From contig JAPZAS010000032.1 of the NCBI GenBank assembly GCA_027460525.1, forward strand, positions 1-64,000: a stretch of DNA of 64,000 nucleotides. The letters are read 5' to 3'. Below the pieces are notes generated by a model, which made no database searches, had not been told where the DNA came from, and saw only the letters and a list, made by a program, of their open reading frames with translations. This document shows positions 1-64,000 of the stretch, one piece after another (within the stretch, counting starts at the first letter, position 1; every line of letters starts with the position of its first letter). This stretch comes from Candidatus Methanoperedens sp. (GTDB lineage: Archaea > Halobacteriota > Methanosarcinia > Methanosarcinales > Methanoperedenaceae). Made by a program: the position numbers and the translations under genes.

Positions 1-107
1 GCGCCGCCGCCGTGGCCGTAAAGCGGCTTCATCACGATGTCGCCGTGCGCCGCGCGGAACGCCTTGATCTCGGCAAGGTCGCGCGTGATCAGCGTCGGCG
101 GCATCAG
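1..107 (-). pseudogene. gshB: Fragment of alphaproteobacterial glutathione synthetase (probable chimeric contig end)
   Basis: Reading the minus strand from base 107 to base 1 gives an open frame with the words [30 protein letters not shown] and a final HGGG. This matches the ATP-grasp region of bacterial GshB, where E. coli has a comparable TLVTR...DIILKPLDGMGG stretch. The DNA is very GC-rich and uses GC-ending codons, unlike everything after about base 110. A TAG lies directly before the leucine codon (bases 108-110), so the frame is not continued into the archaeal DNA. Glutathione synthetase is not expected in a methanogen-like archaeon. The best reading is a misassembled or chimeric read end, not a real gene of this genome. 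Confidence 0.8.
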
Positions 108-109
108 CT

Positions 110-1630
110 AGGGGTTCAAGCATCCCCTCCACTGTCAAGCCGACCATAAATGTGGTAGCAGTAAGCGCGCTTGGTCAGGGACAGCTTCACAAGGTGCTTA
201 TCGATGACGATACCAAGCGCACCATATCAGTGGGAAGCACCCTGACTCTGCAGGAAGGGTATGTCCTGAAGGCAACGGACATAAGCGTAGCCGACAGGAT
301 AATGCTCATTTCCTTATTGAAGGACGGAAACGAATTGGACACAGCAACCCTCCAGACAGGTCAGACCTATGTTTATGCCCCGAGCAGGGTAGGCAATGTA
401 CAAAACCTTCCTGTAATAATGGTGAGGTTTGACAGCGTGTTCTCAGGCATGGAAGTGCAGGCAGCGTTCCTGAAAGGGGTGTTCCAGATCTCACAGAACC
501 CGACCACGGTTAAAACCGGAGACCAGTACAACGATATGAAAGTGACAACCGTGGGGCAGGATAAAATCGTTATGAGCAACAATAATGATATCAGCCTTGA
601 TAATGGCAGGGTTGAACAACTGATGGGCAATATTAAACTGAAGGTAGGCGATACCTCAGCCACGGATGGTCGTCTTCGGTTTTACTTTGCTGTGGATGTA
701 ACCCCTGGAATGATTGCAAATCAGCTTTTGATAGAAGCCCCAGCCAAAGCCACTGCCGGCGATCCAATTAACATAAAGGTTACTGCGGGGGGAAAAGCGG
801 TTGATGGCGCTTCTGTATCAATCGGCTCCTCTGGAATCGGGAACACAGACACAACCGGTGTACTTAACTATACCCTGCCCAGAACAATGAAGGGAGTGCA
901 AAATATAACAGCAACCAAGCTGGGCTATCAGCAGGCTACCAGCAGTATAGACGTACTGGAATATATCGAATACAGACTGAGTATAGATGCACCTGTAAAT
1001 GCTAATCAGTTTGCTACAATAACCATACGGGCTACATACAATGGCACTGCGGTAAGCGGAGTGGCTGTAGGATACGACAATGCATCTATTGGCACAACTG
1101 ATAGTAATGGTGTATTGAACTACACGCTACAAACAAGCGGCACGCACACCATATCGGCATCAAAGAGCGGTTATATCACTGCTGTAAGGGATATTAATAT
1201 CAGGGCACCTTTTTCCCAGTATCAGGCGCTCGATATCAATATTACGCCCAGCATGGTTTTCACAAACGAGCAGGCTTTAATCAGGTCGAATATCACAAAT
1301 GTGGGCACGAAACCAGATACACTCCCTGTGGAGCTTGTTTCTAATGGCACGGTCGTGGACAACAAATCGGTCTCTCTTGCTCCGGGTGAGATAAAGGAGA
1401 TTGATTTCACGAGAAAAGAAGCTCTGCCGGGCAATTATACGGTTGAAATCCTGGGGAAGAAAGGATTACTGGTGGTTAAGGTACAGCCTATGAACCTGCT
1501 TCTGATTGGAGGAATCGCCACGGTTTTTGGGGCGATTATCATATACCTGTTTACAATGAAAAGCAAGATTAGCCTCGAAGCGATTAGAAACCTTTTCGCA
1601 AATCTTGGAAAAAAGCCGCCTATGAAGTGA
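110..1630 (+). CDS. S-layer-related protein, 5' end missing
   Basis: Cell-surface protein with its N-terminus lost at the contig junction. The frame is open upstream of the first possible start (GTG at 152) back to about base 110, reading IPSTVKPTINVVAVSALG, so 152 is unlikely to be the true start. Counting from 152, residues ~22-185 resemble the S-layer family duplication domain of Methanosarcinales (LTLQEGYVLKATDI, LLKDGNELDTA, VRFDSVFSGME, KGVFQIS, IMLISLL, RFYFAV). Two Ig-like/carboxypeptidase-regulatory-like repeats follow (~192-270 and ~274-350, each with a GVLNYTL core). A CARDB-like domain (~355-445) precedes a single C-terminal membrane helix (~448-470) and a basic tail. It is probably an exported, membrane-anchored envelope protein. 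The family assignment is by recognition; the tail anchor is directly visible. Confidence 0.75.
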   Translation, partial: RGSSIPSTVKPTINVVAVSALGQGQLHKVLIDDDTKRTISVGSTLTLQEGYVLKATDISVADRIMLISLLKDGNELDTATLQTGQTYVYAPSRVGNVQNLPVIMVRFDSVFSGMEVQAAFLKGVFQISQNPTTVKTGDQYNDMKVTTVGQDKIVMSNNNDISLDNGRVEQLMGNIKLKVGDTSATDGRLRFYFAVDVTPGMIANQLLIEAPAKATAGDPINIKVTAGGKAVDGASVSIGSSGIGNTDTTGVLNYTLPRTMKGVQNITATKLGYQQATSSIDVLEYIEYRLSIDAPVNANQFATITIRATYNGTAVSGVAVGYDNASIGTTDSNGVLNYTLQTSGTHTISASKSGYITAVRDINIRAPFSQYQALDINITPSMVFTNEQALIRSNITNVGTKPDTLPVELVSNGTVVDNKSVSLAPGEIKEIDFTRKEALPGNYTVEILGKKGLLVVKVQPMNLLLIGGIATVFGAIIIYLFTMKSKISLEAIRNLFANLGKKPPMK

Positions 1631-1637
1631 GAAATAG

Positions 1638-1724
1638 CGACGAGAGGGGGACTTGAACCCCCGAGTTCCTTGTGGGAACACAGGGTTAGCAACCCTGCGC
1701 CATACCGGGCTTGGCTATCTCGTC
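1638..1724 (-). tRNA. tRNA-Ser (GCU)
   Basis: The minus strand folds as a class II tRNA. The 7-bp acceptor stem is GACGAGA (from 1724 inward) pairing with TCTCGTC at the 3' end, followed by a G discriminator; CCA is not encoded. The anticodon arm is CAGGG-TTGCTAA-CCCTG, giving anticodon GCU. A long variable arm (GTTCCCACAAGGAAC) marks it as serine. The T arm is CGGGGGTTCAAGTCCCCCT. It starts 7 bases after the stop of the S-layer-related gene and is convergent with it. Confidence 0.95.
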
Positions 1725-1821
1725 AAAAAGCGGTTCAGAATAAATCTGTGTTTATCTGCGGTTCCTTATTCCCTGTTTGCTATTTAACACTTTTTGCATT
1801 TAAAAGGATATATAGCCTAAG

Positions 1822-2868
1822 ATGAATAACAAAATAACCATGAGACTCCTTGCCATCGATGTTGGAATGGGGACACAGGACATCCTTCTCTACGACAGCA
1901 ATAAAAGCATCGAAAACTGCTTCAAGATGGTGCTGCCCTCGCAGACCCAGATTGTAGCACAGAGGATCTCCAGGGAGACAAGGCTGAAGCACGATATTAT
2001 TCTCACCGGAGAAACCATGGGTGGAGGACCCTGCAGCGCAGCAGTGCGAAAACATATCAAGGCAAATCTCACTGTTTTCGCAACCGAAAGAGCTGCCCTC
2101 ACGCTCAACGATGACATGGATAAAGTGAAGGAAATGGGCGTGGTTATTGTAAGTGAAGACGAAACGAGCGAATCAGGTATTCCGAGGATTGAATTATGCG
2201 ATGTGGATAAAGATGCACTTAAAAAAGCTCTGGAACTTTTTGGAATTCCGCTTCCAGATAATTTTGCCGTCGCAGTGCAGGACCACGGATATTCTCCTTC
2301 TGTGAGCAACCGGCTATTCCGTTTTGAGTATTTTAGAGATATTCTAAAAAGGGACGGGGCTCTTAATTCGTTTGTTTATAAAAACAATATCCCTGAGCGC
2401 TTTTCAAGGATGAAAGCCGTTGAAAGAATGCTGCCTGGCGCGCTTTTTATGGATACGGGGATTGCCGCGATAAGGGGTGCTATACTTGATGAGAATGCAA
2501 AAGCTCCGTATCTTGTGGTAAATATCGGCAATGGTCACACGCTTGCTGGTGTCGTGAACGGAGGTGCGCTTCTCTCCCTGTTCGAGCACCATACCCGCCA
2601 GATGACAGCAGGCAAGCTCGATACATACCTGAAAAGGTTATGCGACGGAACACTGGATTTCCGGGAGGTTTTTGATGACGGCGGGCACGGCTGCTTTGTC
2701 AGGGAAGCAATCGGATTTAATAAACTCTCAATTCTCATCACAGGACCCAGACGCGATATAATGCGTTCTTCCAGGCTGAATGTTCGCTTTGCTGCTCCTT
2801 TCGGGGATATGATGCTTACAGGTTGTTTTGGATTGCTCGATGCTTACCTTAATTATGTTTCAGGTTAA
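1822..2868 (+). CDS. DUF1786 family protein (ASKHA-like fold)
   Basis: Archaeal protein of 348 residues matching DUF1786, often labelled 'putative pyruvate formate-lyase activating enzyme' in databases although it has no radical-SAM cysteine motif. The N-terminus reads LLAIDVGMGTQDILLYD, a phosphate-1-like loop of the actin/hexokinase/Hsp70 ATPase fold. A later glycine-rich stretch, VNIGNGHTLAGVV, resembles a phosphate-2 loop. A nucleotide-dependent activity is therefore plausible, but no substrate is known. The start at 1822 could be replaced by the ATG at residue 7 (MRLLAIDVG), which fits the family N-terminus better. It is followed 14 bases later by a membrane/zinc-ribbon gene, probably co-transcribed. 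Confidence 0.8.
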   Translation: MNNKITMRLLAIDVGMGTQDILLYDSNKSIENCFKMVLPSQTQIVAQRISRETRLKHDIILTGETMGGGPCSAAVRKHIKANLTVFATERAALTLNDDMDKVKEMGVVIVSEDETSESGIPRIELCDVDKDALKKALELFGIPLPDNFAVAVQDHGYSPSVSNRLFRFEYFRDILKRDGALNSFVYKNNIPERFSRMKAVERMLPGALFMDTGIAAIRGAILDENAKAPYLVVNIGNGHTLAGVVNGGALLSLFEHHTRQMTAGKLDTYLKRLCDGTLDFREVFDDGGHGCFVREAIGFNKLSILITGPRRDIMRSSRLNVRFAAPFGDMMLTGCFGLLDAYLNYVSG

Positions 2869-2882
2869 AATCGGGAGAATAC

Positions 2883-3398
2883 ATGAACAAAGAATTATAC
2901 AGACCTGCAACGAGGGCGATAATCGCTCTTTTTTTAATAGTACTAATCAAAATCGTTGCAATGCTGACGCTCAGGGACGTTGTCACGGCTTATTCCGTTA
3001 CGAATGTTGTTCTTTCAATAGCGGTAGTTCTCGTTTTACTGAGATTCGGGCTGGATTTCAACAGGCAGCTCGAGATTTCAAAGCCAGATTTTCCGGAAGC
3101 TCGATCATTTGTTACGGGTATTGTGCTATTGCTGGTCATACTCACACTCTACGGGACTTTCCTTCCCTATGCAGACACGCTGCCCTATAGAACATATAAC
3201 ATCCTGTTCTTCATTCTGGCGCTCATTCCTGTATATACCCTCTGGAACATTCTCACTAAACACGCCGAGAGGCTGTCTCAGCTTCTTCTATTTATTTCAC
3301 AGGAAGAAAACCCTGAATGCTCATGCGGCTGGAAAAACCCGGCTTCGGCTAACTTTTGCAACAGGTGCGGGTTACCCCTGGAAAAGGGTGGTAAATGA
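2883..3398 (+). CDS. Four-helix membrane protein with C-terminal zinc ribbon
   Basis: Protein of 171 residues that I cannot assign to a named family. About four hydrophobic segments are visible (~10-30, ~35-55, ~76-98, ~104-124). A soluble C-terminal tail carries a double CxC/CxxC knuckle (CSCGWKNPASANFCNRCG), the typical zinc-ribbon pattern of archaeal membrane proteins. The next gene begins inside its stop codon (ATGA overlap) and also encodes a zinc ribbon, so the two are probably translationally coupled. Confidence 0.7.
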   Translation: MNKELYRPATRAIIALFLIVLIKIVAMLTLRDVVTAYSVTNVVLSIAVVLVLLRFGLDFNRQLEISKPDFPEARSFVTGIVLLLVILTLYGTFLPYADTLPYRTYNILFFILALIPVYTLWNILTKHAERLSQLLLFISQEENPECSCGWKNPASANFCNRCGLPLEKGGK

Positions 3399-3541
3399 TG
3401 AAGAACAGGGCACTTTCTGACCAAAAATGTCCGACCTGCGGAAGCTGGATGCGCTCTGTGCTGAAAAAAAGCGAGAAAGGAAGGGACATTATAACCTATT
3501 CCTGCCCTGAGTGCGGTCTGACCTACAGCGCAGAAGGGTAA
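3395..3541 (+). CDS. Small zinc-ribbon protein, 48 aa
   Basis: Short gene starting at ATG 3395, overlapping the previous stop by four bases (ATGA). The product has two CxxC knuckles, KCPTCGSW and YSCPECGLTY, separated by a basic linker (VLKKSEKGRD). This is the layout of a compact zinc ribbon resembling those in archaeal transcription-factor-like proteins, but it is too short to assign. Coupling to the upstream zinc-ribbon membrane protein suggests a shared role. Function unknown. Confidence 0.65.
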   Translation: MMKNRALSDQKCPTCGSWMRSVLKKSEKGRDIITYSCPECGLTYSAEG

Positions 3542-3547
3542 AATAAA

Positions 3548-3934
3548 TCATGCCTTCCCTAGTATTCGAAGGGCAAGGTGTGCAGCATTTTCGCCATTAT
3601 CTATTCCCACGCACGCCACAGGCACGCCTTTTGGCATCTGGGCTATGGATAAAAGGGCATCCATTCCCCCGAGTTTTGAACTTACAGGTACACCGATAAC
3701 AGGTTTTTTTGTGCGGGATGCAATTACGCCTGGAAGGGCTGCAGATAATCCTGCAATCGCTATAAAGACCTCTGCGTCACTTTTTTGTATGTAATCCTCT
3801 AATTCCACCGGGTTCCTGTGGGCTGAGAAAATCCGTATCTCATAATCCACGCCTGCGCTGTCCAGCACGTTTGCCGAAAGCTGCGCAATCTCCCTGTCGG
3901 ATTCTGAACCTATCAATATTGCTATTGTTACCAT
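3548..3934 (-). CDS. purE: PurE-type N5-carboxyaminoimidazole ribonucleotide mutase
   Basis: Single-domain PurE of 128 residues, acting in de novo purine synthesis on (carboxy)aminoimidazole ribonucleotide. Visible family signatures are IGSESD near the N-terminus, SAHRNP (containing the conserved catalytic histidine), PVIGVPV, and the [13 protein letters not shown] stretch. The usual bacterial GGAAHLPG loop reads AGLSAALPG here, without its histidine. I have seen this form in archaeal PurE, but it leaves open whether the enzyme is a class I mutase or acts directly as a carboxylase. It is convergent with the zinc-ribbon gene and separated from it by six bases. Confidence 0.88.
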
Positions 3935-4029
3935 AGCCTATAAAAGTCGGTTAATCCATAAAATCTTTTTGCGAAGAAAAGAGTGCATAACTGAGGTGAG
4001 GGGATGACCAGTCCCCCTCTCATGGCATC

Positions 4030-4290
4030 CTACCCGATTTCATCATCGTCAAAAGATTGCCTTATATGTCTTCCGAACATGGAAAGCCACATTGAGCACT
4101 TCCCATGGGATATTAATCCGCTGTTTGGGAAAGAGGTCTCGTTAAGGTAATTTGAATCCTGCCCCAGTTCTGCAGTGTCCTGAAAGCACAATCTCATCGC
4201 TCCATTTTTCTCAAAACCGAGGGAGATGTTCAGATCCTGTGCTTGCGGGTTTTGAATCTGGACAGACGTGATATATCGTATGGCTTTCAT
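4030..4290 (-). CDS. Hypothetical protein, 86 aa, downstream of DUF5371
   Basis: I do not recognise this family. The product is soluble, mixed alpha/beta in composition, with an acidic end (SFDDDEIG) and two cysteines. It starts six bases after the stop of the DUF5371 gene on the same strand, so the pair is almost certainly one transcript under the operator at 4472-4494. That places it in the putative archaellum/KaiC-associated regulon described in the findings. Confidence 0.55.
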   Translation of the reverse strand: MKAIRYITSVQIQNPQAQDLNISLGFEKNGAMRLCFQDTAELGQDSNYLNETSFPNSGLISHGKCSMWLSMFGRHIRQSFDDDEIG

Positions 4291-4296
4291 AACATA

Positions 4297-4434
4297 CTAC
4301 TCTTTATCATCGCATTTCAGATAATGATATACTGCTTTTGAAATGGCTTCTTTTACGGAGGACTCTCCCGATTTTGCCTTAAGTGCGATTACATCTTCCT
4401 GTGGAAGTACCGATTGGACATGAACTATCTTCAT
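4297..4434 (-). CDS. DUF5371-like small protein, 45 aa
   Basis: The start is set at the ATG at 4434 (MKIVHVQSVLPQED...), because a strong Shine-Dalgarno sequence GGAGG (minus strand, 4445-4449) sits ten bases upstream. A longer frame to 4494 would run through the operator and promoter. The sequence resembles the short DUF5371 family of Methanosarcinales (KSGESSVKEAISKAVYHYLKC), which looks like a ribbon-helix-helix-sized protein: an N-terminal strand followed by helices. DNA binding is a guess based on size and shape only. The 23-bp operator shared with archaellum genes lies 37 bases upstream. Confidence 0.6.
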   Translation of the reverse strand: MKIVHVQSVLPQEDVIALKAKSGESSVKEAISKAVYHYLKCDDKE

Positions 4435-4471
4435 TTCGTTTATTCCTCCGTATGCCAGTAAACATACCATA

Positions 4472-4494
4472 ATGATACTCATAATGCTAATCAT
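4472..4494 (-). promoter_or_regulatory. 23-bp ATGAT operator, site 4 (DUF5371 promoter)
   Basis: On the minus strand the 23-mer runs ATGATTAGCAT then TATGAGTATCAT. It agrees with the copies upstream of the archaellum genes at all 15 invariant positions. On the plus strand its first 11 bases (ATGATACTCAT) are identical to the first 11 of the archaellin site. A TATA-like box (GTTTATAC) lies immediately upstream on the minus strand, placing the element over the likely transcription start. Confidence 0.65.
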
Positions 4495-4574
4495 GTATAA
4501 ACCTTTCTATTAATTCATCAATTCAATCATAATATTAATAGGTAAAGCCGGTTATATATGGCACTCGAAAACAT

Positions 4575-5315
4575 ATGATCGGAAGATTCAGTAACGGAAG
4601 CGAGATTTTCTACGGCAAAATCGAAAGTGATCGGGTTATTGTTGACAAAGGGCTGTACAGCGATACGTTTTTGCTCTCGGAGCTGGAGCTTCTGCCTCCA
4701 GTGCAGCCAAGCAAGATAATCTGCGTGGGACTTAACTACAGCGACCACGCCAGGGAATTGGACATGCCGATACCCGAGAAACCATTGCTGTTTTTAAAGC
4801 CTCCGTCTGCGGTTATAGGTCATCTTGGAAATATTGTTTATCCCAGGAACACAAAACATATGGATTATGAAGCAGAGCTTGCAGTGATAATCAGCAGGCG
4901 CTGCAAGAACATCCGTGCAGCCGACGCCGATAGAGTGATAATGGGATATACCTGTTTCAATGACGTGACAGCGAGGGACTTACAGAAGGAAGATATACAG
5001 TGGACAAGAGCCAAAAGTTTTGATACTTTTGCGCCAGTTGGTCCTTATATCGCAGATCCAACATTTGATGTCAGCGACCTTCGTATCAATACAAGGGTAA
5101 ATGGAGAACTAAGGCAGGAATCCAGGACTTCCAACCTGATTTTTGATGTTCCGCAGTTGATTGAGTTTATCTCCGCTATCATGACACTTGAGCATGGTGA
5201 TATTATTGCTACAGGTACGCCGCCCGGGGTAGGTGAGCTTTTCATCGGGGATGAAGTGGAAATAGAGATAGAGAAGATAGGGGTATTGAAAAACAGTGTT
5301 ATCCGAGCCGACTAA
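4575..5315 (+). CDS. Fumarylacetoacetate hydrolase (FAH) family protein
   Basis: Protein of 246 residues in the FAH family, enzymes that hydrolyse or decarboxylate 2-keto-dicarboxylate-type substrates using a divalent metal. Visible features are the KIICVGLNYSDHARE entry motif (~50-65), PLLFLKPPSAVIG, the metal-ligand pair in YEAELAVII (E-x-E), FNDVTARDLQ (third acidic ligand), the KSFDTFAPVGP lid lysine region and the GDIIATGTPPGVG loop near the C-terminus. The substrate cannot be told from sequence; archaeal members are often oxaloacetate decarboxylase- or acylpyruvase-like. It has a monocistronic look. Confidence 0.9.
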   Translation: MIGRFSNGSEIFYGKIESDRVIVDKGLYSDTFLLSELELLPPVQPSKIICVGLNYSDHARELDMPIPEKPLLFLKPPSAVIGHLGNIVYPRNTKHMDYEAELAVIISRRCKNIRAADADRVIMGYTCFNDVTARDLQKEDIQWTRAKSFDTFAPVGPYIADPTFDVSDLRINTRVNGELRQESRTSNLIFDVPQLIEFISAIMTLEHGDIIATGTPPGVGELFIGDEVEIEIEKIGVLKNSVIRAD

Positions 5316-5385
5316 CATCCCTTTGTTTTATTAAGAATGAAAGTAATTAAAGGTACTGACAACAATTCGAAAAAAGGTGAATATA

Positions 5386-5544
5386 ATGTCCGATGTATAC
5401 GATAACGTATGGGAGAGCCGCAAACGCAAGCCTCCTGCAAGGGAGGAAAAAAAGCTTCCTGAAGTGAAACCGCCTTCTACAGACCGCGAGAGGTTAAAAG
5501 ACACCATCGAAAGGCGAAAAAAGAATGTATATGGAATGAAATAA
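5386..5544 (+). CDS. Small basic hypothetical protein, 52 aa
   Basis: ATG at 5386 is preceded by an AAAGGTGA ribosome-binding sequence about 6-12 bases upstream. The product is highly charged, rich in Lys, Arg, Glu and Pro (ESRKRKPPAREEKKLPE, DTIERRKKNVYGMK), with no cysteine and no hydrophobic segment. It looks like an unstructured or nucleic-acid-associated small protein. Codon-like composition and the ribosome-binding site support a real gene. Family not recognised. Confidence 0.55.
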   Translation: MSDVYDNVWESRKRKPPAREEKKLPEVKPPSTDRERLKDTIERRKKNVYGMK

Positions 5545-5603
5545 AATTCTTAATTCCTCCATATTATGCTTTTTTGTATTTCAAATAAGGAGGCATTTAA
5601 ACA

Positions 5604-6308
5604 GTGGAAGTTTCGATAATCCTGCCGGCTTATAATGAAGCGCCACGTATAGAAAGCACAGTTGAAAGGACTGCCGCAGCCCTTTGTGACATCACACCAT
5701 CGTTTGAAATCATAATCGCCGAGGACGGAAGCCATGATGGCACGGACAGAATTTGCGCCGCACTTGCGAAAAAATATCCCTTTGTGGTACATCTGCATTC
5801 TGATGAAAGGCTGGGAAGGGGAGGCGCTATGAACCGAGCGTTGCGGGCATCAAAGGGAGACATTCTTTGCTATATTGATGTTGATCTTGCCACGGATATG
5901 AAACATTTAAAAGAGCTTGTTCAGGCAATCCGCGATGGTTATGATTTTGCTACAGGCTCGCGGCTGCTTGCGGAAAGTGATGTTAAAAGACCATTAAAGA
6001 GGGAACTTGCAAGCAGAGGTTTTAATTTTCTGACACGTCTCTTGCTGGGTTCAAAACTATACGACCACCAGTGCGGGTTCAAATCCTTCAAGCGTGATTC
6101 CATTTTTGCGATTATGGATGCCGTCAAAGATACCCACTGGTTCTGGGATACTGAATTACTCGTCAGGGCACAGCGCGCAGGATACAGGATAAAAGAGTTC
6201 CCGGTCGAATGGAAGCACGGGGGCGCAACTAAAGTTAATCTAATAAAAGATGTCTTCGGAATGGGGTCTTCGATATTCAGGTTATGGTATGAACTCTTAT
6301 GGGATTGA
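5604..6308 (+). CDS. Family 2 glycosyltransferase, dolichyl-phosphate sugar synthase type
   Basis: GT-A fold glycosyltransferase of 234 residues. It likely transfers a hexose from a nucleotide sugar to dolichyl phosphate at the cytoplasmic membrane, as in ALG5/AglJ-like enzymes of the N-glycosylation pathway. Visible are the N-terminal SIILPAYNEA motif, the nucleotide-binding EDGSHDGTD, LGRGGAMNRAL, the metal-binding DVD in CYIDVDLAT, the CGFKSFKRD loop and the DTELLVRAQRAGY acceptor region. The start is a GTG at 5604, preceded by AAGGAGG. The nearby DUF2298 membrane protein may also be part of surface glycosylation. Confidence 0.88.
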   Translation: MEVSIILPAYNEAPRIESTVERTAAALCDITPSFEIIIAEDGSHDGTDRICAALAKKYPFVVHLHSDERLGRGGAMNRALRASKGDILCYIDVDLATDMKHLKELVQAIRDGYDFATGSRLLAESDVKRPLKRELASRGFNFLTRLLLGSKLYDHQCGFKSFKRDSIFAIMDAVKDTHWFWDTELLVRAQRAGYRIKEFPVEWKHGGATKVNLIKDVFGMGSSIFRLWYELLWD

Positions 6309-6390
6309 AAATAGTCATACACTACTGCCGTATTGCTGAAGCCCACTCAACATAGCTATTAAAATTTAAGAAAACGTCACATACGATTCT

Positions 6391-7965
6391 ATGACTGACA
6401 AAATACAGCTTCTTACTGGAAAAATGGATACAAAAGATGTATTCATAGATGCACAGGAATTTGTTACCGGAAGAACGTGCGTAATAGGTCAAAGCGGGAG
6501 TGGTAAAAGCTACTTAATAGCAGTACTCTGCGAACAACTGCTGCAGAATAATATCGCTTTTTGTATAGTTGATACAGAAGGAGAGTATTTTTCTTTGAAA
6601 GAAAAGTTTCAACTGCTATGGGTTGGCGGGGATGAAGCGGATGTTAGAATAGACATTGATTTCTATGAACTCATAACAAAGTCAATAACAAATAACGTCT
6701 CTTTAATTTTAGATGTATCGGATGTCCTGGATCAAAGAAAAGTTGTTTCTGATTTTGCAGGTAAATTATATGAAATCGAAAGCCAGATAAAGCAGCCGTA
6801 TTTATTGATTATCGAGGAGGCGGACAGGTTTGTTCCACAAAGCAAGGACTCTCTAAAAGAAATCGAGGAGATTTCAAAAAGAGGGAGAAAACGGGGGTTG
6901 GGTTTGCTTGTTGCGACTCAAAGACCATCGCTTGTAAATAAGAATGTCCTGTCCCAATGCGGAAACCAGTTTATCGGGAAATTAACAACCGAAAACGATT
7001 TAAAAGCGGTAGATTTGTTTTTTGCAGACAGGAAAGAACTGGAATTATTGCCTAAATTGAACACCGGCGAATTTTTTGTGATGGGGAATGCGGTGAAAGA
7101 AAAAACCAGGATGCAGACTGTCCAGAGAATAACACAGCACAAAGGGCTTACCCCGAAACTGATTCAAAAGGCGACAGGTAAAATTACCGAACTAAAAACA
7201 AGTTTGGGCTCTGCAGGGATAGCGGAGGAGACGGAGAAAGTAAAAGAGGCTTATGAGTCTGGCGAGAGAAAAATAAGGGGAGTTAAGGCGAAAATCCCAA
7301 AAGAGCAGATAGAAGCTATCGTTGATGGCAAAAGAAGGAAAAAACATTGGTTGTCTGGGGAAAAGGAGCATGTAAAATCTATCGAGCTTATCTATCATCC
7401 ACTTGTCTGGGTTGAAATAAATGCTCAGGAAGGATTTATCACGAAGAGTCTTACATCGCATTCACTTATAGTAGATTCTGCAAGCGGCGAATTTGTGGAT
7501 ATTAAACATGGATTAAAATACTCAACAGGTATTTCTAAATTAATCGGTTTGAATGAAAACGAGATCAGGATTCTGTTGGAAATTTATAGAACTAAAAAAA
7601 TTACAATCGGAGATCTTGAACTTAAAACCAAACTGTCCGAGACGACAATTAGAACTATCGTACACCATCTACAGGATAGAAAGATGGTAACTTTTTCAAA
7701 AGAAGGAAATTTAAAATTATATTCTTTTCTTATCAACTTTGAACCCCCGGATTTAAAACTGTCTTTAAGCCGCCCTGAGATACGGCAAATTTCCGGAAGA
7801 ACAAATAAACAGGCGCTTAGAGAGGATGATTTGCGAAAAATAATCAAGGGTCTGGAGGATGAAGCTGACATAACAAAATTTGAGGTTTTTTATTACCCCA
7901 TATGGTTTGTAAACCTGGAAAATAGAAGCCTGAAAATAGATGGGGTCACAGGGAAAGAAATCTGA
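6391..7965 (+). CDS. HerA/DUF87-like ATPase with C-terminal winged helix and repeated 'PxW' domains
   Basis: Protein of 524 residues. Residues ~1-230 form a HerA/FtsK-type motor domain: Walker A GQSGSGKS (33-40), the DTEGEYF strand, Walker B LLIIEEAD (~134-141), then RGRKRGLGLLVATQRP (sensor/arginine-finger region). HerA-like ATPases translocate DNA or act as hexameric pumps. A basic linker follows. A helix-turn-helix-like segment (~395-450, ITIGDLELKTKLSETTIRTI) lies between two copies of a short module with an IYHPLVW / YYPIWFV core ending in a D-x-x-(S/T)G-(E/K) turn. The same module occurs in the 44041-45021 protein. No NurA or Mre11/Rad50 genes are adjacent, so this is not the standard DNA-repair HerA locus. 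Confidence 0.8.
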   Translation: MTDKIQLLTGKMDTKDVFIDAQEFVTGRTCVIGQSGSGKSYLIAVLCEQLLQNNIAFCIVDTEGEYFSLKEKFQLLWVGGDEADVRIDIDFYELITKSITNNVSLILDVSDVLDQRKVVSDFAGKLYEIESQIKQPYLLIIEEADRFVPQSKDSLKEIEEISKRGRKRGLGLLVATQRPSLVNKNVLSQCGNQFIGKLTTENDLKAVDLFFADRKELELLPKLNTGEFFVMGNAVKEKTRMQTVQRITQHKGLTPKLIQKATGKITELKTSLGSAGIAEETEKVKEAYESGERKIRGVKAKIPKEQIEAIVDGKRRKKHWLSGEKEHVKSIELIYHPLVWVEINAQEGFITKSLTSHSLIVDSASGEFVDIKHGLKYSTGISKLIGLNENEIRILLEIYRTKKITIGDLELKTKLSETTIRTIVHHLQDRKMVTFSKEGNLKLYSFLINFEPPDLKLSLSRPEIRQISGRTNKQALREDDLRKIIKGLEDEADITKFEVFYYPIWFVNLENRSLKIDGVTGKEI

Positions 7966-8054
7966 GGCTCGTTTTGGTACAGGATATTAGTTTGTCAGTT
8001 AATTGTCAGTAATCCATTGATACCATGTTTGTTATATATCTGAAAAAGGATTAA

Positions 8055-10193
8055 ATGCCTTTGGTGTTAAGCCTTATGGGATTAAACCTGTTTGATATCT
8101 TAATCTGGTGGCTGGTTTTAGAAATAGTAGGTTTGGCAGCCTTTCCTATCGCTTCGCAAGTTGCCCGAAATTTGAAGGACCACGGATACTCCATTTCAAA
8201 GCCGCTCGGATTATTGCTCCTGACGTATATTAGCTGGATTATTTCAATGTTTTCCGGATACTCTTATTTTTCAGTTTTGGTTTCTCTGGCGGTTATCGGG
8301 GCATGTTCATTTATAATCTGCATTTTAAAGGGAAAACCACAGGTTGATAAAAAGTATTTAATCGAATTTGAACTCTTGTTTGCAGGAGCATTTGTGGCTT
8401 TTGCGATAATCCGCGCATACAGCCCCGATATTTACTGGACAGGCGGTGAGAAATTTATGGATATGACATTCATAAACAGTCTTCTGCGAACTGCGCAATT
8501 TCCGCCTCTTGACCCCTGGATGTCCGGGGCAGTGATCCAGTATTATTATTTTGGATACCTGATTGTAGCGAATCTGATAAAAATCTCCACAATTTTACCA
8601 TCAGAGGCATTTAACCTCGCCACTTCTTCATTTTTTGCGCTCTCCGCTACCACAGCCCTGGGTATTGGATATAACCTCACCGGAAGAATAAAGTACGGTA
8701 TTATCACTGCTTTTTTTGTAACGATAGCAGGAAACCTTGTGGGTTTTTTACAATTGCTTGATATCCTGTGGAAAGGAGACGTCGTAAACCACATTCTATC
8801 ATTTGATTACTGGACGAGTTCGAGAGTGATACCGAATACCATCAATGAATTTCCATTTTTTAGCTTTCTTCAGGGTGATGTCCATGCCCATATGATATCG
8901 ATTACTTTCCAGCTTCTTATTATACTTCTTTTGTTGAATATCATGAAATCCACGGCGCAGAGCTGGGGTTCCATTTTTATTCTTGGACTTTCCATAGGTT
9001 TCCTGTATCCTCTGAATACATGGGATTACCCGGTTTACCTGTTTCTTGCAATTATTGTCTTAGCTTTTCGTTTTTTTATAGATTCCACTTTTTCAGTATT
9101 AAAAAAGAAGTTCTCAAAACCAATTTTTGCAATATGTGCAGTCTCAGCCTTCAGTTATCTATTGTATCTTCCATACCATAATTCCTATAGACTTGACAGA
9201 ACGGTTTCCATCATAACTTCGGGGAGAACATCGCTGATATTTTATATTGCTATTTATGGATTATTCCTTTACCTGATATACAGGTTTGTTATATCAAAAT
9301 CCAAAAAATCCGGCTTAAAATCCGTGTATTTTATAATAACTCTGATTTTGCTTTCTGTACTCGCTGTATTACTAAAATTTGAATTGCTTATTTTACTTAT
9401 CCCGATGCTTATTCTGTCCATCGTATCAATAATAAAGGAACAGAATAGAGACCATGCTTTTGTGCTAATCCTGATTATAACAGGTATTCTTATATCTTTA
9501 TTTTGCGAGTTGTTTTATATCCAGGATGCGCTCGGAAATGCATTGCCCTCCTATTTCCGTATGAATACGGTATTCAAATTGTATGTGATGAACTGGGTTC
9601 TATGGGGTGTTTCTGCAGGCGCCATAGTATTCCAGTTCAGGGATTCTTTTTCCCGGAAAAAGACATGGGGTGTTGTAGCAGTACTACTGATTCTGATGGT
9701 TTCCGTATATCCGGTGTTTGCAACGATAGGAAAATCCGGCGGCTTCAATGGCGAACCTAATCTCGACGGCGAGACTTATGTCCAAAAACAGCATCCGCAG
9801 GAGTATATGACAATATTGTGGTTCAGGAATATAACAGGTCAGCCTGTGGTTTTGCAGGCACCCGGGGAATTGTATAAATGGAATACTTACATCACTGCGT
9901 TTACAGGGCTCCCGACAGTGATTGGGTGGTACTGGGATGAGCTTGAATGGAGAGATCCACACAGGCAGGAAATAGACGCCCGATGGTCAGATGTTAACAC
10001 GATGTACACTTCTCTTAATCCTGATGAGGTTAGTTCGCTTTTGCGAAAATACAATGTATCCTATATCTATTTTGGCGAGGCAGAAGCGAAAAAATACAGC
10101 AGCCCGAGATTATTTGAGTCGCATCCCGAGAAGTTTGAAAAGGTATTCGAATACGGGGACGTCGTGGTTTATAAATTCAAGTTAGACCGTTAA
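8055..10193 (+). CDS. DUF2298 (Chlor_Arch_YYY) polytopic membrane protein
   Basis: Very hydrophobic protein of 712 residues with a dozen or more predicted membrane helices. It matches the family known from Chloroflexi and archaea under the name Chlor_Arch_YYY. Recognisable features are the extracytoplasmic loop GGEKFMDMTFINSL (residues ~130-145), the YYYFGY stretch, FPFFSFLQGDVHAHM and the C-terminal soluble segment with QAPGELYKWNTYITAFTG and GWYWDELEW. Loops and topology resemble GT-C type membrane glycosyltransferases, so a role in moving lipid-linked sugars is plausible but not shown. It lies 89 bases after the HerA-like gene and 32 bases before leuS. Confidence 0.82.
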   Translation: MPLVLSLMGLNLFDILIWWLVLEIVGLAAFPIASQVARNLKDHGYSISKPLGLLLLTYISWIISMFSGYSYFSVLVSLAVIGACSFIICILKGKPQVDKKYLIEFELLFAGAFVAFAIIRAYSPDIYWTGGEKFMDMTFINSLLRTAQFPPLDPWMSGAVIQYYYFGYLIVANLIKISTILPSEAFNLATSSFFALSATTALGIGYNLTGRIKYGIITAFFVTIAGNLVGFLQLLDILWKGDVVNHILSFDYWTSSRVIPNTINEFPFFSFLQGDVHAHMISITFQLLIILLLLNIMKSTAQSWGSIFILGLSIGFLYPLNTWDYPVYLFLAIIVLAFRFFIDSTFSVLKKKFSKPIFAICAVSAFSYLLYLPYHNSYRLDRTVSIITSGRTSLIFYIAIYGLFLYLIYRFVISKSKKSGLKSVYFIITLILLSVLAVLLKFELLILLIPMLILSIVSIIKEQNRDHAFVLILIITGILISLFCELFYIQDALGNALPSYFRMNTVFKLYVMNWVLWGVSAGAIVFQFRDSFSRKKTWGVVAVLLILMVSVYPVFATIGKSGGFNGEPNLDGETYVQKQHPQEYMTILWFRNITGQPVVLQAPGELYKWNTYITAFTGLPTVIGWYWDELEWRDPHRQEIDARWSDVNTMYTSLNPDEVSSLLRKYNVSYIYFGEAEAKKYSSPRLFESHPEKFEKVFEYGDVVVYKFKLDR

Positions 10194-10225
10194 AGCTTTT
10201 TACTAATAAGTTGTGCAACAGGCGG

Positions 10226-13081
10226 ATGAAAGAAAGGTACAACCCGCATGAAACCGAGGAAAAATGGCAGCTCAGGTGGGCTGAGTCAAGAATATACGAG
10301 GCAGAGCCAGATGAGCGGAAAAAGTTCTTCATCACCATCCCATACCCTTACCTGAACGGCAACCTTCATGCAGGTCATACAAGGACTTTCACCATCGGGG
10401 ATGTAATCGCGCGGTATAAGAGAATGCTTGGGTACAATGTCTTATTTCCGATGGGTTTTCATGCCACAGGTACGCCGATCGTTGGTCTGGCTGAACAGAT
10501 TCAAAAAAAAGACCCTGAGACCATAAGGGTCTATAATAAGCTTCATGAAATACCCCTCGAAGTCCTGGATACCATCCAGAGCCCGGAGCAAATCGTGGAA
10601 TACTTCAGCAAGGAAGCAGAAGCCGCAATGAAAAGCATCGGGTTTTCCCTTGACTGGAGAAGAAAGTTCACAACCACAGACCCGCATTACCAGAAATTCA
10701 TCACATGGCAGTTCAATCTTCTCCGTGAAAAAAACAAGGTAGTTAAAGGTGCGCATCCTGTGAGATGGTGCCCGAACGATGAAAATCCGGTTGAAGACCA
10801 TGACATCCTGAAAGGGGAAGATGCCACAATAATTGATTATACCCTGATAAAATTTAAACTTGGAAGCGTTGTTCTTCCCTGTGCCACGCTTCGACCCGAA
10901 ACTGTATTCGGGGTTACGAACCTCTGGGTGAATCCCAAAAATATTCATGTAAGAATAAAAGTAAATGGCGAAACATGGATAGTCAGTAAAGAAGCCTATG
11001 AAAAGCTCAAGTTCACAGATAAAAAAGTGGAATTCCAAGAAGATGTCAATGGCGATGAACTGATAGGAAAAAAAGTTAAAAATCCGGTGACAGATTCTCT
11101 TGTTTTGATACTGCCTGCCTCTTTTGTAAGTCCTGAAAACGGAAGTGGAATCGTGATGAGCGTCCCGGCTCATGCGCCCTACGATTACCTTGCCCTGCGG
11201 GATTTGCGGGGCGCGGAGCTAACAAAATACGGCATCAGCGAGGATGTTTCCTCAATACCGTTTATTTCTTTGATAAAAGTGCCTGAATACGGGAAATACC
11301 CTGCAGTGGATGCGGTTTCTGAATTGAAGGTGAAAGATCAGAACGACCCCAAGGCAGAGGAAGCCACGAAGCTTGTATACAGGCGTGAGTTTCACGGTGG
11401 AACGCTTGCAGAAACCACAGGGAAATATGCAGGCATGGCGGTTTCCAAGATCAAAGACGTCCTGACACGCGACCTTGTAGCTGCGGGAATTGCTGAAATC
11501 TTCTATGAATTCAGCGAACAGCCAGTGATATGCAGGTGCGGTGCTACATGCGTGATAAAAATGGTTGAGAACCAGTGGTTTTTAAATTATTCGGAATCCT
11601 CCTGGAAGGAAGGTGTTTACAGGTGCCTTGGCAACATGCAGATAATCCCGCCTGAAATGAGGGTGGATTTTGAAAACAAAATTGACTGGCTGAAAGACAA
11701 AGCCTGCGCAAGGCGAAAAGGGCTGGGAACGAGACTCCCCTGGGATAAGGAATGGATGATAGAATCCCTCGCTGATTCCACAATCTACATGTGCTATTAC
11801 ATCATTGCAAAATACCTTGATAAAATCCAGCCTGAACAATTAAAGGAAGATTTTTTCAACTATTGCCTGCTCGGAGAGGGCACACCTGAATCTGCAGCAG
11901 CAAAGACAGGGATAGACATTGATGTTATCAACAAGGTTCGAAGCGATTTCCTGTACTGGTATCCGGTTGACCTGCGCTCCTCAGGCAAGGACCTTATACC
12001 CAACCATCTCCTGTTTTTCCTTTTCCACCATGTTGCCATATTCCCGGAAGTTTGCTGGCCCCGCGCTTTAGCCATTAACGGTTTCGTCTCCCTTGAAGGT
12101 GAGAAAATGAGTAAATCCAAGGGACCTCTACTCACGTTGAAATCTGCAGTAAAGGAGTACGGGGCTGATATTACCCGCCTTTATATTCTGAGCACGGCTG
12201 AGCATGTCCAGGATGCCGACTGGAGAGCTGCGGATGTGGAATCCACCAGAAAGCAGGTTGAAAGATTCTATAAAATAGCTTATGATATCCTGAATAAACA
12301 AGATGATGAGGAATTAAAGTTCATTGACAGATGGATGCTGAGCAGATTGCAGTACAGGGTACGGGAAACAAGGGATGCACTGGATAAAATACAAACACGA
12401 AGAGCGGTTCAAAATGCTTTCTATCTTCTGATGAACGATATGAAATGGTATGAGCGCCGCGGAGGCAGTGCTGCTCGAAAGCAGGTTCTGAGTACCTGGG
12501 TTCGGTTAATGGCGCCTTTTACTCCGCATATATGCGATGAGATCCAGGAAAATCTGGGCGGGAATTTAATCTCGTCAGCCCAATACCCTGAAGCCGACCA
12601 GTCACTTATTGATAGAGGCGCAGAACTTGCGGAAGAAATAACGAGCAATACACTTCGGGACATAGAAGAAATACTCAGGCTTATTAAAATAAAGCCTAAA
12701 AGGATAATTCTCTATACCTCAGCCTCGTGGAAAAAGACAGTGCTGAAGAAAGCTTTAATAATGAAAAAAGAAAATGTTCTTGATATGAAGACGCTGATGA
12801 ATTCGCTTATGAACGACCCTGAGATGCGTTTATATGGGAAAGAAATTCCAAAATATGCACAGAAAGTAATCACCGACATCCAGGGCATGGATAATGAATT
12901 TATGAATTCCTTGATCGAAGTGGATTTCGATGAAGCTATTGCTTTAAATGAAGCCCTGGATTTCTTGAGCCATGCGGTGGACTGTGATATAGAGATATAC
13001 AACGCCGACGCACCAGGATACGATCCGCAGGTGAAAAGCCGCCTGGCAGCCCCTATGAGACCTGCTATATATATTGAATAG
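10226..13081 (+). CDS. leuS: Leucyl-tRNA synthetase
   Basis: Class I aminoacyl-tRNA synthetase charging tRNA-Leu, of archaeal/eukaryotic type, about 951 residues. Visible are the HIGH-type motif NGNLHAGHTRTF, the CP1 editing domain (~180-420, with TLRPETVFGVTN), a zinc-knuckle-like pair RCGATC, the AINGFVSLEGEKMSKSKGP catalytic loop (KMSKS) and the helical anticodon-binding domain (ending near residue 790) followed by the archaeal C-terminal extension. I prefer ATG 10226 (MKERYNPHETEEKWQ) to the upstream TTG at 10211, because archaeal LeuRS normally begins with this YNP...E.KWQ helix. Confidence 0.95.
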   Translation: MKERYNPHETEEKWQLRWAESRIYEAEPDERKKFFITIPYPYLNGNLHAGHTRTFTIGDVIARYKRMLGYNVLFPMGFHATGTPIVGLAEQIQKKDPETIRVYNKLHEIPLEVLDTIQSPEQIVEYFSKEAEAAMKSIGFSLDWRRKFTTTDPHYQKFITWQFNLLREKNKVVKGAHPVRWCPNDENPVEDHDILKGEDATIIDYTLIKFKLGSVVLPCATLRPETVFGVTNLWVNPKNIHVRIKVNGETWIVSKEAYEKLKFTDKKVEFQEDVNGDELIGKKVKNPVTDSLVLILPASFVSPENGSGIVMSVPAHAPYDYLALRDLRGAELTKYGISEDVSSIPFISLIKVPEYGKYPAVDAVSELKVKDQNDPKAEEATKLVYRREFHGGTLAETTGKYAGMAVSKIKDVLTRDLVAAGIAEIFYEFSEQPVICRCGATCVIKMVENQWFLNYSESSWKEGVYRCLGNMQIIPPEMRVDFENKIDWLKDKACARRKGLGTRLPWDKEWMIESLADSTIYMCYYIIAKYLDKIQPEQLKEDFFNYCLLGEGTPESAAAKTGIDIDVINKVRSDFLYWYPVDLRSSGKDLIPNHLLFFLFHHVAIFPEVCWPRALAINGFVSLEGEKMSKSKGPLLTLKSAVKEYGADITRLYILSTAEHVQDADWRAADVESTRKQVERFYKIAYDILNKQDDEELKFIDRWMLSRLQYRVRETRDALDKIQTRRAVQNAFYLLMNDMKWYERRGGSAARKQVLSTWVRLMAPFTPHICDEIQENLGGNLISSAQYPEADQSLIDRGAELAEEITSNTLRDIEEILRLIKIKPKRIILYTSASWKKTVLKKALIMKKENVLDMKTLMNSLMNDPEMRLYGKEIPKYAQKVITDIQGMDNEFMNSLIEVDFDEAIALNEALDFLSHAVDCDIEIYNADAPGYDPQVKSRLAAPMRPAIYIE

Positions 13082-13094
13082 GAATAATAGATTT

Positions 13095-13120
13095 ATGATA
13101 ATGCTTATCATACTAATCAT
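13095..13120 (-). promoter_or_regulatory. 23-bp ATGAT operator, site 5 (roadblock-KaiC operon promoter)
   Basis: On the minus strand, bases 13120-13098 give a copy of the 23-mer (ATGATTAGTAT then GATAAGCATTAT). On the plus strand, 13095-13111 is a perfect inverted repeat, ATGATAA-TGC-TTATCAT. A TATA-like stretch ATATATAAG follows directly (13122-13130), so here the element is upstream of, or overlapping, the factor-binding region. The roadblock gene starts 53 bases downstream of the element. Confidence 0.65.
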
Positions 13121-13173
13121 AATATATAAGAAAATATATATCTAATGAGGATGGTATTAAATACGGGAGTATT

Positions 13174-13539
13174 ATGACTACAACCGAAATGCTTGAAAAA
13201 ATCCTAAATGACATTAATAACATAGGGGGTGTCGAAGCATCGGCAATAGCAAGCAGAGACGGTTTGCTTATTTGTTCAACCATACCTAAAAAACAGCATG
13301 CTGAGACATTTGTAGCAATGTCGGCTACAATGATAGGAGCTGCAGAAACCGCAACAACAGAGCTTGGCAAAGGGATTCCAGACAGGATAATCGTGGAATC
13401 CAAACACGGAAAAATATTAGGAACAGGAGCAGGCGGAAAAGCGTTGCTGTTGGTTATGACCCGACCGGATGCGGGTCTTGGATTAGTTCTGATAGAGATG
13501 GCAAAGGCATCAGAGAAGATAAAGCAGGTTCTGGGCTGA
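13174..13539 (+). CDS. Roadblock/LC7 domain protein
   Basis: A 121-residue single-domain protein of the roadblock/LC7 (MglB-like) superfamily, small alpha/beta dimers that regulate GTPases or act as signalling adaptors. Visible signatures are VEASAIASRDGLLICST, the helix with SATMIGAAETATTELG, and IVESKHGKILGTGAGGKALLLVM. It opens a same-strand cluster with a KaiC-like ATPase, two membrane proteins, a histidine kinase and a receiver protein. The 23-bp operator shared with archaellum genes lies in its promoter. No MglA-like GTPase is adjacent. Confidence 0.9.
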   Translation: MTTTEMLEKILNDINNIGGVEASAIASRDGLLICSTIPKKQHAETFVAMSATMIGAAETATTELGKGIPDRIIVESKHGKILGTGAGGKALLLVMTRPDAGLGLVLIEMAKASEKIKQVLG

Positions 13540-13564
13540 TTACAAGAGTTTCACGGGTGGTTAT

Positions 13565-15007
13565 ATGAAGCAGGTTCCCACAGGCGTAAGCGGTCTTGAT
13601 TCTGTGCTGGAAGGGGGGTACCTTCGTCCCTCGATTGTATTGATAGCAGGCGCTGCAGGCACGGGTAAAACCACTTTTACACTGCAATCACTGTTCAATG
13701 CAGCAAAAAATGAAGAGATTTGCATGTATATCACAGCACTTTCTGAACCAATAGCCATGATCAATAATTTCATGTCCAGATTCTCCTTCTATAATATTTC
13801 ATTGATGGGAAAGGGTAATGTAAAATATGTGCCCATTGATATCGAAATCATCCATAAAGGCTCTTTCGGTATCATACAGGAAATGGAAAGGAACATAGAA
13901 ACAATCAAGCCCGACAGGATCGTAATCGACCCCGTGAATGTGTTTGCCTATGGGCTGGATGAAGGGTCTCAGCGCCAGTTCTATTATGATTTTTTTTCGA
14001 GCATGAAGGGATGGAATTCTCTTGTTTTATTAACGGGTGAATTTACTGAAAATGAGCTTATTAAAAGTACGCTGAGCTATCTCGTGGACGGTATTATTTG
14101 CCTAAGCAGTGAACCTTCTTACAGGCAGAACATACGTTACCTTAATGTTCTCAAAATGAGGGGAACGGATTTTCAGGGAGGCAAACATTCCTGCAAGATA
14201 ACTAATGATGGATTCGTGATATTTCCAAGATTACCTGTGAGCGTAAGAGGGTCAGTATTAAAAGAGCGGATATCCACAGGAATAAAGGGATTGGATAAGA
14301 TGACAGATGGAGGTTTCATTGGAGGTTCGGCTATACTGCTTTCAGGCAGCAGCGGAACAGGTAAGACTATAATCGGGACGCAATTCATTCTGGATGGTTT
14401 GTTGAAAAAAGAACCTGGTGTGATAGTATCTTTTGAAGAAGATGCAATCCAGATACGTGAAAATTCGAAGATGTTTGGCTGGAATTTAAATGAGTTTGAA
14501 GATAAGAACATGTTGAGAATAATATCATCACTCGGATTTGATGCCCAGGAACTGGCGACTCAAGTAAAAGAAACAATTGAAGAAATTAAAGCCAAACGTT
14601 TGCTGTTTGACGGAACAGCCTGCCTTCAACGGATGCTGCCGCAGTATACGTCATTACCTGAGTTTATGGAGGATATGGTGAATTATTTAAAAAATAAAAA
14701 TACTACAGCAATCTACACAAACGAGACTTCAAACCTGACCGGGGCAACGCAGATAACCGGTACGGGTATTTCCTCGATGATGGACGCTGTTATTTTACTG
14801 CGGTATGTGGAGATAAAAAGCGAAATGCGAAAGGCTATATCTGTACTTAAAATGAGAGGCAGCAATCATGATAAGGAGATCAGGGAAATTAGTATCAGTG
14901 AAAAAGGTGTTGAAGTCAGACTGCCGTTCAGCGGGTATTCAGGTATTTTGTCGGGCAGTCCGACGAAGACCCCCTCTGAAGCTTTCGTAGAAGCTTTTAA
15001 AAAATAA
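13565..15007 (+). CDS. Double-domain KaiC-like ATPase
   Basis: RecA-superfamily ATPase of 480 residues with two tandem KaiC domains. Domain 1 has LDSVLEGGYL and Walker A GAAGTGKTT (29-37). Domain 2 begins with ISTGIKGLDKMTDGGF and has Walker A GSSGTGKT (~261-268). The catalytic glutamate pair after the second strand is intact in domain 2 (VSFEEDA) but reads LSE in domain 1 (YITALSEPI), so the first site may bind more than hydrolyse ATP. Archaeal KaiC-like proteins are usually signalling ATPases, not circadian clock parts. It follows the roadblock gene by 25 bases and precedes a membrane protein by four. Confidence 0.9.
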   Translation: MKQVPTGVSGLDSVLEGGYLRPSIVLIAGAAGTGKTTFTLQSLFNAAKNEEICMYITALSEPIAMINNFMSRFSFYNISLMGKGNVKYVPIDIEIIHKGSFGIIQEMERNIETIKPDRIVIDPVNVFAYGLDEGSQRQFYYDFFSSMKGWNSLVLLTGEFTENELIKSTLSYLVDGIICLSSEPSYRQNIRYLNVLKMRGTDFQGGKHSCKITNDGFVIFPRLPVSVRGSVLKERISTGIKGLDKMTDGGFIGGSAILLSGSSGTGKTIIGTQFILDGLLKKEPGVIVSFEEDAIQIRENSKMFGWNLNEFEDKNMLRIISSLGFDAQELATQVKETIEEIKAKRLLFDGTACLQRMLPQYTSLPEFMEDMVNYLKNKNTTAIYTNETSNLTGATQITGTGISSMMDAVILLRYVEIKSEMRKAISVLKMRGSNHDKEIREISISEKGVEVRLPFSGYSGILSGSPTKTPSEAFVEAFKK

Positions 15008-15011
15008 CTTT

Positions 15012-15299
15012 ATGGTAGATTTGATTTTTCTCCAGAAAATTATTGAGATATATTCCTGGACTGCTGCAGGTGTTATAATGATATGTATAGCAGCAATAGC
15101 TAATTTTTATCAAAAGAAATTTGGTGTAAGGACTTTTTATTATTTCTTTACTGTTCCGGTAATAGTACTGCTGGCTGCAGCAGTTCACATATTTTCATAT
15201 AATACATTTTTGTCCGAATCCATAGAATTCCTGGGCTCTGCCACTTCTTTTATTGCAAGTTTTTCCTTGTATAGAATTATGGTTGGTGTAAAAAAATGA
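15012..15299 (+). CDS. Small three-helix membrane protein A, 95 aa
   Basis: Hydrophobic protein with three predicted membrane helices (~10-30, ~40-60, ~68-88) and a short basic C-terminus (MVGVKK). It starts four bases after the KaiC-like gene and overlaps the next membrane protein by four bases (ATGA). Its place between a KaiC-like ATPase and a histidine kinase suggests a membrane partner of the signalling complex. No family recognised. Confidence 0.65.
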   Translation: MVDLIFLQKIIEIYSWTAAGVIMICIAAIANFYQKKFGVRTFYYFFTVPVIVLLAAAVHIFSYNTFLSESIEFLGSATSFIASFSLYRIMVGVKK

Positions 15300-15598
15300 A
15301 CTTTTATATCGAATCAATCGATTCCATATCATTTCTTTTGTTTACATTGATACTTTATTTTTTGAGTGTTCTTAGTAAACGATTGGGTGATGTTATGGGA
15401 ACGGAAAAATATTATTATATTTATTATGCAGGCATGGTTTTTACTTTTTTAGGTTCCCTTATAAAAACTGTATCACTGGCAGGTTTTGGAAATTTGATTT
15501 TGATTGCATATATTTTTTTTGCGTTTGGATTAACTCTTGGCATAATTGCCTCGATAAAATACTGGGGATGGTTAATCAGAGAAATAGTCAGGGGATAA
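15296..15598 (+). CDS. Small three-helix membrane protein B, 100 aa
   Basis: Second small membrane protein, translationally coupled (ATGA overlap) to the preceding one and of similar size and topology: helices at ~12-28, ~42-62, ~66-90. It contains KYYYIYYAGMVFTFLGS and ends with IREIVRG. The matched size and order suggest a heteromeric membrane unit, possibly descended from one duplicated gene, although identity between the two is not obvious by eye. Function unknown. Confidence 0.65.
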   Translation: MNFYIESIDSISFLLFTLILYFLSVLSKRLGDVMGTEKYYYIYYAGMVFTFLGSLIKTVSLAGFGNLILIAYIFFAFGLTLGIIASIKYWGWLIREIVRG

Positions 15599-15662
15599 TG
15601 TAAACGAAAAATGTATATTGCTTTCCTTCCTAATGGAACACCAGAGATATGAGGAAAGTCAA

Positions 15663-17882
15663 ATGAGTTTCAGATACAGGATTATTATTTCGACATTAGT
15701 TATAATATTTTTAATAATAACAGGGTCTTATCTGGTCATTCAGGATATTCAAACCGGCATCATTGAAGGGGATTTTCGCGAAAAAGGCTTTTTAATAGCA
15801 AACCACCTGGCAATGGAGGTTACAAACCCATTGCTTGTAAATGATTTAACAGGAGTCAGAAAGGCGGTTGAGGATTCAAGGAATAGTTTTCCTGACATAG
15901 AGTATATTTTTGTGACAGATTCTCAGGGAATAGTGCTTGTGCATACGTTTGAGGGAGGTTTTCCAAAAGCACTTCAAAATCAGAGTAAACCTTCGAATGT
16001 TAAGAGAGAAGATGTATTTGAAACCGACAAAGGGATTATACATGAATTTGATGCATCGCTCTCTAATATAGGTTACGTTCATGTGGGCTTATCCGAAAAC
16101 GGAATAAGGGCACAGATTCGTGAAGCTTCGCAAAAGCTGCTGCTACTGGCTGCAACAGCGATAGTTCTGGGAGGGTTATTTGCATATTTCATCGGGAGAA
16201 GGTTAACAGAACCTATCATGAGGCTTACTGAAGGTGCAAACAGGATAAATAAAGGTATCCTCGACCAGAAGATAGATATAGGAACTGGCGGCGAGCTGGG
16301 TGAACTTGCCAGAACATTTAATGAAATGGCTTCGAGTCTGGATCAAAAAATCAGGGATTTAGTCGCATCAAAAGAAGAAACAGAGATGGCACAGAAATAC
16401 CTTGAAACGCTGTTTAACAGCATTGAAGATGGTATTGTTGTTATGAATATCAATCATGAAATTATTAAAATTAATAAATCATTTTTAAGGTTAATGGGCT
16501 TGAAGGAAGAAGATGTATTGGGCAGGAGCTGCCATGAAATAATTTTTGGCTCGCAAAACCGCAAAGAATGCCCTATAGATAATTTACTGCAAATCGAGAA
16601 TCCATCCAGGTTCATACATGAGATAAAAGCCAATGGGAACAGAAAAATACTGGAAATAAATCCTTCTTTTTTCCGGGATAAAAAAGGAGCAGAAAACATA
16701 ATTTTAGTAACCAGGGATATAACGCAGCAAAAAATGCTTGAGGAAGAAAATATCTCGTTTTACAATAATATAAAATATTTGAATGAGTTCAACGAAGAGA
16801 TACTGAACAATGTTAATCTGGCTATCCACGTCGTGGATAAAGACATGAATATCCTTGCTGCTAATGATGAATTAATTAAACTTGGCAGGGGCAGGTTCAA
16901 AAAGGAGCAGATAATAAATAAAAACCTGTTTGAGGCATTTCCAGTCCTTAAAGAGAAACACATTGATAAAGAATACGATTATGTCCTGAAAACTGGAGAA
17001 ACTTTCCTGAGCGAGGAAAAAACCGGATACTATGATGAAGAAATTTACACCAGTACAAGCAAAATTCCAATCAAGGACAAGAACGGCAATGTAGAAAAGA
17101 TCATCACCGTTATCAAGGATGTTTCCGACCAGAAAAAACTTGAAGAGGAACTTAGGGATTCTTATGTGGAACTAAAATTAACCTATTCAAAGCTTAAGGA
17201 ACTTTATAAGATGAAAGATAGTTTTCTCTCGAATGTATCTCACGAACTCAGGACACCGCTTACGTCAGTTATAGGATTTACAGAGCTGATGCTTGAAGAA
17301 AATTTAACGCAGGAACAGCGGCATAAAGCAGAAATAATTCTACGAAACTCAAAACGGCTATCCAGATTGATCAGAGCGCTTCTCGACACAACACTTATCG
17401 AATCCATGAATTTTCAACTCGACTGGCAGATGGTGGAAATTAATGAACTTGTTTCCTCGGTTGTAGAAGATACGAAAAATATCGCCAAAAGTAAGAACCT
17501 TCCCATAAGTATCGATATTCCGGATCACCTGATTATCAGAGGCGACAGAGACAGGTTATTGCAGGTATTTTCAAATATAGTAGATAACGCTATCAAATTC
17601 ACAATAGCAGGTGAGATAAGAATAACAGCAACGCAAGAAGCTGAAAACGTACATTTAAAGTTCAGCGATACAGGCATTGGGATTCCAGAAGACAAGCTGG
17701 AGCGGATATTTGACAGATTCTATCAGCTGGATTCATCAAACTCGCGAAAATTTGGAGGCATCGGGCTGGGTTTATGGATTTCAAAAAATATCGTAGAGGC
17801 ACATGGCGGGAAAATCTGGGCGGAAAGTAAAAATAGGGGAAGTACATTTCATATTTTATTACCAAAAACGGTGGAACAATGA
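15663..17882 (+). CDS. Membrane PAS sensor histidine kinase
   Basis: Start chosen at ATG 15663 (MSFRYRIIIS), which has a GAGGAAAG ribosome site and leads straight into the first membrane helix; an upstream start at 15618 adds 15 unlikely residues. Order of parts (numbering from 15663): helix 1 (~7-28), extracytoplasmic sensor (~30-155), helix 2 (~157-178), HAMP linker (~180-235), two PAS domains (~250-365 and ~385-490), HisKA H-box SHELRTPL (His ~526), HATPase with N-box NIVDNAIKF, G1 DTGIGIPEDKLERIF and G2 GGIGLGLWIS. A complete, probably active kinase. It overlaps the receiver gene by four bases. Confidence 0.93.
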   Translation: MSFRYRIIISTLVIIFLIITGSYLVIQDIQTGIIEGDFREKGFLIANHLAMEVTNPLLVNDLTGVRKAVEDSRNSFPDIEYIFVTDSQGIVLVHTFEGGFPKALQNQSKPSNVKREDVFETDKGIIHEFDASLSNIGYVHVGLSENGIRAQIREASQKLLLLAATAIVLGGLFAYFIGRRLTEPIMRLTEGANRINKGILDQKIDIGTGGELGELARTFNEMASSLDQKIRDLVASKEETEMAQKYLETLFNSIEDGIVVMNINHEIIKINKSFLRLMGLKEEDVLGRSCHEIIFGSQNRKECPIDNLLQIENPSRFIHEIKANGNRKILEINPSFFRDKKGAENIILVTRDITQQKMLEEENISFYNNIKYLNEFNEEILNNVNLAIHVVDKDMNILAANDELIKLGRGRFKKEQIINKNLFEAFPVLKEKHIDKEYDYVLKTGETFLSEEKTGYYDEEIYTSTSKIPIKDKNGNVEKIITVIKDVSDQKKLEEELRDSYVELKLTYSKLKELYKMKDSFLSNVSHELRTPLTSVIGFTELMLEENLTQEQRHKAEIILRNSKRLSRLIRALLDTTLIESMNFQLDWQMVEINELVSSVVEDTKNIAKSKNLPISIDIPDHLIIRGDRDRLLQVFSNIVDNAIKFTIAGEIRITATQEAENVHLKFSDTGIGIPEDKLERIFDRFYQLDSSNSRKFGGIGLGLWISKNIVEAHGGKIWAESKNRGSTFHILLPKTVEQ

Positions 17883-18262
17883 ATAACGATATCAAAAAAG
17901 TGCTTGTAGTGGACGATGAACCTGATGCGCTTGAGCTTGTTAAATTAGTCCTTGAGAGCGGGGGTTTTGAGACAATTCTTGCCACAAGCGGAACGGAAGC
18001 CCTGGCTCAAATTGATAAAATAAGACCTGATCTGGTGCTTCTCGACATTATGATGCCTGACATGGACGGATGGGATGTATTCAGGAAAATCAGGGAAAAA
18101 AATTCAAGGATACCCATTGCGATTCTGACAGCCAAGGCACAGAATATAGATAGATTGCTTGGACTGCACGTTTTAAAGGCTGACGATTATATAACAAAAC
18201 CCTTTGGGAAAAATGAATTAATTGGAAAGGTAAGGAAATTAGTTGGTTTAACCAAAAATTAA
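17879..18262 (+). CDS. Stand-alone response-regulator receiver domain
   Basis: CheY-like receiver of 127 residues with no output domain. The acidic pocket is VVDDE, the phospho-acceptor Asp56 lies in LVLLDIMMPDMDG, the signalling Thr84 in AILTAK, and the conserved Lys107 in TKPFG. It overlaps the histidine kinase stop (ATGA), so the two form a cognate pair. With no DNA-binding domain, its output is presumably protein-protein. Possible partners are the KaiC-like ATPase or roadblock protein of the same operon; this is inference. Confidence 0.93.
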   Translation: MNNDIKKVLVVDDEPDALELVKLVLESGGFETILATSGTEALAQIDKIRPDLVLLDIMMPDMDGWDVFRKIREKNSRIPIAILTAKAQNIDRLLGLHVLKADDYITKPFGKNELIGKVRKLVGLTKN

Positions 18263-18289
18263 AGTAAAGCAAGGATAAATGGAGAAATC

Positions 18290-18889
18290 ATGCAGGAACA
18301 AAAACATATAATGCCGTTCTATACCGAGGAGCGGTGGCATAACTGGATAGGCAAGGTAAAAGAAAGCGGTTTTAAGATCGAGGATGAGAAAAAAGGTGCA
18401 GTTTTTGTTAATATGGAGGATGATGTGGTTCTTGCATGCCTGAAAATAATAGCAAAATACGATAAGAACCTGATATCGCGGGAGGAGGCGCTGCAATATC
18501 TTTCGGAAATCAAAGGAATAGTCCTCCAAAAAGTCGAACCCATAAGTGAAGATACCGACATGATGATCGAATCTGTGCAGTTATCATTGATGGGCGTTTT
18601 TGCATCATGTGAATGTTATGTAGAGAAGGCATTTGAAGAAACAAAATCCTTCGGCAAGCTGATAAAGGGCGCGGTCGAAGCGGAAAAAGAGGACAATATG
18701 GGTGCAGCGCTGGGCAATATTGCAGAGATTGGCGCAAATATCCTTGCCGGGAAAAAGCTCAAAGAAAAAGAGCTCGATGCCGTGCCTGAAGGGCTTGTGG
18801 CTGAATGGCTCGACGGCATAGATTCTATCAGCGCAGCAATGGTGGGCGATTCAAGCTATCGCGATGATGAACCCGATGAAGGCGATTAA
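18290..18889 (+). CDS. DUF2150 family archaeal protein
   Basis: A 199-residue acidic protein matching DUF2150, an archaeal family of unknown function. Typical stretches are FYTEERWHNWIGKVKESGF near the start, DDVVLACLKIIAKYD, and VPEGLVAEWLDGIDSISAAMV near the end. It has a long helical middle with alternating charged residues. It sits 27 bases after the receiver gene and is the last gene of the roadblock-KaiC-kinase run, possibly by read-through. Followed by a hairpin-forming inverted repeat. Confidence 0.85.
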   Translation: MQEQKHIMPFYTEERWHNWIGKVKESGFKIEDEKKGAVFVNMEDDVVLACLKIIAKYDKNLISREEALQYLSEIKGIVLQKVEPISEDTDMMIESVQLSLMGVFASCECYVEKAFEETKSFGKLIKGAVEAEKEDNMGAALGNIAEIGANILAGKKLKEKELDAVPEGLVAEWLDGIDSISAAMVGDSSYRDDEPDEGD

Positions 18890-18924
18890 CCCAAGTCGCG
18901 CCTCATCTGCAGTTTATATTAAAA

Positions 18925-18996
18925 AACCACAGAGAGCACAGAGGACACAGAGAAAAAAATAACAACTCTCTGTGCTCTCTGTGTCCTCAGTGGTTA
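18925..18996. repeat. Long imperfect inverted repeat built of GAG/GGACACAGAG units
   Basis: Left arm 18925-18952 begins AACCACAGAG and continues with GAGCACAGAG and GGACACAGAG units. The right arm (18966-18995 region) reads as its near reverse complement. Comparing 28 positions, 23 pair; the mismatches reflect a swap in the order of two 10-base units. The loop is about 14 bases of A-rich sequence. It lies in the 229-base gap between DUF2150 and a methyltransferase gene. Similar CACAGAG-type arms are frequent in environmental genomes. It could serve as a terminator or be a small non-autonomous mobile repeat. Confidence 0.7.
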
Positions 18997-19118
18997 ATTA
19001 TCTGACCGGGATTGATAATCCAGAATAAAATAATATGAAATCAACTTATCTATTCAATAGCGGGATAAGAAAATGCGTTTATAAATTCCTATACGTTAAA
19101 AAATAATGTAGATTCGAT

Positions 19119-20057
19119 ATGCTTATTCACGATATTTTAGGGCTTGAGGCACATGACAACATTTATTTTGTTGAAGAAAGCTTCGCATCATTAAAAAACA
19201 ACACATTGTCGCTGCAGTATTTAGAGAATATCCAGAAAGAACCGAATGAAGACATAGATGGGATAAAGGATGAAAAAGGCGAGATAACCGGATTGGTTGT
19301 TTTCAATCCTGAAACTGACGAATCGGTAGAGTTTCGGGCTATTTTCACGAACCTCATATCCTCAAGACCTGTGCCGAATGAAAGCAGCAGGAGATTTTCC
19401 AGCATTGCAAAGGATTTAGAGTTAAATAAGGTATACAATACCACCCGCAAGGAATTTAACGAAGCAATAATTGAATATTATTCCTTATCACTGGTAAACA
19501 GGCAGTTATGCGAGAATTGCCACATATCCAAGGAACCGTATGAGATGGTGTATATAGAAAGCCGGAATGTCAAATTGAAAGCATTACTGGATAAATATGA
19601 ACTCAGGGGAGAGCTGCTTGAAATATGCTGCGGCAACGGCATGTCCACGCTGCCGCTTCGCGAATCGGGCTACGACCCCATAACAATAGACTACGATAAA
19701 TGCCAGATATGCCAGGGACTTGAGCATAATGTGCTGGACCCGAAAAGGACGATAGTACTTGATGCTACCCGGCTTTCTGAATTTTTTCAGGACAATGCAT
19801 TTGACACCATAGTTGGTTTCATGCTGGGTACGATATATCCTTTTAACAGGAATATATGGGAAAAAATGATGGCTGAGGCAGTTAAAGTCCTGAAACCCGG
19901 GGGTATGATAATGCTAACAGTAAATAAAAAGGAAGAGATAGAGGTTCTTGGAAACGCACTTGAGGAAAACCATATCACAGGGATGAAGGTTGATAATACC
20001 GATGAAAAAGGCATTTATGACCAGTGGGCGTATGTAGGTTACAAGGATGCCTCGTGA
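19119..20057 (+). CDS. Class I SAM-dependent methyltransferase
   Basis: Protein of 312 residues. The C-terminal half is a Rossmann-type methyltransferase: motif I LLEICCGNGMSTLPL (~168-182), the acidic motif II ITIDYDKC, an LDATRLSEF loop, FDTIVGFMLG and the post-motif VLKPGGMIMLTVN. The N-terminal ~150 residues are not a known domain to me and contain a CENCH motif that might bind metal. Substrate unknown. Its last codons overlap the start of rlmE by 11 bases, so it may be co-translated and act on RNA or ribosomes. Confidence 0.82.
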   Translation: MLIHDILGLEAHDNIYFVEESFASLKNNTLSLQYLENIQKEPNEDIDGIKDEKGEITGLVVFNPETDESVEFRAIFTNLISSRPVPNESSRRFSSIAKDLELNKVYNTTRKEFNEAIIEYYSLSLVNRQLCENCHISKEPYEMVYIESRNVKLKALLDKYELRGELLEICCGNGMSTLPLRESGYDPITIDYDKCQICQGLEHNVLDPKRTIVLDATRLSEFFQDNAFDTIVGFMLGTIYPFNRNIWEKMMAEAVKVLKPGGMIMLTVNKKEEIEVLGNALEENHITGMKVDNTDEKGIYDQWAYVGYKDAS

Positions 20058-20640
20058 TAGAAGGGATTATTTTTACAGAAAAGCCAAGGATGAGGGATAC
20101 CGCTCCCGTGCCGCTTTTAAACTCAAACAGATAAACCAGAGGTTTAATGTTATCAAAAAGAGGGATACTGTTGTCGACCTCGGCGCTGCTCCAGGGGGAT
20201 GGCTCCAGGTCGCCAAGGAACTCTCAGGCGGGAAAGTGGTGGGTGTGGATATGCTGCCCATCGAGGGAATCGAGGGCGTTGGTACGATAAAAGGGGATAT
20301 ACGTCTTGACAGCACCGTGGAAAGAATCAAAGAGCTGATTAAAAAGGAGGCGGATGTGGTGATATGCGATGCCGCTCCCAATCTTTCGGGGAACTGGAGC
20401 TATGACCACGCCCGCTCCATCGACCTTGCAACCTCAGCGCTTGAGTGTGCAAGGAAGCTCCTGAAACCAGGAGGAAGATTTGTTGTAAAGGTGTTCCAAG
20501 GGGATATGTTTCCTGATTTCCTCGATAAGGTGCGCCGGCATTTCGTGAAAGTCCAGGCTTTTTCGCCAGAGGCTTCGAGAAAGCAGAGCGCTGAGATATA
20601 TGTTATAGGAAAGCGATTGCTGCCGGATGCGGTAGAATAA
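20047..20640 (+). CDS. rlmE: 23S rRNA 2'-O-methyltransferase RlmE/FtsJ
   Basis: Enzyme of 197 residues that methylates a ribose in the A-loop of 23S rRNA. The sequence begins with RDYFYRKAKDEGYRSRAAFK, the family's RNA-binding start that includes the first catalytic lysine. It contains motif I VVDLGAAPGGWLQ, the aspartate in VICDAAPNLSG, the lysine in GGRFVVKVFQG and the glutamate in RKQSAEIYVIG, so the K-D-K-E tetrad is complete. Archaeal members lack the extra TRAM domain in some lineages; this one has none. The start is inside the preceding methyltransferase gene. Confidence 0.94.
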   Translation: MPRDRRDYFYRKAKDEGYRSRAAFKLKQINQRFNVIKKRDTVVDLGAAPGGWLQVAKELSGGKVVGVDMLPIEGIEGVGTIKGDIRLDSTVERIKELIKKEADVVICDAAPNLSGNWSYDHARSIDLATSALECARKLLKPGGRFVVKVFQGDMFPDFLDKVRRHFVKVQAFSPEASRKQSAEIYVIGKRLLPDAVE

Positions 20641-20688
20641 ATACAAAATGTTTATTTAGTATAGAAATGCAACTGCTTTATTAGAAAT

Positions 20689-21132
20689 ATGGAACTACGC
20701 AAGCTTGAGCGGATTTTAAAGAAAGAACCCGAGGAAGCAGCCGAGGAATTATTGAAAGAGGTTGAAAAAGCCTACGGTGAAATCCCATATATTCTTAATT
20801 TTATGAAGCAATCTCCTGAACTGCTCATTGCGAAGGTTCTTTACGAAAATCAGATAATCCGGGAATTCAAGCGCCTCGATGCGAAAACGATAGAGTTAAT
20901 CTCCATAGGCGTATCAGCAGCGCTTCGATGCGAGCACTGCCTCAAGCTGCACATCCGTGTAGCCCAGCGCATGGGAGCGACAAAAGAAGAAATATTTGAT
21001 GCCATACTCATAGCAGGTTCATTATCCAACAATGCAGCGCTTGCCGAGGGCACAAGAGCGATGGATTCTGAACTGAAAGATGAATGCAAGGTATGCGGCA
21101 TGCCAGAAGAGAAAGAAACGTATCAAGGCTAA
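20689..21132 (+). CDS. Carboxymuconolactone decarboxylase (CMD/AhpD-like) family protein
   Basis: All-helical protein of 147 residues. It carries the AhpD-type redox signature [21 protein letters not shown] (CxxC followed by histidine), which in AhpD supports peroxidase-linked thiol chemistry. A second CxxC (CKVCGMPEE) occurs in the C-terminal tail, outside the usual domain, and may bind metal or form an extra disulfide. The exact substrate cannot be read from sequence. It is convergent with mmp10, whose stop lies within four bases of this gene's end. Confidence 0.88.
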
Positions 21133-22358
21133 AATTTCGGTCTGGTTCCAAGTACATTAATCATCTGGATTAATTCGGTGAAAGCCTCTATTTCTCTTGC
21201 GAGAACCTCGTCTTTCGCCATCGAAATGCTCATTTCCCCATCCGCGGTGAGCATATCAGGACCTCTTCTCACCAGCCTCTCTATCCCGTCACTTGATAGT
21301 ATTTTCTTGATTTCAGTGTCATGAACGAACGCCCTGCCGGGGAAGAAAACCGTTTCTTTTATCTGACTTATATCCAGGGCTTTTATGTCTTCGATGGTAA
21401 TCAGGCATCCCACGTCCTTTTTTACAGGGATGACATTTACCAGCCCTCCCAGCTTATCGAAAATCTCTTTCAACAGCGGCGCCGCAACTTCACCTGTTAT
21501 AATAGTGGCTTCTTTCGTTATTTTTGGCAATTTCGAAAGCGCATCGCTATCATTTCTTATAGCGAACGGCGAACCGATCTCGGGGTCGTATAACGGCGTA
21601 CCCGTGACCCGGAACCTGAATCTCTTTTTCATGTCATCAACGATTGACTTGAAATCAGAAAGGGTATGAGGCACAATGCCTTCAATCAAAGGCGCATTAT
21701 TTAGGATCAAGCCCTGCTCGCGTGCATTGGCAAAACGCATCAGAATGAGACCTTTCACGCCCATTTCCTCAAGGTCGGCGCATGTTTTTAAAAGAACTTC
21801 GCCGTCATTCACGCCTGGAATAAGCACAGCAGCAGCATAAACATCGCATTTTTCTGCAAGGATGCGAAGCGCTTCAAGCGAATCCAAAGGTGTCCTGTCG
21901 TTCATGTATTTTTGACGAAGTTCAGGGTCGGTTGCAAAAACCGTAAATGTTACTTCACTTACCCCGTGATTGATGAAGAACAGGGCGTCTTCTTTATTCA
22001 GCCCTTTTCCGCTTGTGTAGCCGAGGTGTATGGGTTTTTTATACTGCGAGAGAAACTTCACAAGCGATTTAAGCTCGGGATAGCAGCTCACATCCCCTCC
22101 CCCGCTTACATTGAATTTTGAGACATTTTTGTTGAAAAAAACCGCCTGCTGGATTTCCTGTGCCACCATGGACAACGGTTTAAAACCAAAATAGCCTTCT
22201 TTTACGTTTTTGGTGCAGTAATTACAGCCTTTCTGGAAGGGAAGGCAGTGCTTGCAACCAAAGGCAGGGACTTCCTTTACTCCTTTGAAATAGCAATACC
22301 TGCAAAAACCCCTGCAGTCAAGCCCGGGGCGTCCTCCTATGTCTGCGAGAATTTCCAT
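21129..22358 (-). CDS. mmp10: Methyl-coenzyme M reductase arginine methyltransferase Mmp10
   Basis: Radical-SAM, cobalamin-dependent enzyme (methanogenesis marker 10) that C-methylates a conserved arginine near the active site of McrA. The N-terminus [17 protein letters not shown] carries the CxxxCxxC cluster ligands (Cys15, 19, 22). Four further cysteines follow (35, 38, 45, 48; FGCKHC...GCNYC), which in the studied enzyme form an additional iron site. VSGGGDV and the TSGKGL stretch are typical of the barrel. At 409 residues it is full length. Its presence indicates an organism with methyl-coenzyme M reductase, i.e. a methanogen or anaerobic methane/alkane oxidiser. Confidence 0.93.
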
Positions 22359-22490
22359 GCTTTTATGAAATGTGAGAGATTCTAATAAACCTATTGTAAG
22401 CGGTATGGGAAGCTATATGATGCTCCATGAGAAAAAGAGCTTGAAAATTTGCAATCAATCAAAGTGAACAATTAAGAAAGTAGTGACAAA

Positions 22491-23543
22491 ATGAAATTGG
22501 TGATACCGCATCCTGGGCATTTTTTAGCACTAAAAGAAATATGCGGGGAAGCAACCAAGGAAGCGTATGAAGTTTATATGGCAGGCACCCCGGAAGTACT
22601 GGGGAGTGGAAGAATTACCTTACATGCACCATTGCTGGATGAAATAGAACAGCAAACCCAATACCTCCATGATAAAAAATTGGAAATGGGGATTGTCATG
22701 AATCCTTCCTGCATGGGCGGTCAGCATCTCACCTCGCAGGGATATAACATGTTCAAATGGTACTTTGGAAAACTGAACGATATGGGGGTGGATTCGGTGA
22801 CAGTTGCAGAACCCTACTTGATAGAATTGCTAGCCAAGGAATTCCCGGATATGAAGGTTGTGGTGTCCACCATTTCACATGTGGATTCGCCTGAAAGAGC
22901 AAGGTTTTTCAAGGAACTTGGTGCGGATGCCATAACACTGGACACCAATATAAATCGAGACTTCGAGATCATGGAAGCCATAAAGGATGTTGTGGACTGT
23001 GAGCTAAGGCTGCTGGTGAATGAAGCCTGCTTATATAAATGCCCGTTCAGGTATTCCCACTTCAATCTATTCTCCCACATGACCGGGGTCGGGAACAAGC
23101 CCAATATTTTTAGCGACTACTATTATGAAAAGTGCATGTCATTCAGAGTCAGGTATCCGGAACTGGTTATAAAATCTCCCTGGATAAGACCGGAAGACCT
23201 TGGGGCATACGAGGCTCTGGGTATAGATTGCTTCAAGATGTCAGGCCGAGCCAACACCATACGCTGGATAATAGATGTCATGAAAGCGTATTCAAATCGG
23301 TCGTACGATGGAAATCTAATGGACCTGCTGGATTGCCCAAGTGAGCTGCGCGATATGTTCTATATTCCAAACAAGGAATTAGAGGGCGCAATAAAACAAT
23401 GGATGAATTGCAAAAAATTTTGTCATAAGTGCGGGTTCTGTAAAGCTACTGCTGAAAGAATTATAAGGGTTTATGAATTCAAGGATATGCAAAGAAAGAC
23501 CCTGCCTTTAAGAGAGGTACAAACAAAATGCGCGATTTCGTAG
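22491..23543 (+). CDS. U32-family ('peptidase U32' / UbiU-UbiV-like) protein
   Basis: TIM-barrel protein of 350 residues in the U32 family. The family signature appears as LLVNEACLYKCPFRYSH, and a C-terminal cysteine cluster CKKFCHKCGFCKA could hold an iron-sulfur cluster. U32 members are now known as oxygen-independent hydroxylases of quinones (UbiU/UbiV), tRNA (TrhP) and rRNA (RlhA), so 'peptidase' is probably misleading. It is divergent from mmp10 with a 132-base shared gap and overlaps the next gene by 16 bases. The real substrate is unknown. Confidence 0.82.
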   Translation: MKLVIPHPGHFLALKEICGEATKEAYEVYMAGTPEVLGSGRITLHAPLLDEIEQQTQYLHDKKLEMGIVMNPSCMGGQHLTSQGYNMFKWYFGKLNDMGVDSVTVAEPYLIELLAKEFPDMKVVVSTISHVDSPERARFFKELGADAITLDTNINRDFEIMEAIKDVVDCELRLLVNEACLYKCPFRYSHFNLFSHMTGVGNKPNIFSDYYYEKCMSFRVRYPELVIKSPWIRPEDLGAYEALGIDCFKMSGRANTIRWIIDVMKAYSNRSYDGNLMDLLDCPSELRDMFYIPNKELEGAIKQWMNCKKFCHKCGFCKATAERIIRVYEFKDMQRKTLPLREVQTKCAIS

Positions 23544-23908
23544 AAAAAATTCCAGAGAGCCGTGGAAAACTTGAAAGTACCATAAGGAAATTCAAAGGGG
23601 CACCTGTTTATGTTGCAGAATTAAAAGTGTTTGGAACCGCATGCGGATGCATCGGCATGCTCGCGGATGTGAGGGGATTGCAGACCGAGGACATAGAAGT
23701 TTATCAGGAACAGTTTGTGGGTGTTCTATCGGAAATAAGCAAAAACCTTGGCTTGAAGCCTCATTTAATCTATGCCCGTACCTTGCCAGGATCTTTCGAG
23801 GTAGTGGCATTTACGGCTCGAGAACTATGCAGCAGGTGCAGGAACGAGCTTGCCAGTTTTGAAAAACCAAGACCGGACTTGATAATACTTGCAAAGCCGC
23901 AACGATAA
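23528..23908 (+). CDS. Hypothetical protein, 126 aa, coupled to the U32 gene
   Basis: The gene begins inside the end of the U32 gene and overlaps the following gene, so it is translationally linked. The product is a mixed alpha/beta protein with two cysteine pairs, FGTACGCIGM and LCSRCRNEL, that could bind a metal or cluster. Recognisable family: none. A partner or substrate-handling subunit for the U32 protein is the simplest idea from context only. Confidence 0.6.
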   Translation: MRDFVEKIPESRGKLESTIRKFKGAPVYVAELKVFGTACGCIGMLADVRGLQTEDIEVYQEQFVGVLSEISKNLGLKPHLIYARTLPGSFEVVAFTARELCSRCRNELASFEKPRPDLIILAKPQR

Positions 23909-24266
23909 AGCCAGGTTTGCAGCCGGGATAAAGAATAAAAAATATATCGATAACTACATCGAGAAATGGCTGAAGCTGGATACACTTGACAAGCCGTACG
24001 TGGAATGCGAGATTTGCGGATACATAAGCAATGCCTCTATTCATCAGAATCTCCTTCTCCCAGAGAAACTGGATTCAAACAGTAACCGAATTATCCACTT
24101 ATGTGCAAACTGTGAATATGAATTTCGTGCCCTGATAGATAAGTACCAGCTTAAGATGACTCCTGAAATAATACCACAGATGTACGAGGAGGCTTTTGAA
24201 AAATTAAAAGATAAGAAAAAGCGCTACAGGGAAATGCATCAGAGCATTGAGAGAGTAGAAATCTGA
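23889..24266 (+). CDS. Hypothetical zinc-binding, HNH-like protein
   Basis: Predicted from a TTG at 23889, overlapping the previous gene by 20 bases; no better start is visible, so the N-terminus is uncertain. The product (up to 125 residues) has CEICG and LCANCE knuckles about 45 residues apart, with a histidine (SIHQN) between. This spacing recalls an HNH nuclease or recombination-endonuclease zinc core, but the catalytic histidine pattern is not convincing. The basic helical tail is KKRYREMHQS. Function unknown. Confidence 0.5.
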   Translation: MQSRNDKARFAAGIKNKKYIDNYIEKWLKLDTLDKPYVECEICGYISNASIHQNLLLPEKLDSNSNRIIHLCANCEYEFRALIDKYQLKMTPEIIPQMYEEAFEKLKDKKKRYREMHQSIERVEI

Positions 24267-24285
24267 TATCGGCAGGGAACCCTAA

Positions 24286-24462
24286 TCATCCGTTTACAAT
24301 CGCGTCAACCATCTCTATTTCGCCGCGGAAGTTATCCATATACCACTTCTGGAAGTCGTATTCTTTCTTCTTCAGCCTCAAAGCCTGTCTTTTCATGTCG
24401 ATATAGTAGAGGCAATTCACCCACACTCTGCATGGACACTTGCGTTCTTTGCACCCATTCAT
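24286..24462 (-). CDS. Small cysteine-rich basic protein, 58 aa
   Basis: Open frame from ATG 24462 to TGA 24286. The product is MNGCKERKCPCRVWVNCLYY followed by a lysine-rich helix and an acidic end (FRGEIEMVDAIVNG). The Cys-x4-Cys-x-Cys-x5-Cys pattern suggests a metal-bound or disulfide-stabilised mini-protein. No strong ribosome site is seen (AAGGGC lies at a workable distance). The 450-base gap between the HNH-like gene and the next plus-strand gene holds only this frame. Real-gene status is likely but unproven. Confidence 0.4.
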   Translation of the reverse strand: MNGCKERKCPCRVWVNCLYYIDMKRQALRLKKKEYDFQKWYMDNFRGEIEMVDAIVNG

Positions 24463-24716
24463 ATTCAGATTGCCCTTATTATTATAATTATCATGATATC
24501 ACTTACTACTATATAATAATTTCGGTTAAATTAAAATACTGTAGAGTATCATCTGATACTGGAAGTTCTGAACTGGCCCGAATGATGTAATTGATCTTTT
24601 TATCTGTTAATTTTACAACTTTATTTCGTTTTCCCATGCCAAATGGATGGTTTATAAAGTCAAAGATTTCGGGACTACCAATAAAGCTATATCATACTAA
24701 AATTAACATAGTTTTG

Positions 24717-25016
24717 ATGGGAACAGTAAGCGTCAGGAAAAGGCTTGAATCCATAGAAAGAGATGTTCTCCCATCTATGTTTGTGGGGGTGTTGAGCAAG
24801 GACGATGAGTGGCTGAAGCATACGCTGAATGATACGCTGCCAAACTTTGAAGAACGCGCCCTTCGCCTTGCGAAGGAATGCAAAGAAAACGGGGAATGCG
24901 CTGAGGGCGAGGCGTTGTGCGATGAGGCGCGCATCAGGGCTGTATTTGCGCAAACTAGGAGCAAGCTTGAAAAAGAGCATGTGGTCAGGGAATCACGGAC
25001 GAGGTTCCACCACTGA
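24717..25016 (+). CDS. Hypothetical protein, 99 aa
   Basis: Start at ATG 24717 (MGTVSVRKRLESIERDVLPS), because the residues upstream in the same frame look non-coding. The product is helical and acidic/basic mixed, with the segment LAKECKENGECAEGEALCDEARIR containing three cysteines. No known family. It ends before a short AT-rich gap and the convergent PLD-like gene. Confidence 0.5.
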   Translation: MGTVSVRKRLESIERDVLPSMFVGVLSKDDEWLKHTLNDTLPNFEERALRLAKECKENGECAEGEALCDEARIRAVFAQTRSKLEKEHVVRESRTRFHH

Positions 25017-25087
25017 GATGGGCACGGAGTATTCTGTGAGTTTTACCTAACGCAAATATCCCATGAAATCCTTTGAGGAGTTTGAAA

Positions 25088-25600
25088 TTATTTAGCTTTT
25101 ACAAGCGTTTCATTTTGCAATATCCGCTGGAATACGTATTTCTCATAATCAGCCGCCAAATCCAGACCATCTACAACCAACAGGTTCTCATCGTTGTTCT
25201 TCTCTGCATTGTTCGTCCAGTTGAAGCTGCCAGTGCAGATTGTCTGGCTATCGAAGATGCCTACTTTATTATGCATAAGGGCTGTCTGTCGAACGGCGAG
25301 GCGGACATCAACACCTGCCTGAATAAGTTTCTTTATCATCGCCGCCATGTTCGCATTTTTACTCTCAGTGTTATCTGCCACAACAGCTACTTTGACGCCC
25401 CGCTTATTTGCAGCTATCATCGCATTAACAATATTTGGTTCTGTCAAAGAATATATGGCAACATGTACTGTTTTCTTCGCCTGATTGAAAAGACTGATGA
25501 CCGCAGAAGCGCAGTCAAATTTGGGATCGCTGGTTGCCGGTGTGGTTCCCAGGCTGAAAAACACACCGCGTACAGTCCCTGTTGCGTCTAAAGTTTCCAT
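25088..25600 (-). CDS. Phospholipase D-like nuclease domain protein (single HKD)
   Basis: A 170-residue PLD-superfamily protein with one HKD motif: His110, Lys112 and Asp117 in MHNKVGIFD, followed by the TGSFNWTNNAEKNNDEN stretch typical of the small Nuc/PLD-like endonuclease group. Such proteins work as dimers and cut DNA or phosphodiesters. No signal peptide is evident: the start (METLDATG) is polar. Divergent from the 25680 gene with an 80-base gap containing promoters for both. A defence or repair role cannot be told apart. Confidence 0.85.
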   Translation of the reverse strand: METLDATGTVRGVFFSLGTTPATSDPKFDCASAVISLFNQAKKTVHVAIYSLTEPNIVNAMIAANKRGVKVAVVADNTESKNANMAAMIKKLIQAGVDVRLAVRQTALMHNKVGIFDSQTICTGSFNWTNNAEKNNDENLLVVDGLDLAADYEKYVFQRILQNETLVKAK

Positions 25601-25679
25601 TTTACCCTCCTATATCTATTGTTAAATTGCAATGAAAACCCTTATTTTCTCCTTTTAATAAAATGTTCTTTTACTATAT

Positions 25680-26591
25680 ATGATTAATCTTGATTCTTTT
25701 CAAAAAGCCAGGGAACATGAGAGACAAAGAATGGAAAAATTCTCTGCCGCTAACTATTTATTCCGCTCTTGCGATTTATCATCCATGCAAAGCCTCTCCA
25801 AGGAAAAGTTCGAAGAAGAATACACGCTGTGGATAAGCTCCGCTGCAAAGGATATAGCTTTTACAGTAAACCAGTTGAAGCCCGATGAAATAAGGAGCAT
25901 AATCTCCCGCAGCGAGCAGTATCTGGAAAACCCCGAATGCGTTTTCGGGACTGATGGTCTTGAACCTGCTAAAAAAATAGTGCCTCACAACATTCTGCTG
26001 CTTTCAACCGACGCTGTGGTGTTCTCGCAAAGCATCTTTGCCCCGTATCCGGGAGTGCTTGATTATGCGGTTGCTATGAACAGGCGCTATTACCTCGGTT
26101 CATGGTATTCCATAATAACCCTCAACACCACGTACGTGAAAGAAGCCAGCGAAACCATGTTGAAATATGCGCTTTTCCACGAACTGCTCCAGAAGGAAAT
26201 ATACGAGGAAAACGTGAGAAGCGAAAGTCGCAAATTCACACATGAGGAAAAGCGAAAAATCAGCGACGAGACTAAAAATTCAGCAATTGAAAAGAGCGGT
26301 ATAACCAGAGAAGAGCTTGTCAGGGAAAACCATCTCATGCTAAAAATTTCCTACCATTCGCCGCTTATCCCCAAACCCTTTGCCGAAACAGCTCTTTACT
26401 GGTACATGGAAAAAAAACTTGAAGACTTCAAACAATTTGCCGAGGAGAGCAGGACTGAAAAGGAAGATGCCATCGGAAAGAAATTAAATTCAGACTTCAA
26501 GGGCTGGCTTGATTTCTCCACCAATACATACAGGGCTTTCCTTCACGAGGTCAAAAAAGAATTGAACTACATGGATTACGGATACGCATGA
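25680..26591 (+). CDS. Hypothetical archaeal protein, 303 aa
   Basis: I do not recognise this family. The product is soluble and strongly helical. A central stretch reads LLLSTDAVVFSQSIFAPYPG and a later one LKYALFHELLQKEIYEENV; the latter has HE but no HExxH, so it is not a standard zincin. The second half is rich in Lys and Glu. It overlaps the following phosphodiesterase gene by four bases (ATGA), which implies coupled expression. Confidence 0.6.
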   Translation: MINLDSFQKAREHERQRMEKFSAANYLFRSCDLSSMQSLSKEKFEEEYTLWISSAAKDIAFTVNQLKPDEIRSIISRSEQYLENPECVFGTDGLEPAKKIVPHNILLLSTDAVVFSQSIFAPYPGVLDYAVAMNRRYYLGSWYSIITLNTTYVKEASETMLKYALFHELLQKEIYEENVRSESRKFTHEEKRKISDETKNSAIEKSGITREELVRENHLMLKISYHSPLIPKPFAETALYWYMEKKLEDFKQFAEESRTEKEDAIGKKLNSDFKGWLDFSTNTYRAFLHEVKKELNYMDYGYA

Positions 26592-27127
26592 AGATAATCA
26601 CGCTTGCGGATACGCATATAAAATCTGGCTCGCTCATTGCCCAGCTGCCCCGTGACCTTATCGGGTTAATAAAAGATGCCGACATGGTTATACATGCAGG
26701 CGATTTTGTCACAAAAGCAGCATACGATGAACTTTCAGAAATTTGCAGACTTACCGCAGTTCATGGAAACATGGACGAAGCAGAATTAAAGAGACTGCTT
26801 CCGCAGCGGAAGGTTATCGAAATCGAGGGCATAAGGCTCGGAATAGTCCATGAGGCAGCGCTCTCGCTTCAGGACACCACTGGCGCATGGTACATGGCAA
26901 AAGAGATGGGCGTGAATGTGCTGGTTTTTGGTCATATTCACATGCCTGTTATTGAAAGCCAGGGTGTGCTTCTCGTTTGCCCTGGAAGTCCCACAGCCCC
27001 GAGATTATCCGAACCGAGCGCAGTTTTGCTCAGTGTTGAAGATGGGAAACTCTCAGGAAAAATCATCACCCTTGAGGGAACGAGGTGCGGGGCGCTTGAG
27101 AGCGCAAGGCAATTTGGTAAACCCTAA
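26588..27127 (+). CDS. YfcE/MJ0936-type metallophosphodiesterase
   Basis: Calcineurin-like phosphoesterase of 179 residues. Metal ligands are all visible: Asp8 and His10 (ADTH), Asp39 (HAGDF), Asn61 (HGNMD), His88 (GIVHEA), His116 and His118 (FGHIHMP). MJ0936 and YfcE hydrolyse phosphodiesters with Mn or Ni in vitro; the natural substrate is unknown. The GHGH-type turn usual at His88 reads VHEA, a mild departure. Translationally coupled to the preceding unknown protein. Confidence 0.9.
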   Translation: MKIITLADTHIKSGSLIAQLPRDLIGLIKDADMVIHAGDFVTKAAYDELSEICRLTAVHGNMDEAELKRLLPQRKVIEIEGIRLGIVHEAALSLQDTTGAWYMAKEMGVNVLVFGHIHMPVIESQGVLLVCPGSPTAPRLSEPSAVLLSVEDGKLSGKIITLEGTRCGALESARQFGKP

Positions 27128-27160
27128 GCTTTAATAGTTTCAGGTAAAAATAATTAGACA

Positions 27161-27817
27161 ATGTTCGAGTACAAAGGGATTAGAATTGCGTGGTTAGGGC
27201 ATGACGGATTCAGGATAGAGAGCGATAAAACAATATACATAGACCCATTCAGAATAGGCACCACGAAAAAGGCGGATGTTGTTTTCATTACACATGAGCA
27301 CCACGACCACTGCAGTCCTGAGGATATTGGGAAAATAGCAACCCGAGATACCACGATAGTTACAATACCCATGGCAGAGCCTGCACTGGAAGGGTTAAAG
27401 GTAAAGGAAATAAAACTCGTAAAGCCCGGGGATGAGGTTGAGATTGACAACATCAAGGCGATAATCTTTCCTGCATACAACATAAACAAGTTCCGCTCTC
27501 CTGGAAAACCTTTCCATCCAAGGGAAGACGGTAAGGTCAGTTATCTTTTGAAGATAGGCACAGTTAGAATTTATCATGCGGGCGACACTGATTTCATACC
27601 CGAGATGCGGGACGTGGAGGCTGATATAGCCCTCCTGCCTGTGAGCGGCACCTATGTAATGACAGCAAAAGAAGCTGCCGGGGCTTCAAAAAATATGAAA
27701 ATAAAACTTGCAATACCGATGCACTACGGAAGCATTGTCGGGAGCGAAAAAGACGCCGAGGAGCTCAGAAGGCTGGCTGGTTGCGAAGTGGTAATCCTTA
27801 AAAAAGAAGAGGATTGA
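27161..27817 (+). CDS. UPF0173-type metal-dependent hydrolase (metallo-beta-lactamase fold)
   Basis: Protein of 218 residues with the metallo-beta-lactamase metal site: THEHHDH (His45, His47, Asp49, His50), a later HAGDTDF with the bridging aspartate, and MHYGSIVG supplying the last histidine. Compact and close to the UPF0173/UlaG-like group, whose members include phosphodiesterases and lactonases. Substrate unknown. It lies 33 bases after the phosphodiesterase gene on the same strand. Confidence 0.88.
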   Translation: MFEYKGIRIAWLGHDGFRIESDKTIYIDPFRIGTTKKADVVFITHEHHDHCSPEDIGKIATRDTTIVTIPMAEPALEGLKVKEIKLVKPGDEVEIDNIKAIIFPAYNINKFRSPGKPFHPREDGKVSYLLKIGTVRIYHAGDTDFIPEMRDVEADIALLPVSGTYVMTAKEAAGASKNMKIKLAIPMHYGSIVGSEKDAEELRRLAGCEVVILKKEED

Positions 27818-27883
27818 TCGGGACTCCCCAAAAGAGAAAGCGCGCAAAGATGAGAAGCACAAGTAATATAAATCAAAAATGCC

Positions 27884-29179
27884 ATGAGTCAGCCAATGAA
27901 GATATACAGGTCATACGAGGATTTACCCAGAATCAAGCTGCCGCTGGGACAGGAGATTTTCATAAGTGACAGCACCATCCGGGACGGCTCGCAGATGCCC
28001 GGGATAGTGATGAAAAAAAAGCACAAGCTTGAGATTTACGAGTATCTTCATAAAATCGGCATTGAAAAGCTTGAAACTTTTGTCTACAATGAACGCGACA
28101 GGGAAGCAGTAAAGGGAATGCTTGACATTGGCTACGAATTTCCAGAAGTTACAGGATGGGCTCGTGCAAATCCCAGGGACATTGATTTTGTTCTCAATAT
28201 GGATGGGATGAAGGAAACAGGCATACTGATGTCGGTTTCGGATTCTCATATCCTCGATAAAATGGGGCTTTCAAGCCGGGAGGAGGCATGGAAGAAATAT
28301 ACAGATGCTCTGCAGTATGCAGTTGATCACGGGCTTCGTACCAGGGCGCATATTGAAGACATGACCCGTGCTGACAATGAAGGTTTTGTGTTCCCGCTTG
28401 TTGAGAAATTGCTTGATATCGACCCAGATTGCATAATCCGTTTATGCGATACAGTTGGCTATGGCGTCCCTTTCCCTGAGGTGGATGAGCCGTACGGCAT
28501 CCCTCGTATGGTTTGCCGGCTTCGTGAGATAGGAGCAAAAAATATCGAGACACATGTCCATGATGATTTCGGATTATCCGTAGCGTGCTCCCTTGCGGGA
28601 TACTGGTACGGCGCTAACTGGTCAAGCCTGACGTTTCTTGGGTTGGGAGAGCGGGCGGGGAATGCAGAGCTTGAGAAGGTTGTCCTGTTCCTAATTCAGA
28701 GGGTGGAAGGATTCCAGAAGTACGATTTGAAATCTGTTACGGAATTTGCGCGATTCATGGAAAATGAGATCGGAATAAGGGTTCCGCGCAATAAGTCGGT
28801 TGTGGGTAAAAACATTTTTGCACACGAAAGCGGCATCCATACAGCAGGTATCATAAAGAATCCTTTTACCTATGAGCCTTACCCGCCTGAACTTGTGGGA
28901 GGGAAGAGGGAGCTGATGATAGGCGATTCCTCAGGGCTTGAGGTAATACGCTATAAAGTTGAGGAAACGCTTAACGAATTGATGCATGTCGCAACAAAGG
29001 TTGAGAAAAACGACCCGCGCGTGCGGGCTATCCAGGCTGAGATCCAGAAATTGTACGACCAGGAGCAGCGCGTTTCTGCCATCTCTGATGATGAGTTAAA
29101 GAAATATGTCGAGAAATATTTCATGCTTGAGTCGATAATCGAGAAGCACAGTACCAATGATGTGCACATGAAAAAATAA
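27884..29179 (+). CDS. LeuA/homocitrate-synthase superfamily enzyme; candidate Re-citrate synthase
   Basis: DRE-TIM condensing enzyme of 431 residues joining acetyl-CoA to a 2-oxoacid. Catalytic features: SDSTIRDGSQ (the DRE motif variant), HIEDMTRAD, CDTVGYG, the metal-binding HVHDDFG and NKSVVGKNIFAHESGIH. It lacks the C-terminal LeuA regulatory domain; the end is helical. A conventional leuA/cimA-type gene exists at 52124-53620, so this copy should have another job, such as Re-citrate synthase (many anaerobes and archaea lack Si-citrate synthase) or homocitrate synthase. Sequence alone does not settle which. Confidence 0.8.
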   Translation: MSQPMKIYRSYEDLPRIKLPLGQEIFISDSTIRDGSQMPGIVMKKKHKLEIYEYLHKIGIEKLETFVYNERDREAVKGMLDIGYEFPEVTGWARANPRDIDFVLNMDGMKETGILMSVSDSHILDKMGLSSREEAWKKYTDALQYAVDHGLRTRAHIEDMTRADNEGFVFPLVEKLLDIDPDCIIRLCDTVGYGVPFPEVDEPYGIPRMVCRLREIGAKNIETHVHDDFGLSVACSLAGYWYGANWSSLTFLGLGERAGNAELEKVVLFLIQRVEGFQKYDLKSVTEFARFMENEIGIRVPRNKSVVGKNIFAHESGIHTAGIIKNPFTYEPYPPELVGGKRELMIGDSSGLEVIRYKVEETLNELMHVATKVEKNDPRVRAIQAEIQKLYDQEQRVSAISDDELKKYVEKYFMLESIIEKHSTNDVHMKK

Positions 29180-29230
29180 GAAGGGAAAAACCCCGATATT
29201 CAAATACGAGATTTATGCTGTCGCCTGACA

Positions 29231-29404
29231 CTAACTCAGAACTTCATCCACTGGTTTATCCGCAGTCCATTCCGTAACCCTTGTGTCAGGCATTGTCGCG
29301 TGTACCGCATTGGGGTTGTCTGTACGGTCATCGATATTGGCTCTGCCGTTCTCCCGCAAGGACCTATCAACACGATTTTTTCCAGAATTCGTAGTTCTGG
29401 ACAT
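29231..29404 (-). CDS. Possible small hydrophilic protein, 57 aa
   Basis: The 340-base gap between the condensing-enzyme gene and the lipoprotein gene holds an open minus-strand frame from ATG 29404 to TAG 29231. The product is polar and Asn/Asp/Arg-rich (MSRTTNSGKNRVDRSLRENG ... VTEWTADKPVDEVLS). A TATA-like TTAATATAAAT lies just upstream, close enough for a leaderless transcript. No ribosome site and no known family; its protein-like composition is the only support. Otherwise I see nothing in this gap. Confidence 0.35.
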   Translation of the reverse strand: MSRTTNSGKNRVDRSLRENGRANIDDRTDNPNAVHATMPDTRVTEWTADKPVDEVLS

Positions 29405-29519
29405 ATTTATATTAATTTATGAGTATTTAGGGTTTATCCAGCCGGGTCAGGACTCTACAATCCGAGAATAAAACCGACAACTTTATATTATAATAGGTGA
29501 TTAAAACCCTTGGGATAAT

Positions 29520-30026
29520 ATGGTAAAATTTAAATCTATCATTCTTATAACTGTCATTGGACTGGTCATTCTCTTTTCGGGATGTGTAGGGCAGCAAGGA
29601 GTTACACCAACTCCTGCACCAACGGTAACAACAACATCAACAGTAACAGCCACACCAATAGCAACAGCAACACCAACAGTAACGGTAGCAACACCTAAAC
29701 CGACAACACCCATGGGACAACTGTCAGGCGCTATCTATGTGGATGCACGAATGAAGCAACCTTCGATATGGGGAAATGGCACATATGGGCTTAATTCAGT
29801 GCAAGTCCAAGTATCTAGTCTAGTAAATACTCCTATCTCAATAAAAGCACAAATTGTGAGTGATGGGCAAATTCTTGAAGAAAAATCGTTCACTCTTCAA
29901 AGTGTAGGCAGTAGTTATGCGTTTGGAAATGAAAAATCACATTTCATCAATAGCACCAATGTAACCCTGTGGATGTTGGCTGAAGGTTACCAGCCAAGTG
30001 AGTATACATTAAAAATAAATCGTTAA
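29520..30026 (+). CDS. Secreted lipoprotein with Thr/Pro linker
   Basis: Protein of 168 residues with a lipoprotein signal peptide: basic MVKFK, hydrophobic helix, lipobox FSGC (Cys ~22). A low-complexity linker rich in Thr, Pro, Val and Ala spans ~28-66, likely O-glycosylated or an extended tether. The C-terminal ~100 residues form a small beta-rich domain (SSLVNTPISIKAQIVSDGQ) with N-x-T/S sequons. Probably anchored to the outer face of the cytoplasmic membrane. Function unknown. Confidence 0.75.
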   Translation: MVKFKSIILITVIGLVILFSGCVGQQGVTPTPAPTVTTTSTVTATPIATATPTVTVATPKPTTPMGQLSGAIYVDARMKQPSIWGNGTYGLNSVQVQVSSLVNTPISIKAQIVSDGQILEEKSFTLQSVGSSYAFGNEKSHFINSTNVTLWMLAEGYQPSEYTLKINR

Positions 30027-30126
30027 GACGGATTTAGACGTATTTGAGGTAAAAAGCTCTATTTCTACCTGTAATCCTTCTTTGAGGGACTTAGATAATA
30101 AGAGTGCTGGATAGATTAATATCCTG

Positions 30127-30684
30127 CTATCCTCGTAACATCTTCATTATATCGTGCTTTGTCATCACAGCAACTACCTTTCCTGCCTCGAGCACCAGGA
30201 CTGCCGGATTTTTCTCAAGAATCCTTGAAACCGTGTTTGCATCCGCTGTGGGCGAGACAGTTGGAAACGAGTCGCCCATGATATCCCGCACATGAAGGTG
30301 GGACACCTTTTTTATATCATGGTCTGTCATTGAGCTAACTATCTGATCTGTAGAGATGCTGCCCACAGGGACGCCATTATCGATTACAGGCATCTGGGAA
30401 AAGCCGTGTTTTTCCATAATCCTGGCAGCATCCTCTATCGAATCCCCTGAACTTGTATGTATTACAGGAGAGTGCATTATATTCCTCACCACTACCCTCT
30501 CTTTTCTGGCAGCATCAAAGGCATTGAATATCTTGTGCAGGGTGGAAAGCCTTGAATCAACGTCTCCCGATTCTATGCGCGCAATCAGGGGCTGGCTCAC
30601 GCCTGCGCGTGAAGCGAGCTCATGCTGGGTCAGACCGAGTTCAAGCCTGAGCTTCTTTATGTCGTCTGGCGTTGGGAGGGACAT
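30127..30684 (-). CDS. XRE-type HTH regulator fused to a CBS domain pair
   Basis: Regulator of 185 residues. The N-terminal helix-turn-helix (~8-60: LRLELGLTQHELASRAGVSQPLIARIESG) belongs to the XRE/Cro class. Two CBS domains follow (~65-120 with RNIMHSPVIHTSSGDSIEDA, and ~128-183 with HVRDIMGDSFPTV), which in other proteins bind adenosine nucleotides. This archaeal architecture suggests a transcription factor sensing energy state. A perfect palindrome, TATTACT-ATG-AGTAATA, lies three bases from its start codon and looks like its own operator. It is divergent from the SepCysS gene. Confidence 0.9.
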   Translation of the reverse strand: MSLPTPDDIKKLRLELGLTQHELASRAGVSQPLIARIESGDVDSRLSTLHKIFNAFDAARKERVVVRNIMHSPVIHTSSGDSIEDAARIMEKHGFSQMPVIDNGVPVGSISTDQIVSSMTDHDIKKVSHLHVRDIMGDSFPTVSPTADANTVSRILEKNPAVLVLEAGKVVAVMTKHDIMKMLRG

Positions 30685-30686
30685 TA

Positions 30687-30703
30687 TATTACTATGAGTA
30701 ATA
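30687..30703 (-). promoter_or_regulatory. Palindromic operator next to the XRE-CBS start
   Basis: TATTACT-ATG-AGTAATA is a perfect 7-bp inverted repeat with a three-base spacer. It lies two bases before the XRE-CBS start codon and just downstream (in the sense of the minus gene) of a TATA-like AATATATAAC, so it covers the expected transcription start of a near-leaderless mRNA. An autoregulatory site is the natural reading. Confidence 0.55.
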
Positions 30704-30822
30704 AGTTATATATTAGCATTACTATTGTGCAAGGAATATTATTACGAGGCAGCCTATTCTCCAGCGTCTTTGCCTTTTCCGTTAATTATAAGTCATCAAT
30801 AACCTCTTTGAGGTTGCTAATC

Positions 30823-32010
30823 ATGGAACTTAACAAATACAAAAACCTCACCCGCGGCGTCTCGGACACCTACGTCAACGTACACCCGATCCAGCGCGGG
30901 GGCGTGCTGACGGCAGAAGCGCGCAAAGCGCTGCTTGAATTCGGCGACGGCTATTCGGTATGCGATTACTGCTTTGAGGCAAGGGTGGATCTGGTAGAGA
31001 AGCCGCCTGTCCATGATTTCACGCAGGACACGGCTGAATTCCTGAATATGGACGATGTCAGGTTCACAGCAGGATGCCGGCATGCCAAATGGGCTGCCAT
31101 GCGCATGATATGCGAACCTGGCGACACAGTAGTGCTGGATGCCCTCGCTCATTATACGTCATATCTTGCAGCAGAGGCGAATAAACTGAATATCGTGGAA
31201 GTGCCGCATAACGGCTATCCCAGATTTGAGATAGATATCGAGGGCTATGCCAGGAAATTCGACGAAGTCGAGCAGAAGACGGGCAAACTGCCGGCGATGG
31301 CATTGCTCACTCACGTGGATTACAGATACGGCAATCTGGCAGATGCCGAGAAGGTGGGCAGTATATGCAGGGAATATGGAGTTCCATACCTGCTCAATAC
31401 CGCTTATTCCTCGGGTATAATGCCGGTGGACGGCAAGAAGCTCCATGTGGACTTCCTGTGCGGCTCGGGGCACAAGAGCTGGGCTGCATCAGCCCCCATT
31501 GGAATATTAGCCACCACATACGAGTGGAGCAGCAAGCTATTCACCAAATCCATCTGTAGAGGCGACTGGAGCGGCAGGGGATTCACGAAAAAAGAAATTG
31601 CGCTGTTTGGATGCTCGCCTGTCTTCGGTGCGCCTGTAGCAACGCTTATGGCATCGTTCCCTGCTGTAGTTGAGAGGGTAAAGCACTGGGACGAGGAGGT
31701 CAAAAAGGCACAGTATTTCGTAAACGAGCTTGAGAAAATCGAGGGCTTCCACCAGATGGGGGCGAAGCCGAAACAGCACACGTTGATGAATTTTGAGAGC
31801 CTGCCCCTTCATGAGATTGCCGATAGAGATAAGCGCCGGGGATATTTCCTCTACCACGAATTGAAGAAGCGAAAGATACTTGGAATTCATCCCGGCATGA
31901 GCAAGAATTTCAAGATCAATACATACGGCTTGAAGCGGGAACAGGTAGAGTATGTAGCCAGTGCTTTCAAGGATATTGCAAGAGAAAACGGGATAAGAGT
32001 TGAGGAATAA
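30823..32010 (+). CDS. pscS: O-phospho-L-seryl-tRNA:Cys-tRNA synthase (SepCysS)
   Basis: PLP enzyme that converts phosphoseryl-tRNA(Cys) to cysteinyl-tRNA(Cys) in methanogens and relatives, replacing or supplementing CysRS. The start at ATG 30823 (MELNKYKNLTRG) follows a GAGG ribosome site; residues upstream in frame are not conserved. Visible: the conserved N-terminal FVNVHPIQRGG-like stretch (TYVNVHPIQRGG), cysteines in VCDYCFEA, the PLP lysine in CGSGHKSWAASAP, and FGCSPVFGAP. At 395 residues it is full length. Divergent from the XRE-CBS regulator and followed 85 bases later by a DUF169 gene. Confidence 0.93.
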   Translation: MELNKYKNLTRGVSDTYVNVHPIQRGGVLTAEARKALLEFGDGYSVCDYCFEARVDLVEKPPVHDFTQDTAEFLNMDDVRFTAGCRHAKWAAMRMICEPGDTVVLDALAHYTSYLAAEANKLNIVEVPHNGYPRFEIDIEGYARKFDEVEQKTGKLPAMALLTHVDYRYGNLADAEKVGSICREYGVPYLLNTAYSSGIMPVDGKKLHVDFLCGSGHKSWAASAPIGILATTYEWSSKLFTKSICRGDWSGRGFTKKEIALFGCSPVFGAPVATLMASFPAVVERVKHWDEEVKKAQYFVNELEKIEGFHQMGAKPKQHTLMNFESLPLHEIADRDKRRGYFLYHELKKRKILGIHPGMSKNFKINTYGLKREQVEYVASAFKDIARENGIRVEE

Positions 32011-32045
32011 CGATGAACAATTTTTTAAAAAAATTGATCAAACGA

Positions 32046-32067
32046 GGGGTATGCGAATGCATACCCC
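32046..32067. promoter_or_regulatory. Perfect hairpin between SepCysS and DUF169 genes
   Basis: GGGGTATGC, loop GAAT, GCATACCCC form a perfect nine-base-pair stem. It sits 35 bases after the SepCysS stop and 29 before the DUF169 start. There is no T-tract behind it, so it is not an obvious terminator. It could be an RNA-processing site, a leader element of the DUF169 gene or a protein-binding palindrome. Confidence 0.5.
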
Positions 32068-32095
32068 AACACCGCGTAAACTGAGGTGTCGGTTT

Positions 32096-33109
32096 ATGGA
32101 ATATGCAGAATTATCGATGAAATTCAGGAAATTTTTCGAACTGCCGTCATCTCCTGTGGCGGTCAGGATCATAACCGGTTCAGCACAGAAAACCAGCATG
32201 CAGCCAATGAGGTTCTGCGAAATGGTGAGAAAAAGTGCGGTATACGGCGAGAGTTTCGTGTTTGGCGTTGAAGAACTAACATGCACAAGCGGGGAACTTG
32301 CGCTTGGATTCACAGAACCGTGTTACGGTGAGGTCTATCCCAGGATCAAGCCAGCGAACACAAAATTCGTGAGCGTTGAGCCCCTTGAAAAAGCTGATAA
32401 GAAGCCGGATGTCGTTATAGTCGTGGGTACTCCGCGCAAGATAATGCGCATCTCCACTGTCCTGGCGCAGTTGCATGAAAAGCAGCCGTTAGAGGTGAAA
32501 TTCAAGGGAGAATTTGCAGTATGCGGCGAGTGTACTGCCATACCTTTCATGGAGAAAAAAGTGAACCTCTCCATGCTCTGCAACGGTGCAAGGATGTTCT
32601 CAGGATACCGGGACGATGAAATAGTGATGGGCTTTCCACTTCCGGATTTTATTCGCCTTGCAGAGAGTACGGAAGAGAAGGAAATTACAAGCGCGCTGTG
32701 CGGCTGCATCATGGATGATATTCCCGCAAATGCGGTAGATGCTATTGAAAAGATAGGTTTTGGTAAGGGTACAGACCAGTTTTTCGGTCGCTTCGGGAAT
32801 GAGATTGTGCGGCTGTACACGCCAAAGGATAAAGAGGGTAAAATTACCTCTCTGACGCTGCATATCCCGGTTAAGTTCAAGGACAGCGAGACGGCATCCA
32901 AAGTTAATGAACGGGTAAAGGAGATACTCCAGGAACCCCTGCTTCACGGGGTAAGGGATAACTGGGTTGATATCGCGCTCCCCGTAGACCTCGGCGAGAC
33001 GCTGAACAGGGCGAGTATGCGCGGTGAGAGGTTCGAGGCGCTTGTCAGGGGAGGGATAGATACGATATTGAAGGAAGCGGAAAAGGTTAAGAGAAAATTT
33101 GCAAGCTAA
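32096..33109 (+). CDS. DUF169 family protein with C-terminal extension
   Basis: Start chosen at ATG 32096 (MEYAELSMKFRKFF), which has a GAGGTG ribosome site eight bases upstream; the frame further upstream crosses the hairpin. The first ~225 residues match DUF169 (SPVAVRI, MRFCEMVRKS, GELALGF, CGECTAIPF, LCNGARMFSGY, GFPLPDF), a family of unknown function with conserved cysteines found widely in anaerobes. The last ~90 residues (TSLTLHIPVKFKDSE... onward) are an addition, rather acidic and helical. May be co-transcribed with SepCysS. Confidence 0.82.
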   Translation: MEYAELSMKFRKFFELPSSPVAVRIITGSAQKTSMQPMRFCEMVRKSAVYGESFVFGVEELTCTSGELALGFTEPCYGEVYPRIKPANTKFVSVEPLEKADKKPDVVIVVGTPRKIMRISTVLAQLHEKQPLEVKFKGEFAVCGECTAIPFMEKKVNLSMLCNGARMFSGYRDDEIVMGFPLPDFIRLAESTEEKEITSALCGCIMDDIPANAVDAIEKIGFGKGTDQFFGRFGNEIVRLYTPKDKEGKITSLTLHIPVKFKDSETASKVNERVKEILQEPLLHGVRDNWVDIALPVDLGETLNRASMRGERFEALVRGGIDTILKEAEKVKRKFAS

Positions 33110-33132
33110 AATTTTTACGATATATTATATAT

Positions 33133-34122
33133 TCAACCAGCGTTTCTCTCCAATAAAACCGCCACTCCTGCCTCCACTTTAACTCTAATCGGGGCATTTA
33201 TCCTCATGAAAAATGCGGAAGGGGCGCCCCGTATCATCGCTCTCTGCATCGGGTCATAGTAATCAAGGTACCATACCCCGTCGTGTGATGAGGCATTGAT
33301 GGCTACAGCATAGGCTCTCCATTTGAACATCCATACCTGTGGCAGCCCACCTGCCGCATCGAGAGCCGCATCCAGATTTTCTCCGCTTGAAACTATGTTC
33401 ATTCGTAGAACTGTCTCATTGTACATCGAGCTTTGCCGAAGTCCGTTGTATTCGTATATCCTGATTTTATCCTTATCTTCTCCGAGAACATACCATTCAA
33501 AAGGATTCATGGTGGGATAGGCTTCCAGGTTCGTTCCACGAAAGAATTGCTCCGCGCTGTTTTTTTCAGCAATTCGAAGACCTCCAAGCACTGCGAATGC
33601 TAAGAGGAACACAACTAAGAATTTCGTGGTGTTACGCGTCTGCAATGGTTTTTTATATAAAATTATTATAATTACCAGGCTTAATATGGTGAGATATATG
33701 TCCGTGTAGAAAAATACTTCAGCTGAGTATCTTGAAGCCTGGAAAGGATAAAAAAACGGGACACCTCTGGTTGTGGAATAGTCCAGAAAAAGATGGATGA
33801 TCACCCCTGCATAGGCGAACATCACTGTGCGGAAATTTATAACTGGTTCGAAATCGACGTACTTTCGGACTATGGTTTTCACACGGTTGCGTGAAGCGAG
33901 ATAAAGTACTATCATGCCAGCAAAGAACCCGAAAAACAGGGAATGGGTCAAGCCGCGATGCGTGATGAGGTAGGGAGTGGGGTACAGATAGTTAATCCAC
34001 AGGAGAAAGACATCAAAATCGGGAGCTATGCCGCCGAGGATAAGGGCGGTGATTTCTTCTTTCCTTCGTTTAAAGAAATTTCCGAGCAGATACGGAAGGA
34101 GTCCATGAGAGAGAAGGTCCAT
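33133..34122 (-). CDS. YdjM-type membrane-bound metal-dependent hydrolase
   Basis: Membrane protein of 329 residues of the YdjM/DUF457 family. The start MDLLSHGLLPYLLG and the motifs GGIAPDFDVFLLW, ITHRGLTHSLFFG and IHLFLDYSTTRG carry the conserved His/Asp metal ligands; this core resembles membrane phospholipase/hydrolase relatives. About five hydrophobic helices lie in the first 190 residues; the C-terminal ~140 residues form a soluble, probably external beta-rich domain. Substrate unknown. Divergent from valS. Confidence 0.87.
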   Translation of the reverse strand: MDLLSHGLLPYLLGNFFKRRKEEITALILGGIAPDFDVFLLWINYLYPTPYLITHRGLTHSLFFGFFAGMIVLYLASRNRVKTIVRKYVDFEPVINFRTVMFAYAGVIIHLFLDYSTTRGVPFFYPFQASRYSAEVFFYTDIYLTILSLVIIIILYKKPLQTRNTTKFLVVFLLAFAVLGGLRIAEKNSAEQFFRGTNLEAYPTMNPFEWYVLGEDKDKIRIYEYNGLRQSSMYNETVLRMNIVSSGENLDAALDAAGGLPQVWMFKWRAYAVAINASSHDGVWYLDYYDPMQRAMIRGAPSAFFMRINAPIRVKVEAGVAVLLERNAG

Positions 34123-34280
34123 TATATCGCCTCTTTAGTTTACTGTTCCCCGCTATAAAACCATACCGTGCCAGCAAGTATCCATTCTACTCCTGAGTTA
34201 TACATTTTGGGGAATCTGGATATTCAAGTATCTCCAAAACCGATAATTCTATTAATCATGCAACTCATCACAGCGGCAAT

Positions 34281-36839
34281 ATGGAAATTCCCAGGGAATA
34301 CGATTACAACGCTATCGAGGAAAAATGGCTCAATGCATGGCAGGACTCCATGTATTATTTTGACCGGAACTCTGAAAAACCCAGGTTCATAATCGACACA
34401 CCTCCGCCTTACCCGACCGGGAATTTCCATATAGGCAATGCCTTAAACTGGTGCTATATAGATTTCGTGGCGCGATATAAGAGGATGCGGGGCTACAACG
34501 TCATGTTCCCCGAAGGCTGGGACTGCCACGGCTTGCCAACAGAAGTGAAGGTTGAAGAGGCGCATGGCATTACAAAGAGCCAGGTATCTCGCGAAGAGTT
34601 CCGGCGCCTCTGCGTTGAACTCACCACAAAGAATATCGAGCGCATGAGAAAAAGCCTGCGTCGCCTTGGCTTCTCCATCGACTGGAGCAACGAGTACATA
34701 ACCATGGAGCCTTCGTACTTCGTAAAAACACAGAGGTCTTTCGTGCAGATGTACAACAGCGGCATGATATACCAGCAGAACCATCCCGTGAACTGGTGCC
34801 CGAGATGCGAAACCGCTATAGCATTCGCCGAAGTCGAATACGATTCCCGAAGTACTATTCTGAATTACCTCAATTTTGATAAACTTACGATTGCAACCAC
34901 GCGACCTGAACTTCTCGCGGCTTGTGTAGCGGTTGCAGTTAATCCTGATGATGAAAGGTTTCGCGAGCATGTGAATACCGAGGTAAGCGTGCCTGTCTTC
35001 GGTCATAAGGTCAAAGTAATTGTTGACAAAAGCGTCGATCCTTCCTTTGGTACGGGCGTGGTCATGATATGCACCTTTGGCGACAAGCAGGACGTGAGAT
35101 GGTGGGTTGAACATGCCCTTCCGCTTCGCAAAGCCATAGACAGGACGGGTAAGATGACGGAACTTGCAGGAAAATATGCGGGGCAAAGCACAGAGGAGTG
35201 CAAGAAAGCCATAATCGAGGACATGAAAAAGAATGGGATTCTTTACAAGCAGGAGGAGCTGCCCCAGAACGTGGGGCTTTGCTGGCGCTGCAAGACGCCA
35301 ATCGAGATTCTTTCCGAGAAACAGTGGTTTGTCAAGATCATCTCTGAAGAAATACTGGACACTGCAAATACCATCACATGGGTTCCTGATTATATGAAAG
35401 TGCGGCTTGAGAACTGGACCGGCACCATGGAATGGGACTGGTGCATTTCGAGGCAGAGGATTTTTGCCACGCCGATCCCTGCGTGGTACTGCGGTAAGTG
35501 CGGTAAAACCAGGGTTGCAAAAGAAGAATGGCTTCCGCTTGACCCGACACAAAAAAAGCCGCCTGAGGCGTGTGAATGCGGTTCCTCGGAGTGGAAGGGC
35601 GAAGAGGATGTGCTTGATACATGGATGGATTCATCCATCTCGGCGCTTCACGTTGCAGGCTGGCTCAGCCCAGGCAGGGCTCCGCTTCTGCCCACGCAGC
35701 TTCGGCCGCAGGGTTATGATATCATCCGCACATGGTCTTTTTATACGATTCTGAGGGCAAAAGCACTGCTTGATACAAAGCCCTGGGATACCATACTGCT
35801 CAACGGCATGGTGCTGGGCGAGGACGGTCACAAGATGAGCAAATCCCGAAACAACTTCGTTGTGCCTGAAGAGGTGACCAAAAAGCACGGCGCCGATGCC
35901 TTCAGGCAGTGGGCTGCCATAGGAGGCACCACGGGCTCGGACATCATTTTTTCGTGGAAGGATGTAGTCGCAGGCTCGCGCTTTTTGCAGAAACTCTGGA
36001 GCATTGTGCGTTTTTCCCTGCCGCATATATCGGATAAGCCTGCGGAATTCAAGCCTGTTGATAGATGGCTCCTGAGCAAGTTGAACAGGCTGGTGAAAGA
36101 CGCAACGGAAAAGATGGATGCTTACCAGTTTGATGAGACCTTCAAGGCAATCCGCGGATTTGCATGGGATATTCTTGCGGATAACTACATAGAGCTTGCA
36201 AAATCAAGGTTATACGGCGAAGCCGAAGGAAAACAGGCTGCCCAGTATACGCTTTTTGTTACGGTTGAAACACTTTCACGGCTTCTTGCGCCGTTTTTGC
36301 CGTATTTCTCCGAGGAGGTATATTCCCACATAAAGAAGGAGAGCGTGCATCTTCAGGCATGGCCGGAGGTAAATGAATCGCTCATCGATGAAGAGGCCGA
36401 GACGACAGGCGAATTGATAAAAGAGATAACTTCTGCTATCAGGCGCTATAAATCAGAACACGGCATGGCATTAAATTCTCCACTTGCGAATATAGAGATA
36501 TATTCCTCTATCACAGATGGTTCTGATATTGCAGGGGCGGCAAATTCAAGAATTTCACTTAAGACCGGAAAACCCGATTTTGAGCTTGTTGCTCATGAAA
36601 TCATACCGAACATGAAGATTCTCGGCAGGACATACAGGAGCAAGGCAAAACCCATTGCAGAAGCCCTCAGGAAAGCGGACCCCAAACTTGCAGATTCAGG
36701 AAGCATAGCACTTTCTGTGGACGGGGAGAACATCATCCTTGACTCCTCATGTTTCACGGTGGAAAAGGAAAAGCTTTTAAAAGGAAAAGCTGTGGATGTC
36801 TTGGAAGTGGGAAGCGTGGTTGTCGTTATTGTAAAGTGA
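34281..36839 (+). CDS. valS: Valyl-tRNA synthetase
   Basis: Class I synthetase of 852 residues charging tRNA-Val. Visible: N-terminal DYNAIEEKWLNAWQ, the HIGH-type motif GNFHIGNAL, CP1 editing domain (~190-350, TTRPELLAACVAVAVN), two zinc-like knuckle pairs (CPRCET, CWRCKT; CGKCGK, CECGSS), DVLDTWMDSSIS, and the KMSKS loop in GHKMSKSRNN. The C-terminal part is the anticodon-binding helical domain plus an extension. Archaeal type without the long bacterial coiled-coil tail. Followed 20 bases later by clpB. Confidence 0.95.
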   Translation: MEIPREYDYNAIEEKWLNAWQDSMYYFDRNSEKPRFIIDTPPPYPTGNFHIGNALNWCYIDFVARYKRMRGYNVMFPEGWDCHGLPTEVKVEEAHGITKSQVSREEFRRLCVELTTKNIERMRKSLRRLGFSIDWSNEYITMEPSYFVKTQRSFVQMYNSGMIYQQNHPVNWCPRCETAIAFAEVEYDSRSTILNYLNFDKLTIATTRPELLAACVAVAVNPDDERFREHVNTEVSVPVFGHKVKVIVDKSVDPSFGTGVVMICTFGDKQDVRWWVEHALPLRKAIDRTGKMTELAGKYAGQSTEECKKAIIEDMKKNGILYKQEELPQNVGLCWRCKTPIEILSEKQWFVKIISEEILDTANTITWVPDYMKVRLENWTGTMEWDWCISRQRIFATPIPAWYCGKCGKTRVAKEEWLPLDPTQKKPPEACECGSSEWKGEEDVLDTWMDSSISALHVAGWLSPGRAPLLPTQLRPQGYDIIRTWSFYTILRAKALLDTKPWDTILLNGMVLGEDGHKMSKSRNNFVVPEEVTKKHGADAFRQWAAIGGTTGSDIIFSWKDVVAGSRFLQKLWSIVRFSLPHISDKPAEFKPVDRWLLSKLNRLVKDATEKMDAYQFDETFKAIRGFAWDILADNYIELAKSRLYGEAEGKQAAQYTLFVTVETLSRLLAPFLPYFSEEVYSHIKKESVHLQAWPEVNESLIDEEAETTGELIKEITSAIRRYKSEHGMALNSPLANIEIYSSITDGSDIAGAANSRISLKTGKPDFELVAHEIIPNMKILGRTYRSKAKPIAEALRKADPKLADSGSIALSVDGENIILDSSCFTVEKEKLLKGKAVDVLEVGSVVVVIVK

Positions 36840-36859
36840 TTAAACCATAAGGTATCCAA

Positions 36860-39457
36860 ATGCCCATCCGATTCGACAGATTCACCATAAAAGCCCAGGA
36901 AGCATTTGCAGATGCGCAGAGCATAGCAATTGATAGAAGCCAGCAGCAGCTTGAGGTGGAGCACCTCCTCCTTGCCCTCATCAACCAGAAAGAAGGCTTA
37001 ACCCTCCAGATTCTCCAGAAACTCGGCGCCGGCATTGCCGGAATAATCTCACAACTTGAAGAGGAAATAGACAACCTTCCGCGCGTGGAAGGTGCTGGCG
37101 GGGGTCAGATTTACATTTCTCCGCGATTGAATACCGCTGTCGAGGCTACATTTGAAGAGATGAAGAATCTCAAGGATGAATACCTGAGCACAGAGCATCT
37201 CCTGCTCGCCATAGCGGAAGAGAAAGGGGGCATCGCCGCGCGAATCTTGAAAGAGAACGGTGTATCAAAGGACTCTCTCATGAAAACCCTGAAGGAAGTA
37301 AGAGGCTCATCCCGCGTCACAGACCAGAACCCTGAAGAGAAATACGAGGCGCTCAAAAAATATGGTCACGACCTCACAGAACTTGCTGCTCGCGGGAAGC
37401 TTGACCCTGTGATAGGACGCGATAATGAAATACGCAGGGTTCTGCAGGTTCTTTCCCGTCGTACAAAGAACAACCCTGTGCTCATCGGGGAGCCCGGCGT
37501 CGGGAAAACAGCTATAGCTGAAGGCCTGGCTCTCCGGATATTTGCTGGAGATGTGCCTGAGAATATCAAGGACAAAAGAGTGGTCGCCCTCGATATGGGC
37601 GCGCTCGTGGCCGGTACCAAGTTCAGGGGTGAGTTCGAGGAGCGCCTGAAGGCTGTGGTAAAAGAAGTGCAGGATTCGGAAGGCAAGGTCATTCTTTTCA
37701 TTGACGAACTCCACACCGTAGTGGGAGCAGGAGCGGCGGAAGGCGCTATCGACGCCTCTAACTTACTCAAGCCCGCCCTTGCCAGAGGGGAACTGCGCTG
37801 CATCGGTGCCACCACGCTGAATGAGTACCGAAAATACATCGAGAAGGATGCTGCGCTTGAGAGGAGGTTCCAGCCAATACTTGTGGGAGAACCCACCGTC
37901 GATGAGACAATATCCATCCTGCGCGGGCTCAAGGAAAAATACGAAGTGCATCACGGCGTGCGGATACAGGACGCCGCGCTCATCGCAGCCGCAATCCTGT
38001 CCCAACGCTACATTACAGACAGGTTCCTGCCCGATAAGGCCATCGATCTTATCGATGAGGCTGCGTCGAAGCTCAGGATAGAGATAGATAGCATGCCTGC
38101 CGAGCTTGACGACATCGAGAGGAAGATAAGGCAGCTTGAGATAGAGCGCCAGGCGGTGAAGAAGGAAAAAGACGAATATTCCAAGGAACGCCTTGAAAAG
38201 ATAGATAAAGAGCTCTCAGACCTGAAAGAGAGAAGCAGCCAGATGAAAGCCCACTGGCAGCTTGAAAAAGATTCCATCCAGAAAATAAGGAAGATAAAGG
38301 AGGATATCGAGAAAACGCGCATGGATTCTGAAAAAGCGGAACTTGAAGGAAATCTTGAGAAAGCGTCTGAACTCCGCTACGGCGTATTGATTAACCTCCA
38401 AAAACAGCTTGAAGAGGAAAATAAAAAACTCGTGGAGCTTCAGAAAGACCAGAAGATGCTCAAGGAGGAAGTGGATGAAGAGGACATCGCCGAGGTCGTC
38501 TCACGATGGACGCACATACCTGTGAGCAGGATGCTCGAGGGTGAGATGCAGAAACTGGTCCACATGGAGGAGCGAATAAAGCAGCGGGTGGTGGGGCAGG
38601 ATGAAGCCGTCATCGCTGTGGCTAACGCTGTCAGGAGAGGTCGCGCCGGCATATCCGACCCCAAGCGTCCCATAGGCTCGTTCATGTTCCTGGGCCCCAC
38701 GGGCGTGGGCAAGACAGAACTCGGGCGCGCGCTCGCCGAGTTCCTGTTCGATGACGAGGCTGCCATGATCCGGCTTGATATGAGCGAGTACATGGAAAAG
38801 CACACGGTTGCAAGGCTCATAGGCGCTCCACCTGGCTATGTGGGTTATGAAGAGGGCGGCCAGCTAACTGAGGCGGTGAGGCGGCGGCCGTACGCGGTCA
38901 TTCTTTTCGATGAGATCGAGAAGGCGCATCCCGATGTGTTCAATCTCTTGCTCCAGATACTGGACGACGGCAGGCTTACGGACGGCCACGGGCGCACGGT
39001 TGACTTCAAGAACACTGTTATCATCATGACATCCAACATCGGAAGCCAGTGGATATTCGAACTCGGGGACAAAGAGGATGAAATGAGGGAGAAAGTGATG
39101 GAGATGGTTCACCGCCAGTTCAAACCCGAGTTCCTGAATCGCCTGGATGAGATCATTATTTTCAATTCATTAAAGCTCCCGCAGATCACGAAGATTGTGG
39201 ATATCCAGTTCGGGATATTGAGCAAGCGCCTTTCTGAAAGGAAGATCACCATTTCTCTTAGCGAAAAAGCTAGGGATTTCATAGCAAAGGCAGGTTATGA
39301 CCCGCTATACGGGGCAAGACCCATCAAACGCACCATCCAGCACAGGATACTTGACCCCCTCGCGTTGAAGATACTCAATAAGGAGTTCGCGGAGGGGGAT
39401 GCCGTGAAAGTTGATGTGAAAAAGGATGAGCTCGTGTTCAGGAAACTCGGGAGTTAA
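36860..39457 (+). CDS. clpB: ATP-dependent disaggregase ClpB
   Basis: Hsp100 chaperone of 865 residues that pulls proteins out of aggregates together with DnaK. Order of parts: Clp_N repeats (~1-145), NBD1 with Walker [11 protein letters not shown] (~207-216) and Walker [10 protein letters not shown], the M-domain coiled coil (~410-525), NBD2 with Walker [10 protein letters not shown] (~608-616) and Walker [16 protein letters not shown], then the C-terminal D2 small domain. All key residues are present and the M-domain marks it as ClpB and not ClpC. Among archaea it is patchy and is generally thought to be of bacterial origin. Confidence 0.96.
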
Positions 39458-39514
39458 ATCAAAAAATAACGTCCTGACTGTAATTGCTTGTTGGTGGTTT
39501 AAAAGAAATAATAA

Positions 39515-40060
39515 TTAATAAACATTTATTGTACCTTCTGCATAGGTTTTTGGTGATATACTGGGGTCGCTTGAAGGAATAACACCTTTAAAAGGGTATG
39601 TTCCCTCTTTATTAAAAGTGACAAAGGCAGCGCCGCCTGATCCTCCAAGGTATTTTTGATACGAATTGTTCAGGATAAGCGTCAGTTGGTAACGTAACGG
39701 TTGAGAAGTGATCCTGATCAAAACAGATTGTCCGGGGTGAACAGATACGGGACTCGGGATTACATTGTTGTTTTGGTCAAATGTTACTGTTGCATCCGGA
39801 ATATCTGTGGATGGGTTATAATAATCCTTCACAATGAAGTCGCTTACAGTTGGAGTGACAGTCGGAGTAGGTGAAGTGGTGGGGGTTGGAGTAGACGAAG
39901 GGGTTGCAGTTGGACTGGGTGAAGGTGTCGGAACTGGTGTAACAGTTACAGTCACAATTTTCTCAATCGTCGCAGGTTTATGAGCAACATACCCTATCGC
40001 CACTCCAAAAATGAAGAATACGATAATCAAAGGGATTAATGTTTTATTTAATGGAGCCAT
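39515..40060 (-). CDS. Membrane-anchored protein with T/P linker and cupredoxin-like domain, copy 1
   Basis: Start set at CAT 40060 ([16 protein letters not shown]), to align with its paralogue; the longer frame to 40078 is less likely. The N-terminal helix (~6-24) acts as an uncleaved anchor or signal. A linker of Thr, Pro and Ser (~40-66) is followed by a beta-sandwich of ~110 residues that starts with DFIVKDYYNPSTDIP and contains GQSVLIRI and AAFVTFNKEGTYPFKG, which looks like a cupredoxin/plastocyanin-type fold. The usual Cys-His-Met copper ligands are absent, so copper binding is not supported. Confidence 0.65.
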   Translation of the reverse strand: MAPLNKTLIPLIIVFFIFGVAIGYVAHKPATIEKIVTVTVTPVPTPSPSPTATPSSTPTPTTSPTPTVTPTVSDFIVKDYYNPSTDIPDATVTFDQNNNVIPSPVSVHPGQSVLIRITSQPLRYQLTLILNNSYQKYLGGSGGAAFVTFNKEGTYPFKGVIPSSDPSISPKTYAEGTINVY

Positions 40061-40176
40061 AATCTCAAATCTTCTCAACCCCTAATGAATTCTTTATTGA
40101 GTATATAGATTTCTATCTTTTGATGAACTGTCTAAAATGACATTGGTAGAACCGTGGATCTCAAGAACATATTTAA

Positions 40177-40713
40177 TCAATACACAGTTATTGTACCCTC
40201 TGCATACGTTCGTGGGTTTGTACCAATTTGACTTGAAGGAATGATAGCTTTAAAACTGTATTTTCCCTTATTATTAAAAGTAACAAAGGCAGCGCCGCTT
40301 ACTCCAAGGTTCTTGGAGTATGACGAATTCAAGATAATTGTCATGGGATATGCCAGAGAAGTATCAGTAATCTTAATTAAGACACTCTCTCCCTGATGAA
40401 TGTATAAAGAATTAGGATCTGCATACCCAAAATTTCTAAGCTGTATTGTATAAGTCGGAATATCTATGGAAGGGTTAAAGTAATCCTTTACAATAAAGTC
40501 GCTCACATTGGGAGCGGCAGTCTGAGCAGGCGTGGGGCTCGGAGTTGGAGCAGGTGAAGATGTCGGAGTTGGAGTCGGTGTCGGAATTGGTGTAACAGTT
40601 ACGGTCACAATTTTCTCAATCGTCACAGGTTTATGAGCCACATACCCTACCGCTATTCCAAAGATGAAGAATATGATAATCAAAGGTATCAAAGTTTTAT
40701 TTTTTGGATCCAC
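40177..40713 (-). CDS. Membrane-anchored protein with T/P linker and cupredoxin-like domain, copy 2
   Basis: Paralogue of the gene just downstream, 178 residues. The N-terminal 35 residues are nearly the same ([28 protein letters not shown]). The linker has a similar T/P composition but different length, and the external domain keeps [25 protein letters not shown] and [18 protein letters not shown]. The leader DNA is also duplicated: both genes have AATTCTTTATT(C/G)AGTA followed by ATAGATTTCTAT close upstream. Tandem duplication is the obvious origin. Divergent from hemB. Confidence 0.65.
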
Positions 40714-40821
40714 AATCTAAATTCTCCTCACGACACCATAAATTCTTTATTCAGTAATATAGATTTCTATTTATTCGTTTATTCGGTAATCATTAAGTAC
40801 TTTCCATCCAATAAAACAAAT

Positions 40822-41796
40822 ATGTTCCCGACCACTCGCATGCGAAGGCTGCGCTCGCCTAAGTTTTTACCGCTTGTACGTGAAACGACACTGGATGTTA
40901 AAGACCTGATTTGTCCTGTTTTTGCCGATGAAACCGCAAGTGAGCCTGTTGAGATAAATTCCATGCCTGGATATTTCCGCATGCCCCTTGAGATGGTTGC
41001 AGATGAGGCAGCATGCATCGCTGAGCTGGGGATACCGGCTATTATACTGTTTGGAATACCAAAAGAGAAAGACGAGATTGGTTCGCATGCCTACGGGGAT
41101 GACGATGTGATCCAGAAAGCGGTCAGGGCCATAAAAAGCCAGGTCGGAGAAGATCTTGTTGTCATAACCGACCTTTGCCTGGATGAATATACATCCCACG
41201 GACATTGCGGATTGGTACGCGGTACTGAAATCCAGAACGATCCAACCCTTCCTGTTTATGGGAAGATTGCGGTAAGCCACGCCCGCGCAGGCGCAGACAT
41301 GGTTGCACCGTCAGGGATGATGGACGGCATGGTTGGAGCTATACGTCGTGCACTTGACGATAACGATTTCCAGAACATTCCTATAATGTCCTATGCTGCA
41401 AAATACTGCTCTGCATTCTACGGACCTTTTCGGGAAGCAGCCTGTTCAGGTTTTACTTTTGGCGACCGTTCGTCGTATCAGATGGACCCCGCAAACACAG
41501 ATGAGGCGCTGCGTGAAGTCGAACTCGATATCGAGGAAGGTGCGGACATCATAATGGTCAAACCCGCCCTCCCCTACCTTGATATCATTTACCGAATAAA
41601 GAAGAAGTTCAGGATGCCCACTGCAGCGTACCATGTCAGCGGTGAGTATGCCATGATAAAAGCTGCTGCACAGAACGGCTGGCTGGATGAGCGCAAGGTG
41701 GTGTATGAGTCATTGGTTTCGATAAAACGTGCAGGAGCGGATATGATTCTTACCTACTTTGCAAAGGACATGGCTCGTGAATTGAATTCTGAATAA
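40822..41796 (+). CDS. hemB: Delta-aminolevulinic acid dehydratase (porphobilinogen synthase)
   Basis: Enzyme of 324 residues joining two aminolevulinates to porphobilinogen on the way to heme, cobamide and F430. The start at ATG 40822 ([13 protein letters not shown]) matches the family; the 63 residues upstream in frame are promoter DNA. Schiff-base lysines are Lys194 (SYAAKY) and Lys247 (VKPALPYLD). The metal loop reads [14 protein letters not shown]: Cys119, Asp121 and Cys129, a mix of the zinc (three Cys) and magnesium-type (Asp) patterns. The next gene starts in its stop codon (TAATG). Confidence 0.94.
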
Positions 41797-42230
41797 TGCC
41801 CGGCTATAATGTACATAGAATATTCAATTACTTGCTTTTTATCACCATTGTAGCCTTACTTTATGTCTGGAAAATACCGGTCATTAGCCTGAAACAACTG
41901 CTTGTTTTTGTTGCAGGTTTTTATATAGGCACCGATTTCATAACCCCTGACCTTGATATTGAAAGCACCGCTATGAAAAGGTGGGGTAAACTAAAAATTT
42001 TATGGCTTCCATACAAGTGGATATTCAAGCACGGGCAAAGTTCCCATAATATCGTATACGGAGCGGTTGTCAGAATATTGTATATCAGCCTTATAATTCT
42101 CGGTGTATATTATCTTCTGTTCAAGTCTTTACCGCCCGAGACGATGTTTTCATCTATTCACGTTTTTATTTTTCTGAGCGGAATAATAATAGCCAATGCA
42201 CTGCATGTAATACTGGATAGTTTGTTCTGA
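41796..42230 (+). CDS. DUF2227 family membrane protein
   Basis: Protein of 144 residues, three or four membrane helices, of the DUF2227 (putative metal-binding) family. The diagnostic stretch is DFITPDLDIESTAMKRWGKL, then LPYKWIFKHGQSSHNIVYGAVVR, with Asp and His residues that could bind metal at the membrane. Relatives include YdjM-type hydrolases, as found at 33133-34122. Starts inside the hemB stop codon, so it is translationally coupled, although no role in tetrapyrrole synthesis is known. Confidence 0.82.
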   Translation: MPGYNVHRIFNYLLFITIVALLYVWKIPVISLKQLLVFVAGFYIGTDFITPDLDIESTAMKRWGKLKILWLPYKWIFKHGQSSHNIVYGAVVRILYISLIILGVYYLLFKSLPPETMFSSIHVFIFLSGIIIANALHVILDSLF

Positions 42231-42309
42231 CTTTTGGCAATGGATTCGAAGCCGCCACGTTTAATATCCTCTTTCTCCATAGGTACTACCATGGCATGTT
42301 TATTGTTGC

Positions 42310-42981
42310 ATGGTGAAAATACCAGGTGATAGAGATTTGAACAGGTATTGCCTGCTGTTTATCTTCATTTTTGTGTTATTTACAGGATGCATAACGACTG
42401 AAGAAGGCCTGAATACTTCAACAGTACCCCAAAACCCCTCTCCAACTCCTTATCCCACCCCTGTACCAGGGACGATTGCTTCTTATACGCCAGCAGCTAT
42501 TGTCCAGCCAACCGAGGTTGTTCAAAAAGTTGATGACAAACCCAGTGCATCGCTATATGAAAACAGATCCAATGCCATGGAAGTCAATTATAGAGCATAT
42601 GTGGACTGGTTCAGGAATCATAATCTCAATATAAGGTCGTACACGCCGCTGGAATATATCTGCGGTCAGTACACCGCTGATATGATAAACGCCTCAGAAA
42701 AGGCTGGATACAAAGCTTATTTTGCTGCCGTTACATTCTCCGATGGGTCAGGGCATGCAATTGTATCGTTCAAATCAACGGTACTCGGCTCCACATCATG
42801 GTATTTTTTTGAACCCCAGACAAACAACCTGATGACCCCGGAGACTCTTGGTGAGGAACTCGACAAGAATATGGGGAAAACGGTCGTTGAGGTTAATATT
42901 TTTGGTTATTTTGATGATGCAGGAGATAAAGACCCTTCGACTTGGCGATTTGCATATCCACTATTTAATAAAAGATATTGA
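42310..42981 (+). CDS. Lipoprotein with transglutaminase/papain-like domain
   Basis: Protein of up to 223 residues with a lipobox FTGC (Cys ~27). A better signal peptide results from a TTG start at 42337, which follows AGGTGAT; the ATG at 42310 puts charged residues in front. A Pro/Thr linker (~38-68) leads to a domain with a Cys (EYICGQYTADM), a His in SGHAIVSF and an acidic/Asn-containing FFEPQTN strand, the Cys-His-acid order of transglutaminase-like or papain-like folds. Activity is inferred from this pattern only. Confidence 0.7.
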   Translation: MVKIPGDRDLNRYCLLFIFIFVLFTGCITTEEGLNTSTVPQNPSPTPYPTPVPGTIASYTPAAIVQPTEVVQKVDDKPSASLYENRSNAMEVNYRAYVDWFRNHNLNIRSYTPLEYICGQYTADMINASEKAGYKAYFAAVTFSDGSGHAIVSFKSTVLGSTSWYFFEPQTNNLMTPETLGEELDKNMGKTVVEVNIFGYFDDAGDKDPSTWRFAYPLFNKRY

Positions 42982-43145
42982 AAAAATAAAAATAAGAATT
43001 TAGTTATACGCAGGAGGAATGACATTTACACATTCCCACTTTGACTTTTTTAATCTTTCTTATTGTCATTTAAATCACCCTATTAATTGTTGGTCATGGA
43101 TACTTAAATAGTTTGTCCCAGAACAGCATACAATCTCATAAGGAG

Positions 43146-43913
43146 CTAATGAGTTCCTTCCAATTTCAACTCGTCTATGTGCGCCATTTCCTCAATATCT
43201 AGAAGTATTGACATCTCCTGCGTATCAATATCAATACCATGCTCCTGGACAAGTACCATCGGGTTTGTGCCGCCTATCACCACAATACCAAGTTTGTCCC
43301 TTCCCACCTGGACGCCCAGGATATCGTTATTGGGTTCCCCCACTTCCAGTATACATGAAAATCCTGCTTCGACAAGCGAATCAAGCACCTGTTCTATCTT
43401 ATCGCGGGCATCCATTGGAGCTTCCCTCAGATTTGCCAGTATCTTGCCAGAACCTGTATTGATCATCTCGGTTACCGATGTGAGTTCCTGCGACATCAGT
43501 ACATCGAGCGGGTCGATTGTTGTGCTTTCGTATGTCAGGATATCGGTAAATCGCAACGGCGAGCCGTCATGTATTTCCACCACGCCTCCGAATTTAGGTT
43601 TAACAGGTATTCCTGCCTTAAGCAACACACCGTCTATCGTGATGCTGCAGGCTGTGGCTATTCCTATCTTCCCGCGTTCGATCTTTACATTCCCGATTTT
43701 TTCACCGGGATATATTATTTTGATATAAGGGCTTACCGATAGACCGCTGTGGACAGCCTGTTTGATGAGACCAAGAACTCTCTTAAAATCGGATTCGTTT
43801 ACAATGGAGATATTTACTATTATGTTGCCTTTGCGTTTTGTGGGGTCAAAGGTTACCTCATACATCATATTTTCAATTCGTGAGGTTATGAACATTATGT
43901 CGGGCATCTTCAT
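43146..43913 (-). CDS. NrpR-family regulator without DNA-binding domain (NrpRII-like)
   Basis: Protein of 255 residues covering a single NrpR/DUF128 regulatory domain ([57 protein letters not shown]). NrpR represses nitrogen-assimilation genes and senses 2-oxoglutarate. In Methanosarcina it is split into NrpRI (DNA binding plus one NrpR domain) and NrpRII (NrpR domain only, contacting the general factors). This gene fits NrpRII: no helix-turn-helix precedes the domain. Monocistronic, transcribed towards the lipoprotein gene. Confidence 0.85.
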
Positions 43914-44040
43914 TCAGCAATCATGTATAATTACTATGTGTTATAAATATACCGAATTTGATAATCCCGTCTAATAAGAAAGTATATCTTTGGGTTTATC
44001 AAAAAGATAAGATAAGTATTTCAGTCAGGCAAGAGGAATT

Positions 44041-45021
44041 ATGTACATGGCTAAGCAGGCAGTAGTTGATATTGTAAGAAATATTTTTTCGCACTACGGC
44101 TACATCACGAGTTCTTCTGACATCTGCGACCTTCTTGCCGAAAAGGATACGGAGCGCCTTCTGATAAAATTTGAAAACGACCCGAATTTCAACAGCACCA
44201 GATATTTTTCCAACATCGTGCAACGGTACAGGGGTAAAGGAATCCTGATCTCGGAATCCTTTGACGATAAGACACGCGCTGCTGCTCTCGAGGATGGGCT
44301 TACGCTCTGGGACAGAGGCGAGCTTGAATCCCAGATAGGCAGGGCTGTCCTTGGAGGCATGGGACATGGGGAAAAAATACCGCTCAAAGAGAAGATTGAA
44401 CTTCCAACTATGGAAGTTCCGGCAGAAGTCCAGGCTTCGAAGCAGGAATATGAAAAAACCATCAGGATACTCTTGCGTTCTGTTCCGATCAATATAGGGA
44501 AATCAGATGCTTTATCCATAGCCGAGGCGAAAGTCGGTACCGCAAAAAGCCAGGCATTGAAATTCATCCCTATCTGGCATTATAGTTATTCTTTTAATAT
44601 CCAGAAAAAGTTCAAATCAAAGGCTATTGAGCTTTCTGGCGAAGGAGAGGGGAATATCCACGCTATTACTGGAGAAAATTCTTTTACCAAATACAAGGAA
44701 ATCCAGGACAACACCTTCATACCCACCCAGAATTACGAGATAAGGCAGCCTCTGGTGCAGAAAAAGGATGCGGTGAGTAAAGCCCTGAACTCCATTATCA
44801 GGGAACATTTAAAAGAAGTAAGGCTGAACGAGATGATAGGCGATACGATAGTTTTTGAAAACAAGATAATTTCTCCAGATCCGGAGAATATAAACCTGAA
44901 AATGGATCTCATACATATTCCTGTATGGGAGATAAAAGGCAAGCGCGAGGTAATAGAGATAAACGGGTATGATGGTCATATAATGGCTGTAAAGCTCTAT
45001 AACGATGCGGAAATGGTCTGA
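44041..45021 (+). CDS. Hypothetical protein with two 'PxW' modules, 326 aa
   Basis: No named family recognised. Residues ~1-100 are helical/basic (VVDIVRNIFSHYGYITSS; RGKGILISESFDD). The rest has two copies of a strand-rich module: LKFIPIWHYSYSF ending in a TGEN turn (~178-225) and MDLIHIPVWEIKG with EINGYDGHIMAVKLY (~290-320). These resemble the modules at the end of the HerA-like ATPase at 6391-7965. The N-terminal half reads like a small DNA-associated domain, but no nuclease motif can be claimed. Confidence 0.6.
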   Translation: MYMAKQAVVDIVRNIFSHYGYITSSSDICDLLAEKDTERLLIKFENDPNFNSTRYFSNIVQRYRGKGILISESFDDKTRAAALEDGLTLWDRGELESQIGRAVLGGMGHGEKIPLKEKIELPTMEVPAEVQASKQEYEKTIRILLRSVPINIGKSDALSIAEAKVGTAKSQALKFIPIWHYSYSFNIQKKFKSKAIELSGEGEGNIHAITGENSFTKYKEIQDNTFIPTQNYEIRQPLVQKKDAVSKALNSIIREHLKEVRLNEMIGDTIVFENKIISPDPENINLKMDLIHIPVWEIKGKREVIEINGYDGHIMAVKLYNDAEMV

Positions 45022-45039
45022 CCAAATCCTGTATTGAAT

Positions 45040-46215
45040 CTAATTTTGCTCTGCTCTCTCATACTTTGTGTTCCCGTTGTTTAAATCTACTACATCCTCG
45101 GAGTGAACTGGCATAAACCATTTCTGTGCTATGAATGTCGGGATTACTGCGCTGGCTATTACAGCCCCAATCAAAACCGAATACTGCACCTGATCTATAA
45201 ATCCAGAAGTTAAACCAAAAACACTTGCTATTGTCCCAAAAGTCAATCCTGTGCTCATTAAGAGTGTAGTGTACACACTCCCATCAGGAATATATTTTCT
45301 TGCAAGGAAGTAAACGCCGAGAAATTTAGCCACTATTTTGAGGGCAAAAAGAATGACAAAAAGCCCAAGTGCGGATAAAATCAAAGGAAATGAAACCTTC
45401 AAACCTCCGACAATAAAAAATATGGGAGTAATAACGGCGTAAGCGACAGTTCTCAATCTATTTCTGAGCTCTTTTGTCTCAGAGGTCTCGATAAAATGTT
45501 TTGACATTAATAGCCCTAATACGAATGCCGGCAGGACGGCTTGTCCCTCTCCCAAATTTGCGAAATACATAAAAATAAACAGCATCAGGAATATATACTT
45601 TATTTCTGGTTCAATCACTTTGTTCTTCAACTTTGGATTATGGAAAACATGGTGTGAAAATTTTCCTGCAAAGTAAATAACACATAATGAAACCAAAACA
45701 AAAATGACTGTATAAAGCGTAGGCTTGACGAATAAAATGCTTAATGCAATCGCAGTTCCCATATCGGTAATAAATGTAGATGCCATAATTAATTTGCCAA
45801 TTTCAGTTTTTGATAATCCCGTTTCTACAAGAACTGAATATACAACGGCAAGAGATGTTGTGGATAGTGCAGTTCCCGCAATTAGGGATGCCTGGAAATT
45901 CCAGCCCGCCACGTAATAAGTATACATAAAAACAACGACAAAAGGCAGCAAAAAAGAGAATGTACCTATAAGAAAACTCTCTTTAAATTTTTCTTTCATC
46001 AACTTTGTATCAATCTCGGTTCCTGCAAGAAAAGTCAGGAGGATTCCGCCAAAACTTGCTAAATACAGCATCCAATCGTCAGGTTGAACCCCGAAATTCC
46101 CGGCAATAGCACCCAAAATAATTTCAATTATTGCTACCGATAGCCCGACTCTCAAGGAAATTAAACTTGAGATGAAAACCAGTACGCCTGCTACCAAAAT
46201 TATGTCCGCTCTCAT
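45040..46215 (-). CDS. CPA2-family monovalent cation/proton antiporter
   Basis: Membrane protein of 391 residues with about 11-12 helices, of the KefB/NapA-type Na+/H+ or K+/H+ exchanger family. Family cues are FLAGTEIDTKLMKEKFK, the unwound-helix segment GTALSTTSLAVVYSVL, and STFITDMGTAIALS with the transport aspartate. It has no TrkA-N domain at the C-terminus, which is a short charged tail. Likely a role in pH and ion balance. Divergent from the DUF5611 gene. Confidence 0.9.
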   Translation of the reverse strand: MRADIILVAGVLVFISSLISLRVGLSVAIIEIILGAIAGNFGVQPDDWMLYLASFGGILLTFLAGTEIDTKLMKEKFKESFLIGTFSFLLPFVVVFMYTYYVAGWNFQASLIAGTALSTTSLAVVYSVLVETGLSKTEIGKLIMASTFITDMGTAIALSILFVKPTLYTVIFVLVSLCVIYFAGKFSHHVFHNPKLKNKVIEPEIKYIFLMLFIFMYFANLGEGQAVLPAFVLGLLMSKHFIETSETKELRNRLRTVAYAVITPIFFIVGGLKVSFPLILSALGLFVILFALKIVAKFLGVYFLARKYIPDGSVYTTLLMSTGLTFGTIASVFGLTSGFIDQVQYSVLIGAVIASAVIPTFIAQKWFMPVHSEDVVDLNNGNTKYERAEQN

Positions 46216-46267
46216 ATTCTGTCTCCTTTCAGCTCTGGTAGGAGTTATCAGCTATCAAGCGGTTAAA

Positions 46268-46299
46268 GGCGAACTCCATCGCCTGTTTCTGTGAAACAG
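46268..46299. promoter_or_regulatory. Two adjacent hairpins in the antiporter/DUF5611 divergent gap
   Basis: GGCGA-ACTCCA-TCGCC (46268-46283) and CTGTTTC-TGT-GAAACAG (46283-46299) are perfect inverted repeats placed end to end in the 173-base divergent gap. They could be operators or RNA structures of the antiporter leader. Weak evidence: the arms are short. Confidence 0.35.
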
Positions 46300-46388
46300 C
46301 AGCTTTAAATGTATTACAGGTAATTAAGCTTTTCAGTTGGGGTATAACATTTTCAGTAATCTTTTAATCTTATGTGAACCTGTAATGG

Positions 46389-46709
46389 ATGGTGATAATT
46401 ATTCAGGAGTATTCATTTAAACGAGGTTTTTCGCAGGATGCAGGGCGAATCAGGGCAGAGCTTGAGAAAAATTTTCCAGCGCAATTAAAGGAAGAGAACG
46501 GGAAATGTACAATAAATTACGGCGCTTTTAAACGGTTAACTGTCTGGGTTGATAATAAAAAGCTGTGCGTGGAAACAGAATATAACGAAGACGTTAAAGA
46601 CGATGTTATTCTCGACACCAATAAGCGCTACAGGGTCTTTCTTGAAGATGCAACAGGTTACACTGCCAAGGAACGCCTCGCAAAAGCCAAGAAAGAAGTG
46701 CAGGGATAA
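46389..46709 (+). CDS. DUF5611 family protein, 106 aa
   Basis: Small protein resembling DUF5611 of Methanosarcinales: QEYSFKRGFSQD, INYGAFKRLTVWVDNKKLCVETE, VILDTNKRYRVFLEDATGYTAKERL. It looks like an alpha/beta protein with a C-terminal helix; function unknown. Its stop overlaps the next start (TAATG), so it is coupled to the chorismate-lyase-like gene. The start may be ATG 46389 or the following GTG. Confidence 0.75.
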   Translation: MVIIIQEYSFKRGFSQDAGRIRAELEKNFPAQLKEENGKCTINYGAFKRLTVWVDNKKLCVETEYNEDVKDDVILDTNKRYRVFLEDATGYTAKERLAKAKKEVQG

Positions 46710-47206
46710 TGTGGGATGTCATTAAAAGACCTGATGTTCCCGCATGCCTGCGGATATGTGCGGGTACGGACGGCTCGGTCACGCAGCTTCTTGAGGTGCT
46801 CACAGGGAAAACGGTAGAAGTCAAAACGCTTGAGCAGAGTCTTATAAAAGCAACGCATGATATCGCAAAGCTTTTTGATATTGATGTCGGGGAGGAGGTT
46901 AACAGCCGCCTTGTGACACTGGATGCCGGAGGGACTATTTACGTTCTGGCAAAATCCCTGGCGCCTGTTAAAAGAATGCCGCAGGCGGTAAGGGATGATC
47001 TTATGAAAGCCGATATCCCGATAGGAAGGATTCTGCGGGAGCACAAACTTGAGACAAGGCGTGATATACTGAACATCAAAATTGTGCGGCAGGATTTTTT
47101 CGGGAAGGTTCCTGTGCTTTCAAGGGAGTACAGGATAATCTATGAGAATAAGGTGCTTATGTGGATTAATGAGTGCTTTCCTGTGGATGAGAGGTGGAAG
47201 ATGTGA
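46709..47206 (+). CDS. DUF98 / chorismate lyase-like protein
   Basis: Protein of 165 residues of the archaeal UbiC-like family (DUF98). Key stretches: VNSRLVTLDAGGTIYVLAKSLAPVKRMP, PIGRILREHKLETRRDI, VLSREYRIIYENKVLMWINECFP. Relatives split chorismate into 4-hydroxybenzoate and pyruvate. In methanogens, 4-hydroxybenzoate is a precursor of methanopterin, so that is a reasonable role, but not proven by this sequence. Coupled to DUF5611. Confidence 0.75.
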   Translation: MWDVIKRPDVPACLRICAGTDGSVTQLLEVLTGKTVEVKTLEQSLIKATHDIAKLFDIDVGEEVNSRLVTLDAGGTIYVLAKSLAPVKRMPQAVRDDLMKADIPIGRILREHKLETRRDILNIKIVRQDFFGKVPVLSREYRIIYENKVLMWINECFPVDERWKM

Positions 47207-47329
47207 ATAATAACCATGCAGTTCCAGGCGCAAAATATGATTTGAGAGGGCTGTTAGAAACCAGCACCAAATCAACCAAGCTAAAAATATATAAATTCAA
47301 GAGGCTTAACAAGAATTAAGGAGAAACTT

Positions 47330-47884
47330 ATGCAACTTCCTAACAATAAATCGAACCGCAAAGCTGTTGTACTCACTGCTGATAAGTTTGAGGATATGGA
47401 AGTCTTCTTCCCTGTTTTCCGCTTGCTGGAGGAAGGATGGCAGGTGGACATCGCCGCACCCGGCATGAAGGAGATAAGCGGTGAAAACGGCTACGTTTTA
47501 AAACCCGACAAAACTATTGAAGAAGTTGATTCCGGCGAATACGATCTTCTTATCATTCCGGGCGGAGCGGCGAATGGAGCGCCGGCAACCGTGCGCAAGA
47601 TCAAAAAAGCGCAGGAGATAGCCAAATCATTCTTTGCCAAAAATAAACCCATCGCCTCTATCTGTCATGGCCCCTATACTCTTGTGTCGGCAGGCCTTGT
47701 GAAAGGGAGGCACCTTACTTCTTATTGGCATGATGGTGTGCCCGAGGAGATACAGGAGGCAGGCGGAATTTGGGAGGATAAAGAGGTGGTCGTTGATGGC
47801 AATCTCGTCACCTCGCGCTGGCCGATGGACCTGCCCGCGTTTATGCGAGAGGTAATGAGGATGGTTAAAAAGGTCGAGAAATAG
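47330..47884 (+). CDS. DJ-1/PfpI family protein
   Basis: Protein of 184 residues of the PfpI group (protease-like or deglycase-like). The nucleophile elbow is IASICHGPYTLVSAG, with a conserved Glu near the N-terminus (KFEDMEVFFP). It contains PGGAANGAP and ends with a helical cap. TATA-like AAAATATATAAATT and an AAGGAG ribosome site lie upstream. The physiological substrate of such archaeal enzymes is disputed. Confidence 0.9.
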   Translation: MQLPNNKSNRKAVVLTADKFEDMEVFFPVFRLLEEGWQVDIAAPGMKEISGENGYVLKPDKTIEEVDSGEYDLLIIPGGAANGAPATVRKIKKAQEIAKSFFAKNKPIASICHGPYTLVSAGLVKGRHLTSYWHDGVPEEIQEAGGIWEDKEVVVDGNLVTSRWPMDLPAFMREVMRMVKKVEK

Positions 47885-48065
47885 CAGTAATGGACTCTCC
47901 GCTTTCGATAATATCTTCTATGTGCAGGTGGATGGCGTCTTTTATATTTTCAAGTGCTTCCTCATAGGTATCCCCCTGGGAGTAGCAGCCCTGTAAAGCC
48001 GGGCACATTGCAAAATAGCCGAATTCATCTTTTTCTATTACTACAGGAAGAGTATATTTTTCCAT
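47865..48065 (-). CDS. HicB-like antitoxin-type protein without visible HicA
   Basis: Short protein of 66 residues with the degraded-RNase-H HicB fold: YTLPVVIEKDEFGYFAMCPALQGCYSQGDTYEEALENIKDAI. HicB usually neutralises the HicA mRNase encoded next to it; no HicA-like frame exists on either side (DJ-1/PfpI below, 176-base gap above). It overlaps the 3' end of the PfpI gene on the opposite strand. Probably a solitary HicB-like protein. Confidence 0.8.
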   Translation of the reverse strand: MEKYTLPVVIEKDEFGYFAMCPALQGCYSQGDTYEEALENIKDAIHLHIEDIIESGESITAISRPF

Positions 48066-48241
48066 CTGATATCTCCTTATGAGTCTAATTAGACAGGCAG
48101 GTATTTAAGAATTACATCAGTCATCATTAGAGCATACCCATGCCATGATTCAATTGTTATTTTGGTTTTAATTATCCTAATGGGTGCACCTAACGCCTAT
48201 CAATACAAATCTTTAAAATCCATGAGATTCTATTTACTCTC

Positions 48242-48466
48242 ATGGATGCTGTTGCAAATCTGGATGAATTAAAATCAGAATTGAAAATGGAGCTACGGCA
48301 GGAGATTCTGACAGAGGTTCTGGATATAATTCGAGATGAGTTTTATCCTCCTGAAGAAAAAATTCGCAAAGAATTTATAAAAAAGGTTGAAGAAGCCGAG
48401 CAAAGGGTGAAAGAAGGTAAATTTTCAAAATACACCCCTGAAGAATTTGAAAAAAAGTTTCTTTGA
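48242..48466 (+). CDS. Antitoxin-like coiled-coil protein, 74 aa
   Basis: Glu/Lys-rich helical protein (LDELKSELKMELRQEILTEV; KVEEAEQRVKEGKFSKYTPEE) that starts at ATG 48242 and ends three bases before the RelE-like start. The order, size and spacing are those of an antitoxin preceding its toxin. The N-terminal half looks like a coiled coil, not a classical DNA-binding fold; the C-terminal KYTPEEFEKKF peptide is the probable toxin-binding segment. Confidence 0.7.
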   Translation: MDAVANLDELKSELKMELRQEILTEVLDIIRDEFYPPEEKIRKEFIKKVEEAEQRVKEGKFSKYTPEEFEKKFL

Positions 48467-48468
48467 TC

Positions 48469-48732
48469 ATGCCGTATACCATCCAAATTGAGACTGCCTT
48501 AGAGACAAAACTGGATAAACTCAAAAAGAAGGATAATTCTCTTTATCAGAGGCTAATCCACAAAATAATCGAGACAAGCAAAAATCCCGAACTGGGCAAA
48601 CCACTCCGAAACGTGTTAAAAGGTAAACGGAGAATTCATGTTGGTTCATTTGTTCTTTTTTATTCGATTGATAAGAAAAACGAGATTGTAACTTTCCTTG
48701 AGTTTGAGCATCACGATAAGGCATATCGATAA
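48469..48732 (+). CDS. RelE/ParE-superfamily toxin
   Basis: Start at ATG 48469 (MPYTIQIETALETKLDKLKKKD), just after the antitoxin stop. Length about 87 residues. The body fits RelE-type mRNA interferases: LIHKIIETSKNPELGKPLRN, KGKRRIHVGSFVLFYSID with basic residues on the central strands, and a C-terminal TFLEFEHHDKAYR strand. Ribosome-dependent mRNA cleavage is the family role. It forms a type II pair with the gene upstream. Confidence 0.85.
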   Translation: MPYTIQIETALETKLDKLKKKDNSLYQRLIHKIIETSKNPELGKPLRNVLKGKRRIHVGSFVLFYSIDKKNEIVTFLEFEHHDKAYR

Positions 48733-48773
48733 AACTGCCCGACCTAAGCAAATCGAAGCAGTAGAAGCAGGCT

Positions 48774-49871
48774 TTATTTAACCAGCACCTTCATCTTTCT
48801 TGTTATCTCAGCCACCCTGTCAAAGAACATCTTCTCGGTATCAAGAGGTCCGGGATGCGCTTCAGGGTGATACTGCACCGATACTATATCCAGATTTTTA
48901 TGCTCAAACCCCTCTACTGTGCCGTCATTGGCGTTTAATTGCGTGATAGATACCTCTTTTCCATCCATGCTGCTCTCATCCACCGCATAGCCGTGGTTCT
49001 GCGATGTGATGTAAACTATACCCCTTTTGCGGTCTTTTACAGGCTGGTTGGCTCCGCGGTGACCGAATTTCATCTTGTAGGTTTCGCCGCCGAGGGCGAG
49101 AGAAATAATCTGGTGACCAAGGCAGATGCCGAAGATAGGAAGCTCCCCAGCAAGCTCTTTTACGACCGAGATGCCGTTTGTCGCCTGCTGAGGGTCTCCT
49201 GGACCATTGGAGAGCAGCAGGGCATCTGGCTCGTAATTCATGATATCTTTTAACTTTGTATTGGCAGGAACAACCATGACATTGATTCCCCGGTTATTCA
49301 GGCTCTTGATGATGTTTCTCTTCGCACCGAAATCCATGAGCACGATATTGCCCCCGCCTTCATACCCTTTTACCTGGTACGGCTCTTTGCATGTGACCCT
49401 GCTGATCAGGTCAAGTCCTCCTATATCTGGCTGCTCCCTTGCAAGTCTTACAGCTTCCTCGCCGTCATCGTCCCCGACAATAATAGCGGCTTTCATAGTG
49501 CCGTGCTCCCTTGTTTTTATTGTGAGCATCCTCGTATCTATTCCCATGATGCCTGATTTGCCCTCGTCTTTTAAGAACTCATAGATGCTGCGTCTGGATT
49601 TATGATGTGAAGGATGGTCGCATGCTTCTCTCACCACCAGCCCTTCCGCCTGCATGTTATCAGACTGGAAGGTCTCGCCGCTTATGCCGTAGTTGCCTAT
49701 GAGAGGATAGGTGAACATCAGTATCTGACCCTTATACGAGGGGTCTGTGAGAGCCTCCTCGTAGCCTGTGTACTGCGTTGTAAAAACAAGCTCGCCCTGG
49801 ACAATTCCCTCCACTCCAAGACCGTCTCCTTTTACGAAAGTTCCATCCTCAAGCCCGAGTACCGCTTTCAT
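48774..49871 (-). CDS. carA: Carbamoyl-phosphate synthase small subunit
   Basis: Glutaminase subunit of 365 residues that feeds ammonia to CarB for pyrimidines and arginine. It shows the CarA N-domain (LEDGTFVKGDGLGVEG, GIDTRMLTIKTREHGTMKA) and the class I glutaminase domain with nucleophile IFGICLGHQ and VQYHPEAHPGP (His-Glu). carB is not next to it; the gene instead ends the leuA-ilvB-ilvN run, 26 bases after ilvN. Convergent with the RelE toxin. Confidence 0.94.
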   Translation of the reverse strand: MKAVLGLEDGTFVKGDGLGVEGIVQGELVFTTQYTGYEEALTDPSYKGQILMFTYPLIGNYGISGETFQSDNMQAEGLVVREACDHPSHHKSRRSIYEFLKDEGKSGIMGIDTRMLTIKTREHGTMKAAIIVGDDDGEEAVRLAREQPDIGGLDLISRVTCKEPYQVKGYEGGGNIVLMDFGAKRNIIKSLNNRGINVMVVPANTKLKDIMNYEPDALLLSNGPGDPQQATNGISVVKELAGELPIFGICLGHQIISLALGGETYKMKFGHRGANQPVKDRKRGIVYITSQNHGYAVDESSMDGKEVSITQLNANDGTVEGFEHKNLDIVSVQYHPEAHPGPLDTEKMFFDRVAEITRKMKVLVK

Positions 49872-49897
49872 GCTCTCCTGCTGACGTTTCTCCTTGA

Positions 49898-50398
49898 TTA
49901 CCGCTTCTCCACCTGCACAGCCTTTGCGCCGCGGTTCATCGCAATCTTTCCCGTTCTTACCATCTCTTTTATCCCGAACTGGCGAAGCAATTGCTCCATG
50001 GCATTTATCTTGCTCTCATCGCCCGTCACCTCGACTACAAGCGATTTTATGCCTACGTCCACGATTTTTGCCCTGAACACATCCACTATCTGCATCACTT
50101 CCGCACGCGTTCCGGAATCCACACCAACCTTAATTAGCGCAAGTTCCCTGTTCACCGATTCCTCTGGCGGAATGTCGCTGACCCTGATTACATCGATGAG
50201 CTTGTTTAGCTGCTTCATCACCTGCTCAAGGACGCGGTCGTCGCCTGTTACGACTATCGTCATGCGAGAGGTATCAGGATTCTCTGTGACGCCTACTGCA
50301 AGGCTTTCGATGTTAAAACCTCGGCGTGAGAATAAACCCGCCACCCTCGTGAGGACGCCGGGTTTGTTTTCCACGAGTATTGCCACTGTATGTTTCAT
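49898..50398 (-). CDS. ilvN: Acetolactate synthase small (regulatory) subunit
   Basis: ACT-domain regulatory subunit of 166 residues. The start reads [34 protein letters not shown], the valine-sensing ACT domain; the second half is the ALS small-subunit C-domain ([20 protein letters not shown]). It lies six bases after ilvB. The pair makes 2-acetolactate for valine, leucine and isoleucine and is usually subject to valine feedback. Confidence 0.94.
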
Positions 50399-50404
50399 TC
50401 CTTC

Positions 50405-52084
50405 TCACTCCAGGTCAAGTATTTCGTTGATGGCTGCACCGGCAGGAACCATGGGTGCGACATTTTCCTCCCTCTCGACCACGAAATCGATGATCGTCGG
50501 GCGTTCTGATTTCACGGCTTCTACGATGACATCTTTCACTTCGCTTTTCTTTGTCGCACGCAGTCCCAATGCCCCATAGGCTTGCGCCAGTTTGACAAAG
50601 TCAACGCTCTTCTCAAGACTCGTTGCCGAGTAGCGCCTGTTGAAGAACAATTCCTGCCACTGCCTCACCATTCCCAGGAAGCCGTTGTTCAGGATTGCCA
50701 CGATTACCGGGATGTCGTTTTGGACAACTGTCGCCAGTTCCTGTGAGTTCATCTGGAAAGAGCCGTCCCCGGCTATGTCTATAACCGTGGATTCAGGCTT
50801 TCCCACCTTTGCGCCCATGGAAGCAGGGAACCCGTAGCCCATCGTTCCAAGGCCGCCGCTCGATATGAAGGTGCGCGGGTTCTTGAAATTAAAGAACTGG
50901 GCTGCCCACATCTGGTTCTGCCCGACTTCAGTGACTATTATCGCATCAGGACATATCTCGCTTATCTGTTCGACCACAAACTGCGGGCGCAGGCGATTAT
51001 CCTTCTTATACGTGAGTGGATATTCCTTTTTCCATTTCGCTATCTTTTTATTCCATGCTTCAGTTTTAACCTGCTCCTGCTTTACATACTTGAGAAGGGC
51101 TTTCAGTATATTCTTCGCATCTCCAACTATCGGTATGTCAACGCGGACATTCTTTCCTATCTCTGCCGGGTCAATATCTATGTGGATTATCTTTGCACTG
51201 GGAGCAAAGGCAGAGATCTTACCTGTAACACGGTCATCAAAGCGGACACCGACGGCTATAATCAAATCCGATTCCTGGATTGCATAGTTGGCATACCGCG
51301 TGCCGTGCATGCCAAGCATCCCGACCGACAACGGATGAGAGGTTGGAAAGGCGCTCATGCCCATGAGAGTCGTGGTGACAGGCGCCATGATACCTTCCGC
51401 CAGAGCACGAAGCTCTTCTGTTGCATTCGAGAAAATAATGCCTCCGCCCACGTAGAAAATGGGCTTTTCGGACTTCAGGATAAGGGAGGCTGCTTTCTTG
51501 ATCTGCAGCTCATTTCCCGCATAGGTTGGCTTATACCCGCGCAGTTTTACCTCCTGCGGGTATTCGAATTCTATTATTTCTGTCTGGGTGTCCTTGGGCA
51601 GATCTATCAGCACCGGACCCGGGCGCCCGGTCTGTGCTATATAAAAAGCTTCCTTGAATATTCTCGGGATATCCTTTGTGTCCTGGACAAGGTAATTGTG
51701 CTTTGTTATGGGAAGGGTTATTCCCGTGATATTGGCTTCCTGGAATGCATCATTGCCTATAAGAGGTCTCGGTACCTGCCCTGTCAAGGCTATTACAGGT
51801 ATCGAATCCATGTAAGCCGTTGCAATCCCTGTAACAAGGTTCGTGGCTCCGGGTCCTGAGGTGGCAAGGCATACACCCGCTTTGCCTGTAGCCCTTGCAT
51901 ATCCGTCTGCAGCATGCGCAGCTGCCTGTTCATGCCTTACAAGAATGTGTCTTATATTTGCATCATAGAGTTCATCATACAGGGGCAGCACCTGACCGCC
52001 GGGATAGCCGAAGATAACCTCTACGTTCTCTTTGTAAAGTGATTCGATGACCGCCTTTGCGCCCGACATTTTTGTTTTTGTCAT
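50405..52084 (-). CDS. ilvB: Acetolactate synthase large (catalytic) subunit
   Basis: TPP enzyme of 559 residues. Visible: [14 protein letters not shown] with [20 protein letters not shown] (catalytic glutamate region), [20 protein letters not shown], the FAD/beta-domain middle part, and the TPP-magnesium motif [21 protein letters not shown] ... [11 protein letters not shown]. Acts with IlvN. Flanked by a leuA-type gene upstream (39-base gap) and ilvN downstream. ilvC, often the next gene, is absent here. Confidence 0.95.
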
Positions 52085-52123
52085 TTAATCTCCTACCACA
52101 GATTAATATTGTATAAATATTTC

Positions 52124-53620
52124 CTAAGAATTCCTGTTCTTTTCCTGTACCAGCCGGTTTATTCCCTCAAGCACTGCCTCAACCGAAGCCATTATGATGT
52201 CTGTTCGAGCGCCGCGGGCTGTTATTGTCCTTCCGCCTTTACTGAGCTTTACCCAGACCTCGACTAACGCATCAGTCCCGCCCGTTATCGCATCCACATG
52301 GTACTCATCAAGCTGGATGTCAGCCACACCCGATACGGCTTTTTTCAATGCGTTGATGGCTGCATCCACAGGGCCTGTTCCAACGCCTGCCTCGACTACA
52401 TGGTTTCCATTGACCTTTAGCCGGATGGAAGCTGTGGGCATCACGGTATTGCCAGCTACTACTGTGAGCTCCTCAAGCTTGACCTTGGCTTCCTGGTATA
52501 TCCCTAAAACCGTTTCTGCAATAGCCTGAAGGTCGGCGTCGGTTACCCGTTTTCCTTTATCGCCGAGTTCTTTTATTCTCGTAACTATATCGTCGATCTG
52601 CTTTTCGCTGGCAGCAAGTCCCAGCTCCTTCAATGCAAGCACGACAGAGCTCCTGCCTGCATGCTTGCCGAGCACGATTCTTCTCTCTCTTCCCACAAGT
52701 TCGGGTGTGATGGGCTCGTAGGTTGCGGTGTTTGCAAGAAGCCCGTGAACATGGATGCCCGCCTCATGGGTAAAGGCATTCCCGCCTACGATTGCCTTGT
52801 TGGGAGCTACGGGGATGCCGCTTAACCTGCTCACCAGTCTTGACGTGGTGTACAGACCCTTTATATCGATTTTTGTTTTATGCTTATACAATGAATAAAG
52901 CACCATCACCACTTCTTCAAGCGAGGTATTTCCTGCCCGCTCGCCGATGCCGTTAATGGTGACATGCGCTTCGCTGGCTCCGGCACGCAGCGCAGCAACA
53001 GTATTGGATGTAGCCATCCCGAAATCGTTGTGGCAGTGTACGCTTATCGGGGCGCGAAGCTCAGCCAGACCGCTGAAAATTTCATAACTTCTTTCAGGGA
53101 CAAGTATTCCCACCGTATCGCAAAAACACAATCTGTCCGCCCCTGCGTCCATTCCTGCGTCGTACACGGATTTCAGGTAATCCAGGTCAGCGCGGGATGC
53201 ATCCTCTCCGCTCAGTTCCACGAGCAACCCGTGCGATTTTGCATACTCTGTCATTTCAACAGCCATTGCACGCACAGTCTCGCGGTCTTTTTTCAGTTTT
53301 TGTTGGATGTGGAGGTCAGATACAGGTACCACAAGATGGATTGAATCAACATCGCAGCCTATGGCTGCATCGATATCCTCTTTGCGAATACGGCAGTAGC
53401 TGCAGATTTCAGCCTTCAAGCCTTCGGCGGCTATTTTTTTAATCGAGGCGCGCTCGCCTTCAGAAGTAATGGCAGAACCAGCTTCGATAATATCCACGCC
53501 CAGGGAATCAAGCTTCCTTGCTATCAATAACTTGTTTTCTGTCGTGAGTGAAACTCCAGGTGTCTGTTCGCCGTCTCTCAGCGTTGTATCCAGAATTTTT
53601 ATATCGTTAAATAAAGCCAT
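52124..53620 (-). CDS. leuA: 2-Isopropylmalate synthase / citramalate synthase
   Basis: Condensing enzyme of 498 residues with the LeuA architecture: catalytic barrel with [27 protein letters not shown] and the metal-binding [12 protein letters not shown], then the linker domain ([13 protein letters not shown]) and the C-terminal LeuA allosteric domain (~370-490). LeuA and CimA share this layout, so it could make isopropylmalate for leucine or citramalate for isoleucine. Adjacency to ilvB-ilvN supports branched-chain amino-acid synthesis. Symbol is provisional. Confidence 0.85.
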
Positions 53621-53666
53621 CCCTTCTGTTCATTGTATCACGTGAACTTTTTAAATAAGCTTTCTA

Positions 53667-54716
53667 TTAGAAAAACCTATCCACAATTTCGACCGCTCTT
53701 GCAACAAGTTTAACGGCGTTCTCAAGGTCGCTCATACTCATAACTGATACAGGTGTGTGGATGTACCTTGATGGCGGGCTTATGACGCCAGTGGGGATTC
53801 CTTCCTTGGTGAGATGTATCGCCGATGCGTCCGTGGTTCCGCCGCTTCCCACTTCAAGCTGGTAGGGGATGCCGTTCGATTCTGCCGCTTCCTTAAGCCA
53901 TTTCAAGACAGGCTCGGGAACGATGATGCCCCGCCCGTCTGCATCACTTACAGTAACCGCAGGTCCTTTTCCCATCTCGGTGGATGCCTCTTTCTTTTCT
54001 ATGCCCGGATGGTCGCCTGTTATTGTGACATCGGTAGCCAGTGCCACATCGGGATTCAATCCGAAGGCACTTGTCTTTGCTCCCTTCAATCCCACCTCTT
54101 CCTGAACTGTAAATACGGCATGGATGGTCGCTTTAACATCCTTCATCTCTGCAAGAGCCCCGATGAGCATCGCACAGCCCGCACGGTTGTCAAACGCTTT
54201 GCCGGTGACCCTGTCGTTGCCGAGCGATTTAAACTCCGCATCAGAGGTGGCGGGAGTCCCGATCTTCACGCCAATCCTGTCTGCTTCCTCTTTGCTCGTT
54301 GCCCCAAAGTCGAGGAACATATCCTCGGCTTTTATCACCTTGTTCTTATCCTCTTCTTTAATGGCATGAGGAGGCTTTGAGCCGAGCACGCCGTAAACCT
54401 GGCCGTTCTCTGTGTGCAGTATCATCCTCTGGTTAAGGAGCGTCTGGTCGAACCATCCGCCTGTCTTGGTAAAGCGCGCAAAACCCTTATCGTCCACGTA
54501 TTTTACCATAAGTCCGATCTCATCCATGTGTGCAGCGAGCATGACCACGGGTTTGTTACCAAATTTTGTGGCAATCAGGTTTCCCATTTTGTCTGTTCTT
54601 ATCTCATCAACATAAGGTCTCACTTCTTCTTCGATAATTTGCCTGACGTTTCCCTCGTATCCGGAAACCCCGTGGGCATTGGATAATCGTTCCAAAAGAT
54701 CTTTCAGGTCACTCAT
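53667..54716 (-). CDS. M42-family aminopeptidase (tetrahedral TET type)
   Basis: Metalloaminopeptidase of 349 residues. Metal and catalytic residues: AAHMDEIGLMV (His and Asp), AFDNRAGCAMLIG (Asp), VQEEVGLKGA (catalytic Glu pair), ATDVTITGDHPG (Asp) and SRYIHTPVS (His). M42 enzymes form 12-subunit tetrahedral particles that trim peptides after the proteasome. It is first in a minus-strand run, 46 bases before leuA; co-transcription is possible but the jobs are unrelated. Confidence 0.92.
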   Translation of the reverse strand: MSDLKDLLERLSNAHGVSGYEGNVRQIIEEEVRPYVDEIRTDKMGNLIATKFGNKPVVMLAAHMDEIGLMVKYVDDKGFARFTKTGGWFDQTLLNQRMILHTENGQVYGVLGSKPPHAIKEEDKNKVIKAEDMFLDFGATSKEEADRIGVKIGTPATSDAEFKSLGNDRVTGKAFDNRAGCAMLIGALAEMKDVKATIHAVFTVQEEVGLKGAKTSAFGLNPDVALATDVTITGDHPGIEKKEASTEMGKGPAVTVSDADGRGIIVPEPVLKWLKEAAESNGIPYQLEVGSGGTTDASAIHLTKEGIPTGVISPPSRYIHTPVSVMSMSDLENAVKLVARAVEIVDRFF

Positions 54717-54868
54717 AGTATCACTCCTGTTCTAATTGTAAGGGGAAGTAATTAAATTATTGGAAAAATTCCCTGGTTGTAAGCCCTTGAATGTTTTTAC
54801 TTTTTTGCAAAAGTATAAATACTAAACAGCGAATATAAAAATCTGATGACTGAGGGAAGGATGAGTAA

Positions 54869-55645
54869 ATGAGTTTCGGACTTTTATTGAATGCAATCGT
54901 TTGTTTTGCTATTGTACTTGCTGCTTTTGCTTTTGCTGTGAGCTTGCACCAGAATAAAAAGAACCAGAAAGAAGAAAGCATGCCCACAGTCAATGCCCTC
55001 ATCGTGTTCTGGTCGTTTGTTGGAGCGTTTTTTTTATTTGCAGGTTTAAGGACTCTGGCAGCATATGGGAATTTCACGGAAATCGCGGAAAATCTGTATT
55101 ATGTGGGCGCGCTCCCGTTTGCATTTGTTACAGTCCCGCTCGTTTATTTTATAATATACATCATTCTCGGTGATACCCGCATCAGCCTTGCAGTATCAAC
55201 CGTTTTCCTCATTTTCGGCGGGATTTACTTAGTTGCACTTTTCGGTTTCGGGATTATCGGTCCATCCACAACTGAATGGGGTTCCACTTTTGCGATAAAC
55301 AGCGCCATCGCGATAAATGTATATCTCTCAGGATTATTTATCGTGCCGACAAGCATGATTATGGGGCTATTGCTGCTGATACTTCTTCGGAGGATTCCAA
55401 AAAGGCTCCAGAATAAGATCGCTTTCTCCCTCGTTGCCATCTCCTTGATCTTTGATTTCATGCTCCTCGATAATATAGCGCCTTCGGGAGCTACCCAGAT
55501 GGCTGCGAGGATTTTCACATTCATAGGCGTGGTTCTGGGTTTCTTTGTATATTTCACGCCTTTATCCTTCGACCAGGATATCATGGAGGACAGGCTCGGC
55601 TTATCCCAGACCGAGCTTCTGGATTTTGAGCATGAAGACGAGTGA
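54869..55645 (+). CDS. Seven-helix membrane protein upstream of the archaellum operon
   Basis: Protein of 258 residues with about seven predicted membrane helices and an acidic cytoplasmic tail (LSQTELLDFEHEDE). The layout (short first loop, alternating helices up to ~230) resembles 7TM sensor modules of archaeal signal proteins, but no known domain is certain. It is followed six bases later by a winged-helix-like protein and then the archaellin gene. A sensory or regulatory role for the archaellum is a contextual guess. Confidence 0.65.
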   Translation: MSFGLLLNAIVCFAIVLAAFAFAVSLHQNKKNQKEESMPTVNALIVFWSFVGAFFLFAGLRTLAAYGNFTEIAENLYYVGALPFAFVTVPLVYFIIYIILGDTRISLAVSTVFLIFGGIYLVALFGFGIIGPSTTEWGSTFAINSAIAINVYLSGLFIVPTSMIMGLLLLILLRRIPKRLQNKIAFSLVAISLIFDFMLLDNIAPSGATQMAARIFTFIGVVLGFFVYFTPLSFDQDIMEDRLGLSQTELLDFEHEDE

Positions 55646-55651
55646 GGGACT

Positions 55652-56014
55652 ATGGAAATTGATATCGAATCCGAGAAGGAAGTGGCAAACTTCTATCAAT
55701 CCATGGGGATAACCACAGGTCCAGGGGATATCCAGTACAGGTTGATACTTCTTGTTCTTGCGAAAAACGGAGAAGACAGGGTGACGCGGTTCTCTGAGAT
55801 CAGGGAATACACAGACAGGATTGCTGACCGGGGCAGCATAGGCAGCAAGTTAAAAGCGACTTTCCAGCTTGAAGGGCTGGCTATAAAGGTGGGGCACGGC
55901 GGTTATATAATAACGCATAAAGGACTTCTGGCAGCGGATTTTATAAAGTCCACTTCCGATTATTACAGGAAGGTTAAAACTGTAGAGAAGATAATCGAAC
56001 GCATCCCGGCTTAA
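55652..56014 (+). CDS. Winged-helix-like protein next to the archaellin gene, 120 aa
   Basis: Small soluble protein that starts six bases after the seven-helix membrane protein. Residues ~25-100 fit a winged helix: a helix-rich start (DIQYRLILLVLAKNGE), a turn, VTRFSEIREYTDRI as putative recognition helix region, then LEGLAIKVGHGGYIITHKGLLAADFI with the typical wing and 'THKG' end. Such proteins are usual transcription regulators. Target unknown; the archaellin promoter directly downstream is the first candidate. Confidence 0.65.
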   Translation: MEIDIESEKEVANFYQSMGITTGPGDIQYRLILLVLAKNGEDRVTRFSEIREYTDRIADRGSIGSKLKATFQLEGLAIKVGHGGYIITHKGLLAADFIKSTSDYYRKVKTVEKIIERIPA

Positions 56015-56078
56015 TTCCTTGTTTGAGTTGTTCTTTATATAAGCATTTTTATGTTGTTATGTTGGCTGTTAAGAATTT

Positions 56079-56119
56079 GCAACCATTAACTATATATATA
56101 ATAAAGCTCATAAGAATGT
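56079..56119 (+). promoter_or_regulatory. Archaellin promoter (GCAACC box and TATA)
   Basis: GCAACCATTAA at 56079-56089 is followed by ACTATATATATAATAAAG, a strong TATA element. Copies of the GCAACC-TTAA box occur at the same relative place upstream of the next two genes (56786 and 57976), so it is part of a shared promoter design. The 23-bp operator starts at 56120, where the transcript should begin. Confidence 0.6.
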
Positions 56120-56142
56120 ATGATACTCATGATAAGTATCAT
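56120..56142 (+). promoter_or_regulatory. 23-bp ATGAT operator, site 1 (archaellin)
   Basis: Perfect inverted repeat ATGATACT, seven-base spacer CATGATA, AGTATCAT. It contains all 15 positions conserved among the five copies. It lies about 20 bases after the TATA box and ends 21 bases before the archaellin ATG, between the promoter and the GGAGG ribosome site. A repressor over the start site would fit. Confidence 0.7.
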
Positions 56143-56163
56143 AAAAAGAAGGAGGAAACATAT

Positions 56164-56757
56164 ATGAAGGCATTAATAAAAAGTGAGGAGGCACAGGCTG
56201 GCGTCGGCACGCTCATCATATTCATCGCAATGGTGCTCGTGGCGGCTGTCGCGGCTGCTGTGCTTATCCAGACATCAGGTACTATGCAGTCCAAGAGTAC
56301 ATCAACCACAAAGGAGGCTGCATCGGCAATTGGAGAAAATATTAATGTGGAATCTGTCGATGGATATGCTGCCAATGCTGGAACATTAACTAGTATTAAT
56401 GTTACAATAAGACCTGCAGCAGGTAGTTCACAGATTGACTTGAGCAAGGTTTTGATGAAAATGGGCACAAACCCCTATAGCTATAGCAATACTACAACAT
56501 CAGGAACCACGTTCAGAGTGTATTCATTAAGGGATCCAAGCAACCTTACCATTACTCCAATCAATTCTTATACTGGTGCAGCTAGTCCGGCACTTGGAAC
56601 TGGCGCGTTAGTGAGACTCGATGCTGATGTCTCAGGTTTATCCCTCACATCGAAGGCGAGTATAACACTTACGCTGACCCCAGAAAAAGGCTCATCATTC
56701 AACCTGCAATTGACACTTCCAGCAATTGCCGCAGGTAATAATTCGATATACCCATAA
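56164..56757 (+). CDS. flaB/arlB: Archaellin (archaeal flagellin)
   Basis: Major filament protein of 197 residues. The start at ATG 56164 is decided by the GGAGG ribosome site eight bases upstream and by the class III signal peptide MKALIKSEEAQ, cut before AGVGTLIIFIAMVLVAAVAA, the hydrophobic helix that packs the filament core. The outer domain is rich in Ser, Thr and Asn with several N-x-S/T sequons (NVTIRP, NTTTSG), likely glycosylated. Only one archaellin is visible; many archaea have several. Confidence 0.92.
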   Translation: MKALIKSEEAQAGVGTLIIFIAMVLVAAVAAAVLIQTSGTMQSKSTSTTKEAASAIGENINVESVDGYAANAGTLTSINVTIRPAAGSSQIDLSKVLMKMGTNPYSYSNTTTSGTTFRVYSLRDPSNLTITPINSYTGAASPALGTGALVRLDADVSGLSLTSKASITLTLTPEKGSSFNLQLTLPAIAAGNNSIYP

Positions 56758-56785
56758 AGTATATCGGATTTTTTTCTTTTTTATC

Positions 56786-56834
56786 GCAACCTTTAAGTTA
56801 AAGTACATATCATGATAACAATCATAAGCATAAT
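56786..56834 (+). promoter_or_regulatory. Promoter and 23-bp operator, site 2 (ArlF/G-like gene 1)
   Basis: GCAACCTTTAAG (from 56786) acts as BRE/TATA. The operator copy at 56812-56834 starts ATGATAACAATCAT and ends AAGCATAAT. It ends 14 bases before the ATG at 56849, the same distance as at site 3, and an AGAGGA-like ribosome site follows it. Confidence 0.65.
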
Positions 56835-56848
56835 AGAGGACTTGAACT

Positions 56849-57898
56849 ATGGGCGCGGAAACTTCGGTTGTGGTTGCATTGTTCTTTCTGGGATTTCTGA
56901 TCGTATCTGCTTTCACATACTCATGGGTTGATCCCGATCAAAATCTTGTAACAAACGCTCAGAATGTGCATGATACCACGAAAAATGCCTGGTTGCAGAC
57001 AGATATCAAGATAACGAACGTCTCATTCTTGAATTCCTCTGGAAATGTCTACCTGAATATTTCACTTAAAAATACAGGCAAGACCACGCTCAATACAGGT
57101 CTGCTGGAATTTTTTGTTAATGGGAACTATATCGATTCCTCTTACTGCCTAAATGCAGCAATAAAAACATGGGTTCCAAAAAATATCACGAACATCTCAA
57201 TTTATTCCGTAGTGGGAAATATAACGTTAGATAACGCAACATCAACAGCAATCGGATCTGCTTCTTCGATTACATGGTCGCACACCGTCTGGTCCTTGTC
57301 GCACTCATTGTTGGTAGTCGGGGTCGATATTGACAAGACGAATGGTTCAGTCACGAGCATTACTTATGCCGGGGTTCCTTTGACAAGAGCAGCGTACTCT
57401 GTGGTGAACACTGGTGATACGGTGAGAGCAGAATTGTGGTATCTGGCAAATCCTAAGGCTGGAACGAACAATATAGTGGTGAATCTTAGCACGACAGAAG
57501 GAGCAGCAGCAGGAGCCGTATCCTTTTCAGGCGTGGACGGGACCACCCCGATTCCCACAACAGCGACAGGTTTTGGCTCAAATGGCAATGCATCCACCTC
57601 AATAACAACGGCCAATGCCTATGCCTGGATTATCGATACGGTAGTACGGGACAATACAGCTGCAAAGAATGCAACAAGCCCTCAGGTGGAAAGATGGAAT
57701 ATAGCATCAGGCATCGGCGGAGGCGGAAGCACAAAAAACACCACCACTCCAGGATCTCAAACAATGGGTTGGAGCGGCACCTCAGGGTGGGCGCAGGTTG
57801 CGGCAGAGATAAAGCCATTTATGTGTAGTACTCCCACGAAAGGTCGCATAAAAGTTGTAACAGAGAACGGTATATGGGATTATGCGATTGCATCTTAG
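56849..57898 (+). CDS. ArlF/ArlG-like archaellum protein with large inserted domain, copy 1
   Basis: Protein of 349 residues, about twice the usual ArlF/ArlG length. Residues 1-25 are a membrane anchor (MGAETSVVVALFFLGFL). Residues ~45-135 and the last ~20 (GRIKVVTENGIWDYAI) form a typical ArlF/G beta-sandwich, with TDIKITNVSF and LKNTGKTTLNTGLLEFFVNG. Between its late strands sits an insert of ~190 residues (LLVVGVDID, ELWYLANPKAG, AVSFSGVDGTTPI, WAQVAAEIKP), a domain familiar from secreted archaeal and bacterial proteins. ArlF/G make up the stator that ties the motor to the S-layer, so the insert probably faces outward. Own promoter with operator. Confidence 0.8.
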   Translation: MGAETSVVVALFFLGFLIVSAFTYSWVDPDQNLVTNAQNVHDTTKNAWLQTDIKITNVSFLNSSGNVYLNISLKNTGKTTLNTGLLEFFVNGNYIDSSYCLNAAIKTWVPKNITNISIYSVVGNITLDNATSTAIGSASSITWSHTVWSLSHSLLVVGVDIDKTNGSVTSITYAGVPLTRAAYSVVNTGDTVRAELWYLANPKAGTNNIVVNLSTTEGAAAGAVSFSGVDGTTPIPTTATGFGSNGNASTSITTANAYAWIIDTVVRDNTAAKNATSPQVERWNIASGIGGGGSTKNTTTPGSQTMGWSGTSGWAQVAAEIKPFMCSTPTKGRIKVVTENGIWDYAIAS

Positions 57899-57975
57899 GT
57901 GATGAATGGATATTTGATTTCATACAGGATGTGATAAGGCAGGCTTTGCACCTGAACCCTTAATTTTTGCATATC

Positions 57976-58032
57976 GCAACCTTTAAGTCTACGTATACCT
58001 TATAATATGATGATAAGCATAATGAGCATAAT
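57976..58032 (+). promoter_or_regulatory. Promoter and 23-bp operator, site 3 (ArlF/G-like gene 2)
   Basis: TATCGCAACCTTTAAGT repeats the promoter box found 1.2 kb upstream. The operator at 58010-58032 begins ATGATAAGCAT and ends AATGAGCATAAT, 14 bases before the ATG at 58047. An additional ATGAT half overlaps its left edge. Confidence 0.68.
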
Positions 58033-58046
58033 AAAGGTCATATATC

Positions 58047-59099
58047 ATGGGCGCGGAAACTTCGGCTGTAATGGCATTATTATTTCTTGCGTTTCTGGTC
58101 GTTTCAACTGTCGGTTACTCGGCTGTTGATTACTCTAAAAACCTTGTAAAAAATGCGCAGTATGACCAGGATACTATGAAAAAAACAAAAATGCAGACGG
58201 ATATCACTATTACGAACGTCACATTCACGACTAACTCAGGAAATCTCTACCTGAATATTACACTTCAAAACACAGGCAAGACCACGCTCAATACAAGCCT
58301 GCTTGATATATTTATAGATGGAGTATATTCTCCCTCTTACATCCTGTCGACGGGAAATACATTGGCTCCAGAAAATAGCACCAACATCTCATTTTATCCC
58401 AGCGGGGCAATAACATTAGATAACGCAGGAGCAAACATATCAAACAGTTCCACCAAAGTATTAAACCTCACAAGCTTTGCCATAGGAAGCGGAACCAACA
58501 GGCTCCTGGTTGTGGGTCTTAACTACAACAATACCCCTGGCACCACATCAACCGTGAAATACAACAATACAGACCTGACACTTGCAATGAGAGCTAATAA
58601 CAGTAATAAAAACTACACCGAACTGTGGTATCTGGTAAACCCGCCAAGCGGCTCGTACAACATCTCCCATAATCAAACCAATGCCACTCAAATGGTGATG
58701 GGAGCCTGGTCATACACAGGCGTAGACCAGGTCACACCAATAGGAAATATCACAAACGCAACAGGTACTTCAACTAACTCCAACGTCAGTATAACAACCA
58801 CTGTGGCAAACAGTGTTCTTGTAGATGTGGAGACAGACGGAAGTACGTTATTAACCGTTGGTGCTGGGCAGACTCAAAGATACAAAGCCAATACAACCAA
58901 AATCAATGGGGGAGGAAGCGAGATGAGCACCTCCGCTGCAGGAACTTACAATATGAATTGGGCATTGGGAAGTAGTGCAGCATGGGTAAATATAGGCGCT
59001 GAAATAAGGCCGTATTTGAGTAATACGGTCAATTCCACGATCAGTCGCATAAAAGTTGTAACAGAGAACGGGATATCTGATTATGCGCTTGAATCTTAG
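58047..59099 (+). CDS. ArlF/ArlG-like archaellum protein with large inserted domain, copy 2
   Basis: Paralogue of the preceding gene, 350 residues, with the same plan: anchor MGAETSAVMALLFLAFLVVS, beta-sandwich TDITITNVTFTTNSGNLYLNITLQN, long insert (RLLVVGLNYNN, ELWYLVNPPSG, AWSYTGVDQVTPI, WVNIGAEIRP) and the returning end SRIKVVTENGISDYALES. Core parts are closely similar to copy 1 while the insert has drifted more. Both the gene and its promoter were duplicated. Many N-x-S/T sites suggest glycosylation. Followed eight bases later by the ArlF-like/FN3 gene. Confidence 0.8.
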   Translation: MGAETSAVMALLFLAFLVVSTVGYSAVDYSKNLVKNAQYDQDTMKKTKMQTDITITNVTFTTNSGNLYLNITLQNTGKTTLNTSLLDIFIDGVYSPSYILSTGNTLAPENSTNISFYPSGAITLDNAGANISNSSTKVLNLTSFAIGSGTNRLLVVGLNYNNTPGTTSTVKYNNTDLTLAMRANNSNKNYTELWYLVNPPSGSYNISHNQTNATQMVMGAWSYTGVDQVTPIGNITNATGTSTNSNVSITTTVANSVLVDVETDGSTLLTVGAGQTQRYKANTTKINGGGSEMSTSAAGTYNMNWALGSSAAWVNIGAEIRPYLSNTVNSTISRIKVVTENGISDYALES

Positions 59100-59107
59100 G
59101 TGATAAA

Positions 59108-60028
59108 ATGGGATATGCAGTCACAATGTTCGGGGTTCTTCTTATCATGTCGGCGGTAATGATGACCACATATAATTACGGGATTGCGAAGGACAGCCAG
59201 ACAGCACCGCTTCAGGCTAAGAATGACTATGCTGCCAGGGAGACGGGAAAAGCGCAGACTGTTCTTACTGTTGTCCAGACGTGTATATACCCCTTGGATG
59301 CCGCTAAAGATCGATATGTTACAGGCTTTACTAATAATAAGGAGAAATCAGGACCATATTCTTTCAATTTAACCGTTAGAAATAATGGGAGTATTGTATT
59401 GAATTCATCGAAACCAACAGTGATTTATATATCAAGAAATACATCAAACAAAACAGTAATTTATAATAGTTCTTATGTTGGATTTCCCAAAACTCCAAGG
59501 AACGTCTGGGCGCCCCAGACAAATGCGAGTCTGAATGTATCCGGCGTTACAATTAATACTCCTTATGACTGGGATTTTCACATGGGGACTGCGCCTTTTG
59601 GCATCGAATTGATAGATCTATTTGCAAACCCATGGGATGAATTAAGGATACTGGTTGCAGCAGAGAATGGAATTACAGTAATTCCACCAACTTCCCCCAT
59701 AAATTTCACGGGCGTGGAGGGTTGGAGCGGTGTCAATTGCTGTGTTAATGTTACCTTCAGATGGAATGCCTCATACTCTGCCAATGGAATCGCATTTTAT
59801 CGTCTGTATCTATTTACTACCGCTACAACAGGACATTGCCCACCTACACCTTATGCCATTATACAAATTCCAGCAAATTCCACTTCTTACTTTCTTGCTA
59901 ACCCTATTTGCGAGCCTGTTGCTTACGTGACTGCTGTCGATAAACTTGGAAATGAAGGTGTGCCATCCAGAGCTCTAGACTGCGATCAAGGAGGCCCCTA
60001 CCATGAGGTGCTTTGTCAAAACAAGTAG
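59108..60028 (+). CDS. flaF/arlF: ArlF-like protein with C-terminal fibronectin type III-like domain
   Basis: Protein of 306 residues. The N-terminal anchor is MGYAVTMFGVLLIMSAVMMTTYNYG; residues ~50-200 are an ArlF-like beta domain (YSFNLTVRNNGSIVLNSSKPTV, WDELRILVAAENGITV). The last ~105 residues (PINFTGVEGWSGVNCCVNVTFRWNAS ... YVTAVDKLGNEG) are an FN3-type module with extra cysteines. Place in the F-G-H-I order supports ArlF. FN3 additions on archaellum stator proteins are not something I know from described systems. Confidence 0.75.
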   Translation: MGYAVTMFGVLLIMSAVMMTTYNYGIAKDSQTAPLQAKNDYAARETGKAQTVLTVVQTCIYPLDAAKDRYVTGFTNNKEKSGPYSFNLTVRNNGSIVLNSSKPTVIYISRNTSNKTVIYNSSYVGFPKTPRNVWAPQTNASLNVSGVTINTPYDWDFHMGTAPFGIELIDLFANPWDELRILVAAENGITVIPPTSPINFTGVEGWSGVNCCVNVTFRWNASYSANGIAFYRLYLFTTATTGHCPPTPYAIIQIPANSTSYFLANPICEPVAYVTAVDKLGNEGVPSRALDCDQGGPYHEVLCQNK

Positions 60029-60037
60029 GAGAGAAAA

Positions 60038-60502
60038 ATGGCAGGCGAAGCAATAACCCAGTTGATATTCTTCATAGGCGCCATCGTGGTAGCCGTGGGT
60101 GTCATCGGCGTGCTAACAACCAACGTGCACTCCATCACAGCGTCCTACGGCATGAGCAGCCAGACGCTGGCTGACCAGTTAAAGACCGATATCACCATAA
60201 TCAATGACCCTGCGGCGATTCCCTACGATACGAATCTTGACAATTACAGTTTCTTTGTAAAAAATACAGGGAAAAATACCCTTGATCCCACTGCTGTCAG
60301 CATGTTCATTGACGGAAATTATGTAAATACAACAAAAAAATGGACTATCATGGACAACACAAGCAGTTCCCTCTGGTACCCCACCCAAGTGCTGAGGCTG
60401 AATTACACATATAGTCCAAGCCCATATCCATCGCCTGGATCTCATACAGTACGCGTGGTTGCACAAAACGGCGTATCCGATACACTCCCTTTTACGACTT
60501 GA
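60038..60502 (+). CDS. flaG/arlG: Archaellum stator protein ArlG (FlaG)
   Basis: Protein of 154 residues with normal ArlG size. N-terminal anchor MAGEAITQLIFFIGAIVVAVGVIGVL, then the beta-sandwich with LKTDITIINDPAAIP, YSFFVKNTGKNTLDPTAVSMFIDG and the closing GSHTVRVVAQNGVSDTLPF. ArlG forms a filament with ArlF that holds the motor in place. It is nine bases after the ArlF-like gene and five before ArlH. Confidence 0.85.
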   Translation: MAGEAITQLIFFIGAIVVAVGVIGVLTTNVHSITASYGMSSQTLADQLKTDITIINDPAAIPYDTNLDNYSFFVKNTGKNTLDPTAVSMFIDGNYVNTTKKWTIMDNTSSSLWYPTQVLRLNYTYSPSPYPSPGSHTVRVVAQNGVSDTLPFTT

Positions 60503-60507
60503 TATTT

Positions 60508-61206
60508 ATGAGCGCAGGTATTCGTTCCTTTGAATTAAAACGCGATGAAGTGTGCAGCAGACTGGGTGGAGGCTTTCCGTCAGGCTCCATAATAGTGATA
60601 GAAGGTGGCAACGGGAGCGGAAAAAGCACTGTCTGCCAGCGGCTTGCATACGGGCTGATGGAGAATGGCTCCTCGGTGACCTATGTTTCAACCCAGTTGA
60701 CAACCAAGGGTTTTATCAACCAGATGTATTCGCTTAACTACAAAGTAGCCAGTTTTTTGTTAAAAAAGAAACTGCTCTACATCCCTGTCCTTTCCCTGAT
60801 AGGTCCTACGCCGGCAAGAACGGATTTCATTGAACGGTTAAGAAGCGGAAAAGAACTTTTCGATAACGATGTAATAATAATAGACACCATATCATCCCTC
60901 ATCAAACACAGCGCAAATGTAAAAAAAAGTCTTGAACTTATATCGTTTTTCAAAAAATTGACCGGAATAAAGAAGACTATTATCCTCTCGATTGACCCTT
61001 CTGAGCTGGAACCTGAGATACTTTCGGAATTTGCTGGTGGAAGCGACGTAAACCTTTCTTTGAAGGTGAGCACGCTCGGCAGCAGCATCAAGAGAACGAT
61101 CATAGTAAATAAATTTACCGGGGCTTCTGCTTCAGTTGAAAGTATGATCGGTTTCAGGATTGAATCAAACGTGGGTCTGGTTGTTGAAATCGCATCCGTG
61201 TCGTGA
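60508..61206 (+). CDS. flaH/arlH: Archaellum motor regulator ArlH (FlaH)
   Basis: RecA/KaiC-like ATP-binding protein of 232 residues that forms a ring on ArlI in the motor. Walker A is GGNGSGKST (~32-40), Walker B VIIIDTISSL. The start is ATG 60508 (MSAGIRSFELKRDE); the TTG at 60499 would overlap the ArlG stop. The sensing glutamate normally after the second strand is replaced by YVSTQLTT, as in other ArlH. It overlaps arlI by one base (TGATG). Confidence 0.92.
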   Translation: MSAGIRSFELKRDEVCSRLGGGFPSGSIIVIEGGNGSGKSTVCQRLAYGLMENGSSVTYVSTQLTTKGFINQMYSLNYKVASFLLKKKLLYIPVLSLIGPTPARTDFIERLRSGKELFDNDVIIIDTISSLIKHSANVKKSLELISFFKKLTGIKKTIILSIDPSELEPEILSEFAGGSDVNLSLKVSTLGSSIKRTIIVNKFTGASASVESMIGFRIESNVGLVVEIASVS

Positions 61207-62825
61207 TGGAAATGAACGAAACACTTGATGATGCACTAAAGCGCAACCCTCATCTTTCAGAATATCTTAACGAACTCCAAAGAAATAATAAAGCAATCCC
61301 TTCATTTGTCATCCAGATTCCCAGAGAGATGGCGCTTGAAAAAACGCCCAACATAATATACCCTGTGGGAGACCCGATATTCGTACATATCCATGGCGAA
61401 TCCGGAAAGGAGATTACATATACTGCCATCGAACCGCGCCTGAAGCCGGATAAAATCGCTAAATACAACCTTATTGTTGAAAAAGTCCTTGAGAAAGGGC
61501 TTAAAAATAAAACTCCTGTTTCAAAAGAGAATCTGAAAAAGATTCTACTAACGATTCTCGACGAGACAATAAAAGTAGGACCGATCGGAAAAAAATTATC
61601 CGGGGTTTCTGCGATTCCGGTCACGAAAGAAGAATACGACGATTTCAGCTATCTTATAGTAAGGGACATTATTGATTCAGGACCAGTTGAAGCCACAATA
61701 CGTGACCCGTATCTTGAGGATATACACTGCGTTGGCTTAAATCCGGTATCGCTTGTGCATAAGACATTCGGGAATATCACATCCAATATACGGTTTGACT
61801 CAAAGCAATCGCTTGATAACTGGCTGCGAACCATGAGCGAACGTATAGGGAGACCTATAGGCGACGCAAATCCAATAGCAGGCGGGACTCTCCCCAGCGG
61901 TTCACGTATCGCCATCGCTTACAGCGACGATATAAGCAGGCGTGGAAGTTCATTCACTGTTCGAAAATTCACAAAAACCCCTCTCTCCATAACCCAGCTC
62001 ATCAAATGGGGGACATTTAGTTCCGAAGAAGCAGCATATCTCTGGCTCTGTCTGGAAAATGGCATGAGCGTATTTATGTGCGGGGAAACAGCCAGCGGCA
62101 AAACGGCTGCTTTGAATGCCACGCTCATATTCATAGACCCCAAAGCCAAGATATACAGCGCAGAAGATGCCACCGAAGTCACCCCTCCGCATGATGTATG
62201 GCAGCAGCTTGCCACAAAAGAGGATGGAGCAGAGGAATCACAGGTTCACATGTTTACCCTCCTTAAGGCAGCACTTCGCTCGCGTCCCAATTATATTATA
62301 GTAGGTGAGATACGGGGCGTGGAGGGTGCAGTGGCATTTCAGGCAATGCAGACAGGTCATCCTGTTATGGCAACGTTCCATGCATCATCGGTAAAAAGGA
62401 TGATACAGAGGTTTATAGGCAACCCGATAAACGTCCCGGTCACGTTCATAGATAACCTCAACGTATGCGTGGTACTTCATGCCATGTACAGGAACGGCAT
62501 GCTGATAAGACGTATAACGGCAGTGGAAGAACTTGAAGGGTACTACGAAGAAGCCGGCGGCGTGATAACGCGAGCCGTTTTCGAATGGAATCCTTCAACC
62601 GACAAACAGGATTTCAGGGGATTGAATAACAGCTATATCCTCGAAGAAAAGATTGCAGCAAGGCAGGGTTACACGGATAAACGAAAAATCTATGAGGAAC
62701 TTGCAACCAGGGCAAGGATTCTTGATGCGATGGTTGAAAACGGGGTATTCGATTTTATGAAGACGTTTGAAATCGTGAAAGCATACCGGGAAAAAGGTCT
62801 TGAAGGGATTCCTTTTGCAGTTTGA
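61206..62825 (+). CDS. flaI/arlI: Archaellum motor ATPase ArlI (FlaI), copy 1
   Basis: Secretion-type hexameric ATPase of 539 residues that powers assembly and rotation. N-domain ~1-230 (NIIYPVGDPIFVHIHG; IRDPYLEDIHCVGLNPV), catalytic core with Walker A GETASGKTAALN (~296-307), the Asp/Glu-box SAEDATEVTPP, Walker B RPNYIIVGEIRG, and the His box TFHASS. The start is ATG 61206 (MEMNETLDDALKRN). A second, closely related ATPase follows six bases later. Confidence 0.94.
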   Translation: MEMNETLDDALKRNPHLSEYLNELQRNNKAIPSFVIQIPREMALEKTPNIIYPVGDPIFVHIHGESGKEITYTAIEPRLKPDKIAKYNLIVEKVLEKGLKNKTPVSKENLKKILLTILDETIKVGPIGKKLSGVSAIPVTKEEYDDFSYLIVRDIIDSGPVEATIRDPYLEDIHCVGLNPVSLVHKTFGNITSNIRFDSKQSLDNWLRTMSERIGRPIGDANPIAGGTLPSGSRIAIAYSDDISRRGSSFTVRKFTKTPLSITQLIKWGTFSSEEAAYLWLCLENGMSVFMCGETASGKTAALNATLIFIDPKAKIYSAEDATEVTPPHDVWQQLATKEDGAEESQVHMFTLLKAALRSRPNYIIVGEIRGVEGAVAFQAMQTGHPVMATFHASSVKRMIQRFIGNPINVPVTFIDNLNVCVVLHAMYRNGMLIRRITAVEELEGYYEEAGGVITRAVFEWNPSTDKQDFRGLNNSYILEEKIAARQGYTDKRKIYEELATRARILDAMVENGVFDFMKTFEIVKAYREKGLEGIPFAV

Positions 62826-62831
62826 GGCACC

Positions 62832-64000
62832 ATGACACTTGAAGAGGCTGTCAAAAATAATCCCCATCTTGGGAAATACCTCCGTGAATTCCAGGAAAAA
62901 AACGGCACGATACCAGAGTTTGTTCCGCAGCTCTCAAGGGATATAGATAAGAAAAACGTTAATGCGATTTATCCTGTGGGAGACCCGATTTTCATTCATA
63001 TTTACGGAACCCCAAAAGCCCCTGCTATTTATTATTCGATAGAACCTGAGATGACAGAGGTCGAAAAAAGCAAATATGAAGAAATTTTAGGCATAATTCT
63101 GAAAAAAACACCGCAAGAACCTGCAGCAGAAAACTCGGAAAAACTCAGAGAACATTTCAGGAGGCTTCTTGAAAAAATAACTGTTATAGGAGAAAATATA
63201 AGAGACAAGGAGAAAGTTGCATTAACAGAAGAGCAGTTTAAAAAAATCAAATATTTTATCGACAGGAATGTAGTAGGTCACGGTATAATCGAACCCATTA
63301 TTCGCGACCCTTATCTCGAAGATATTAATAATATAGGCAAGCAAAATATATTCGTGGTGCATAAAATTTTTGGCATGATGGAGACGAACATTTTTTTTCC
63401 GTCGGATGATGAACTTGATGAATGGATGAGGGTGATGAGTGAGCGCATTGGAAGACCTGTGAGTGATTTCAGACCAATCGCGGATGGCGCTTTGCCCGAC
63501 GGTTCCCGTATCAATATAATCTACAGCCGCGAAGTAAGCAGGCGTGGCAGCTCGTTTACCATGAGAAAGTTCAATGCCATTCCAACAAGCGTGACGCAGC
63601 TCATAAAATGGGGCAGCATCAGTGCAGAGATAGGGGCTTACCTCTGGCTTTGTCTTGAAAACGGCATGAACGTCTTCGTGAGTGGTGAGACAGCCAGTGG
63701 AAAGACAACGGCACTTAATTCCATACTGCCCTTTATAGATTCAAAGGGCAAAATATACAGCGTCGAGGACACAGCCGAGGTCATTTCCCCGCAGGCAGTG
63801 TGGCAGCAGATGATTACCCGTGAGACAGGTCCGAAAAATTCGCAGGTGGATATGTTCTCGCTGCTGAAGCTGGCTCTTCGGTCGCGTCCTACTTACGTAA
63901 TCGTAGGTGAAATCAGGGGCGTAGAGGGAGCGGTGGCATTCCAGGCGATGCAGGCTGGTAATTCTGTCATGGCAACATTCCACGCCTCGTCTGTAAAGAA
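62832..64000 (+). CDS. Archaellum-type ATPase ArlI (FlaI), copy 2, cut by window end
   Basis: Starts at ATG 62832 (MTLEEAVKNNPHLGKYLREF) and is open to the window end, about 389 residues. It aligns with copy 1 throughout: NAIYPVGDPIFIHIYG, IRDPYLEDINNIG, MSERIGRPVSDFRPIADGALPDGSRI, Walker A GETASGKTTALN, Walker B RPTYVIVGEIRG and TFHASSVKK. The core is better conserved than the N-domain, where this copy has a Lys/Glu-rich stretch. A complete active site argues against a decaying duplicate. ArlJ is expected beyond the window. Confidence 0.9.
   Translation, partial: MTLEEAVKNNPHLGKYLREFQEKNGTIPEFVPQLSRDIDKKNVNAIYPVGDPIFIHIYGTPKAPAIYYSIEPEMTEVEKSKYEEILGIILKKTPQEPAAENSEKLREHFRRLLEKITVIGENIRDKEKVALTEEQFKKIKYFIDRNVVGHGIIEPIIRDPYLEDINNIGKQNIFVVHKIFGMMETNIFFPSDDELDEWMRVMSERIGRPVSDFRPIADGALPDGSRINIIYSREVSRRGSSFTMRKFNAIPTSVTQLIKWGSISAEIGAYLWLCLENGMNVFVSGETASGKTTALNSILPFIDSKGKIYSVEDTAEVISPQAVWQQMITRETGPKNSQVDMFSLLKLALRSRPTYVIVGEIRGVEGAVAFQAMQAGNSVMATFHASSVK

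Follow-up and report, generated by a model that had tools for sequence, protein, structure and literature searches.

The window analyzed here covers the initial 64 kb of contig C32 in a 2.44-Mb Methanoperedens genome (37 contigs, 99.5% complete). It contains five copies of a 23-bp element, three of them in an archaellum cluster, and a 45-aa gene of the DUF5371 family that the first-pass annotation had overlooked and at whose promoter the fourth copy lies. The features concerned are as follows:

4300..4434, minus strand: DUF5371 gene, 45 aa, candidate regulator (PF17341, E=1.8e-18; orthologues; AF2 model)
4472..4494, minus strand: site 4, directly after the DUF5371 TATA box and 37 bp before the start codon; conserved in relatives
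4495..4507, minus strand: BRE/TATA of the DUF5371 promoter, GAAAGG-TTTATAC; in relatives CGAAAG-CTTTATAC
13098..13120, minus strand: site 5, on the opposite strand to the following gene and 54 bp 5′ of its start
13174..13539, plus strand: roadblock/LC7 gene (PF03259, E=1.1e-13)
56079..56091, plus strand: BRE/TATA-like GCAACC-ATTAACT of the archaellin promoter, from sequence
56120..56142, plus strand: site 1, 21 bp before the archaellin start; palindromic at 20 of 23 positions
56164..56757, plus strand: archaellin gene (MKALIKSEEAQAGVG...; PF01917, E=1.8e-26; homologues)
56786..56797, plus strand: BRE/TATA-like GCAACC-TTTAAG of site 2, from sequence
56812..56834, plus strand: site 2, 14 bp before ArlF-like gene 1
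56849..57898, plus strand: ArlF-like gene 1 (NF052590, 67 bits, under the 110-bit cut-off)
57976..57988, plus strand: BRE/TATA-like GCAACC-TTTAAGT of site 3, from sequence
58010..58032, plus strand: site 3, 14 bp before ArlF-like gene 2
58047..59099, plus strand: ArlF-like gene 2 (ORF; N-terminus common to gene 1)

We call the gene at 56849 "ArlF-like" only, because its score is below the NCBIfam cut-off for ArlF. The roadblock/LC7 gene heads a run of ORFs encoding roadblock, KaiC-like, membrane, and histidine kinase proteins. The archaellin BRE/TATA is kept as ACAACC-ATTAACT in two other genomes (G030, G017).

All five sites are present at the coordinates and on the strands given by the first-pass annotation, and each matches its 15-position pattern with 0 mismatches; the start-codon distances of sites 1 to 3 (21, 14, and 14 bp) and their GCAACC/TTTAAG boxes were likewise correct. 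Two points need correcting: the TATA box (TTTATAC) abuts site 4, which therefore covers the start region and is not wholly leader, and site 5 is on the opposite strand with an ambiguous TATA. Because the 15-position pattern was read off these same five sites, we give independent support more weight than counts of the pattern itself. At up to 3 mismatches the window holds 25 pattern matches, compared to 4.9 ± 2.5 (maximum 12) in 100 dinucleotide shuffles. Pattern searches of the 2.44-Mb genome, from which our genome-wide counts derive, returned a sixth exact copy (C3:68016), copies with 1 or 2 mismatches at gene fronts (C35:55029, C32:67548, C15:185984), and, at up to 2 mismatches overall, 71 strand-matches versus 15 for the reversed pattern (about one-fifth). 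A position weight matrix (PWM) derived solely from the genome's five non-archaellum sites finds sites 1 to 3, with 0 of 1,000 shuffles as good for each. The strict form ATNATNMKYATNATNAGYATNAT, searched for in 31 Methanoperedens genomes, returned 31 strand-matches versus 1 for its reversal. At all 20 loci examined, this strict pattern is intergenic and outside long ORFs, mostly shortly 5′ of a gene; the motif is restricted to promoters. The motif is AT-rich, and weak matches are therefore unreliable. Chance similarity among AT-rich promoter DNA would fit a consensus built largely of AT dinucleotides and relaxed matches that include simple ATN repeats, but it is contradicted by the shuffles, the reversed pattern, the control promoters described below, and conservation across genomes, and we regard it as hardly credible. 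The 23-bp feature is confirmed as real.

The element consists of AT-N-AT boxes with a 9-bp period, usually three, linked mostly by the joiner N-AG-Y (AGY) or its complement R-CT-N (CTC). Site 1 and the C3:68016 site are near-perfect 23-bp palindromes (20 of 23 positions), while the other sites are better read as tandem 9-bp repeats. At sites 1 to 3 and in many relatives, the element is downstream of the BRE/TATA and over the expected transcription start. Its orientation relative to the gene varies, as at site 5 and at the G008 archaellin (L103), where it is on the strand opposite to the gene; because both orientations occur, the element is most likely a DNA operator and neither codes for a peptide nor acts as RNA. 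In favor of a translated leader peptide (MISIMSII...), nearly all of the variable positions recur at every third base, as codon wobble would (ATN ATN AGY), position 18 is invariably Y, which would suit Ser codons, and the site 1 frame ends on the archaellin start (ATGA). Yet the DUF5371 promoters of close relatives lose the ATG and keep the array, in G030 the element has shifted out of frame with its gene, and the TATA box abutting the element at DUF5371 places it mostly upstream of the expected start. We rejected the leader peptide on orientation, ATG loss, frame loss, and TATA position at DUF5371, and an RNA element on its varying orientation; together they are very improbable. Palindromic or tandem boxes, use of either orientation, a fixed place by the TATA, intergenic position, and conservation in relatives support the reading of the element as a putative protein-bound DNA operator overlapping the transcription start.

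The gene behind site 4 has a 45-aa product that scores 66.9 bits against the PF17341 profile (cut-off, 25) and is matched in 52 of 60 related genomes, often by several paralogues; the source genome has three DUF5371 genes. Among named organisms, its closest relatives belong to Candidatus Methanoperedens (ANME-2d) assemblies. The gene order FAA hydrolase - DUF5371 - purE is conserved, and the N-terminal residues H5, Q7, V9, and L10 are invariant or nearly so. We found no mention of DUF5371 (PF17341) in the literature searched. Among 86 extracted DUF5371 upstream regions, many of those belonging to short-form genes have a conserved BRE-TATA (CGAAAGCTTTATACAT) that runs straight into an AT-N-AT array, the array often ending at −31 or −37 from the start codon (range, 31 to 37 bp). 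We scored the 66 regions whose genes are ≥70% identical to the DUF5371 gene of the window with a PWM from which site 4 had been excluded: 29 of the 66 reach p≤0.01 against shuffling, and at a 13-bit threshold 48% pass, versus 7.6% with the reversed PWM and 3.8% of 182 control promoters (seven, of which four are the window sites, leaving 3 of about 178 non-target promoters), all with the proviso that orthologous promoters are not independent observations. The simpler pattern ATNAT-N4-ATNAT is present in 42/60 promoters of short DUF5371 genes and in 6/7 of the MTKI type, versus 20/233 controls. De novo EM on the DUF5371 promoters converged on ATN repeats, a result that cannot separate an operator from general promoter conservation among orthologues. 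Overall, the array is on about one-half to two-thirds of short DUF5371 genes in Methanoperedens, its sister genus, and family f2, versus a few percent of control promoters; about one-third of short DUF5371 genes are without it.

The occurrences outside Methanoperedens include the sister genus g2 (L123, L129) and family f2 (L135, L160, L165, L168, L171). Archaellin matches are absent from all f2 genomes but one, and because the array persists there, the element belongs first to DUF5371, with archaellum genes as other addresses. One Methanoperedens genome, G009, has the motif but no short DUF5371 gene; the FAA hydrolase gene that normally adjoins it is missing too, and the DUF5371 locus is therefore probably missing from the assembly. 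In a DUF5371 subfamily whose proteins begin with MTKI or MITK (L145, L164, L175, L179), the BRE/TATA is immediately preceded by the palindrome ATGAT-N4-ATCAT, which is related to the array but shorter and placed differently.

The element is also conserved at archaellin promoters. It precedes the leading archaellin, of AQAG type, in G028, G030, G017, G011, and G013 and the leading archaellin, of ADVG type, in G005, G008, G009, G012, G015, and G024. Most internal tandem archaellins are without it, as are several Methanoperedens archaellin promoters, including that of G001, whose DUF5371 promoter has the array. Further strict sites are 5′ of secreted or membrane proteins. In the source genome, the element also fronts a 78-aa HTH gene that is followed by a secreted protein, another secreted protein next to the archaellum cluster, a membrane protein of small size, and a secreted protein rich in repeats. 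In three Methanoperedens genomes (G005, G007, G009), a secreted protein containing five CxxCH haem motifs starts about 110 to 120 bp downstream of a strict copy of the motif:

L084:1643-2980, L069:102-1379, and L333:80-1393: five-CxxCH secreted proteins

These sites are a possible link to extracellular electron transfer. The element is not specific to the archaellum, since it also fronts the DUF5371 gene, regulators, and secreted proteins. From genome to genome its steadiest partner is DUF5371, which the first-pass annotation did not see. We take the element to be the operator, conserved in relatives, of a regulon of archaellum and cell-surface genes that is probably autoregulated by the small DUF5371 family.

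Two described systems of archaellum regulation bear comparison with this arrangement. The closest in logic is CsmR of Haloferax volcanii, which recognizes a pair of 5-bp boxes with 9-bp spacing (TATCA-N4-TGATA) by the TATA at archaellum promoters and is a repressor, since motif-bearing genes rise in the deletion mutant (PLoS Genet 2026, PMC13286277). Both cases combine a 9-bp box spacing next to the TATA with archaellum genes; however, CsmR is an Lrp/AsnC-like winged-helix protein mainly of Halobacteria, and its box order and sequence differ from those of the Methanoperedens element. No CsmR motif was found near sites 1 to 3 with up to 1 mismatch, and the lone exact CsmR-type match in the window (position 589) falls outside the archaellum promoters. 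EarA of Methanococcus and Pyrococcus, an activator, shares euryarchaeal regulation at the first archaellin promoter, but it uses several 6-bp TACATA sites upstream of the BRE (PMC5512572, PMC10665913), whereas sites 1 to 4 are downstream of the BRE/TATA. Neither EarA- nor CsmR-type sites were found at the promoters of sites 1 to 3, and both were rejected there.

DUF5371 is our candidate reader of the element because its own promoter keeps the element without archaella and because rival candidates fail on distribution. The AF2 model of the 45-aa protein (mean pLDDT, 87.9) has an extended N-terminus and helices at 12-22 and 27-44, with no strand assigned in the monomer; this shape would fit a ribbon-helix-helix (RHH) monomer whose strand forms only in the dimer. 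A fold search listed, without significance, the RHH proteins FitA (TM 0.61) and NikR (TM 0.55), both at E>1, hhalign to CopG fails, and for a protein so short there is no significant sequence or fold match to RHH. Small RHH repressors such as CopG, Arc, FitA, and MetJ have about 45 aa, bind as adjacent dimers on short boxes 8 to 11 bp apart (about 9 bp for CopG), and autoregulate through an operator over their promoter. DUF5371 resembles them in its length of about 45 aa and in the ATNAT boxes 9 bp apart at its own promoters.

Alternatively, another protein could read the same operator, DUF5371 being just a conserved target. We consider this unlikely, though it is the strongest competitor to a DUF5371 reader. 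One candidate is a 120-aa protein (about 55652-56014, plus strand) whose gene is paired with that of a 258-aa membrane protein (54869-55645, plus strand) beside the archaellin. The gene is archaellum-linked and conserved in several families, and the pair stands beside archaellin in the host's family and elsewhere in the order. The 120-aa protein, possibly winged-helix, is matched in 16 of 60 genomes (52 to 93% identity) but falls in neither a Pfam nor an NCBIfam family; a fold predicted from the sequence by itself was too poor to use (pLDDT 40), and a scan of viral contigs with the protein returned no match. Control of Haloferax archaella by CsmR, a winged-helix protein encoded beside archaellins, lends such a candidate some weight (PMC13286277). 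Its distribution is mismatched, however: the gene is absent from the motif-bearing archaellin clusters of G005, G008, G009, G012, G015, and G024 and from f2 genomes with the motif at DUF5371 promoters (G034, G038, G042, G054), and it is found in genomes whose archaellins lack the motif. We rejected it as the reader on these grounds; it is possibly another archaellum regulator that does not track the motif. The 78-aa HTH gene at C3:68016 carries its own exact site but is present in only 5 of 60 genomes, for which reason it was rejected as well. The third candidate comes from the archaellum/chemotaxis cluster of G008, which encodes two proteins with RHH-like N-termini (RKNVSISDAHLKLLEPL...; L103:4282-5334 and 5540-6208) for which no Pfam family was found. 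The second of these genes has a motif copy 63 bp upstream; nevertheless, this protein was rejected because it lacks a close homologue in G000, where there is just a 36%-identical homologue without the site.

We therefore return to DUF5371 as the reader, and we lean, with somewhat better than even confidence, toward a model in which this small, probably RHH protein, bound across the start site, represses its own gene together with a regulon for the archaellum and cell surface. DUF5371 dimers would lie side by side on successive boxes, one per box, in the manner of small RHH repressors. Through site 4 the protein would repress its own gene, and through the other copies it would repress archaellin, arlF-like, roadblock/KaiC, and several cell-surface genes, with the bound dimers over the start site blocking initiation. 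Archaella and surface proteins would thereby be turned on and off by a switch that limits itself. The first-pass annotation had likewise proposed a repressor blocking the start site; the putative operator does overlie the expected start, while the choice of repression over activation is drawn from position only. DUF5371 might instead activate, or both activate and repress, from the same operator; the sites of the MTKI subfamily and site 5, which may lie upstream of the BRE, would be in keeping with that role. So would the behavior of haloarchaeal CdrS, a small RHH regulator that mostly binds 41 to 110 nt upstream of start sites (PMC8406309). At sites 1 to 4 and most DUF5371 promoters, by contrast, the element is downstream of the TATA over the expected start, the classic position of an archaeal repressor, and we judge activation rather improbable. 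CdrS, from Haloferax and Halobacterium, is itself a parallel for a very small RHH regulator with a symmetric motif and many targets and is tied to ftsZ2 and cell division (PMC7439475, PMC8406309). It differs in mostly binding upstream of start sites and in having no described archaellum link, and, unlike for CdrS, no ftsZ lies beside any of the genome's three DUF5371 genes.

Were this model borne out, Euryarchaeota would have, besides EarA and CsmR, a third way of regulating the archaellum. For an uncharacterized multi-copy archaeal family, the analysis supplies a candidate site on DNA, a prediction of its fold class, and a set of targets, which bears on when ANME-2d archaea make archaella, surface, or electron-transfer proteins. 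More tentatively, and we think this somewhat doubtful, the multi-copy short DUF5371 proteins may be operator-binding switches that jointly set archaella, secreted and surface proteins, and in some species a multihaem cytochrome of a type that serves extracellular electron transfer, which would be the first function for this family.

Two further observations concern surface filaments. In G000, a type IV pilin-like gene (MKFRKNEEAVSPVIGVILM...) and a DUF5371 gene of the long form share 4 bp (L319:992-1692, contig C31), another DUF5371 link to such structures. An ArlI-only scan of the genome contigs returned no match; the archaellum cluster on contig C32 contains two tandem ArlI-like ATPase genes that are 54% identical (61203-62825 and 62835 to past the window end), and a tandem ArlI-like pair is likewise present in G001, G026, G030, G017, G013, and G011.
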